NCBI GenBank assembly: GCA_900317815.1
Contig: ONIC01000026.1
Span: forward strand, 1 to 37,652
DNA: 37,652 nt
Direction: 5' to 3'
DNA from: an uncultured Eubacteriales bacterium
Lineage (GTDB): Bacteria; Bacillota; Clostridia; Oscillospirales; Acutalibacteraceae
The position numbers and the translations under genes are program-made. Positions 1 to 37,652 of this stretch are shown here, piece after piece. Numbering within the stretch: the stretch's first letter is position 1; every line of letters begins with the position of its first letter. The notes beneath the pieces were generated by a model. That model worked only from the letters and a program-made list of their open reading frames with translations, ran no database searches and was not told the DNA's origin.

Positions 1-4
1 GGCA

Positions 5-89
5 GTATTCCTGCGGTCGTTTCAAACAATCTGCCTGAAAATCTGACGGCGCAATATGAGCACTCGCTTTAATCAGTGTCTCCTTAAAT
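5..89. repeat. 85-bp repeat, inverted partner at the other window end
   Basis: This stretch matches the reverse complement of 37568-37652 at 82 of 85 positions; the only differences are three adjacent bases near position 24. Read on the minus strand it is open in one frame, containing KETLIKASAHIAPSDFQ. That frame is also in phase with the YcxB-like gene, whose TGA stop (89-91) immediately precedes it. Both copies run into the window edge, which suggests a dispersed repeat at which an assembly broke. Whether it is ever translated is unknown. Confidence 0.85.
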
Positions 90-628
90 CAGTTCAGAAA
101 ACACTTGTTGACTACCTTGCTCTCGATGAATCTCTTGAAGCGAGCGTAGTCGCCCTGTACGAACTTGTCCTTATACACTCTGATAGTGACCTTCTTGTCG
201 GTCACCATCAGGATCTCGTCTCCGACATTGTGTACAGACTCTATCTCCGAATACGGATACTTTATTTCAAGATTGCCCTGTATATCATACAGTGCGTCAT
301 CACGAAAATCGAGCGTTTTTGTCCAGTTCTCTCCGAACTGCACCGCCATTTTGTCGTACATATTCGATGCGGCAATTTTTCTTCTGAAAAAGAGATGGTA
401 AATGCTGTACAGCACAAAAGCCGCCTCAACGAGAAGCCACGGACGAACATCGGAAGGTGTCGTCGGGTCCGCTGTGGAGATGTTGAAAAACACTATCGTG
501 GAGATCAGCAGCACAATTATGATGCACGCCCACATTATCGTGATCCTGAGCTGAACTCCCTTTTTCTGCCCTTCCCTGAACCACTTCATATACAATTGTT
601 TTGTTACGGTATACTCGTTTGTTATCAT
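89..628 (-). CDS. YcxB-like membrane protein
   Basis: Predicted small integral membrane protein of the YcxB-like family, function unknown. The N-terminal third carries two hydrophobic segments (one rich in I, L and V, then one around WLLVEAAFVLYSIYHLFF), followed by a cytoplasmic-looking domain with the FRDDALYDIQGNLEIKYPYS strand pattern typical of YcxB C-terminal domains. The frame can start at a GTG at 637 or at the ATG at 628; I chose the ATG because a GGGTG lies seven bases before it. It begins 12 bases after the mutS stop and is probably the last gene of the miaB-ylbF-mutS transcript. Its stop abuts the terminal repeat exactly, so the 3' end may have been reshaped by that repeat. The family call is from the hydropathy and strand pattern only. 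Confidence 0.7.
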   Translation of the reverse strand: MITNEYTVTKQLYMKWFREGQKKGVQLRITIMWACIIIVLLISTIVFFNISTADPTTPSDVRPWLLVEAAFVLYSIYHLFFRRKIAASNMYDKMAVQFGENWTKTLDFRDDALYDIQGNLEIKYPYSEIESVHNVGDEILMVTDKKVTIRVYKDKFVQGDYARFKRFIESKVVNKCFLN

Positions 629-640
629 ATTAAACACCCG

Positions 641-3247
641 TCATTCACACATTAATTTTATTTCATACAGTTTTCCGAGCGCCTCAACGGGAGTCAGCGT
701 ATTTATGTCTATATCGCGCACAAACTCCTCGATCTTCGAGCTGCCCATCGGAACAAGCGTCATCTGCTGTTCATTTTCGGAAACGTCCCGCTTTTTCTTT
801 TTCGGACGCTCGTTCTTTTTGCCGCTTTCAAGCTCTTTGAGAACGACCTTCGCGCGGTTTATCACCGCATCGGGAAGTCCCGCCAGCTTTGCGACTTCTA
901 TGCCGTAGCTGTCATCGGCTCCTCCGGGCACGATCCTTCGCAGGAAAGTGATGTCGTCGCCTCTCTTTTTTACAGCTATATTGTAATTCTTCACGCCGTC
1001 GATCAGGTCTTCAAGTACAGTCAGCTCGTGATAATGTGTCGCAAATAAAATGCGCGCGCCGAGCTTTTTCTTATCGACCGCATATTCCAGAACCGCTCTT
1101 GCGATGCTCATTCCGTCGAAGGTGGAAGTTCCTCTGCCTATCTCGTCGAGTATCAGCAGGCTTTGCTCAGTCGCATTTTTGAGTATGTGAGCGACCTCGT
1201 TCATCTCGACCATAAAGGTAGACTGACCGCTCGACAGATCGTCGCTTGCGCCCACTCTCGTAAACACTGCGTCCGTGATCGAGATCGATGCACTTCTTGC
1301 AGGTACGAACGAGCCCATCTGCGCCATAATAACGATCAGCGCCGTCTGACGCATATACGTTGATTTTCCCGCCATATTCGGTCCTGTAATGATCGCGGCG
1401 CGGTTGTCTCTGCCGTCAAGCCTTACGTCATTCGGGACAAAGGGCACATCGCACAGCAGTCTCTCAACAACGGGATGACGCCCGTCTTTTATGATGATCT
1501 CACCGCTCAGATTTACATCGGGACGGCAGTATCTCATATCGGCAGCAATGTTTGCAAGGCTTGCAAAGACATCGAGCCGCGCTATCGCCTGAGCCGTCTT
1601 GGCAACACGTTCCATGCTTTCGGCAGTCTTTTCCCTGACCTTTACAAAGAGCTGATATTCGAGAGCTATCGCTCTGTCCTTCGCTCCGAGTATCTTTCCC
1701 TCCAGCTCCTTCAGCTCGGGAGTGATATATCTCTCGCAGTTGGTCAGCGTCTGCTTTCTTATGTAGGTATCGGGCACGAGCTTTTTATAGGAGTTCGAGA
1801 CCTCTATATAGTACCCGAAAACACGGTTGTAGCCGATCTTGAGCTTCGGGATCCCTGTTTCCTCACGCTGCTTCGCTTCAAGCCCCGCAAGCACTCCCGT
1901 AGAGTCAGACATATCGTTTTTCAGATAGTCTATCTCCTCGTTGAAGCCGGGCTTGATGATCCCGCCCTCCTTTATCTGGAAAGGCGGCTCGTCAACGATC
2001 GCTCTGTCTATCAGATCTCTGACATCCTCGCACAGATCTATCTCGTCATATATGCGTTTTAGCTCGGTAGACTGCACATTTTCGAGATTGCTCCTGACTG
2101 CGGGCAGTTTTTCGAGCGCATACTGCAAGCCTTTCAGGTCACGTGCATTTGCCGAGCCGTAAACGACTCTTGTCATAAGACGCTCGAGATCGGCAATACC
2201 CGCAAGGCTCTGTGTCGTCTCTCCGCGAAGAGGAGCGTCGTTCACAAGCTCCTCAACGGCATTCTGTCTTCTGATTATCGCAGCGCAGCTCATCAGCGGC
2301 TGATCTACATATCTTCTGATAAGTCTGTGACCCATCGCCGTTTTTGTACTGTCGAGCACCCACAGCAGCGAACCTTTTTTCTCCTTGGAGCGCATCGTCT
2401 CCGTCAGCTCAAGATTGCGCTTCGTGTTGTAATCGAGGCTCATAAATCTGTCTTCTTCATATATCTCAACGCCGCTTATACGCTCAAGACCCGTTTTCTG
2501 GGTCTCTTTGAGATACTTGAAAAGTGCGCCGACAGACCTCACCGTACCGTGTCTGTTCTGCAGCGACAGATCTTCAAGTCCCTTCCCGAAATGCTCCGTT
2601 ACAGTATTCGCCGCACTCTCATATTCGAAATACTCGTCCTCAAGCATCTGCACGGCGGTATTCATTTTATCCTTGAGAAAAGTGACAAGCCCTTTTATCC
2701 TGTCCACCTCTCCGCCGACTATCAGCTCGGAGGGATTATATCTTGAAAGCTCGCTTTTGAGCTTGTTGCACTCGGGATCCACGTCGATATCGGAGCAGTA
2801 AAGCTCGCCCGTTGTGATATCGCAGAATGCCGCAGAGTGCGTCTTATTATCGGTATACAATGAGCAGATAAAGTTGTTCTTCGACTCGTCAAGCATCGAG
2901 TCCTCCATCACCGTTCCCGGTGTGATGACTCTGATGACCGAGCGCTTGACAAGACCCTTTGCAAGCGCAGGATCTTCCGTCTGCTCGCAGATGGCAACCT
3001 TGTATCCCTTGACCACAAGGCGCGCTACATATTGTTCATAGCTGTGAAAAGGCACGCCGCACATCGGCGCGCGCTCCTCCTGACCGCAGTCTCTGCCGGT
3101 CAGAGTAAGCTCCAGCTCCTTTGAAGCGAGCAGCGCATCGTCAAAGAACATCTCATAGAAATCACCGAGTCTGAAAAACAGGATACAATCCTTGTACTGC
3201 TCCTTGATCTCAAAATACTGCTTCATCATCGGAGAAAGCTCCGCCAT
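641..3247 (-). CDS. mutS: DNA mismatch repair ATPase MutS
   Basis: Recognises base mismatches and small loops and, with MutL, starts mismatch repair. All MutS regions are present in order in 868 residues, the normal length. The N-terminal mismatch-binding domain has the Phe-Tyr-Glu motif (GDFYEMF, near residue 30). The connector, lever and clamp regions follow. The C-terminal ATPase has Walker A GPNMAGKST, Walker B LLILDEIGRGTSTFDG and the FATHYHEL switch. A GGGAGGT ribosome site precedes the ATG. It lies downstream of the YlbF-like gene and miaB on the same strand with short gaps, a gene order common in Clostridia, so co-transcription is likely. No mutL follows in this window; the next gene is the YcxB-like protein. 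The identification is certain. Confidence 0.98.
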   Translation of the reverse strand: MAELSPMMKQYFEIKEQYKDCILFFRLGDFYEMFFDDALLASKELELTLTGRDCGQEERAPMCGVPFHSYEQYVARLVVKGYKVAICEQTEDPALAKGLVKRSVIRVITPGTVMEDSMLDESKNNFICSLYTDNKTHSAAFCDITTGELYCSDIDVDPECNKLKSELSRYNPSELIVGGEVDRIKGLVTFLKDKMNTAVQMLEDEYFEYESAANTVTEHFGKGLEDLSLQNRHGTVRSVGALFKYLKETQKTGLERISGVEIYEEDRFMSLDYNTKRNLELTETMRSKEKKGSLLWVLDSTKTAMGHRLIRRYVDQPLMSCAAIIRRQNAVEELVNDAPLRGETTQSLAGIADLERLMTRVVYGSANARDLKGLQYALEKLPAVRSNLENVQSTELKRIYDEIDLCEDVRDLIDRAIVDEPPFQIKEGGIIKPGFNEEIDYLKNDMSDSTGVLAGLEAKQREETGIPKLKIGYNRVFGYYIEVSNSYKKLVPDTYIRKQTLTNCERYITPELKELEGKILGAKDRAIALEYQLFVKVREKTAESMERVAKTAQAIARLDVFASLANIAADMRYCRPDVNLSGEIIIKDGRHPVVERLLCDVPFVPNDVRLDGRDNRAAIITGPNMAGKSTYMRQTALIVIMAQMGSFVPARSASISITDAVFTRVGASDDLSSGQSTFMVEMNEVAHILKNATEQSLLILDEIGRGTSTFDGMSIARAVLEYAVDKKKLGARILFATHYHELTVLEDLIDGVKNYNIAVKKRGDDITFLRRIVPGGADDSYGIEVAKLAGLPDAVINRAKVVLKELESGKKNERPKKKKRDVSENEQQMTLVPMGSSKIEEFVRDIDINTLTPVEALGKLYEIKLMCE

Positions 3248-3271
3248 ATCTTCTGACCTCCCAATAATTTA

Positions 3272-3691
3272 TCAGCATCCGCCGCACGACGAGCAATTGC
3301 CCGAACAGCCTGCGCCGCCCGTGAGCGGGTCGGTAGTTTCGGGATCGTCTCCGAGAGCCGAGTTGTTGATTATCCCGATAACTTTCTGCAGCTTCTCGTC
3401 AAATTCTCTCTTCGCCGCATTGTATGCCTTCATGTGCTCATTGCTCATCACTCCCGCGTAAATGCGTCGCATATCCTTGTTGAGCGCCTGCATTTTCTCG
3501 TCATCGCGGTCGGCCTTCGAGGCTTCAATATTTATCATCATGCGCTTTGTGTTATACGATTCAATAAGCTCCTGTAGCTGCTCATCTTCCTCGCTGAGCT
3601 GTTCGGCAGTGCGCATTTTTATATAGGCCTCGTCCTGCTGGATAGCCGCGCCAAGCGCACGGGCGAGGGATATTATGTCGTTTGTTTCCAT
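3272..3691 (-). CDS. YlbF/YmcA-family protein with Cys-rich tail
   Basis: A 139-residue, mostly helical protein of the YlbF/YmcA family. In Bacillus, YlbF, YmcA and YaaT form the Y-complex that modulates RNase Y-dependent mRNA maturation. The helical body (about residues 1-110) shows the family pattern, including the QELIESYNTKR stretch. The last 15 residues are unusual: GCSGNCSSCGGC gives four cysteines at the very C-terminus, a plausible metal or Fe-S ligand set. Bacillus Y-complex proteins are reported to bind Fe-S clusters, which would fit, but the tail role here is inference. It sits between miaB and mutS; an AAGGGTG ribosome site precedes the ATG. A composite dispersed repeat (3706-3828) lies directly upstream. 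Confidence 0.8.
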   Translation of the reverse strand: METNDIISLARALGAAIQQDEAYIKMRTAEQLSEEDEQLQELIESYNTKRMMINIEASKADRDDEKMQALNKDMRRIYAGVMSNEHMKAYNAAKREFDEKLQKVIGIINNSALGDDPETTDPLTGGAGCSGNCSSCGGC

Positions 3692-3705
3692 TTATAAACA
3701 CCCTT

Positions 3706-3828
3706 CTTTTTTAGTGTGGAGTGTGAAATGTCGGAGTCGCTTCGCTCCTGTTTTATAACGCAAAGCGTTTCCGAAATTATTCACTATTCTTTTTTCACTA
3801 TTCACCGAGTGAAGCGATTCACGCTAAC
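3706..3828. repeat. composite intergenic repeat, copy 1
   Basis: Between miaB and the YlbF-like gene. Parts in plus-strand order: tandem GTGTGGA-type 7-mers, an imperfect hairpin GGAGTCGCTTCGCTCC followed by TGTTTTAT, GCAAAGCGTTTCCGA, then TATTCAC-type 7-mers. The same parts recur at 12571-12790 and 37388-37567, and partly at 6375-6460 and 31184-31240. It ends about 15 bases upstream of the ylbF start codon, so it would lie in the mRNA. Confidence 0.75.
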
Positions 3829-5225
3829 GCCCCTTTAAGTATCCAGTTCCTCGCCTGCGTGATCCTGACGTTTGCAAATTGTCCGACGAGGGTATCGCTG
3901 CCGGGGAAATCAACTATTATATTGCCGCTCGTGCGCGATGTCAGTATACCGTCCTTGTCTGTCTTGCCCTCAACGAGCACCCTGACAGTCTGACCGACCA
4001 TCGACGCGCATCTTTTTGCGGCGATCTCCTCCTGAGTTTTCAGAAGCTCCGAGAACCATTTCGATTTCTCGGCGGCGCTGATCGGGTCGTCCATCTTTGC
4101 GGCGGGAGTACCCTCTCTGGGAGAATAGATAAACGTGAACAGCGAGGTAAACTCTACCTCCTTAATAAGCGAAATCGTCTCGAGAAATTCCTCGTATGTT
4201 TCGCCGGGGAAACCGACGATAATGTCGCTCGTCAGCGAAAGACCCGGGATCTTTTCTTTTGCGTAGCTGATGATATCGAGATACTTTTCTCTCGTGTAGC
4301 TCCTGTTCATCGCCTTTAAAACTCGGTCGCTGCCCGACTGGAAGGGCAGGTGCAGGTGTGTTGAGATGTGGCGGCTGTTCGCTATTGTGTCGATAAGCTC
4401 GCGCGAACAGTCCTTCGGGTGCGATGTCATAAAGCGGAGGATATAGTCTCCGTCTATCTTGTCTATCTCGGAAAGAAGCTCCGCAAACGTGTGCTTTTCC
4501 TCAAGATTTTTGCCGTAGGAATTGACGTTCTGACCAAGAAGCGTGATCTCCTTGTAGCCCTGTTCTATCATCGAACGGGCCTCGTTTACAACGTCCTCGA
4601 ATTTGCGGCTGCGCTCGCGTCCGCGCGTGTACGGCACTATGCAGTATGTGCAGAAGTTGTTGCAGCCGTACATGATCGGCAGCCAGCCCTTGAACGTGCC
4701 GTCTCTGCGTGTAGGTATGCCCTCGTAGACCGTCTTGTCATCAACGCCCGTCTCGTATACTCTTCCGCCGAATGTGACGGCGTTGTAGAAAAGCTCGGGG
4801 AATTTATGGAGCGAATGTGTGCCGAACACGAGGCTTACGAACGGGAAGCTCTTGTACAGTCTCTCGGTGACGTGCTTTTGCTCCATCATACAGCCGCACA
4901 GCCCGATCACAACGGACGGATGACGCCGCTTGATATTCTTCAGTGCGCCGACATTGCCGAAAACTCTGTCCTCGGCGTGTTCCCTGACGGCGCAGGTGTT
5001 GAAAAGGATAAAGTCGGCGTCCTCGGCAGTATCAGTGAAATCAAAACCCATCCGGGACAACATTCCCTTTATCTTCTCGCTGTCCGCAACATTCTGCTGG
5101 CAGCCGTAAGTTCTGATGCAGGCAAGAGGTCTGTCTCCCCTCGCCCTGACCGCCATGACCTCGGCGGAAAGTTTTATGTAATTTTTATCGTCTGTAAAAT
5201 TCTTATATTCAAATTGATTAGCCAA
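3819..5225 (-). CDS. miaB: tRNA methylthiotransferase MiaB
   Basis: Radical-SAM enzyme that adds a methylthio group to i6A37 of tRNAs reading UNN codons. The N-terminal UPF0004 domain has its three cluster-binding cysteines (in RTYGCQQN, NTCAVRE and LCGCMM). The radical-SAM motif is CNNFCTYCIVPYTRG. A TRAM domain forms the last 65 residues or so. Length (468 aa) is normal for clostridial MiaB. The frame opens at GTG 5234, but AGGAG directly abuts that codon; the TTG at 5225, eight bases after AGGAG, is the better start. First gene of the miaB-ylbF-mutS-ycxB group, with a good promoter at 5271-5299 that is back to back with the promoter of the plus-strand secreted protein. Confidence 0.95.
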   Translation of the reverse strand: MANQFEYKNFTDDKNYIKLSAEVMAVRARGDRPLACIRTYGCQQNVADSEKIKGMLSRMGFDFTDTAEDADFILFNTCAVREHAEDRVFGNVGALKNIKRRHPSVVIGLCGCMMEQKHVTERLYKSFPFVSLVFGTHSLHKFPELFYNAVTFGGRVYETGVDDKTVYEGIPTRRDGTFKGWLPIMYGCNNFCTYCIVPYTRGRERSRKFEDVVNEARSMIEQGYKEITLLGQNVNSYGKNLEEKHTFAELLSEIDKIDGDYILRFMTSHPKDCSRELIDTIANSRHISTHLHLPFQSGSDRVLKAMNRSYTREKYLDIISYAKEKIPGLSLTSDIIVGFPGETYEEFLETISLIKEVEFTSLFTFIYSPREGTPAAKMDDPISAAEKSKWFSELLKTQEEIAAKRCASMVGQTVRVLVEGKTDKDGILTSRTSGNIIVDFPGSDTLVGQFANVRITQARNWILKGALA

Positions 5226-5270
5226 CCCGTACACTCCTGTCCGTATATAGCTGATAAAATCTCACACTAT

Positions 5271-5299
5271 ATATTACCACAAATCACGCTTTTCTTCAA
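5271..5299 (-). promoter_or_regulatory. miaB promoter
   Basis: On the minus strand TTGAAG (5294-5299) and TAATAT (5271-5276) are separated by 17 bases, a good sigma-A type match about 40 bases upstream of the miaB start. Confidence 0.65.
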
Positions 5300-5372
5300 G
5301 TGTCACATTGATTTTTACAAAATGTTTATATTTCAAAACAAAACACTTCTATTATTCTTACAAGTTGGTCAA

Positions 5373-5401
5373 TTTACATTTGGGCGGCGATATGTTAGAA
5401 T
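5373..5401 (+). promoter_or_regulatory. promoter of the SPKTG surface protein
   Basis: TTTACA (5373-5378), a 17-base spacer and TAGAAT (5396-5401), 70 bases before the start codon and divergent from the miaB promoter. Both hexamers match the sigma-A consensus at five of six positions. Confidence 0.65.
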
Positions 5402-5470
5402 AATAGACAAAGAAGGGCACACATTTTAATGTTATATTCACAAAAATCATCAACTGGGAGGTAATCTACC

Positions 5471-5851
5471 ATGAAAAAGATCGCAGCAATTATGCTCACA
5501 CTCGCACTTGCAGGCGCTATGACAGCGTTCTCCGTACCCGCTTACGCCGATGAGACAGCCGCTGTTACAACATCCGCTACGGTATCCGAGTCCGACACAG
5601 ACACACAGACCGATACAGAAGAAGCTACAAAGGACGAGGCTGAAAGCTCTTCCTCCGATTCTTCGAGCAAGGCAGCATCAAGCAAGAACACTTCAAGCAA
5701 GGCAGCATCGAGCAGCACTTCTTCAAAGAAGCCCGACAAGTCCCCCAAGACGGGCGACAACACACCGCTCGCAGTTGCACTCGCATCCTGTGCGCTCGTA
5801 GGCTTCGCAGCATTTGCAGAGCACAGCGCAAAGAAGAAGTCCGCAGAGTGA
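5471..5851 (+). CDS. small secreted Ser-rich protein with SPKTG sorting signal
   Basis: A 126-residue protein likely exported and anchored to the cell wall. It starts with a clear signal peptide (MKKIAAIMLTLALAGAMTAFSVPAYA, cleavage after AYA near residue 26). A low-complexity stalk follows, rich in Ser, Thr, Lys and acidic residues with repeated SSKAASS blocks (residues 30-85). The C-terminus is a sortase-type signal: SPKTGDN, then a hydrophobic segment (PLAVALASCALVGFAAFA) and a Lys-rich tail. SPxTG-like signals are known substrates of some clostridial class B sortases; no sortase gene is in this window. A GGGAGGT site precedes the ATG. It is transcribed alone from its own promoter and ends at a bidirectional terminator. 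No enzymatic domain is visible; it may be a wall spacer or adhesin fragment. Confidence 0.85.
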   Translation: MKKIAAIMLTLALAGAMTAFSVPAYADETAAVTTSATVSESDTDTQTDTEEATKDEAESSSSDSSSKAASSKNTSSKAASSSTSSKKPDKSPKTGDNTPLAVALASCALVGFAAFAEHSAKKKSAE

Positions 5852-5876
5852 TAAACACAACAAATTGACAGAACTC

Positions 5877-5913
5877 AAAAAGTCCGAGAGCTTTTGGCTC
5901 CCGGACTTTTTTT
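5877..5913. terminator. bidirectional terminator
   Basis: GTCCG-A-GAGC (5882-5891) pairs with GCTC-C-CGGAC (5897-5906) with one internal mismatch. An A-run lies on the left and seven T on the right. It serves the plus-strand surface protein and the convergent minus-strand gene at 5920-6309. Confidence 0.85.
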
Positions 5914-5919
5914 ATCAGA

Positions 5920-6309
5920 TTACAATAACCAGTCTTCCATGCTTTTTTTCGAATAAAGCACCTGCATATCTCCGTCGATAAATGCCGCGCCTATTCCGTC
6001 GAGCGTTTTGAGCTTTTCTGCAAGAGATCCGTTTACAAGATATGCGGAAATAATGTCGCAGACCTTCTGAAGGATCTCGTCGCTGTCGGCTTCCTCCTCC
6101 CATGAAAAGGGATCGTCGCGCGTTTCAAAGTCGGTAACTTCGTCACACGCCCAGTCCTCGTCGATCATATCGAAACGGCTCGTACCTACCGCCTCAAACG
6201 ACCAGCAATCATCGCCGTCATCGTAGATATTGAATACAAGTCCCTTTACCGTCTCGGGGAAATCGCCCGCCAGAACGGCATCAAGCCAATTTTCTGCGTC
6301 ATTATACAT
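5920..6309 (-). CDS. unknown acidic protein
   Basis: A 129-residue, strongly acidic soluble protein with no signal peptide or membrane segment. I do not recognise a named family with confidence. The order of strands and helices (a WSFEAVGTSRFDMIDEDWACDE core, an acidic loop, and a C-terminal half ending ALYLVNGSLAEKL-like then AAFIDGDMQVLYSK) resembles small polymorphic-toxin immunity or SUKH-like proteins, but this is only a resemblance and no toxin gene is adjacent. A good AGAGGTGA site precedes the ATG. It is the last gene before a bidirectional terminator. Copy 2 of the composite repeat lies in the gap upstream, between it and hslO. Confidence 0.7.
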   Translation of the reverse strand: MYNDAENWLDAVLAGDFPETVKGLVFNIYDDGDDCWSFEAVGTSRFDMIDEDWACDEVTDFETRDDPFSWEEEADSDEILQKVCDIISAYLVNGSLAEKLKTLDGIGAAFIDGDMQVLYSKKSMEDWLL

Positions 6310-6374
6310 ATTGTCACCTCTATTCGTGTCTGAAGCGCAAAAACTTTCTATAATCCGGAAATACTCCGGACCTC

Positions 6375-6460
6375 ACGATTATACACTATAAAGCAGGAGT
6401 GAAGCCACTCCGTAATTATTCATTGTTTTTAACCTTCGGAGCGGAACTTCACACTTCGAA
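6375..6460. repeat. composite intergenic repeat, partial copy 2
   Basis: Contains the hairpin module CAGGAGTGAAGCCACTCCG followed by TAATTATTCATTG, matching the hairpin and TTCATTG modules of the his-operon copy (12681-12713). It lies between hslO and the acidic-protein gene. The 7-mer arm is poorly preserved. Confidence 0.55.
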
Positions 6461-7411
6461 TTACGCTCTGTCGGCGATTATCTGCTCAAGCTGCCCCTTT
6501 GTGAAGCGATAGTTTTTGTTGCAGAAGTGGCAGTTTGCGCGGGCGTAGCCCTTTTCGTCGGCAAGCGAGCGGATCTCATCGTCGGTCAGCTTCAGAAATG
6601 CGTTTATAACGCGCTCTCTGCTGCACGGGCAGACATATCCGATCTCCTGTTCGTCAAGCAGCTCCACATCAAAACCCGCAAGCGCCGTCTTCACCATTTC
6701 CATCAGATCCATACCCTTAGCGAGCATGGTAGTAACAGGCTCGAGAGTCTTTACGTTCTCTTCAAGCTTTGAGATCGTCTCCTCTGTCGCGCCGGGAAGA
6801 AGCTGGATCAGCAGACCGCCCGCAAGCATTACGTTGCCGTCCTCCTTGTCGATGAGGACTCCGAGAGCGCACACAGTAGGTATCTGTTCGCTCGTTGCGT
6901 AGTAGTTCGTAACGTCCTCTGCGATCTCGCCCGAAACGAGCGGACAAACGCCGATATAAGGCTCGCCCGTACCGTAATCTCGAAGCACGTTGATAACGCC
7001 TTCTTTACCGACTGCGGCTCCGACGTTTATCTTGCCGTTTTTATGGTACTCAGTCTCAACTCCGGGATTTTCAGTGTATCCACGGCAGTTTCCCTTGCTG
7101 TCGGCTACCGCAACCACTGCGCCGAGAGGGCCGTCGCCCTTTACCCTGAGTGTTACGGACGCATCTTTCTGCTTGAGCATGATCCCCATCATAGACGACG
7201 CTGTCAGAAGTCTTCCGAGCGCCGCCGCAGCCGCGGGAGTAGCATGGTGCAGCTTTTTTCCCATATACGCAATGCCCGTGGTATCGGCAGCGATCGCCAT
7301 GACCGCTCCGTCCGAGGTGATGCAGCGAATCAGCTTATCGGGCTTCTGCTGCGTACCCTCGGGCGCATAGATCTCTTCATGATTTTCGTTGTTGATATTC
7401 GTGTTTTCCAT
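6461..7411 (-). CDS. hslO: redox-regulated chaperone Hsp33
   Basis: Cytosolic holdase chaperone activated when oxidation releases its zinc ion. The zinc site is intact near the C-terminus: CPC at about residues 261/263 and CHFC at about 294/297, the CxC-x30-CxxC arrangement of the family. The N-terminal domain begins at KLIRCITSDGAVMAIAADT. About 25 polar residues precede it, making the protein (316 aa) slightly longer than the usual 290-295; the AAAGGA site before the ATG at 7411 supports the long form. It follows the methyltransferase by 19 bases and is probably co-transcribed with it and with the YerC-type regulator. Confidence 0.96.
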   Translation of the reverse strand: MENTNINNENHEEIYAPEGTQQKPDKLIRCITSDGAVMAIAADTTGIAYMGKKLHHATPAAAAALGRLLTASSMMGIMLKQKDASVTLRVKGDGPLGAVVAVADSKGNCRGYTENPGVETEYHKNGKINVGAAVGKEGVINVLRDYGTGEPYIGVCPLVSGEIAEDVTNYYATSEQIPTVCALGVLIDKEDGNVMLAGGLLIQLLPGATEETISKLEENVKTLEPVTTMLAKGMDLMEMVKTALAGFDVELLDEQEIGYVCPCSRERVINAFLKLTDDEIRSLADEKGYARANCHFCNKNYRFTKGQLEQIIADRA

Positions 7412-7430
7412 ATATACGATCCTTTGTTAC

Positions 7431-8171
7431 TTAGATTTTTCTTGCGGCTGCCGTCAGGCGCTCGGACGTATCGCAGGGCGGGTCAAACGTCATATCGTCA
7501 TAAAGTGCGAGCACCTCAAAGCCCGCCGTGCGCAGCACCTCTTCGATCACGTCCGCAGGGTAGGCAAACTCGCGGAAGCTTTCGCTCTCGCGGATATATT
7601 TTCCGTCCTCGGGCGCAAAAAAGTCAAGCTCGATCTTCACCGAACAGTCGCGCTCACGGTATGTATTCTGCCAGACGAGAAACACCTCGTCGGTGTCATA
7701 AACAAACGTATTATTGCCGAGCGTCACTTTGTGCTTGTACGGCGTGTTTACATCGAAGATAAACAGACCGCCGCTCGTCATATACCGTGATACACACCCG
7801 ACTGCCTTTTCAAGCTCGCTGCGCCCTTTTAAGTGGCTTAAGCTGTCGAGAGTACATACACACGAGTCAATCTCGCCAAAAAGCGTCAGCGTCTGCATCT
7901 TCTGCCTGATAAACATTATGTCAAGCCCGTTTTCCTGCGCCTTCATTTGCGCGCGCGTAAGCATCTCCTCGGACATATCTGCGCCGAAAACATCAATACC
8001 GCGCTTTTTCAGTTCGACAGAAAGCGAACCTGTACCGCAGGCAAGATCGAGCGTCACGCCCGGCTTGTGCGAATACAGCTCCATTATTTTGAGAATGTGA
8101 TCCGCCTTTTCTTTGTAGTCGACATTTCTCGTCAGTCCGTCATAAAATTCGGCAAATACACCGTACGACAT
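7431..8171 (-). CDS. class I SAM-dependent methyltransferase
   Basis: A 246-residue soluble methyltransferase. The SAM-binding motif I is VTLDLACGTGSLSVELKKRG (residues about 39-58) followed by the motif II acidic residue in DVFGADMSEEML. A C-terminal beta-rich cap contains SGGLFIFDVNTPYKHK. The overall pattern is like YqeM/YodH-type methyltransferases of Firmicutes. The substrate cannot be told from sequence. Its ATG overlaps the stop of the upstream regulator (TGATG), so translation is coupled. Confidence 0.88.
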   Translation of the reverse strand: MSYGVFAEFYDGLTRNVDYKEKADHILKIMELYSHKPGVTLDLACGTGSLSVELKKRGIDVFGADMSEEMLTRAQMKAQENGLDIMFIRQKMQTLTLFGEIDSCVCTLDSLSHLKGRSELEKAVGCVSRYMTSGGLFIFDVNTPYKHKVTLGNNTFVYDTDEVFLVWQNTYRERDCSVKIELDFFAPEDGKYIRESESFREFAYPADVIEEVLRTAGFEVLALYDDMTFDPPCDTSERLTAAARKI

Positions 8172-8482
8172 CAGTTGTTTTCCTCTGCCTCTAAAGCCTT
8201 GAGTCTCTCGAAGACAAGCGAATATCCCTCGCAGCTCGTATAATTAAGAGAACGGTTTACACGACTGATCGTAGCCGTTGAAGCGCTTGTCTTTGCGACT
8301 ATCTCACTGTAGACTGTGTTCTCGCTGAGCAGCTTTGCGACCATCAGGCGGCGAGACATTGCGTTAAGCTCGGGCACCGTGCAAAGATCCTCAAAAAAGC
8401 GGCGGCATTCCTCGACAGTTTCGAGCGTTGTTATTGCCTTGAAAAGATAGTTCAGGTTTTCTTCATCCATTTTTGCGTTCAT
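8171..8482 (-). CDS. YerC/YecD-family TrpR-like regulator (HisR candidate)
   Basis: A 103-residue DNA-binding protein of the YerC/YecD branch of the TrpR superfamily. The helical TrpR fold shows in ECRRFFEDLCTVPELNAMSRRLMVAKLL, and the helix-turn-helix in TVYSEIVAKTSASTATISRVNRSL. The frame extends to 8506, but the AAAGGAG ribosome site lies inside that extension, so the start is the ATG at 8482. Comparative genomics has proposed members of this family as HisR, a histidine-responsive repressor of his genes in Firmicutes. A full his operon with a palindrome-rich promoter lies 3-11 kb away, which makes that role attractive here, but binding is inferred. Confidence 0.88.
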   Translation of the reverse strand: MNAKMDEENLNYLFKAITTLETVEECRRFFEDLCTVPELNAMSRRLMVAKLLSENTVYSEIVAKTSASTATISRVNRSLNYTSCEGYSLVFERLKALEAEENN

Positions 8483-8553
8483 AATAAATACTCCTTTGAT
8501 AATCATATACGGGCAACCTATGCGTTCTGTTACACGTATTAAAGTATAAAACT

Positions 8554-8582
8554 ATTTTATCACAAACTAAAGCAAATGTAAA
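8554..8582 (-). promoter_or_regulatory. promoter of the yerC-methyltransferase-hslO group
   Basis: Minus strand TTTACA (8577-8582), 17-base spacer, TAAAAT (8554-8559), about 72 bases before the yerC start. Good sigma-A match. Confidence 0.65.
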
Positions 8583-8621
8583 GACATAAGTCGATCTTAT
8601 TTATTCTGTGGCTCCTTAAGG

Positions 8622-8659
8622 AAAAGCAGTCCGCCGCAAATTTCACGGGGACTGCTTTT
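8622..8659 (-). terminator. terminator of the GH25 lysozyme gene
   Basis: AAAAGCAGTCC (8622-8632) and GGACTGCTTTT (8649-8659) form an 11-bp stem, ending in a T-run in the minus-strand transcript just downstream of the lysozyme stop. Confidence 0.8.
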
Positions 8660-8670
8660 GCTGTTACGGA

Positions 8671-10011
8671 TCAATAACCGTTGAGATGAAATTCCTTTAT
8701 TACAGATGGGTAATCTATGTATGCGATGTCAACGTCAACATCGCCGTTTATACCGTTTACCCTGCCGACGCCGTACTGCCAGATACCATACTGATTATTG
8801 TAGGTAACGCGGCTGCTCCATTCTGCTACCCAGAACGCATAGCGGCACTGCACTTCATAGGAGATAACGCTCTGAGCGAACGCTCTCGACATATAGAAGC
8901 CTGCGTAGTAGTAGTTTTTCTCGATCTCGTCGCAGAACGATGTTACAAGCGACGAACAGAACGACATTCCCCTTGAAAGCTGCCAGCTTTCTTCAAGATC
9001 GAAGTAGATCGGGTATTCAAACTTCTTGCCTTTTATCGCCTGAAGGCAGACCTGAGCTTCGAGCTTTGCATCTGCGGCGCTTTGGGCGTATGAGTACCAG
9101 TATACTCCGACATCGAGTCCCGCCGCCTTTGCGCGCGCATAATTCTGCTCAAAATAAGCGTCCTTCTGATAAATGCTGTTGCCGTAGCCCGCTCTGATTA
9201 TTACAAAGTCTATGCCCGAGGCTTTGACTTTGTTGAAATCTATATTGTACTGCCAGGCGGAAACGTCGATACCGTATCTGAATGCCGAATCGTCCCGTGC
9301 CTGAGTGGAAGAAGATTTGTCCTCCGACTTGCTGACTACCTCGCCCATCGAAACAGCGACACGAAGTATCAGGAATGCGTCCGCGCTGTCTATAACGCCG
9401 TCGCCGTTCATTCCCGCATATCTTAGTCTGTCCGCGCTTATCGAAGATCTGTATCCGACAGAGTAGCGCAGAACAAGCAGCGCATCCTCGCTCGTCACGA
9501 GCTTGTCGCCGCTGACATCTCCGAGAGGCGTCGTGTCTTTGGGCGGCTCGGGTTCCGGTTCCGGTTCGGGTTCGGGCTCAGGCTCCGGTTCGGGCTCATC
9601 GGGCGTTATCGGCACATCGGGCGTATCCGCTTTATCGGGAGCATCAGGTGTATCGGGAGTGTCCGCCGTGTCGGGTGTGTCATTCGTATCCGGTTCGCAG
9701 GAATACGCCTGCGGATCTTCAGGCGCAGCCGTATCGGGAGTATCCTTCTCAGGCGCATCGCACGTCTGAACGGGTTGACCGTCTTCCGAAGAGAGAGCCG
9801 CCGTATCTTCTGTACCCTCGGGCGTATCGGCAGTCTGTACAGATACGGGAATATCGCCTGTATCTGCGAGATCGGGAGTATCCGCCGTTTCACAAGCTTC
9901 TGCGGACGCACAGACAGCAGTTGAGACAGCTAACGCAGGAAGCGCCGCCGAGGTCACCATCACGACCGCCAGAAGCAGAGAAACAAGTTTTTTTCTATTC
10001 AATTTTCTCAC
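8671..10011 (-). CDS. secreted GH25 lysozyme with dockerin
   Basis: Extracellular muramidase-type enzyme that hydrolyses peptidoglycan. Layout: signal peptide to about residue 30 (KKLVSLLLAVVMVTSAALPALA). A long low-complexity linker of Thr-Pro-Asp repeats and an (Glu-Pro)n run reaches about residue 158. A type I dockerin follows (about 163-225). The GH25 domain (about 243-446) has YGIDVSAWQ, the YFDLEES catalytic acids and IWQYG. Dockerin loop 1 (DVSGDKLVTSEDA) is normal; loop 2 reads GMNGDGVIDSADA, with Gly in place of the first calcium-binding Asp. The central position of the dockerin is uncommon. The start is uncertain: GTG at 10011 lies very close to AAAGGAG, and an in-frame TTG three codons later has better spacing. 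It is monocistronic. Confidence 0.93.
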   Translation of the reverse strand: MRKLNRKKLVSLLLAVVMVTSAALPALAVSTAVCASAEACETADTPDLADTGDIPVSVQTADTPEGTEDTAALSSEDGQPVQTCDAPEKDTPDTAAPEDPQAYSCEPDTNDTPDTADTPDTPDAPDKADTPDVPITPDEPEPEPEPEPEPEPEPEPPKDTTPLGDVSGDKLVTSEDALLVLRYSVGYRSSISADRLRYAGMNGDGVIDSADAFLILRVAVSMGEVVSKSEDKSSSTQARDDSAFRYGIDVSAWQYNIDFNKVKASGIDFVIIRAGYGNSIYQKDAYFEQNYARAKAAGLDVGVYWYSYAQSAADAKLEAQVCLQAIKGKKFEYPIYFDLEESWQLSRGMSFCSSLVTSFCDEIEKNYYYAGFYMSRAFAQSVISYEVQCRYAFWVAEWSSRVTYNNQYGIWQYGVGRVNGINGDVDVDIAYIDYPSVIKEFHLNGY

Positions 10012-10035
10012 TGCTCCTTTTTAAAATTCCTTTCC

Positions 10036-10064
10036 ATTATACCAAATAAATTACAGCTTGTAAA
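10036..10064 (-). promoter_or_regulatory. promoter of the GH25 lysozyme gene
   Basis: Minus strand TTTACA (10059-10064), 17-base spacer, TATAAT (10036-10041), 25 bases before the coding region. Confidence 0.75.
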
Positions 10065-10101
10065 CAATTTTACAAAAAATTCACAGTTACGGCAGATCTC
10101 G

Positions 10102-10130
10102 GAATATAAACACGCCGCGCGGAAATAATA
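10102..10130 (+). promoter_or_regulatory. possible sigma-G promoter of gpr
   Basis: GAATA (10102-10106), 17 bases, AATAATA (10124-10130) fits the forespore sigma-G pattern GNATR-N17/18-CATNNTA except for the first base of the -10. Gpr genes are sigma-G regulated in Bacillus. No convincing sigma-A promoter is seen here. Confidence 0.4.
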
Positions 10131-10155
10131 AGATAAAAAACGGAGGTGTCTTTCA

Positions 10156-11019
10156 ATGCAGTTACGCACCGATCTTGCGCTTGAAGCTCGTGAGGATATT
10201 CCGGGGAAAATAGGAGGAGTAAGCGTTTTATCCTCAAAAAAGGGAGATATGAAAATAACCCGTCTCCGGGTCCTGACCGACAGCGCCGCAAAAAAGCTCG
10301 GCAAACCTGTCGGAAGCTACATCACCTGCGAATTTCGAGCGCTGACGGACGATTTTACGGCAGACGATGAACGGATTGAAGTGATCGGCGGTATGATATC
10401 GGAGCTTGTCCCGAAAAGCGGCTGTGTGCTTGTTGCAGGGATCGGCAATCACAACATCACGCCCGATGCGCTCGGACCCAAAGCCGCCGAAAAAGTGCTC
10501 GCCACACGACATTTTACAGACGCTGCGGCAAAGTCTCACGGGCTCGACTCGCTTCGCCCTGTCTGTGTGCTCGCCCCGGGAGTCCTCGGTCAGACGGGGA
10601 TAGAAGTAGGCGAGCTGATATCGGGCGTTATAAAAAAAGCGGGAGTGTCGTGCGTGATAGCAGTCGATGCGCTCGCTTCAAGGAGTCTGTCACGTCTCGG
10701 CTGCACCGTTCAGATCAGCGATACGGGCATATCGCCGGGAGCCGGTATCGGAAACCGCCGCGCAAGGCTCGATTTTGAAACTCTCGGTGTTCCCGTGATA
10801 GCCGTAGGTGTCCCGACTGTTGTTGACGCCGCAACTCTCGTTTCCGACCTGCTCGGAGAAAAGCTGTCGGACAGGATCCCCGGCAGCGCATCTCGGATGA
10901 TCGTAACTCCGCGAGAGATCGATCTGCTGACTCAACGCGCCGCAGTTCTCATAGGAATGTCGATAAACCTTGCCTTACAGCCGTCATTGACCGCAGAAGA
11001 GCTGTTTGCGCTGATCTGA
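10156..11019 (+). CDS. gpr: spore germination protease GPR
   Basis: Aspartic-type endoprotease (family A25) that degrades small acid-soluble spore proteins at germination. The family hallmark MQLRTDLALEA opens the protein. The core contains VLVAGIGNHNITPDALGP, VCVLAPGVLGQTGIEVGELI, and the DALASRSLSRLGCTVQISDTGISPGAGIGNRR block that is highly conserved in GPR. At 287 residues it is shorter than the Bacillus enzyme (about 370), as in many clostridial homologues; the short N-terminus means little propeptide precedes the RTDLAxE motif. GGAGGT precedes the ATG. Monocistronic, flanked by unrelated minus-strand genes. It is direct evidence that the organism can sporulate. Confidence 0.96.
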   Translation: MQLRTDLALEAREDIPGKIGGVSVLSSKKGDMKITRLRVLTDSAAKKLGKPVGSYITCEFRALTDDFTADDERIEVIGGMISELVPKSGCVLVAGIGNHNITPDALGPKAAEKVLATRHFTDAAAKSHGLDSLRPVCVLAPGVLGQTGIEVGELISGVIKKAGVSCVIAVDALASRSLSRLGCTVQISDTGISPGAGIGNRRARLDFETLGVPVIAVGVPTVVDAATLVSDLLGEKLSDRIPGSASRMIVTPREIDLLTQRAAVLIGMSINLALQPSLTAEELFALI

Positions 11020-11020
11020 C

Positions 11021-11052
11021 AAAAAAGGGAACGCCGATCAAAAAGCGTTCCC
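11021..11052 (-). terminator. terminator of the his operon
   Basis: GGGAACGC (11027-11034) pairs with GCGTTCCC (11045-11052). In minus-strand RNA the stem is followed by six U, marking the end of the histidine operon. On the plus strand there is no T-run after the stem, so it is weak for gpr. Confidence 0.8.
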
Positions 11053-11057
11053 ACTGA

Positions 11058-11876
11058 TTATACTTTCACAGCTTCAAACGTGTGCGGCGATACAAGGCGA
11101 TACACCTCATCAAAGCCGCATTTCTTTGCAAAGCTCACCATTTCGTCGAACTTATACGCTACCGTGTCAACGCTGTGACTGTCGCTTGAAATCGTGATCC
11201 TGCCGCCGCACTTTCCGATGTATCGGAGAATATCCTCCCGAGGATACGGAAAATCGGTATAGCCGCGCGACATCGCTCCCGTGTTTATCTCGAAAATACA
11301 GCCGCACTTTACAAGCCTTTCCACGGCTTTTTTATATGCGCTTATGTAGCGGGGATCGTTTCTGTCAAAGAGAGAGCCGTCTGCGTTGAACTTTTCGCAC
11401 AGGTCGATATGTCCGACTATGTCGCACGAGGTCTTGTCGTACACGCCTGATACAAGCGAAAAGTAATCCTCAAGATATGCATAAACATCGCCGCCGTACA
11501 GACGGGACACTGCGCTGTCGGTAATCTCACGCGTCTCATCTATCGGCACTGTTTCGCCGTTCTTTATTATGTAATGTACCGAGCCTATCAGAAAATCGGT
11601 TGAGACTGTCGGATCGACCGCATAATAGTCCTGTTCGATACCCGTAAATATCTCGAGTCTGCCTGCATATTTCTTACGGCAGACATCTATCTCGGCGGCG
11701 TATTTTTCGTAATCCTCAAGCTTCATACAATAGCTTGTATCTATCGGAGTGAATGCGTGGCCCGAGAAACCGAGCGACGAAAGACGCGCGTCTATTGCTG
11801 CCTGCGCCATTTCGTCCACAGTATTCTTTCCGTCACAATACACAGTATGCGTATGCAGATTTTGTGTGATCTTCAT
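11058..11876 (-). CDS. hisK: PHP-family histidinol-phosphatase
   Basis: Dephosphorylates L-histidinol phosphate, the penultimate substrate of histidine synthesis. PHP-domain metal ligands are visible: the N-terminal NLHTHTVYCDG motif, the GHIDLCEKF and FEINTGAMSRG motifs, and ISSDSHSVD near the C-terminus. 272 residues is usual for HisK/HisJ-type enzymes. The open frame extends upstream into hisIE (to 11954), but the conserved domain begins at the ATG at 11876, four bases after the hisIE stop, implying translational coupling. It is the last gene of the operon and supplies the phosphatase step, since the hisB here is only the dehydratase. Confidence 0.93.
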   Translation of the reverse strand: MKITQNLHTHTVYCDGKNTVDEMAQAAIDARLSSLGFSGHAFTPIDTSYCMKLEDYEKYAAEIDVCRKKYAGRLEIFTGIEQDYYAVDPTVSTDFLIGSVHYIIKNGETVPIDETREITDSAVSRLYGGDVYAYLEDYFSLVSGVYDKTSCDIVGHIDLCEKFNADGSLFDRNDPRYISAYKKAVERLVKCGCIFEINTGAMSRGYTDFPYPREDILRYIGKCGGRITISSDSHSVDTVAYKFDEMVSFAKKCGFDEVYRLVSPHTFEAVKV

Positions 11877-11880
11877 ATCA

Positions 11881-12549
11881 TCAAGCGTTGTCGTCGTTAT
11901 CGGAAGCCATCTTTTCCTGCTTAACCTTATGGTCGATAACGTGGCGGGAAGCAAGCTCCTTCATAACATCGTCGATCGAGATACCCATTTCGATCATCAT
12001 TACCATAACGTGGTATGTAAGGTCTGCGATCTCGTAGATAGTTTCCTTCTTGTCGTTGTCCTTAGCGGCAATGATAACCTCGGTAGACTCCTCGCCTACC
12101 TTCTTGAGGATCTTGTCGATGCCCTTTTCAAAGAGGTAGCTTGTATACGAGCCTTCCTTCATCTCGCGCTTTCTGCCTACGAGCATTTCCATAAGTCCTT
12201 CAAGAGAGAATGCGGAAAGCGTATCGCTTACATAAACATCATCATTGAAGCAGGAATCTGTGCCGAGGTGGCAGGCGGGGCCGTCCTTGATAACGTAAAC
12301 GGTCAGCGCATCACGGTCACAGTCGGTCATGATATTTACGATATGCTGAAAATTGCCCGATGTCTCGCCCTTTCTCCAAAGCTCCTGGCGCGAGCGGGAC
12401 CAGAAGCAGGTCTTGCCCTCGTTCATCGAGATCTCGAGGCTCTCCTTGTTCATATAAGCGACCGTAAGCACCTTCTTGCTCACTGCGTCAACAACGACTG
12501 CGGGAATAAGTCCTCTGTCGTCAAATTTAAGTTCATCAATTTTTATCAT
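11881..12549 (-). CDS. hisI: bifunctional PRA-CH / PRA-PH HisIE
   Basis: Catalyses steps 2 and 3 of histidine synthesis: pyrophosphohydrolysis of PR-ATP, then ring opening of PR-AMP. The N-terminal cyclohydrolase (about residues 1-115) has the metal-binding DCDRDALTV and [12 protein letters not shown] motifs. The C-terminal pyrophosphohydrolase (about 120-222) has [21 protein letters not shown] and a following acidic EVIIAAKD helix. The fusion order is the common one. 222 aa. The start has a recognisable AGAGAGG site. A 244-bp gap carrying the composite repeat separates it from hisF. Confidence 0.96.
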
Positions 12550-12570
12550 AATACTAAACCTCTCTTCTTT

Positions 12571-12790
12571 AGTATGGAATGTGGAATGTGGAGTTTTCTA
12601 TATATGCGATGAAAGCTCTCAATTCACAAAAGCTTTCGCCGCGGTCGGAAATTTTCGCATTTCTATATGCCAATATAAAACAGGAGCGACAGCGACTCCA
12701 ATATTATTCATTGTTCATTGTTCATTGTTCATTGTTCATTATTCATTATTCATTTTTCATTATTCACTAAATTCCGCGCAACTCCACACT
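12571..12790. repeat. composite intergenic repeat, copy 3, with nine 7-bp tandem units
   Basis: Sits inside the his operon between hisF and hisIE. One end has GGAATGT 7-mers. The middle has the CAGGAGCGACAGCGACTCC hairpin module. The other end has nine consecutive 7-mers of the form TTCATTN/TTCACTA (12707-12769). The outer ends are inversely repeated: GTGGAGT at 12587 and ACTCCACACTT at 12780. No ORF of note. Confidence 0.8.
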
Positions 12791-12793
12791 TAA

Positions 12794-13552
12794 TTAAAGC
12801 CTCACATTGACCCCGTTCTCCGAAAGCTCACGCTTCAGGTCGGGTATCTTCACCTCGCCGAAGTGGAATATAGATGCCGCAAGTCCCGCATCTACCTTCG
12901 GAAGAGTTTTGAAAAGCTCCGTAAAGTGAGCCGTGCAGCCCGCGCCGCCCGAAGCGATAACGGGAACGTCAGCAACCTCGCAGACAGCGCCGAGCATCTC
13001 AAGATCAAAGCCGTTCTTAACTCCGTCCGTATCAATCGAATTGAGTACGATCTCTCCTGCGCCCGATGAAACGCCGCGCTTTACCCATTCGATCAGATCT
13101 ATGCCCGTATCTTCTCTGCCGCCCTTTGCAAAGACACGGAAGCTGCCGTCTACACGCTTTGCATCTATCGACAAAACAACGCACTGGTCTCCGTAGACCT
13201 GAGCTGCCGCAGAGATCAGATCGGGATTTCGTATAGCCCCCGAGTTCACGCTGACCTTATCCGCGCCGCATTTCAGAACACGGTCAAAATCATCAACGGT
13301 ATTTATCCCGCCGCCGACCGTCAGCGGGATAAAAACTGTGGAAGCCGCCTCGCAGAGTATGTCGGTAAAGAGCGCCCTGCCCTCCGCCGATGCGGTTATA
13401 TCATAGAAAACAAGCTCGTCTGCACCGTTGTCGGAATAGAACTTCGCAAGCTCCACGGGAGAGGAAACGTCCTTTATCCCGAGGAAGTTCACACCCTTGA
13501 CGACCCTGCCGTCACGAACGTCGAGACAGGGGATTATTCTCTTTGTAATCAT
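12794..13552 (-). CDS. hisF: imidazole glycerol phosphate synthase cyclase HisF
   Basis: Cyclase subunit that with HisH converts PRFAR to imidazole glycerol phosphate and AICAR. A (beta/alpha)8 barrel of 252 residues with both catalytic aspartates in context: CLDVRDGRVVKG (near residue 11) and SIDAKRVDG (near 130). Phosphate-binding GGGINTVDD and ASGGAG loops are present. It begins four bases after the hisA stop with a GAGGTGAT site. Complete and typical. Confidence 0.98.
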   Translation of the reverse strand: MITKRIIPCLDVRDGRVVKGVNFLGIKDVSSPVELAKFYSDNGADELVFYDITASAEGRALFTDILCEAASTVFIPLTVGGGINTVDDFDRVLKCGADKVSVNSGAIRNPDLISAAAQVYGDQCVVLSIDAKRVDGSFRVFAKGGREDTGIDLIEWVKRGVSSGAGEIVLNSIDTDGVKNGFDLEMLGAVCEVADVPVIASGGAGCTAHFTELFKTLPKVDAGLAASIFHFGEVKIPDLKRELSENGVNVRL

Positions 13553-13556
13553 AATA

Positions 13557-14270
13557 TCACCTCGCCGCCGCTATTGCTTCTTTAAGGTCAACAGCGCCCG
13601 TATAAAGCGCTTTGCCGAGGATCGCGCCGTACATATCCATAGACGCAAGCGTCTTTATATTCTCGATGCTCGAAACACCGCCCGACGCAACGATATCCAT
13701 AGAAAAGCGCTTGGAGAGTTCTTTATACAGCTCGATATTCGTGCCCGACATTACGCCGTCCTTTGAGATATCGGTGCAGATAACGGTCTTTACGCCGATA
13801 TTCTGCAGCTTCTCGCAGAAATCAAAGCAGGTAAGCTGCGACTTCTCGGTCCAGCCCTTGATAGCGACAAAGCCGTCCTTTATATCAACGCCTACCGCTA
13901 CCCTGTCGCCGTATTCCTTCACGCTCTCGATCAGGAATTTTTCATCGGTCACGGCAGCCGTGCCGAGTATAACGCGCATAACGCCGAGACCGAGATACTT
14001 TTCAATAGCCTCCCTTGAGCGTATGCCGCCGCCTATCTCGGCTTTCAGACCGCTTGATCTTACGATCTCACGAACTGTTTCGATATTTGCGTTTGATCCG
14101 TCCCTTGCGCCGTCAAGATCGACGATGTGTATATATTCTGCGCCTGCCTGCACAAAGGACTTCGCAACGTCGGCGGGACTGTCGCTGTAAACGGTCTTCT
14201 GCGCATAGTCGCCCTTGAAAAGGCGGACTGCACACCCGTCGATCAGGTCTATTGCGGGGAAAATATTCAT
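13557..14270 (-). CDS. hisA: ProFAR isomerase HisA
   Basis: Amadori isomerase converting ProFAR to PRFAR (step 4). A (beta/alpha)8 barrel with catalytic Asp in FPAIDLIDGCAVRL (residue 8) and in VGVDIKDGFVAIKGW (near 130). The AEIGGGIRS and ASGGVSS phosphate loops are present. 237 residues. Its AAAGGAG ribosome site overlaps the stop of the small upstream ORF (14288-14446), suggesting coupled translation. Confidence 0.98.
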   Translation of the reverse strand: MNIFPAIDLIDGCAVRLFKGDYAQKTVYSDSPADVAKSFVQAGAEYIHIVDLDGARDGSNANIETVREIVRSSGLKAEIGGGIRSREAIEKYLGLGVMRVILGTAAVTDEKFLIESVKEYGDRVAVGVDIKDGFVAIKGWTEKSQLTCFDFCEKLQNIGVKTVICTDISKDGVMSGTNIELYKELSKRFSMDIVASGGVSSIENIKTLASMDMYGAILGKALYTGAVDLKEAIAAAR

Positions 14271-14287
14271 AATGGTATTTCTCCTTT

Positions 14288-14446
14288 TTACGCAGTGATA
14301 ACCGACGTTTTTACGCCGTCGGAGCTTACGTCCTTCACTGCTGTCTGAAAATCATCTTCATAAACGACCTCGCCCGGAACGCTTTCACATTCGGACATAT
14401 ACAGAGTAAGTCCGTATTTTTTCGCCATATCCCTGTAAAAGGTCAT
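14288..14446 (-). CDS. small ORF between hisH and hisA
   Basis: A 52-codon frame (MTFYRDMAKKYGLTLYMSEC at its start, SDGVKTSVITA at its end) fills most of the 239-base gap between hisH and hisA. Composition and codon use look coding, and its TAA is one base before the hisA AAAGGAG site. The same frame is open for 21 more codons upstream, back to the hisH TGA stop, with which it is in phase. A 16-codon ORF with its own ribosome site (14443-14493) ends in an ATGA overlap with this start. So this could be a coupled small gene, a frameshifted gene of about 68 codons (MKYFRIHTSEIAFIT joined to MTFYRDM), or a lost C-terminal extension of HisH. Not recognised. Confidence 0.5.
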   Translation of the reverse strand: MTFYRDMAKKYGLTLYMSECESVPGEVVYEDDFQTAVKDVSSDGVKTSVITA

Positions 14447-14493
14447 TTCGTTATAAATGCGATCTCGCTTGTGTGTATTCTGAAATATTTCAT
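14443..14493 (-). CDS. 16-codon ORF upstream of the small his ORF
   Basis: Reads MKYFRIHTSEIAFITK then TGA. A GGAAAGAG site lies five bases upstream of the ATG, better than anything before the following ORF, and its stop overlaps the next ATG as ATGA. It may be the true N-terminus of the 52-codon ORF if there is a one-base frameshift, or a short coupling peptide. It contains one His codon only, so it is not a histidine attenuator leader. Confidence 0.35.
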   Translation of the reverse strand: MKYFRIHTSEIAFITK

Positions 14494-14509
14494 AAAGTCT
14501 CTTTCCGTA

Positions 14510-15121
14510 TCAGATCTCGCAGAACGCTTTGAGTATCTTCATACCGACCTCACCGCTCTTTTCGGGGTGGAACTGCGTTCCGAAGACCGAGCCGCTCGAT
14601 ACAGCCGCCGTGACCTCGAAGCCGTATTCCGTTGTGGCTATGAGGGAATCTTCGCAGTCAGCGCCGTAGTACGAGTGAACAAAGTAAACGAAATCACCCT
14701 CGTTTATATATTTAAAAAGAGGCGACGTTTTTGTAAAATGAAGTGCGTTCCAGCCGATCTGCGGTATCTTGTAAACATCGGTATCAACACGCTCCGCTAT
14801 CGGGCGCACGCTGCCTTTGACGAATCCTAAGCCCTCGTGTTCACCGTACTCGTAGCTTTTTTCAAACAGAAGCTGCATACCGAGGCATATCCCCAGAATA
14901 GGCTTGTTTTGTGATGCCGCCTGCTTTAAGACGTCCGCCATTCCGCTTTCGAAGAGCTTCTTCGCTGCATCGCCGAACGCTCCCACACCGGGAAGGATTA
15001 TCCTGTCGGCGCTTAGTATTACCTGCGGATCGCTCGTCACGACGGCCTGCTCGCCGATATATGCAAACGAACTTTTGAGCGAAAAGAGATTTCCAACGCC
15101 GTAGTCAATGATAGCTGTCAT
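14510..15121 (-). CDS. hisH: imidazole glycerol phosphate synthase glutaminase HisH
   Basis: Class I glutamine amidotransferase supplying ammonia to HisF. The triad is visible: nucleophile Cys in LGICLGMQLLFE, and His plus Glu in GTQFHPEKSGEVG. An oxyanion-type loop IIDYGVGNLFSL opens the protein. 203 residues, normal length. Its ATG follows the hisB TAA directly with no gap. After its TGA the same frame stays open for 73 codons (see the small ORF). Confidence 0.97.
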   Translation of the reverse strand: MTAIIDYGVGNLFSLKSSFAYIGEQAVVTSDPQVILSADRIILPGVGAFGDAAKKLFESGMADVLKQAASQNKPILGICLGMQLLFEKSYEYGEHEGLGFVKGSVRPIAERVDTDVYKIPQIGWNALHFTKTSPLFKYINEGDFVYFVHSYYGADCEDSLIATTEYGFEVTAAVSSGSVFGTQFHPEKSGEVGMKILKAFCEI

Positions 15122-15709
15122 TTACAGCACCCCTTTCGTCGAGGGTATCTCATCCGAGAATTTCTCGTCTATCGCACAGGCTTCCTTCATCGTGCGGGCA
15201 AACGCCTTAAAGATGCCCTCTGCGATGTGGTGAGAATTTTTTCCGTCAAGCTTTCTGATGTGCAGCGTTACATTACTTGTACGCACGAACGCCGCAAAAA
15301 ATTCCTCGACAAGCTCAGTGTCAAACGTGCCGATCTTCTCGCTCGTAAACTCTGCGTCAAAGCCGAGATATGCGCGCCCCGAGATATCAACGGCGCAGAG
15401 GATCAGCGTCTCGTCCATCGGAAGAATCACATTTGCGTAGCGGTTTATCCCCCGCATATCTCCGAGCGCCTGTGCAAAAGCGCTGCCGAGGACTATCCCG
15501 ATATCCTCAACGGAATGGTGATCGTCTACATAAGTATCGCCGTCGCATTTAACGGCAAGGTCAAATCTGCCGTGGCGGGCAAAAAGCGTGAGCATGTGAT
15601 CGAGGAAGCCAACGCCCGTATCTATCTCGCTGCTGCCGCTGCCGTCGAGAGCAAGACTCAGCGAGATCTTAGTCTCGGCGGTCTGCCTGCTGATCTGTGA
15701 AGTGCGCAT
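15122..15709 (-). CDS. hisB: imidazoleglycerol-phosphate dehydratase HisB
   Basis: Dehydrates imidazole glycerol phosphate to imidazole acetol phosphate. The two half-domains with metal-binding motifs are present: [34 protein letters not shown], and the second-half [20 protein letters not shown]. 195 residues, so the monofunctional form with no phosphatase domain; the PHP enzyme at the operon end supplies that step. AAAGGGTG overlapping the hisC end serves as ribosome site. Confidence 0.97.
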
Positions 15710-15712
15710 AGT

Positions 15713-16777
15713 TCACACCCTTTCAAGAATTTTCTCTGTTTTTTCGAACAGGATATCCATCTGCCCGGGCGTTCCGACCGTAATGCGGACATAGTCCGAA
15801 ATGAGCGGATCGGAGAAGTGACGCACGAGCACCCCCTGTTCCTTGAGTCTTTTATACAACTCGCCGCCGCCGAGCCTGTCGGTGCGGGCAAAGATAAAGT
15901 TCGAGTCCGAATCGAGATACTCAAAGCCAAGCTGTGAGAGCCTGCCCTTTGCAAGTTCTCTCGTCTCGGCTATTTTTTTGCAGCATTCGGTATAGTACTC
16001 GTGATCGTCGATCGCCGCCGCTCCCGCAAGGAGCGTAAGACGGTTGATATTGTAGGGATTTGTCGAGTACTTGATCCTGTTGAGATCGTCGATAAGCTCC
16101 TTCGATGCGAACGCAAATCCCAGACGTGCGCCCGCCATAGAGCGTGATTTCGAGTATGTCCGTACAACGAGAAGATTGTCATACTTTTTGATAAGCTCAA
16201 GACAAGTCTTACCGCCGAAGTCGATGTATGCCTCGTCGATGAGTACGACATTTTCGGGATTTGAGGAAACTATCCTCTCTATATCGTCAAGAGACAGCGA
16301 AAGTCCTGTCGGCGCGTTCGGGTTTGCGATGACTACTGTTTTATTGACGTTTATATAATCATTCACATTGATCGTGAAATCATCATTGAGGGGAGCCTGT
16401 GTATAATCAACATTATAGAGATCACCGTACACCTTGTAAAAACCGTAGGAGATATTCGGGAAAACTGCTCCGTTTTGCTCGGAACAGAACGCCATGAACG
16501 CAAATGACAGTATCTCATCGGAACCGTTGGAAACGAATACGTTCTCATAGCCGACGCCATAATATTCCGCGAGCTTCTCCTTCAGCGCCCTGCATTCGGG
16601 ATCGGGATACAGATTGAGCCTTGCTACCTCTTCTTCCGATACCGCCTTGATAACTCCGCTCGACGCAGGATAAGGCGACTCGTTCGTGTTGAGCTTGACA
16701 TACTTCATATCTCTCGGCTGCTCGCCGGGAGTGTAAGCTTCAAGGCTTTGATATTTGTCTATTAAAAATTTACTCAT
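15713..16777 (-). CDS. hisC: histidinol-phosphate aminotransferase HisC
   Basis: PLP-dependent class I/II aminotransferase making histidinol phosphate. Substrate and cofactor landmarks: NTNESPYP near the N-terminus, VSNGSDEILSF, ANPNAPTG, VLIDEAYIDF, and the PLP lysine in TYSKSRSMAGARLGFAF, with Arg in DYVRITVGTP near the C-terminus. 354 residues. AAGAAGGAT precedes the ATG. Position between hisD and hisB supports histidine rather than other aromatic substrates. Confidence 0.97.
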   Translation of the reverse strand: MSKFLIDKYQSLEAYTPGEQPRDMKYVKLNTNESPYPASSGVIKAVSEEEVARLNLYPDPECRALKEKLAEYYGVGYENVFVSNGSDEILSFAFMAFCSEQNGAVFPNISYGFYKVYGDLYNVDYTQAPLNDDFTINVNDYINVNKTVVIANPNAPTGLSLSLDDIERIVSSNPENVVLIDEAYIDFGGKTCLELIKKYDNLLVVRTYSKSRSMAGARLGFAFASKELIDDLNRIKYSTNPYNINRLTLLAGAAAIDDHEYYTECCKKIAETRELAKGRLSQLGFEYLDSDSNFIFARTDRLGGGELYKRLKEQGVLVRHFSDPLISDYVRITVGTPGQMDILFEKTEKILERV

Positions 16778-16806
16778 TTTTATCCTTCTTCTGCAGCATT
16801 CGCGTT

Positions 16807-18084
16807 TTATTGATCGTTCTTTCTTGCCGTTACGGAGCGGGCGTGAGCGGAGAGCTTCTCCTGCTCGGCAAAGTAAGCGATATCGTCGCAGACCTTGTTG
16901 AGCGCATCGGCTGTGTAATATGTAAACGCCGTCTTCTTGACAAAGTCGTCAACGGAAAGCGGACTTGAAAAACGAGCCGTCCCGTTTGTAGGAAGTGTGT
17001 GGTTCGGGCCTGCAAAATAGTCGCCGAGCGGCTCGGGGCAATTCTTTCCGAGGAATACGCTGCCCGCATTCTTTACCTGATTAAGATAATCGAACGGATT
17101 GTCAACGCAGATCTCAAGGTGCTCGGGAGCTATCTTATTTGCGATCTCTATTGCAGCGCCGATATCAGGAGCTATAATGATCTTTCCGTTGTTGTCGATA
17201 GACGCGCGCGCGATCTCTTCACGGGGAAGGACAGAAAGCTGACGCTCGATCTCATCGGAGACGTTCTTTGCGAGCTCCTCGCTGTCGGTAACAAGAACTG
17301 CCGTTGCAAGCTTGTCGTGCTCTGCCTGAGAAAGCATATCGGCGGCGATCACCCTTGCGTCGTTCGTACCGTCGGCTACCACAAGGATATCGCTCGGGCC
17401 TGCGATCATATCTATCGCTACCTTTCCGAAGACCTGCTTCTTGGCCTCCGCGACAAACGCATTGCCGGGACCCACGATCTTGTCAACAGCGGGCACGGAC
17501 TCCGTTGAGTAAGCGAGAGCCGCTATCGCCTGAGCGCCGCCGACCTTGAAGATCCTCGTTACGCCTGCTATCTTAGCCGCCGCAAGGATCACGGGATTGA
17601 CCTTGCCCTCAGAGTTTGGAGGCGTCGTCATTACGATCTCGGAAACGCCTGCGATCATGGCGGGGACAGCCGTCATCAGAACGGTTGAAGGAAGCGGAGC
17701 TGTACCGCCCGGGACGTAAATGCCGACCTTCTCGATCGGAATGACCTTTTGTCCGAGAATAACGCCGTCGCCCTCGTTTATCACGAAATTATTGCGAAGC
17801 TGGTGCTTGTGGAAATTATATATATTATCCCTCGCCTTTTTGAGAATGCCGATAAATTTCTCATCGACTGCATCAAAGGCTTCTTCGATCTCTGCATCGC
17901 TTACTTCAAGAGACTCAAGCTCTGCTTTATCAAATTTCAGACTGTACTCCCTGAGCGCCTTGTCGCCGTTTTCCTTTACATTTGCGATTATCCCCGCAAC
18001 GATGTCCTCAACGCCCGACTTTTTTATATCGCGGCTGAGGATATCATCGACCGATATTGATTCGGTGTTGTATATCTTTATCAT
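16807..18084 (-). CDS. hisD: histidinol dehydrogenase HisD
   Basis: Zinc- and NAD-dependent enzyme that oxidises histidinol to histidine in two steps. Conserved segments: YVPGGTAPLPSTVLM, VGPGNAFVAEAK, the zinc-site DMLSQAEHDKLATAVL, APEHLEI, and GPNHTLPTNGTARF. 425 residues, normal. Ribosome site GAAAGGAAG. It follows hisG by 60 bases. Confidence 0.98.
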   Translation of the reverse strand: MIKIYNTESISVDDILSRDIKKSGVEDIVAGIIANVKENGDKALREYSLKFDKAELESLEVSDAEIEEAFDAVDEKFIGILKKARDNIYNFHKHQLRNNFVINEGDGVILGQKVIPIEKVGIYVPGGTAPLPSTVLMTAVPAMIAGVSEIVMTTPPNSEGKVNPVILAAAKIAGVTRIFKVGGAQAIAALAYSTESVPAVDKIVGPGNAFVAEAKKQVFGKVAIDMIAGPSDILVVADGTNDARVIAADMLSQAEHDKLATAVLVTDSEELAKNVSDEIERQLSVLPREEIARASIDNNGKIIIAPDIGAAIEIANKIAPEHLEICVDNPFDYLNQVKNAGSVFLGKNCPEPLGDYFAGPNHTLPTNGTARFSSPLSVDDFVKKTAFTYYTADALNKVCDDIAYFAEQEKLSAHARSVTARKNDQ

Positions 18085-18144
18085 AGTATTCTTCCTTTCA
18101 GGTCATGCGGCAGCTTTCCGCCGACATTCGCAGTTAAAGCAGTA

Positions 18145-18771
18145 TTATCTGTTTTTGCAAAGCTCCTCGATCTTCTGTTCAAGCTCTCTGATCTCACGGT
18201 TTTTGAACTTGTAGCTTACCTTGTTCGAGATAAGTCTTGCGCTGATCGGTACTATCGTCTCGATAGGCTCGAGATCGTTTTCCTTGAGCGTTGTTCCCGT
18301 CTCTACTATATCGACTATAACGTCGCTCATTTTAAGCACGGGCGCGATCTCAATAGAGCCGTTGAGCTTGATGATGTCGATGTCTCTTCCCTTCTTGGAG
18401 TAGAAAGTCTGAGCGATGTTCGGGAATTTTGTGGCAACTCTCAGTGTTCGCTCCGTATTGTCACGGAAGCCCTTGCAGGCTGCGACCGCCATTCTGCACT
18501 TGCCTATATCGAGATCGTAAAGCTCGTAAACATCGGGAGCGTATTCGAGCAGGATATCCTTTCCCGCAACGCCGATGTCGGCAGCCCCGCGCTCTACATA
18601 GATAGATACGTCGGACGGCTTCACCCAGAAATAGCGCACGCCTGTTTCGTAATTTTCAAAAATGAGCTTTCTGTTCTGCTCATGGATTGCGGGGCAGGTG
18701 TAGCCCGCTTTTTCAAATATATCAAGCACCTTTTCGCCGAGTCTTCCCTTCGGCAGTGCAACATTAATCAT
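18145..18771 (-). CDS. hisG: ATP phosphoribosyltransferase, short form HisG
   Basis: Catalyses the committed step, ATP plus PRPP to PR-ATP. At 208 residues it is the short form lacking the C-terminal regulatory domain, and so depends on HisZ. MINVALPKGRLGEKVLDIFEKAG opens the catalytic domain; the PRPP loop region is DIVETGTTLKEN. The frame extends to 18852, but the conserved start is the ATG at 18771, which overlaps the hisZ 3' end by eight bases. The tight overlap with its partner subunit supports co-expression. Confidence 0.97.
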   Translation of the reverse strand: MINVALPKGRLGEKVLDIFEKAGYTCPAIHEQNRKLIFENYETGVRYFWVKPSDVSIYVERGAADIGVAGKDILLEYAPDVYELYDLDIGKCRMAVAACKGFRDNTERTLRVATKFPNIAQTFYSKKGRDIDIIKLNGSIEIAPVLKMSDVIVDIVETGTTLKENDLEPIETIVPISARLISNKVSYKFKNREIRELEQKIEELCKNR

Positions 18772-19885
18772 GGTTTTCAATGATCTCAACCTCCGTGCCT
18801 TTGATCTTGAGGACAGTTCTGCATTTAAGTCCGCCTTTTGTGCGCTGCACACGCACGCTCCTGCCTTGTTCGGACACGCTCTTTACGTGCTGTGCGATAG
18901 CGGAAAGGTCGTCTCCCTTGTCGTAGAGGATCAGCGTATCGACATCATATTCATCGCCGCTTCTCATCATTCTCGACAGCTCCGACAGATAGACCGCAAA
19001 GCCGATCGCTCCCGACTTTTTGCCGAACTTTCTCATAAGATTGTCATATCTTCCGCCCGAAAGAACAACATTCGGAACGCCTAAGACAAAGCCGTTGAAG
19101 ATAACGCCGTTATAGTAGTTGAGATCGTTCACGATCGAAAAATCAAGATTTATACCGCCGTCAAGTCCGCAGAGCTTCAGATATCCGTAGACCGTTTCAA
19201 GCTCGGCAGCCGCTGCGTCAGTCTTCTCGTTCAGGCTGATCGCCTTCAGCTCATCAACGCACTTTTCAAACGGACCGTAGATAGTGGTCAGCGCCTTGAG
19301 CGCATTAGATACTTCGAAGCCGATACCGTACTCCTTGCAGCAGTTTTCCATTTCAAGCGTATTTTTCGTGCGGATACACTCGATCAGGCGGGTCTTCTTA
19401 CGATCGCTCAGTTCGATCCCGTCGAGCAGACCGAGTATAAACGCCATGCTCGAGATATCAAGTATATTGCGGTCGCTGATCGCATTGAGGCTCGCCTTTG
19501 CAAGCATTATCACCTCGCTGACGGAGTAATCGTCGAGATCGCCGATAGACTCAAGTCCGAGCTGCGTGATCTCTCTGAAGCGATGAGTTCCCTTGTCGAT
19601 CCTGTAGACGTTCTCGCTGTAGTAGACCTTCTCGGGCACATCGAAATTGTCGTTTGAACCCTTGACGATTGAGAGCGTAACGTCGGGCTTGAGCGCCATA
19701 AGGCTCCCGTTCGTATCAGTGAACGTGATGACGCTGCTGCCGAGTAAGAAATCCTTATTCTGCGAATAAAGCTCATACTCCTCGAACTTGCTCATTTTGA
19801 AATGCTTAAAACCGAAATGTCCGTAAAGACGGCTCAGCTCAAGCACCGCCGCTTCTTCATCGGCAAATTTGATAACCTTGCTCAT
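18764..19885 (-). CDS. hisZ: ATP phosphoribosyltransferase regulatory subunit HisZ
   Basis: HisRS-like protein without tRNA charging that completes the HisG short-form enzyme and confers histidine feedback. Class II synthetase fold motifs: VITFTDTNGSLMALKPDVTLSI (motif 2-like region), YRIDKGTHRFREITQLGLE, and the motif 3-like VVLSGGRYDNLMRKFGKKSGAIGFAVYL. The frame can begin at TTG 19900, but GGTGGGAAAG lies just before the ATG at 19885, giving 373 residues. First gene of the his operon, 71 bases from the -10. Confidence 0.95.
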   Translation of the reverse strand: MSKVIKFADEEAAVLELSRLYGHFGFKHFKMSKFEEYELYSQNKDFLLGSSVITFTDTNGSLMALKPDVTLSIVKGSNDNFDVPEKVYYSENVYRIDKGTHRFREITQLGLESIGDLDDYSVSEVIMLAKASLNAISDRNILDISSMAFILGLLDGIELSDRKKTRLIECIRTKNTLEMENCCKEYGIGFEVSNALKALTTIYGPFEKCVDELKAISLNEKTDAAAAELETVYGYLKLCGLDGGINLDFSIVNDLNYYNGVIFNGFVLGVPNVVLSGGRYDNLMRKFGKKSGAIGFAVYLSELSRMMRSGDEYDVDTLILYDKGDDLSAIAQHVKSVSEQGRSVRVQRTKGGLKCRTVLKIKGTEVEIIENHD

Positions 19886-19955
19886 TTTCTTTCCCACCAA
19901 TCATTTATTCCGCATCAAGACGATACTTGTATAACTTGTTTTAAACAGCTTACAC

Positions 19956-19984
19956 ATTATAACACACTTTCTCGTGTTAGTCAA
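19956..19984 (-). promoter_or_regulatory. histidine operon promoter
   Basis: Minus strand TTGACT (19979-19984), 17-base spacer, perfect TATAAT (19956-19961). It is the only strong promoter seen for the ten his cistrons. Confidence 0.85.
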
Positions 19985-20007
19985 GTAAAGTGTTACTATG
20001 ATAACAC
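19960..20007. promoter_or_regulatory. candidate his operator: four GTGTTA/TAACAC half-sites
   Basis: Exact half-sites: TAACAC 19960-19965, GTGTTA 19974-19979, GTGTTA 19990-19995, TAACAC 20002-20007. The last two form a perfect palindrome with a 6-base spacer just upstream of the -35; the first two form a palindrome with an 8-base spacer lying between the -10 and -35. This is the arrangement of a repressor operator. A YerC/HisR-type TrpR-family protein is the natural candidate, by inference. Confidence 0.6.
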
Positions 20008-20095
20008 AAGAAAATTTGGATAAAATTGCTCATTCCATTACATTATAATACAAAACGAGGGAAATATCAACATTTTACAGCGTTGTTTAAGATAT

Positions 20096-20126
20096 AAAAA
20101 GCCCCGAAGATCCGTGATCCTCGGGG
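20096..20126 (-). terminator. terminator of the efp / zinc-ribbon operon
   Basis: CCCCGA (20102-20107) with TCGGGG (20121-20126), extended by GATC pairing, and a U5 tract on the minus-strand transcript (A-run 20096-20100). Confidence 0.85.
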
Positions 20127-20146
20127 TCAATTACCAAAAAGAATTA

Positions 20147-20566
20147 TTATTCTTCGTCGTCTTCGCCGTTGATGTTCTCTGCGGTGAGTGACGAGTAGTC
20201 AAATTCGAGATTTTCTCCGCAGCTCGGACACTCTACGCCGCCGTCAAGGAGCACGTCCTCGGAAACGCAGATCTCGTCGCCGCACTTCGGGCAAACTACT
20301 TCGTAGTATTCGCCGTCCTCGTCGAACTCTTCAAAATCGTCCTCATCGTCATAGAGATCATCCTCGACGATCGAGAGATCCTGATCGATCTCATCGACCT
20401 GATCTGCGAGGTCGTCACAGAATTCGGAAAGCTGATCTATATCCTCCGCAAGATCGCCGAGCACGTCGATGATCTTCGAAAGAACCTTTGCGGTGTCATC
20501 GTTTTCTTCAAGCTTCAGACCGTCCATAAGACCTCTGAGATACGCAACCTTTTCACTTGAATCCAT
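20147..20566 (-). CDS. CD1247-like acidic zinc-ribbon protein
   Basis: A 139-residue protein of a small family conserved in Clostridia next to efp. The N-terminal half (about 1-60) is a helical or coiled-coil segment (EKVAYLRGLMDGLKLEENDDTAK, then ILIDVLGDLAEDIDQL-type heptads). A very acidic linker (EDDLYDDEDDFEEFDEDGE) follows. The C-terminal zinc ribbon has CPKCGD and CPSCGE pairs about 20 residues apart. No catalytic motif. AAAGGTGG precedes the ATG. It follows efp by 27 bases, so it is expected to be co-transcribed; a link to translation is only suggested by that linkage. Confidence 0.85.
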   Translation of the reverse strand: MDSSEKVAYLRGLMDGLKLEENDDTAKVLSKIIDVLGDLAEDIDQLSEFCDDLADQVDEIDQDLSIVEDDLYDDEDDFEEFDEDGEYYEVVCPKCGDEICVSEDVLLDGGVECPSCGENLEFDYSSLTAENINGEDDEE

Positions 20567-20593
20567 ATCTAATCCACCTTTCGAAAACAGGGC

Positions 20594-21151
20594 TTACGCT
20601 CTGCCGAGGTACTCGCCTGTTCTTGTATCGATCTGAATTACTTCGCCCTCGTTGATGAAGAGAGGAACTCTTACCTCTGCGCCTGTCTCAACTGTAGCGG
20701 GCTTTGTTGCATTAGTAGCCGTATCGCCTTTAACGCCTGGCTCTGTAGCCGTTACTTCGAGTTCTACGAAGTTCGGCGGCTCTACGCCGAAAACGTTGCC
20801 CTTGTAGGAAAGGATCTTGCAGACCATGTTCTCCTTAACAAACTTGAAGCTGTCACCGAGCTTGTCCTTACCGATCGGGATCTGCTCCCATGTCTCTGTG
20901 TCCATGAAATAGTAAAGATCGCCGTCTGCGTAGCTGTACTCCATGTCCTTTCTCTCAATGAAAGCTGTGGGGTACTTATCGTTCGGGTTGAAAGTCTTCT
21001 CAACTACGGCACCCGTGATGACGTTTCTGATCTTTGTACGAACGAACGCCGCACCCTTACCGGGCTTTACGTGCTGGAACTCGATAATGGAAACGACCTG
21101 GCCGTCCATCTCGAACGTTACGCCGTTTCTGAAATCACCTGCTGAAATCAT
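20594..21151 (-). CDS. efp: translation elongation factor P
   Basis: Binds between the P and E sites of the ribosome and promotes peptide bonds at polyproline stretches. Three beta-barrel domains in 185 residues, normal length. [20 protein letters not shown] opens domain I. The tip loop that carries the modified residue in other species is [13 protein letters not shown], with Lys at the tip (GKG). The C-terminal signature region ends in [20 protein letters not shown] precedes the ATG. First gene of a two-gene operon. Confidence 0.98.
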
Positions 21152-21237
21152 AATGGAATCCTCCTGCGTGTATTTGTTATGGTCAAATCATATCCCGATC
21201 ATCTCTGGTCGGTCATTTTTTCGCATAGCGTTACTTT

Positions 21238-21266
21238 ATTATACTATATAACCGAAAAAAATGCAA
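21238..21266 (-). promoter_or_regulatory. efp promoter
   Basis: Minus strand TTGCAT (21261-21266), 17-base spacer, TATAAT (21238-21243), 86 bases before the efp start. Confidence 0.7.
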
Positions 21267-21297
21267 GTCCTTTAACAAATATTTCCGCTGTTCACGG

Positions 21298-21324
21298 TAC
21301 GCCCGCACCTCTGCCGCGGGCGTA
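21298..21324. other. perfect 9-bp hairpin between efp and the NYN gene
   Basis: TACGCCCGC and GCGGGCGTA flank a 9-base loop. There is no T-run on either side, so it is not a standard terminator; it lies between the two divergent promoters. Confidence 0.5.
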
Positions 21325-21406
21325 TTCCATGCGCTGTACAGCACATCACGATGATACTGCATAACAAAGCCTGCACACGGGCGCAATATTTGCCGAAAAT
21401 TTACAA

Positions 21407-21430
21407 TTGATACACAGCTTGTGTGTTATA
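21407..21430 (+). promoter_or_regulatory. extended -10 promoter with ACACAGCTTGTGT palindrome
   Basis: TATAAT (21426-21431) preceded by TGT gives an extended -10; no good -35 exists at 16-18 bases. An ACACA-GCT-TGTGT inverted repeat directly abuts it, a possible operator or the reason for the missing -35. Confidence 0.5.
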
Positions 21431-21464
21431 ATGTATTATGAGAAGATATGAGGAGGTGATGACC

Positions 21465-22070
21465 ATGGGAAGTAAAAAACACGAAAGATTCTTTTTTGTC
21501 GATATGGAAAACGTACACCGCAGCGGGCTGAGAGGCGTCGGCGATCTTTCATCGAATGACTGCGTCAGGCTCTACTACAGCAATCCCCTTGAAAACATTC
21601 CGATACAGCTTCATCTGCAGATCGTTAAATCGAAGGCGACCTTCAAGTACATCAAGGTCGAGTTTCAGATCAAGAATGCCGCTGACTGTATGATCCTGTT
21701 CGACATCAAAGCAGCCGCAAAGAAGAACAAGAAGGCAGAATACATAATCATTTCGAATGATGCAGATTTTGACGGACCGATCGCAGAGTTCCGCGAAATG
21801 GGTATCGACGCCAAAAAAATGCCCGTGATAAACAGCCGGGAAGATGTTGAACGCGAAGAACATATCCGCAGCTTTATCACAGAACATTTCGACGACATCG
21901 ACATTTCGGAAAACCGCAGCGAGAACATCGAAAAGACTGTTCAGGCGGTCCTCAACGCAAAAACGAAATCTCAGGTAAATCTCAGCCTTCTGAAGATCTA
22001 CGACAGCCAGTCCGTTAAGCTGATCTATAACGAACTCAAGCCGCTGCTTAAGGATCTTCCGGGCAAATAA
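21465..22070 (+). CDS. NYN/PIN-like domain protein
   Basis: A 201-residue cytosolic protein with a PIN-fold NYN-type nuclease-like domain. FFFVDMENVHRSG near the N-terminus supplies the first acidic residue and conserved Asn. EYIIISNDADFDGPIAEFREMG is the second acidic motif. C-terminal helices (about 140-201) may be an accessory domain. Such domains are often RNases or RNA-binding proteins; substrate unknown. The frame starts at 21438, but AGGAGGTGA at 21451 points to the ATG at 21465. Monocistronic, ending at a strong bidirectional terminator. Confidence 0.82.
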   Translation: MGSKKHERFFFVDMENVHRSGLRGVGDLSSNDCVRLYYSNPLENIPIQLHLQIVKSKATFKYIKVEFQIKNAADCMILFDIKAAAKKNKKAEYIIISNDADFDGPIAEFREMGIDAKKMPVINSREDVEREEHIRSFITEHFDDIDISENRSENIEKTVQAVLNAKTKSQVNLSLLKIYDSQSVKLIYNELKPLLKDLPGK

Positions 22071-22071
22071 A

Positions 22072-22120
22072 AAAATCACGGGACGCATATCACCGAAATG
22101 TGAAAAGCGTCCCGATTTTT
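22072..22120. terminator. bidirectional terminator
   Basis: CGGGACGC (22079-22086) pairs with GCGTCCCG (22107-22114); A-run on the left, ATTTTTT on the right. It serves the NYN gene and the convergent protease gene. Confidence 0.9.
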
Positions 22121-22122
22121 TA

Positions 22123-23817
22123 TCAGAATTCGGCAAGAAGTCCGAGCGATCTTCGAAGGATCATCAGCGCGTCTTCAGAAGTGACAACGCCGTCAAAGTT
22201 TACATCGCAGTTGTTGAGCTGCAGATCCGTAAGACCTGTGAAAATGCCGACAGCTTCCCTGAGTGCGATCAGAGCGTCCTCAGAGGTCACACACGCATCA
22301 TCGTTGGGGTCACCGAGAACATCGCTGCCCGCTACCGCCTTTATAACGAGTGTTCCGCCGATCTCGTCGCCGTTTTCAAGATAGACATCAAGAAGATCGT
22401 ATACATTGCTGCCGTCGATGATGAAGCTCTGATTCTTGCGGGCATCGGGCATGAAGATATAGTCTCCGCTGCTGTTGACGAGCCACTCGTCCACTCCGAG
22501 CTGAGCCCAGCCGCCCGATTTTGAAGCGTCTATCTCAACGCCGATCGCCGCCTTCCCCGACACCTCAACGGCACCCGAAACATCAGCCTTGATATATCCC
22601 GAGCTGTCGGCAGTACCGTTTGCAAGCTCTGTCCAGTTATTTCGGTCGGTATCGGGCTTTCCGGATTTCAGAGGGATATAGTAGACCGTATACTGCGCGC
22701 CCTGAGCCTGCGTTTCAAAAATGACCTCACGAAGATACTTGTGAACGTCGTCAAAATTGAAAACGTTTGCAAAGGTCGCCTTCGGTATCATACCGTTTTC
22801 CCCGCTCAGGTATGTGTAGTACGTTGCGCCGTATATCTCGTTCTGGTAGAGTCTGTCGTAGCCGTTCAGCGTGCGCACCGCAGTTATCGCAAGGTTGGAG
22901 CCCCAGATAGAATCGAGCACATATTTATCGTAATATGAGATCCACAGATATCCCTCATCGCCCTTCTGATCGCCCCAGCTGTTTTTGGCAAGCCATGCGC
23001 CGTCCTGTTCGGGCTGATCCGACGGATCGAAATTAAAGCGCGAATAGCTGTCGTCCCAGCCGATGATAGTAACGGCGTGACCGGAAAAATAGGACGAGGT
23101 ATAACTCTGATAGTAATTCGACTTATCCGCATTGTAGCCGCTGCCGTTATTGAAAGACGTGGCGACTCCGCCGTAGTTAAAGACCGCCGTTTTGACCGAC
23201 TCTATATCATTGTTGACGTACATGATCCCCGTAACGCCGAACTGTGTTTCGAGGTCGTCCATATTATCGGGCAAGTTATTATTCCCGTACAGCACATAAG
23301 GCAGGTCTTCTTCTGCCTTCGGTCCCTGCCACGAGGCAAGATATCCCCCGCTTATCATACTGTATCCGCCGTAATCAAGGTTAGGGGTCAGCCAGCCTAT
23401 ACCGTCATCGTTATATGTCTTGGTTGCCCACCAGCTCAGGTGCTGCTCCGAAAAGTCGAAATCTCCTCTTCCGTTGTGCGACATATACGCTTCGAGCGCA
23501 CCGAGCCCCGAGAACGCCCAGCAGGAGTTGCTGCCGCCCTGGTTTCTTATGCCTGTCGTTTCCGTTCTGTACGAAGACGGCAGAGCGCTGCCCGAGTGCA
23601 GGACCGTTCCCGACGGCATATAGGGAGACGGCTTGACTCCCGAGCTTTCATCGAAGATCATCGCTCCCGACATCTCATCGGTCTTGGCGCCCGATGTATA
23701 TAAAACGCGCACAGCGTCTGTCCTGTCCGCAGGTACAGTCAAAGCTGTGCTAGACACGGCAGCGCTCGCAGAGAGCGCCGTGCATATCAAAAATCTGGCA
23801 AAATTCATTCTGTTCAT
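22123..23817 (-). CDS. secreted papain-like (C1A) protease with dockerin
   Basis: Extracellular cysteine peptidase, 564 residues. Signal peptide up to about residue 27. The catalytic domain has the oxyanion Gln and nucleophile Cys in RNQGGSNSCWAFSG (Gln93, Cys99), the His in YFSGHAVTIIGWDD and the Asn in AKNSWGDQKGDEGYLWISY. A beta-rich lectin-like region follows to about residue 490, as in other clostridial C1 peptidases. A C-terminal type I dockerin (LGDPNDDACVTSEDALIALR, then CDVNFDGVVTSEDALMILRR) shows it can dock to a cohesin scaffold. The frame runs further upstream, but GGAGGTCGG lies just before the ATG at 23817. It has its own promoter and ends at the shared terminator. Confidence 0.94.
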   Translation of the reverse strand: MNRMNFARFLICTALSASAAVSSTALTVPADRTDAVRVLYTSGAKTDEMSGAMIFDESSGVKPSPYMPSGTVLHSGSALPSSYRTETTGIRNQGGSNSCWAFSGLGALEAYMSHNGRGDFDFSEQHLSWWATKTYNDDGIGWLTPNLDYGGYSMISGGYLASWQGPKAEEDLPYVLYGNNNLPDNMDDLETQFGVTGIMYVNNDIESVKTAVFNYGGVATSFNNGSGYNADKSNYYQSYTSSYFSGHAVTIIGWDDSYSRFNFDPSDQPEQDGAWLAKNSWGDQKGDEGYLWISYYDKYVLDSIWGSNLAITAVRTLNGYDRLYQNEIYGATYYTYLSGENGMIPKATFANVFNFDDVHKYLREVIFETQAQGAQYTVYYIPLKSGKPDTDRNNWTELANGTADSSGYIKADVSGAVEVSGKAAIGVEIDASKSGGWAQLGVDEWLVNSSGDYIFMPDARKNQSFIIDGSNVYDLLDVYLENGDEIGGTLVIKAVAGSDVLGDPNDDACVTSEDALIALREAVGIFTGLTDLQLNNCDVNFDGVVTSEDALMILRRSLGLLAEF

Positions 23818-23851
23818 GATCCGACCTCCGCCGAACTGTATATTACTTTCT

Positions 23852-23881
23852 ATTATAACAGAACACCCCGCCAAAAGTCAA
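23852..23881 (-). promoter_or_regulatory. promoter of the dockerin protease gene
   Basis: Minus strand TTGACT (23876-23881), 18-base spacer, TATAAT (23852-23857). The -35 lies immediately beside the hairpin repeat cluster. Confidence 0.7.
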
Positions 23882-23889
23882 CAACGGGC

Positions 23890-24133
23890 GGCGGCGAGTC
23901 GCCGCTGACATATACGCGAACTCAGTTTATCGTATGCATTACCTTTAGTGCCGCGGCTGGCAGTGTCCGCTGACATATACGCAGCAGGCGTGCGCCTGCG
24001 GGCAATACGCGGCGGACAGTGTCCGCTGACATATACACGGCAGGCGAGCGCCTGCAGGCAATACGCGGCGGGCAGTGTCCGCCTACATATACGCGAACTC
24101 AGGTTATTATATGCATTACCTTTTGTGCCTCGC
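23890..24133 (+). repeat. hairpin repeat cluster 1 (units of 65, 56, 56 and about 65 bp)
   Basis: Units at 23890, 23955, 24011 and 24067. Each begins GGCGGGCAGTGYCCGC-like, a 6-bp hairpin with an AGT loop, then TGACATATACGC. The first and last units continue GAACTCAGTTTATCGTATGC and ATTACCTTTAGTGCCGC. The two middle units replace that part with a GCAGGC-GNGC-GCCTGC hairpin and GGCAATACGC. The same 65-bp unit occurs in opposite orientation at 29993-30252. Confidence 0.92.
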
Positions 24134-24195
24134 AGGTCGGCTAAAATGATCCGACACAGATTTCGAAGTGCGCAGGCAATTATGCGGTGTCGGTA

Positions 24196-24249
24196 AAAAC
24201 GAAGATCCGCTCCCCTCGGCAGATCGTTCTGCTTCGAGAGGAGCGGATC
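24196..24249 (-). terminator. glnN terminator
   Basis: GATCCGCTCC (24204-24213) pairs with GGAGCGGATC (24240-24249), followed on the minus strand by TTCGTTTTT. It lies 25 bases after the glnN stop. Confidence 0.85.
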
Positions 24250-24273
24250 ATATTACATATAAATATTATCGGA

Positions 24274-26388
24274 TCACTTTACGCTGTAGAGCATCTGACC
24301 GTAAGATGCGTAGGGCCAGTGCTTTGCGTCCATAGACATTTCCATCTCGTCGGCAGGGATCCTTGCTTCCTGCATTGCGGGGAACACCTCGTCTGCATAG
24401 AAGTCTGCAAGCTCCTGAACGCCCTTGATATCGGCAGCCTTGAGCAGGAGAGAATCGAGCTTGTCGATCCTCTTGGAAAAGCAGAGCTGGAGTTTGGAAA
24501 GCTTGCTTGCAAGCTCGATCTCAAGCTCCGAGGTGATCTCTGCGGAAAGCGCCTTCTTTGCGCTTGCAGTCTCTACAAGCTCCTTGACAAAGCTCGAAAC
24601 TGCGGGAATGATATCCTTACGCGCCATATCGATCATCGTGAGTGCCTCGATGTTGATAGTCTTGCTGTAGTTTTCGAGAAGGATCTCGGCTCTTGCATGA
24701 AGCTCCAGCTCGCTGTAGATCCTGTGTTTCTTGAACATTGCGATGTTTTTCTCGTCGCAGTAGTGAGCGAGAGCGGCGGGAGTCGTGCGAAGGTTGAGAA
24801 GTCCTCTGTGTTCGGCCTCTGTCACCCACTCGGGAGCGTAGTTGTTGCCGTTGAAGATGATCCTCTTATGATTGCGGTATGTGTTCTTAACGATATCGAG
24901 GACAGCCGCGTCAACGTCGTCTGCCTTTTCGAGGATATCCGCGAACTGGGAGAGCGACTCTGCGACCATAGTATTTATCATAATGTTCGGGCAGGCAATG
25001 TTGTCGTTGGAGCCGAGCATACGGAACTCAAACTTGTTGCCTGTGAATGCAAAAGGAGAAGTTCTGTTTCTGTCGGAGGTATCCTTCTTGAAATCGGGAA
25101 GTACCGTAACGCCCGTCTCAAGCAGCTCGCGGTGATCGCCCTCTGCGTAATCCTTGCCGTAAGCAACGCTTTCGAGGACCTCTTCGAGATCGCTGCCGAT
25201 AAACATGGAAACGATAGCGGGAGGAGCCTCGTTGGCTCCGAGACGGTGATCGTTGCCTGCGGAAGCCGCCGATATTCTGAGAAGATCCTGATTTTCGTCA
25301 ACAGCCTTGATAACGGCTGCAAGGAAAAGCAGGAAACGCTTGTTATTGATCGGATCCTTTCCGGGATTGAGGAAATTCTGACCGTCGCTCGAGCCGATAG
25401 ACCAGTTGTTGTGCTTGCCCGAGCCGTTTACGCCCGCAAACGGCTTCTCGTGGAGCAGACACTCCATTCCGTGGCGGTTCGCTATACGCTTCATCATTTC
25501 CATTGTGAGCTGGTTGTGGTCGGTAGCGAGGTTCGACGTTGTAAAAATCGGAGCAAGCTCGTGCTGAGCGGGAGCGACCTCGTTGTGCTTCGTCTTGGCA
25601 TAAATGCCGAGCTTCCAGAGCTCAACGTCAAGGTCCTTCATAAAGCCCGAGACCTTATCCTTGATCTTTCCGAAGTAGTGATCCTCAAGCTCCTGACCCT
25701 TTGGGGCGCGCGCACCGTAGAGCGTTCTGCCCGTATATGTGAGGTCCTTTCTCGAATCGAACATCTCCTTGTCGATAAGGAAATATTCCTGCTCGGGGCC
25801 TACAGTCGTTGTGACCTTGGTAGTTGTTGTGTCGCCCATTGCGCGAAGGACTCTGAGAGCTTCCCTGCCGATAGCCTCCATAGAGCGAAGAAGCGGAGTC
25901 TTCTTGTCGAGAACATCACCCGTGTAGGAACAGAAAGCAGTCGGGATACACAGTGAGCCGTCCTTGATGAAAGCATAGGAAGTCGGATCCCATGTAGTAT
26001 ACCCTCTCGCCTCGAATGTCGCGCGGATACCGCCCGAGGGGAACGAAGAAGCATCAGGCTCGCCCTTGATAAGTTCCTTGCCCGAAAATTCCATGATAAC
26101 GGTGCCGTCGTCGTTCGGGTTTATAAAGCTGTCGTGCTTCTCGGCTGTTACGCCCGTCATAGGCTGGAACCAATGCGTATAATGAGTGCAGCCGTGCTCG
26201 ACCGCCCAGTCCTTCATAGCATTTGCAACGATATTCGCAACGTTGATATCGAGCGGCTTATCCTCCTGGATCGTCTTCTTGAGAGCCTTGTACGTCTGCT
26301 TGGGAAGACGCTCTTTCATAGTCCTGTCGTCAAAGACAAGACTGCCGAACATTTCGGGTACGTTGATCATGTTTGATCTGCTTTCCAT
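24274..26388 (-). CDS. glnN: type III glutamine synthetase (GSIII)
   Basis: ATP-dependent ligation of ammonia to glutamate, the main ammonia-assimilation enzyme in many Ruminococcus and Bacteroides. 704 residues, the size of GSIII (types I and II are about 450 and 350). The N-terminal GSIII region includes [20 protein letters not shown]. The catalytic core has [50 protein letters not shown] and the metal/substrate region [17 protein letters not shown]. The GSIII-specific helical C-terminus follows. GGAGG lies nine bases before the ATG. Monocistronic with its own promoter, a leader that can form an intrinsic terminator, and a downstream terminator. Confidence 0.98.
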
Positions 26389-26430
26389 AAATAGAACCTC
26401 CGATGAAAACTCCGTATTACGTATTCAATG

Positions 26431-26470
26431 AAAAAAGGGCGCTATGAATGCTCTACACATCCACAGCGCC
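26431..26470 (-). terminator. intrinsic terminator in the glnN leader (attenuator)
   Basis: In minus-strand RNA the arms GGCGCUGUGGAUG (26458-26470) and CAUUCAUAGCGCC (26438-26450) pair at all 13 positions (three G-U) around a 7-base loop, followed by CUUUUUU (26431-26437). It lies between the glnN promoter and its start codon, so it would stop transcription before the gene unless prevented. Confidence 0.85.
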
Positions 26471-26478
26471 TTTGCTGT
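26463..26478 (-). promoter_or_regulatory. alternative hairpin in the glnN leader (candidate antiterminator)
   Basis: ACAGC (26474-26478), hexaloop AAAGGC, GCUGU (26463-26467). It uses eight bases of the terminator's 5' arm, so the two structures exclude each other. The hexaloop has A at position 1 and G at position 4, the feature of RNA hairpins bound by ANTAR-domain antiterminators. A second hexaloop hairpin was not found. Confidence 0.5.
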
Positions 26479-26491
26479 TCTTTACACGATT

Positions 26492-26520
26492 ATTATATTC
26501 CGATTTCCCGGATTCGTCAA
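26492..26520 (-). promoter_or_regulatory. glnN promoter
   Basis: Minus strand TTGACG (26515-26520), 17-base spacer, TATAAT (26492-26497); predicted start near 26485, giving a leader of about 97 bases. Confidence 0.8.
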
Positions 26521-26610
26521 TGGTCAATTTTCGACAAAGAATTTCTAACAGAATGACGTGATTTTTACGTTTCAACGGCGAACCGAGCGTCATAATTCTT
26601 CATTCCCCTA

Positions 26611-26639
26611 TTGACAATCGCATGATACTTTGCTATAAT
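26611..26639 (+). promoter_or_regulatory. promoter of the ArsR-ATPase operon
   Basis: Consensus TTGACA (26611-26616), 17-base spacer, TATAAT (26634-26639), divergent from glnN. Confidence 0.9.
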
Positions 26640-26640
26640 G

Positions 26641-26662
26641 TAGTTGAACAGTTGCTCAACTA
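26641..26662 (+). promoter_or_regulatory. ArsR/SmtB-type operator
   Basis: TAGTTGAACA-GT-TGCTCAACTA is a near-perfect 10-2-10 palindrome (nine of ten pairs) immediately after the -10, with the TGAACA...TGCTCA core typical of SmtB/CadC-family operators. Bound repressor would block the start site; metal would release it. Confidence 0.8.
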
Positions 26663-26685
26663 ATACAAAAAAGGAGTGATCCTGT

Positions 26686-27048
26686 ATGAGTACGAATGAA
26701 AACGGAGCTGTGTGCAGCTCGGAAGTCGTTCATGAAGATGTCATTGAAGATACAAGAAAAAAAATGCTCGGCAAAGACGTTTACATAGATCTTGCGTCAC
26801 TGTTCAAACTGTTCGGTGACGGTACGCGCATTCAGATACTTCATGCTCTCGAGCAGAACGAAATGTGCGTCTGTGATATCGCAGAGCTTCTCGGACTGAC
26901 AAAATCGGCTGTATCTCATCAGTTAAAGGAGCTGAGACTTGCAAACCTCGTAAAATTCAGACGTGAGGCTCAGACGGTATACTACTCTCTCGCCGACTCT
27001 CACGTCAAGACGCTGATAGATATCGGACTTGAGCATCTTATGGAATAG
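26686..27048 (+). CDS. ArsR/SmtB-family metal-sensing repressor
   Basis: Winged-helix repressor, 120 residues, expected to release DNA on binding metal. The HTH is ELLGLTKSAVSHQLKELRLANLV. Two kinds of metal site are visible. The CVC motif in NEMCVCDIAELL plus an N-terminal Cys (residue 10) resembles the alpha-3N site of CadC. DSH-x10-HLME in the last helix matches the DxHx10HxxE alpha-5 zinc site. Cd, Pb or Zn are therefore the likely ligands. AAGGAGTGAT precedes the ATG. It is followed 50 bases later by the metal ATPase, the usual sensor-exporter pair, and the operator overlaps its own promoter. Confidence 0.95.
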   Translation: MSTNENGAVCSSEVVHEDVIEDTRKKMLGKDVYIDLASLFKLFGDGTRIQILHALEQNEMCVCDIAELLGLTKSAVSHQLKELRLANLVKFRREAQTVYYSLADSHVKTLIDIGLEHLME

Positions 27049-27098
27049 TATCTGCATCATTCCCCCGAGTATCATTTTTAAAGAAAGGCCGTGATCTT

Positions 27099-29639
27099 AT
27101 GAAGAAAAAGAAGACCGCGAAAAATACAGATATCCATGCAGTGAAGGCTGACGAACACGATCATCATCACGATGAGCACGAGCACCATCACGGTCACCAC
27201 CACGATGAGCATGAGCACCATCACGATCACCACCACGATGAGCACGAACACCATCACGATTACCGCCATGATGAGCATGAGCATCATCACGATCACCACC
27301 ATGATGAGCACGAACACCATCACGATCACCGCCATGATGAGCATGAGCACCATCACGATCACCACCACGATGAGCACGAACACCATTGCGGCTGTGAACA
27401 CGAACATGAGCACGGCGGCCACTGCTCATGCGATCACGACCACCACCACGAGGAGATAGAAGCACGTGCGCATAAAAGCACCGAGAACGCAGCGAAAGTT
27501 GCCGTTTTCCGCTTAGACGAGATAGACTGCCCGCACTGTGCGTCTCAGATCGAAAGCGAGCTTGAAAAGGTCAACGGTATCATGACGGCAGAAATAAATC
27601 TGATAAGCGGACAGCTCACTATCGGCGCAGACAGCTCTTACCGAGGCGATCTTTACAAGGAAGCCGTGCGTGCCGTAAAGCTTTACGAACCCGATGTTGA
27701 AGTGATCGACGAAGCGAACAAGACAGACAAAACAAAAAAGCCGTCCCTTATCAAAGCTCTGCGTTCGGAAAAGGCGACCGTAATACGCTTTACAGTCGGC
27801 GCCATACTTTATGCGATCGGCTTCGGTCTTGCGCTGACTCACTCTTTTCCTCTTGTTGCCTATCTTCCGATACTCATCGTATCATATATTATACTCGGCT
27901 TTGACGTCGTTTTCGACGCTGTCCGCAACATTTTCAGAGGACGTATTTTCGATGAAAAGTTCCTTATGACAGTTTCGACGATAGGCGCCTTTGCGATCGG
28001 GGAATATCCCGAAGCGGTCGCCGTTATGCTGTTCTACCAGATCGGTGAATTTTTCCAGAGCCTTGCTGTGAAGCGTTCCCGCAGATCCGTTTCCGAGCTT
28101 ATGGATATTCGCCCCGACAGCGCTAATGTCGTGCGGGGAAAAGAGACTCTGACGGTCTCCCCCGAAGACGTAAAGCTCGGCGAGACGATCGTAGTCCGCC
28201 CCGGAGAAAAGATCCCGCTTGACGGCGAGATCGTAAGCGGAGAGAGCAGGCTCGATATGCGCGCACTGACGGGCGAATCAGTACCGAAGAGCGTTCGCTG
28301 CGGTGACTCCGTTTTGTCGGGCTGCATCAATGAATCGGGCGTTATCGAGATAAAAGTCACAAAACGTTTCAGCGAATCTACCGCATCAAAGATACTCGAC
28401 CTCGTAGAGAATGCGGCAGGCCGCAAAGCTCCCACGGAAAATTTCATTTCTGTTTTCGCACGTTATTATACTCCGATCGTTGTTTTGCTTGCGCTGCTTC
28501 TTGCGGTAGTTCCGCCGCTGTTCTTCCACGGAGCGTGGGCACAGTGGGTACGCCGCTGCTTTGTATTCCTTGTAATATCGTGTCCGTGCGCTCTCGTGAT
28601 CTCTATCCCGTTGACATTCTTCAGCGGTATAGGCGCAGCATCGAGAAAAGGCGTGCTCGTCAAGGGCAGCAACTATCTCGAGGCGCTGAACTTTGTCGAT
28701 ACGGTCGTTTTCGATAAGACGGGAACTCTTACAAAGGGGGTATTCAAGGTCACCGAGATCCTGCCCGCAAACGGAGAGGACAAAGACGAGCTGCTTAAAA
28801 CTGCGGCGCTCGCAGAAAGTATGTCAAATCACCCGATCGCAAGATCGATCATCTCGGCATACGGCAAAGGCACAAAAAAGCCCGACTCTTACGAAGAGAT
28901 CGCAGGTCGGGGAGTGTGCGCAAAGTCGGGCGGGAAAGTCATTTATGCAGGAAGCTCCAAGCTGATGCGCGATCAGGGCATCTCGTTTACGGAACACAGC
29001 TTTGGCGGTACCGTTGTATACGTTGCTTCCGATAAAAAACATCTCGGCTGCATCGTGATCTCCGACGAGATAAAGGAAGGCAGCGCAGAGGCTGTCGGCG
29101 GATTGTCAAAGCTCGGTGTTTCAAGGACAGTTATGCTGACGGGAGACAACGAGCGAGCCGCAAAGGCTGCCGCAGAAAAGCTCGGTCTCACGGAATACCA
29201 CGGAGGGCTTCTTCCCGCAGACAAGGTCGAGCTTGTGGAAAAGCTGCTTGAAAGTGAAAACGGCGGCGGTAAGCTGGCGTTTGTGGGCGACGGTATCAAC
29301 GACGCTCCCGTACTTGCGCGAGCAGATGTGGGAATCGCAATGGGCGCTCTCGGCTCGGACGCTGCGATCGAGGCTGCCGATATTGTCCTGATGAACGACG
29401 ATCCTCGCGCGATCTGCGACGCAATTGAAGTTGCGAAGCACACAAAAAAGATCGTCACGCAAAATATCGTGATGGTACTTCTCGTAAAAATAGTAATACT
29501 GGCGCTCGGCGCATTCGGTATCGCGGGAATGTGGGAAGCCGTTTTCGGTGACGTCGGTATAATGATAATCGCCGTCCTCAACTCAATGCGGCGCCCGCAT
29601 CGGAGACTGTCGGGTAACGATCAGGCAGGGGAAGTTTAA
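27099..29639 (+). CDS. His-rich P1B-type heavy-metal ATPase (ZntA/CadA-like)
   Basis: Membrane pump that exports Zn/Cd/Pb-type ions using ATP. An N-terminal His/Asp/Glu-rich tail (to about residue 128) contains seven 11-residue repeats. An HMA domain follows with DCPHCASQ near residue 144. The P-type core has ALTGES (actuator), the transmembrane CPC motif (VISCPCALVISIPL, near 495) diagnostic of P1B pumps, the phosphorylated DKTGTLTKG (near 539), the HP of SNHPIARSI and GDGINDAPVL (near 729). The CPC plus later membrane region fits subgroup P1B-2. 846 residues, long because of the His tail. Co-transcribed with the ArsR-type sensor. The metal cannot be fixed from sequence alone. Confidence 0.96.
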   Translation: MKKKKTAKNTDIHAVKADEHDHHHDEHEHHHGHHHDEHEHHHDHHHDEHEHHHDYRHDEHEHHHDHHHDEHEHHHDHRHDEHEHHHDHHHDEHEHHCGCEHEHEHGGHCSCDHDHHHEEIEARAHKSTENAAKVAVFRLDEIDCPHCASQIESELEKVNGIMTAEINLISGQLTIGADSSYRGDLYKEAVRAVKLYEPDVEVIDEANKTDKTKKPSLIKALRSEKATVIRFTVGAILYAIGFGLALTHSFPLVAYLPILIVSYIILGFDVVFDAVRNIFRGRIFDEKFLMTVSTIGAFAIGEYPEAVAVMLFYQIGEFFQSLAVKRSRRSVSELMDIRPDSANVVRGKETLTVSPEDVKLGETIVVRPGEKIPLDGEIVSGESRLDMRALTGESVPKSVRCGDSVLSGCINESGVIEIKVTKRFSESTASKILDLVENAAGRKAPTENFISVFARYYTPIVVLLALLLAVVPPLFFHGAWAQWVRRCFVFLVISCPCALVISIPLTFFSGIGAASRKGVLVKGSNYLEALNFVDTVVFDKTGTLTKGVFKVTEILPANGEDKDELLKTAALAESMSNHPIARSIISAYGKGTKKPDSYEEIAGRGVCAKSGGKVIYAGSSKLMRDQGISFTEHSFGGTVVYVASDKKHLGCIVISDEIKEGSAEAVGGLSKLGVSRTVMLTGDNERAAKAAAEKLGLTEYHGGLLPADKVELVEKLLESENGGGKLAFVGDGINDAPVLARADVGIAMGALGSDAAIEAADIVLMNDDPRAICDAIEVAKHTKKIVTQNIVMVLLVKIVILALGAFGIAGMWEAVFGDVGIMIIAVLNSMRRPHRRLSGNDQAGEV
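27162..27392 (+). repeat. 33-bp coding tandem repeat, seven units
   Basis: Seven consecutive 33-bp units encode 11-residue blocks of the form HHHDEHEHHHD in the ATPase N-terminus, with about 45 histidines in total. Units 4 and 6 share CGC-for-CAC changes (YRH, HRH), suggesting duplication of a 66-bp pair. The unit number is likely to vary between strains. Confidence 0.95.
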
Positions 29640-29640
29640 C

Positions 29641-29992
29641 ACACTTTTATATGGGATCCGCAAAGCAGCCGCTTTGCGTCTTGCGCGGGGGAAGTTTCAG
29701 ACAGGCAAAGCCATATTCCCGCGAGCGGAAGAAACAGAGGGCTGCTTGATCGCTGCCGTCCTGCTTTTGTTCCGCTCGCGGGACTAACGAATAAATGTCA
29801 CAACCCGACAGCGCGCTTATGTTTCGCTCGGCTTTTGGGTTTCGCGCGCGGCGGTAAATTGACGTATAACAAAAACTCCCTGCGCGGACCATATAAAAAA
29901 ATAAAAAGCTGTCAAGCGGCGGTATTGTGTGAGTGAGAGCGGGTTCTGATGATTGGGACAGCGTATGCGGCAGATATCGGTAAAGTGTGAGT
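29641..29992. other. 352-bp non-coding stretch with long inverted repeats
   Basis: No credible gene. It holds a small hairpin GCAAAGC-AGCC-GCTTTGC (29661-29678) and a perfect 14-bp inverted repeat TCCCGCGAGCGGAA (29717-29730) / TTCCGCTCGCGGGA (29770-29783) with a 39-base loop. The phrase GGGGAAGTTT occurs both at the ATPase stop (29629) and at about 29688, suggesting a short duplication or insertion. An 81-codon minus-strand frame covers the region but follows the palindromes and looks spurious. It is probably a degraded or dispersed repeat element. Confidence 0.5.
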
Positions 29993-30252
29993 GCGGCACT
30001 AAAGGTAATGCATACGATAAACTAAGTTCGCGTATGTGTCAGCGGACACTGCCCGCCGCGGCACTAAAGGTAATGCATACGATAAACTAAGTTCGCGTAA
30101 TTGTCAGCGGGCACTGCCCGCCGCGGCACTAAAGGTAAGGCATATAATAACCTGAGTTCGCGTAATTGTCAGCGGACACTGTCCGCCGCGGCACTAAAGG
30201 TAAGGCATACGATAAACTAAGTTCGCGTAATTGTCAGCGGGCACTGCCCGCC
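29993..30252 (-). repeat. hairpin repeat cluster 2 (four 65-bp units)
   Basis: Four head-to-tail units of exactly 65 bp starting at 29993, 30058, 30123 and 30188: GCGGCACTAAAGGTAATGC, ATACGATAAACTAAGTTCGC, GTAATTGTCAGCGGGCACTG and CCCGCC. They are the reverse complement of the 65-bp units in cluster 1, hence strand minus relative to that cluster. The cluster ends 12 bases before the smpB -35. Confidence 0.95.
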
Positions 30253-30264
30253 CGCAAATTTATC

Positions 30265-30293
30265 TTGACAAACGGGCGCAGGTGTGTTATTAT
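30265..30293 (+). promoter_or_regulatory. smpB-ssrA promoter
   Basis: TTGACA (30265-30270), 17-base spacer, TATTAT (30288-30293). No second promoter is evident before the tmRNA, so both are likely transcribed together. Confidence 0.8.
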
Positions 30294-30327
30294 AAAATAC
30301 CACAGAAAAAGAAGGAGCGTGAGCGCT

Positions 30328-30798
30328 ATGGCTCAGGTGCAGAAAGACACACGAACAATTGCACAGAACAAGAAAGCGCATCACGAGTACTTCGTGCTTG
30401 AGAGCTTTGAGGCAGGTATTGAGCTTTGCGGAACGGAAGTCAAATCCGTGCGCGCAGGGCGTGTAAACCTCAAGGACAGCTGGTGCTCGATCGTCGGCGG
30501 CGAGATCTTCGTCAACGGAATGCACATCAGCCCATACGAGCAGGGAAACATTTTCAATAAAGACCCGCTCAGAGTACGCAGACTGCTTATGCACAAGCGC
30601 GAGATCAACCGCCTGTACGGTCACTTAAAGCAGGACGGCGTGTCTATAATCCCGCTGTCACTCTATTTCAAGGGCAGCCGCGTCAAAATGTCGGTCGGTC
30701 TCTGCAAGGGTAAAAAGCTCTACGACAAGCGCGCCGATATGGCGGAACGCTCCGCCAAGCGTGACATCGAACGCACGATCAAAGAGCAAAACAGATAA
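30328..30798 (+). CDS. smpB: SsrA-binding protein SmpB
   Basis: Binds tmRNA and brings it to stalled ribosomes for trans-translation. 156 residues with family landmarks: [31 protein letters not shown] at the N-terminus, [13 protein letters not shown] in the middle, and the C-terminal Lys/Arg-rich tail ([20 protein letters not shown]) that mimics mRNA in the decoding centre. The open frame runs 54 codons further upstream through the tandem repeats, but AAGGAG at 30312 and conservation fix the start at 30328. The tmRNA gene begins six bases after its stop. Confidence 0.98.
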
Positions 30799-30803
30799 CA
30801 CAC

Positions 30804-31149
30804 GGGGGTGTAAAGGCTTCGACGGGGACTGCAAACCCCGGTAAGCGAGCAGCGGCGCGGAACCGCTTTAAAAGCCGCAACTTAAAAACAAACGACAACG
30901 ATACAGTTGCATTAGCAGCCTAAGCGCTGCTCGTCCTGCCCGTGAGTACCGCGGCTCGGGTAAGGGCGTCACTCAGCGGTGAACGCAAATGGGTACACTC
31001 CTTTAACCCGTCTGTGTATTAAAGGATACCAAGCATTGAAGCCTGTCGCAGGGCGGCAATGCGAGGGAATTTCAAAACAGCGACTACGCTCGTAGAAAGC
31101 CTCGGCAAACGGTTTTCGGACAGGGGTTCGATTCCCCTCACCTCCACCA
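30804..31149 (+). ncRNA. ssrA: transfer-messenger RNA
   Basis: 346-base tmRNA that rescues stalled ribosomes and tags the nascent peptide. The acceptor stem GGGGGTG pairs with CACCTCC before an encoded ACCA end. The 5' tRNA-like part has TAAAGGCTTCGAC; the 3' part has the T-arm GGTTCGATTCCCC. The tag reading frame ends ...TNDNDTVALAA then TAA (30920-30922), with the ALAA proteolysis signal; the exact resume codon is not certain (likely two to four codons before TND). Pseudoknot-forming segments lie on both sides. Adjacent to smpB, its protein partner. Confidence 0.97.
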
Positions 31150-31153
31150 CAAA

Positions 31154-31179
31154 AGCCCCGACACTAATGTGCCGGGGCT
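31154..31179 (+). terminator. hairpin after ssrA
   Basis: AGCCCCG-A-CAC, loop TAAT, GTG-C-CGGGGCT: a strong stem five bases after the tmRNA 3' end. The T-tract is poor (CAATTAATAG), so it may protect or process the 3' end rather than terminate efficiently. Confidence 0.55.
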
Positions 31180-31183
31180 CAAT

Positions 31184-31240
31184 TAATAGTGAATAATATC
31201 GTAAACGCCTTCGGCGCACACTCCACACTCCAAGCTCCAC
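31184..31240. repeat. composite intergenic repeat, short copy 5
   Basis: AGTGAATAATATCGTAAACG, CCTTCGGCG and CACACTCCACACTCC: the same parts as copy 1 (GTGAATAAT, TTCGGAAACGC, CACACTCCACACT) in the same order when copy 1 is read on the minus strand, but without the GGAG hairpin. Here it is oriented along the plus strand, after ssrA. Confidence 0.6.
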
Positions 31241-31242
31241 AA

Positions 31243-31280
31243 AAAAGGTCTCCCCTTCATCTCGAAAGGGAGACCTTTTT
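31243..31280. terminator. bidirectional terminator
   Basis: AAAAGGTCTCCC (31243-31254) pairs with GGGAGACCTTTT (31268-31279); A-run and T-run on the two sides. It ends malQ-glgP on the minus strand and any read-through from ssrA on the plus strand. Confidence 0.9.
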
Positions 31281-31300
31281 ATTTATATATTCCGCGAAAA

Positions 31301-34300
31301 TTACTTAACGTCGGTTACCTTCCAGAGCTCTTCTGCGTACTGGAGGATCGTTCTGTCGGAGCTGAACTTGCCTGCGTTTGCAACGTTCATCAGGCACTTT
31401 CTGCCCCAGGCCTGTCTGTCCTCGTAGTCGGCGTTAGCCCTGATCTTCGTCTCAACATAGGACGGGAGATCGAGGAGAATGAAGTAGTGGTCGGGATCGT
31501 GCCAAGCAGCGCCGTTGATAAGCGAATTGTGGAGCTCTGCGAAGCTGCCCTCGCCCTGTCTGCCGCCGTCGGAGAATGTGCCGTCGATAAGAGTGTCGAT
31601 GACCTTCTTGATCTCGGGGTTCGACTCGTAGATCTTTCTTGAGCTGTACGATCTGTCAGCCTTGAGCTTCTCGATCTCTTCGACCTTTGCGCCGAAGATG
31701 TACTCGTTCTCATCGCCTGCTTCACGAGCGATCTCGACATTAGCGCCGTCGAGAGTACCGAGAGTTACGGCACCGTTGAGCATGAACTTCATGTTAGAAG
31801 TACCCGAAGCCTCTGTACCTGCTGTGGAGATCTGCTCGGAGAAATCTGCTGCAGTAACGATCTTCTCGGCGTAAGATACGTTGTAGTTCTGAACGAATAC
31901 GACCTTGATCTTGCCATGCATATCGGGATCGTTGTTGACGAGCTTTGCGATCTCGTTGATGTACTTGATGATAGCCTTAGCTCTTGCATATCCGGGAGCA
32001 GCCTTTGCGCCGAAAATGAACGCTGTCGGATGCCAGTTCGGAAGCTCGCCGTTCTTGAGCTTGAAGTAGATGCTCATGATCGAGAATGCGTTCATAAGCT
32101 GTCTCTTGTACTCGTGGAGACGCTTTACCTGAATGTCAAATACAGCGTCGGGGTTGAGGTCAACGCCCTCGTGCTTGCTGATGTACTCTGCAAGCTGACG
32201 CTTCTTTTCAAACTTGATAGCGTTGAAGCGGTTGATCGTTTCCTCGTTAATGTGTGCTTCGAGCTTCTTGAGCTCGTCGAGGTTGCGAAGGTACTTGTCA
32301 TCGCCGATAGCATCTGTGAGAAGCTCGCAGAGCTCGGGGTTGCACAGACCGAGCCAGCGGCGCTGTGTGATACCGTTCGTCTTGTTCTGGAAACGCTCGG
32401 GGTACATCTTGTACCAATCCTTGAGTGTGTCGGCCTTGAGGATCTCTGTGTGGATCTCTGCAACGCCGTTTGTATAACTGGAAGCGTAGACTGCCATTCT
32501 TGCCATGTGAACTACGCCGCCGTCAATGATCCTCATTCTCGAAATGTCGCACTTCGGGCCGAGATCCTTCTCAAGTCTGTCAGCGATCTTCTCGATAATA
32601 GCGTAAACCTCGGGGATAACGCCGCGCATAAGATCAATGTTCCACTTCTCGAGAGCCTCTGCCATAACCGTGTGGTTCGTATAAGAGAACGTCTTCTGAG
32701 CGATCTTGAAGGACTCCTCGAATGTGAGACCGTCCTGCATAAGAAGTCTGATGAGCTCGGGAACCGATACTACAGGGTGTGTATCATTGAGCTGGATAGC
32801 AGTCTCCTCAGCAAACTTATTATAGTTGTCACCGTACTTCTTCTTGTACTTCTTGATGATATCCTGGAGAGATGCCGAGCAGAAGAAATACTGCTGCTTG
32901 AGTCTTAATACCTTGCCTTCGTGGCGGTTGTCATTCGGGTAGAGAACGTTTGTGATATCCTCTGCCTTGATCTTGTCGGCAACTGCGCCGTTGTAATCGA
33001 AGTTGTTGAACTTGAGGAAGTCGAAGTTCTCAACTGCCTCTGCCTCCCAAAGACGGAGAGTATTGATATTTTCCGTGCCGTAGCCGATAATAGCCATATC
33101 GTAAGGAACTGCCTTAACGACCTGATCTGCAAACTTAACGAGAACAGTATCCTCGTTTCTTCTGATGCACCACGGATCGCCGAAGCGCTGCCAGTCATCT
33201 GCTGTCTCGACCTGGAAGCCGTCTACAATGCTCTGCTTGAACAGACCGTACTTGTAGCGGATGCCGTAGCCGTCGAGCGGAACATCATGAGTTGCCGCGG
33301 AGTCCAAGAAGCAGGCTGCAAGTCTGCCGAGACCGCCGTTGCCGAGCGCTGCGTCGTCGATATCCTCGAATACGTTGATGTCGATGCCCTTCTTGAGAAG
33401 GATCTCCTTAACATCGTCAAGAATTCCGAGACAATAAAGGTTATTGTACATCATGCGTCCCATAAGGAACTCAGCGGAGAAGTAGTATGCACGTCTTCCG
33501 CTTGCGTGAACGTTCTTAGCCTTCGCCCAACGCTCCGAGAGCTGCCCCATTACTGCCTTGCCGAGTTCCTCGTGGAGTTCCTCGACAGTAAGCTCTTCGA
33601 CTGTCTTACAGTAATCTGTCTTGGCAGCCAACTCGAGCTTCTCCAGAATCGGGTTCTTCTCTGTTGTTTTCTCCATAATTTCGCTTTCCTCCAACCTATC
33701 AGTTCTGATAGTCAATTCTCTGATCTTCTTTGCAAGACCATTAGTGGCATAACCTTTTCTGATCCTCCACTCCCAGTTGCCGCCGAGAGTCGAAGGTGTA
33801 TTTACTCTCGCCTCGCTGCCGAGCCCGAGCAGATCCTGCATCTGAATGATAGCGGTGTCTGCAACGCTCTCGTATGCGGTGCGGATAATACCCCAGTTGA
33901 ACGGCTCGTCCCTGCCCATCTTGCAATAGCTTCTTGCAAAATCGACGCAGTCCTTCTTTGCCGTCTTGACCCAGCCCATAAGCGTGTCGTTGTCGTGAGT
34001 ACCGGAGTAAACAACACAGTTGGTCGGGTAGTGTTCGGGAAGATAATCGTTCTCCTCGTCGGAATCGAACGCAAACTCAAGCACCTTCATGCCCGGATAG
34101 CCCGAATCCTTAAGAAGCTGTATAACGCCGGGAGTCATCGTTCCGAGATCCTCCGCAATGATCGGAAGATCGCCGAGCTCTTTTTTCATAAGCTCAAAGA
34201 ACTCGATGCCGGGGCCCTTCTCCCACGAACCCTTTACTGCGTTCTCGGCAGGATACGGGATCGCCCAGTAACTGTCGAACGCTCTGAAATGGTCGATACG

Positions 34301-35194
34301 TGTGATATCAAACAGCTCGCTTGCCGCTTTGATACGCTCGAACCACCACTTGTAGCCTGTTTCCTTCAGGTGCTTCCAATCATAGATAGGATTGCCCCAG
34401 AGCTGACCTGTTGCCGAGAAATAATCCGGCGGACATCCTGCAACGCATACAGGCTGTCTGTCCTCCGTCAGCCAGAAGACGTCGGGATTTGCCCATGTAT
34501 CTGCGCTGTCCATTGCAACGTAGATAGGCATATCTCCGATGATCTGAATGCCCAGACCGTTTACATAGGCTCTGAACTTCTCCCACTGCTGATAGAATTT
34601 GAACTGCGTCCACTTCCAGAACGCGATCTCATTGCGAAGAGAAGCCTTGTACTTTTTGACAGCCTCCGGTGTGCGAAGGCGGATGCCCTCGTCCTCCCAT
34701 TCGGTCCATGCCTTATTGTCAAAGTGACCCTTTACCGCCATGTAGAGCGAATAATTGTCGAGCCACGCCTTGTTCTTAGACTTGCTGCACCATGCCTTGA
34801 ATTCCTTCTGCTCCGCCTCTCTTGCGGGGTCCTTCTTCTTGAAGTTCTTGAAGGCGATCCTCAGGACCTTGAAGCGGTTGTTGTAGATCTTGGCATAATC
34901 GACATACTCGCTGTTTGTACCCCAGTCGAGGTTCCTGTAATCGGAATGCTTGAGCAGACCTTCACCGTACAGCGTATCGAGGTCGATAAGGTAAGGATTT
35001 CCCGCAAATGTCGAGAACGACTGATACGGCGAGTCACCGTAGCTTGTCGGACCTACCGGCAGGATCTGCCAGTACTTCTGACCTGCACCTTTCAGGAAAT
35101 TGGCAAAGTCGTAAGCGTCCTTTCCGATCGTACCGATTCCGCAGCGAGTCGGAAGAGATGTAATGGGCATAAGAATGCCCGCAGCTCTGGACAT
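31301..35194 (-). CDS. 4-alpha-glucanotransferase / glycogen phosphorylase fusion (MalQ-GlgP)
   Basis: A single 1,297-codon frame joins two enzymes of glycogen and maltodextrin breakdown. Residues 1-506 are a complete GH77 amylomaltase (MalQ): SRAAGILMPITSLPTRCGIG, QILPVGPTSYGDSPY, IIGDMPIYVAMDSAD, ITRIDHFRAFDSYW, IAEDLGTMTPGV and SGTHDNDTLMGW. Residues 507-1297 are a complete GT35 glycogen phosphorylase (GlgP): AYYFSAEFLMGR, ALGNGGLGRLAACFLDS and the PLP lysine in EASGTSNMKFMLNG. Each part has normal length and there is no real linker. At the junction (33674-33711) a GGAGGAAAG ribosome site precedes the GlgP ATG at 33676, exactly as if two genes had lost the stop between them, so free GlgP may also be made. 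The start is ATG 35194 (AAAGGTG upstream). Confidence 0.93.
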   Translation of the reverse strand: MSRAAGILMPITSLPTRCGIGTIGKDAYDFANFLKGAGQKYWQILPVGPTSYGDSPYQSFSTFAGNPYLIDLDTLYGEGLLKHSDYRNLDWGTNSEYVDYAKIYNNRFKVLRIAFKNFKKKDPAREAEQKEFKAWCSKSKNKAWLDNYSLYMAVKGHFDNKAWTEWEDEGIRLRTPEAVKKYKASLRNEIAFWKWTQFKFYQQWEKFRAYVNGLGIQIIGDMPIYVAMDSADTWANPDVFWLTEDRQPVCVAGCPPDYFSATGQLWGNPIYDWKHLKETGYKWWFERIKAASELFDITRIDHFRAFDSYWAIPYPAENAVKGSWEKGPGIEFFELMKKELGDLPIIAEDLGTMTPGVIQLLKDSGYPGMKVLEFAFDSDEENDYLPEHYPTNCVVYSGTHDNDTLMGWVKTAKKDCVDFARSYCKMGRDEPFNWGIIRTAYESVADTAIIQMQDLLGLGSEARVNTPSTLGGNWEWRIRKGYATNGLAKKIRELTIRTDRLEESEIMEKTTEKNPILEKLELAAKTDYCKTVEELTVEELHEELGKAVMGQLSERWAKAKNVHASGRRAYYFSAEFLMGRMMYNNLYCLGILDDVKEILLKKGIDINVFEDIDDAALGNGGLGRLAACFLDSAATHDVPLDGYGIRYKYGLFKQSIVDGFQVETADDWQRFGDPWCIRRNEDTVLVKFADQVVKAVPYDMAIIGYGTENINTLRLWEAEAVENFDFLKFNNFDYNGAVADKIKAEDITNVLYPNDNRHEGKVLRLKQQYFFCSASLQDIIKKYKKKYGDNYNKFAEETAIQLNDTHPVVSVPELIRLLMQDGLTFEESFKIAQKTFSYTNHTVMAEALEKWNIDLMRGVIPEVYAIIEKIADRLEKDLGPKCDISRMRIIDGGVVHMARMAVYASSYTNGVAEIHTEILKADTLKDWYKMYPERFQNKTNGITQRRWLGLCNPELCELLTDAIGDDKYLRNLDELKKLEAHINEETINRFNAIKFEKKRQLAEYISKHEGVDLNPDAVFDIQVKRLHEYKRQLMNAFSIMSIYFKLKNGELPNWHPTAFIFGAKAAPGYARAKAIIKYINEIAKLVNNDPDMHGKIKVVFVQNYNVSYAEKIVTAADFSEQISTAGTEASGTSNMKFMLNGAVTLGTLDGANVEIAREAGDENEYIFGAKVEEIEKLKADRSYSSRKIYESNPEIKKVIDTLIDGTFSDGGRQGEGSFAELHNSLINGAAWHDPDHYFILLDLPSYVETKIRANADYEDRQAWGRKCLMNVANAGKFSSDRTILQYAEELWKVTDVK
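33674..33711 (-). promoter_or_regulatory. internal ribosome binding site for GlgP within the fusion
   Basis: Minus strand: inverted repeat CTATCAG-AA-CTGATAG (33696-33711), then TTGGAGGAAAGCGAAATT and ATG (33674-33676). The GGAGG lies about 11 bases before the ATG. In a shifted frame the CTGATAG arm supplies TGA TAG, so one extra or missing base upstream would separate the two genes. Confidence 0.7.
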
Positions 35195-35212
35195 TAAATT
35201 CACACCTTTCAT

Positions 35213-35500
35213 GCTCCGCGTGGATCACGGATAATAATTTTGATATTAGACAGCCGCGGCAGTGCCGCGAAGCAGGCGGATCGATACTCTCTCACGACAA
35301 AAACCGATACTCGCCCATATAATTGTATTTTAACATAAAACTGTGTGATAAGCAAGTGTTTAATGCAAAAATAGAGAAAAATAATTACAAAAACACGTCT
35401 TTTGACACTATATATATGTAGATTTTTTTAAACTTTCCGACACATATATGATTGAAAGGCACAGAAATAAATTATCAATGTTACACAAAAGTGATAATTA
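35213..35500. other. malQ leader and AT-rich intergenic DNA
   Basis: Contains the malQ promoter (35327-35355) and a leader hairpin CGCGGC-AGT-GCCGCG (35255-35269) with the same AGT loop as the tandem hairpin repeats. Beyond the promoter the DNA (35356-35500) is very AT-rich with no credible gene. Confidence 0.5.
35327..35355 (-). promoter_or_regulatory. malQ-glgP promoter
   Basis: Minus strand TTGCTT (35350-35355), 17-base spacer, TAAAAT (35327-35332). The leader is about 125 bases long. Confidence 0.55.
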
Positions 35501-35534
35501 TTACTATAAATATCATAAAAGTGAGTTTTCAACG

Positions 35535-35636
35535 TGTATGAAGCACAAGCTGCTCCATTTCAGCGAGGCTGTTGGTGTGAGAATGACAGCAGCGTTTCAG
35601 CGCCGTCAAAACAAAAGCGACGGGCGTTTTTCTTTT
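35535..35636 (+). ncRNA. possible T-box leader remnant with terminator
   Basis: TTCAGCGAGGCTG, TTGGTGTGAGAATGACAG (35557-35587) resembles the apical part of T-box Stem I (AGAGAG-stem-GGTTGGTGTGAA-stem). It is closed by GCTGC (35550) / GCAGC (35586). After a short TTTCAGCGCCGTC it runs into a strong terminator. The T-box sequence TGGNACC and a specifier loop are not seen, and no plus-strand gene follows, so if real it is a deleted remnant. Confidence 0.3.
35606..35636 (+). terminator. plus-strand terminator of an orphan transcript
   Basis: CGCCGTC and GACGGGCG pair with one bulged G around AAAACAAAAGC, followed by TTTTTCTTTT. It marks the end of a plus-strand transcript although no plus-strand gene is visible upstream. 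Confidence 0.7.
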
Positions 35637-35652
35637 CCCTCATATCCGGCAA

Positions 35653-35679
35653 ACACCCCCGGCACTGAACCGAGGGTGT
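35653..35679 (-). terminator. fhs terminator
   Basis: ACACCCCCGG (35653-35662) and CCGAGGGTGT (35670-35679) pair with one mismatch, 15 bases after the fhs stop. The minus-strand T-tract is short (TTTG). Confidence 0.6.
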
Positions 35680-35693
35680 CATTTGAAAAATAA

Positions 35694-37367
35694 TCAGAAC
35701 AAGCCCGAGATAACGCCGTTTTCGTCAACGTCGATCCTCTCTGCTGCGGGTGATTTCGGAAGTCCCGGCATTGTCATAATAGAGCCTGTGAGAGCTACTA
35801 TGAAGCCTGCTCCCGCAGAGATCTTCAGTTCACGTACAGTGACCGTAAATCCCTTCGGAGCGCCGAGCTTTGAAGGATCGTCCGACAGGCTGTACTGTGT
35901 CTTCGCCATGCAGACGGGAAGCTTGTCATAGCCGAGAGCGTTGATCCTGTCAAGCTGCTTCTTTGCCGCTGCCGTGAGGGTCGCTCCGTCACCGCCGTAG
36001 ACCTTCTTTACTATATTGTTTATCTTCTCTTCGACCGTCTCGTCAAGCTCATAGCTGAACTTGAAATCCGGAGTTTCCTCCTCGCACAGACGGACTACCT
36101 CGCGCGCAAGCTCTATGCCGCCGTCTCCGCCGTCTGCCCATACGGTCGAAAGTCTGACATTAACTCCAAGCTCTCTGCACTTGCTGATGATAAGCTCGAT
36201 CTCGGCGTCCGTATCCGTCGGGAAACGGTTGACGGCAACGACAGACGGAAGACCGTAAACGTCCTTGATGTTCGAGACGTGCTTGAGCAGATTCGGGATA
36301 CCCTTTTCGAGAGCCTCGAGGTTCTCCTCGGCAAGCTCTGTCTTGGCAACGCCGCCGTGCATTTTGAGCGCTCTGACAGTCGCAACGACAACAACAGCCG
36401 ACGGAGTAAGACCTGCGTAGCGGCACTTGATGTCAAGGAACTTCTCGGCTCCGAGATCTGCGCCGAAGCCTGCTTCCGTAACAGCGTAATCGCCGAGCCT
36501 GAGAGCCATTTTTGTTGCGATAACGGAGTTGCAGCCGTGTGCGATATTGGCGAACGGACCGCCGTGAACGAGAGCGGGCGTACCCTCGAGAGTCTGAACG
36601 AGATTGGGCTTGAGCGCGTCCTTCAGAAGAGCAGCCATTGCGCCCGATGCCTTGAGGTCGCCTGCCGTAACGGGCTTTTCGTCGTATGTATAGCCAACGA
36701 TCAGACGTGACAGGCGTTCTTTAAGATCCGTGATCGAATTTGCAAGACAGAGAACAGCCATGATCTCGCTTGCAACAGTAATGTCATAGCCGTCCTCGCG
36801 CGGTACGCCGTTAACTCTGCCGCCGAGACCGTCCGTCACAAATCTAAGCTGACGGTCGTTCATATCCACGCAGCGTCTCCAGGTGATCCTGCGAGGGTCG
36901 ATATTGAGCGAATTGCCCTGGTAGATGTGATTGTCGAGCATTGCGGCAAGAAGGTTGTTTGCAGCGCCGATAGCGTGGAAGTCGCCCGTAAAGTGAAGGT
37001 TGATATCCTCCATCGGAACGACCTGAGCGTATCCGCCGCCCGCAGCTCCGCCCTTGATGCCGAAAACAGGTCCGAGGGACGGCTCACGCAGCGCTACCAT
37101 AACATTTTTGCCGATCTTTTTCAGACCGTCCGCAAGTCCGATCGTCGTTGTTGTCTTACCCTCGCCTGCGGGAGTCGGGGTGATCGCCGTGACAAGGATC
37201 AGTTTTCCGTTCGGTCTGTCACTCTTTTTAAGAAGAGAAAGATCGATCTTAGCCTTGTAATTGCCGTACTGCTCAAGATACTCGTCGCCGATACCGGCAG
37301 TTTCGGCGATCTCTCTGATATTTTTCATGTTGACCGACTGAGCGATCTCAATGTCGGATTTATACAT
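35694..37367 (-). CDS. fhs: formate-tetrahydrofolate ligase
   Basis: ATP-dependent synthesis of 10-formyl-THF, linking formate to purine and one-carbon metabolism. 557 residues, the usual length. The nucleotide loop is [20 protein letters not shown] (near residue 65). Other conserved blocks are [53 protein letters not shown] and [13 protein letters not shown] [17 protein letters not shown]. The C-terminus has [19 protein letters not shown] and [14 protein letters not shown]. The frame extends to 37472 but the conserved start is the ATG at 37367 preceded by GGAGGT. Monocistronic; the composite repeat lies in its upstream region and no clear promoter is visible between repeat and gene. Confidence 0.97.
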
Positions 37368-37387
37368 TGTGAAGACCTCCGTTTTTA

Positions 37388-37567
37388 ATAGAGTGTGGAC
37401 TGTGGAGTGTGATGTGTCGGGATCGCTTCGCTCCTGTTTTTTGTAATACAGAAATGCGCAAGTCCGAAACACGGTGAAACCCTTTGCAAATCGTAAGCCT
37501 TCATCACGCTGAAATGAAAGCGCGAAGCGTTTCCGATACTATCCGTTATTCGTCATTCCACATTATT
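37388..37567. repeat. composite intergenic repeat, copy 4
   Basis: Upstream of fhs: GAGTGTGGACTGTGGAGTGTG 7-mer block, TCGGGATCGCTTCGCTCCTG hairpin module with TTTTTTG, later GCGAAGCGTTTCCGATACTA and TATTCGTCATTCCACATTAT. Order and spacing resemble copy 1, with extra sequence (37446-37510) in the middle. It ends 10-20 bases before the fhs ribosome site. Confidence 0.7.
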
Positions 37568-37652
37568 ATTTAAGGAGACACTGATTAAAGCGAGTGCTCA
37601 TATTGCGCCGTCAGATTTTCAGGCAGATTGCACGAAACGACCGCAGGAATAC
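37568..37652. repeat. 85-bp repeat, inverted partner of 5-89
   Basis: Reverse complement of 5-89 with three adjacent mismatches. On the plus strand it is open as FKETLIKASAHIAPSDFQAD and CTKRPQEY up to the window end. Likely one copy of a dispersed genomic repeat. Confidence 0.85.

What the first reader, a model, noticed from the sequence alone, without database searches (positions are those of the whole stretch)
31301..35194. malQ and glgP fused in one frame with the old GlgP ribosome site retained
Seen: one uninterrupted 1,297-codon frame covers a full amylomaltase and a full glycogen phosphorylase with essentially no linker. A GGAGGAAAG site lies correctly before the GlgP ATG (33676), and a perfect CTATCAG/CTGATAG inverted repeat sits just before it. 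Known: MalQ and GlgP act in the same pathway and are normally separate proteins. Inference: loss of the malQ stop created a channeling fusion while internal initiation still yields free GlgP, giving two protein forms from one message. The hairpin could tune internal initiation. A one-base indel in assembly is the main alternative, since TGA TAG exists in another frame at the junction.
Basis: partly seen in the sequence, partly recalled or inferred. Interest (0 to 1): 0.72.

Follow-up and report, generated by a model that had tools for sequence, protein, structure and literature searches.

The report
Fused starch enzymes with internal start
In a group of Ruminococcus-like bacteria, largely from animal guts, two starch-breakdown enzymes are joined into one long protein, yet the DNA in the middle has kept the second enzyme's own ribosome landing site, so the gene likely makes both the joined protein and the second enzyme alone.

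Summary
The fusion is real: one frame, 35194-31301 (-), encodes a full GH77 4-alpha-glucanotransferase (MalQ) and a full GT35 phosphorylase (GlgP). It is not an assembly slip. Of 22 genomes of the genus, 15 (own included) carry it uninterrupted, two are fused across the junction but cut by contig ends, two are split, and three show no junction. I collected 53 distinct fused genes among 101 distinct junctions.

The GlgP ribosome site inside the frame is kept as nucleotides. In the 53 fused genes Leu501 ends in G in 52/52 (mean 28% over 76 conserved Leu columns), Arg500 is the rare AGG in 45/53, Glu502 is GAG in 50/51, and 50/53 keep GGAGG plus ATG/GTG. The next best GGAGG in the gene is kept in 25/53. 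RNA there is unusually unstructured. Two sister genomes re-split the gene exactly at this point, so their GlgP must start there.

Best reading: one gene, two products, likely by internal initiation. The hairpin is not conserved. The 11-nt spacing is longer than the usual 6-9 nt, so initiation may be weak. No expression data exist.

The parts
31301..35194 (-). malQ-glgP fused open reading frame, 1,297 aa plus stop
   Evidence: same frame uninterrupted in 15 of 22 genus genomes, own included
33752..35170 (-). MalQ (GH77) domain, residues 9-481
   Evidence: Pfam PF02446, E 5.6e-186
31316..33391 (-). GlgP (GT35 phosphorylase) Pfam domain, residues 602-1293
   Evidence: Pfam PF00343, E 1.5e-288
33686..33697 (-). 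Arg500-Leu-Glu-Glu codons AGG TTG GAG GAA holding the Shine-Dalgarno-like GGAGG (33692-33688)
   Evidence: codon-level conservation over 53 fused genes; coordinates
33674..33676 (-). internal ATG (Met507), predicted start of free GlgP
   Evidence: ATG in 51 of 53 fused genes, GTG start three bases nearer in one more
31301..33676 (-). predicted second product: free GlgP, 791 aa, 90 kDa
   Evidence: production itself not tested

Best explanation
This is a true, clade-wide malQ-glgP gene fusion whose single message likely yields two proteins: the 148-kDa MalQ-GlgP enzyme and, by predicted initiation at the conserved internal GGAGG and ATG, a free 90-kDa GlgP. Shown: the fused frame, its spread, the preservation of the GGAGG and ATG as nucleotides, the low RNA structure there, and a later re-split at that very point in two sister genomes. 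Inferred: an ancestral malQ-glgP operon, in which the GlgP ribosome site overlapped the end of malQ, lost the malQ stop; the fused protein holds the two enzymes of the maltodextrin cycle together, as plant Pho1 and Dpe1 do by binding; and a fraction of ribosomes starts afresh at Met507 to supply extra GlgP. The long 11-nt spacing suggests that this fraction is modest.
For: 15 of 22 genus genomes carry the uninterrupted fusion; 53 distinct fused genes among 101 distinct junctions. Within the fused genes, same-gene controls: Leu501 is NTG in 52/52, the highest of 76 conserved Leu columns (next 0.83, mean 0.28); Arg500 is AGG in 45/53, highest of 31 Arg columns (next 0.27); Glu502 is GAG in 50/51, highest of 33 Glu columns (next 0.96). 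Of all codon positions and phases, GGAGG at residue 501 is kept in 50/53; the next site in 25/53. Met507 is kept in 51/53 while residues 504-506 and 508-512 show 4-9 amino acids each. The one genus member without that Met, L015, has GTG there instead, at 8 nt. Predicted folding of the 60 nt around the site averages -4.9 kcal/mol against -11.9 at 1,513 other in-frame ATGs; 1.4% of those are as open, 4.1% when GC-matched. In G009/G018 malQ ends in TAA and an intact glgP begins in another frame at an ATG 9 nt after GGAGG; trees nest L018 among fused genes and the alternative is rejected (AU p 0.0045 and 1.8e-39).
Against: No proteomic or ribosome-profiling data. The 11-nt spacing (49 of 53) is off the native peak: 29 of 39 GGAGG-ATG pairs near ORF starts lie at 6-9 nt, only 2 at 11. 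The genuine malQ start is no more open than other ATGs (-11.3), and a second openness measure is only weakly in favour (unpaired 0.54 against 0.45; 20% of 1,522 controls reach it). L129 has neither GGAGG nor a Met at that place, and L073/L080 have GGGGG, so the site is not indispensable; an independent fusion, L147, shows no Met in its linker. GGAGG kept in the coding frame could instead slow ribosomes between domains.
Confidence: 0.72

Rival explanations
1. Only the full-length fusion is made; the old ribosome site is a passive relic of the operon.
For: No expression data; long 11-nt spacing; L129, L073 and L080 show that the site can be lost or weakened.
Against: Other synonymous positions of the gene vary freely while the site does not; Met507 stands in an otherwise variable linker.
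Confidence: 0.15
2. The conserved GGAGG is a ribosome-slowing element at the domain boundary that helps MalQ fold before GlgP is made, without initiation.
For: It lies exactly between two large domains; SD-like pausing inside genes has been proposed (recalled, disputed).
Against: Does not explain the start codon kept at one distance (51/53 ATG, one GTG), the lack of RNA structure, or GlgP made from that point in the re-split G009/G018.
Confidence: 0.08
3. Sequencing or assembly error joined two genes, one base being wrong near 33700.
For: TGA TAG exists in another frame at the junction; the genome is a 217-contig draft.
Against: 14 other genus genomes, 79-92% identical, have the same open frame; 53 distinct fused genes; 111 of the 120 listed best database matches to the MalQ part have both domains.
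Confidence: 0.01
4. The fusion is made as one chain and cut by a protease between the domains.
For: A charged, variable linker.
Against: Predicts conserved amino acids, not conserved codons; what is kept is AGG-NTG-GAG and ATG.
Confidence: 0.03

Closest known systems
Linked malP-malQ genes of Ruminococcus bromii (PMC5814915, passages seen)
   Same: Same two enzymes, same order in the DNA (malQ then glgP), same maltodextrin cycle; in R. bromii YE282 (L103) the frame is also shared and the GGAGG sits in the last malQ codons.
   Different: A TAA stop separates the genes and the ATG lies 8 nt after GGAGG, not 11.
Plant Pho1-Dpe1 complex (PMC5417683 abstract; PMC12892837 passages; PDB 9lpw, 9lpz, 9m80 list both chains)
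   Same: Homologous phosphorylase and disproportionating enzyme held together, reported to use short maltodextrins better than the free enzymes.
   Different: Non-covalent and plastidial; the bacterial form is one chain and its activity is untested.
Bacterial N-terminal proteoforms by internal initiation (CheA, CcmM, infB; PMC11005335 passages)
   Same: One gene giving a long protein and an in-frame shorter one from an internal start.
   Different: Here the short form would be a whole enzyme whose start is inherited from a once separate gene.
glgB-malQ fusion of Neisseria suica (PMC11046441 passages)
   Same: A malQ gene fused to another glycogen enzyme.
   Different: Partner is the branching enzyme; no retained internal start was mentioned in the passages seen.

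Membership tests
GH77 4-alpha-glucanotransferase (MalQ) | Near-complete GH77 domain above the curated cut-off | tested here: met
   PF02446 619 bits (cut-off 25), profile 1-462 of 465; TIGR00217 malQ above cut-off; motifs RIDHFR 299, IIAEDLG 345, THDND 399 present (their catalytic meaning is recalled)
GT35 glycogen/maltodextrin phosphorylase (GlgP/MalP) | Complete phosphorylase domain and the PLP-lysine motif | tested here: met
   PF00343 960 bits, profile 4-713 of 713; TIGR02093 1009 bits over its cut-off 553; EASGTSNMK at 1128 (role recalled). Glycogen versus maltodextrin preference not resolved: both equivalog models fall below cut-off
Gene fusion of malQ and glgP | One uninterrupted frame, shared by independent genomes | tested here: met
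Dual-product gene with internal in-frame start | Conserved ribosome site and start codon inside the frame | tested here: met
   50 of 53 fused genes, codon-level controls
Dual-product gene with internal in-frame start | Spacing within the usual native range | tested here: inconclusive
   11 nt; 2 of 39 native-start pairs at 11 nt, 29 of 39 at 6-9 nt
Dual-product gene with internal in-frame start | Short protein detected in cells | not testable with these tools
   No expression data on hand
Pho1-Dpe1-like channelling assembly | Enhanced joint activity | not testable with these tools
   Analogy only

The most novel reading that the evidence does not exclude
A reversible gene fusion: because the fused gene keeps a working GlgP start inside its frame, it can be split again by a single stop or frameshift without losing either enzyme, and this has happened at least once (G009/G018) and perhaps also in the ancestor of Ruminococcus bromii, the keystone starch degrader, so that fused-plus-free and purely separate enzymes are interchangeable states of one locus.
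Probability: 0.4. Interest if true: 0.65.

Novelty: new variant of a known kind. Interest (0 to 1): 0.5.

Why it matters
Gene fusions are normally read as a one-way loss of separate products. Here comparative evidence suggests a fusion that keeps the free downstream enzyme too, which would set the ratio of coupled to free phosphorylase by the strength of an internal ribosome site, and would make fusion evolutionarily reversible. Annotation pipelines name the product only 4-alpha-glucanotransferase, so the phosphorylase half and its free form are easily missed in gut starch-degraders. The R. bromii comparison (split, 8 nt) against fused kin (11 nt) makes a clean test possible.

Tried and rejected
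Assembly error: rejected. Hairpin as regulator: the 6-bp stem is complete in L001, L003, L005 and L006 of 16 fused genus genes, with one two-sided change between L001 and the others, and 1-5 of 6 pairs elsewhere; not conserved. Internal site as a chance sighting: rate 13 of 1,454 interior ATGs, so not excluded by one genome but excluded by conservation. Independent fusions as further support: P0090, P0095 and P0114 show a Met a few residues after the MalQ end, but I had no DNA for them; L147, the one for which I had DNA, shows no Met in its linker. Census outside the family: in 391 class genomes (query P0105) the capped match list shows G541, G063 and the own genome uninterrupted; in 398 phylum genomes (query P0095) only the own genome. 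Claim that the R. bromii clade is a re-split: favoured in the trees (3 changes) but not significant: AU p 0.214, 0.072 without L129, and 0.746 on the quick tree, where the tree holding all fused genes plus L018/L019 together scored 21 log units better than the free search. So I give it only as a possibility. Literature searches for a malQ-glgP fusion (open-access library only) gave no paper describing it that I could see in the listings or passages; I did not read every listed paper.

Full report
Observation. The minus-strand frame 35194-31301 has 1,297 codons and no stop. It holds a near-complete GH77 domain (residues 9-481) and a complete phosphorylase domain (602-1293), both far above the curated cut-offs; the longer NCBIfam models leave only about 15 residues between the two. 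Motifs of both active sites are present (their roles are recalled). The draft genome (217 contigs) has no second MalQ match and one separate GlgP paralogue at 47% identity.

Not an artefact. In the genus (22 genomes, own included) 15 carry the frame uninterrupted, at 79-92% identity to the window. G014 and G012 are fused across the junction but cut by contig ends. G009 and G018 are split. G007 and G013 match only the paralogue, and G017 only a fragment of the GlgP end, so three show no junction. A scan of named genomes returned 80 loci (of 212 confirmed), most of them from MAGs titled Ruminococcus, Clostridia or Clostridiales, including rumen, rabbit, horse, sheep and roe deer samples and the isolate Ruminococcus sp. 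zg-924 (that RUG means rumen genomes is recalled). Of 146 loci held, 127 showed a junction; these reduce to 101 distinct ones, 53 fused and 48 split. This set was drawn by similarity to the window and is not a census. In the protein database, 111 of the 120 listed best matches to the MalQ part, restricted to long proteins, carry both domains, among them proteins named Bariatricus, Collinsella, Clostridium, Sarcina and [Clostridium] polysaccharolyticum. In wider samples the fusion is rare: (391 genomes; 398 genomes), whose match lists are capped.

The internal ribosome site is conserved as DNA. All 17 fused genus junctions read AGG-YTG-GAG-GA, followed by ATG in 16 and GTG in one. Over the 53 fused genes, 49 have ATG 11 nt after GGAGG and one (L015) GTG at 8 nt; L073 and L080 have GGGGG instead, and L129 has neither GGAGG nor a Met there. 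The same genes serve as control for relatedness. Leu501 is NTG in 52/52, the highest of 76 conserved Leu columns, whose mean is 28%; Arg500 is AGG in 45/53, where AGG makes up 51 of 1,546 codons in the other 30 conserved Arg columns; Glu502 is GAG in 50/51, the highest of 33 Glu columns, though two others reach 0.96. No other GGAGG in the gene is kept in more than 25 of 53. Met507 is kept in 51/53 although its neighbours 504-506 and 508-512 vary among 4-9 residues.

Accessibility. The 60 nt around the site fold at -4.9 kcal/mol on average (52 genes), against -11.9 for 1,513 other in-frame ATGs; 1.4% of the controls are as open, 4.1% of 365 GC-matched ones. Against this, the true malQ start is not open (-11.3, 50 genes), so openness is not a general mark of starts here, and the pairing-probability measure is weaker.

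Spacing. Near ORF starts in 50 related loci, 29 of 39 GGAGG-ATG pairs lie at 6-9 nt and 2 at 11 nt. The fused genes thus hold a spacing that is probably sub-optimal; the split R. bromii-type genes have 8 nt in most of the clade and G009/G018 have 9 nt. I read this as modest internal initiation in the fused state; that is inference.

History. Adjacent but separate malQ and glgP occur in other genera (L033, L034, L035). Trees from the two domains without the junction need three changes of state (101, 51 and 40 rows, the smaller sets hand-picked). Rooted on split outgroups, the fewest changes are one fusion and two re-splits. The re-split of G009/G018 is well supported (L018 alone was used): forcing the genus's fused genes together without it is rejected (p 0.0045). 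Their glgP is intact, in another frame, and can only be made from the internal start. The second, the R. bromii clade (27 distinct loci), is favoured but not significant (p 0.214 and 0.072; p 0.746), so an ancestral split there remains possible. R. bromii was described as having linked malP and malQ genes (PMC5814915, passages).

Function. MalQ and a phosphorylase together run the maltodextrin cycle (established knowledge). In plants the homologous pair binds into a complex reported to use malto-oligosaccharides better than the free enzymes (PMC5417683 abstract; PMC12892837 passages), and PDB entries 9lpw, 9lpz and 9m80 list both chains. The bacterial fusion would be a covalent counterpart; this is analogy. 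Genes giving a long and a short in-frame product are known in bacteria (PMC11005335 passages). What is new here is a fusion that appears to be under selection to keep the start of the gene it absorbed. A gene-fusion review of frame transitions was looked at in passages only (PMC3711429). Searches for a published malQ-glgP fusion found none (open-access library).

Verdict. Observation confirmed; fusion and retained site real and conserved; two products likely but unproven; hairpin not supported.

Noticed in passing
window 30804-31149 (+): tmRNA gene with tag DNDTVALAA, just after an ORF at 30166-30798 whose sequence looks like SmpB (by eye); the fused gene lies convergent beyond it.
   Followed up: partly
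window 8671-10011 (-) and 22123-23874 (-): Two proteins with type I dockerin domains, one with a GH25 lysozyme domain and one with a papain-like peptidase domain, hinting at a cellulosome-like system.
   Followed up: no
L128, L130-L144: Family-level search lists many malQ-glgP pairs in one frame separated only by stops; the search favours same-frame pairs, so this is not a frequency.
   Followed up: partly
L159, L160 (G706, G658): In another family malQ ends in TGG AGG TAA, so the Shine-Dalgarno for glgP forms the last malQ codons there too.
   Followed up: no
L129 (G151): Basal fused gene that has lost both GGAGG and the internal Met: a natural fusion-only comparison.
   Followed up: partly
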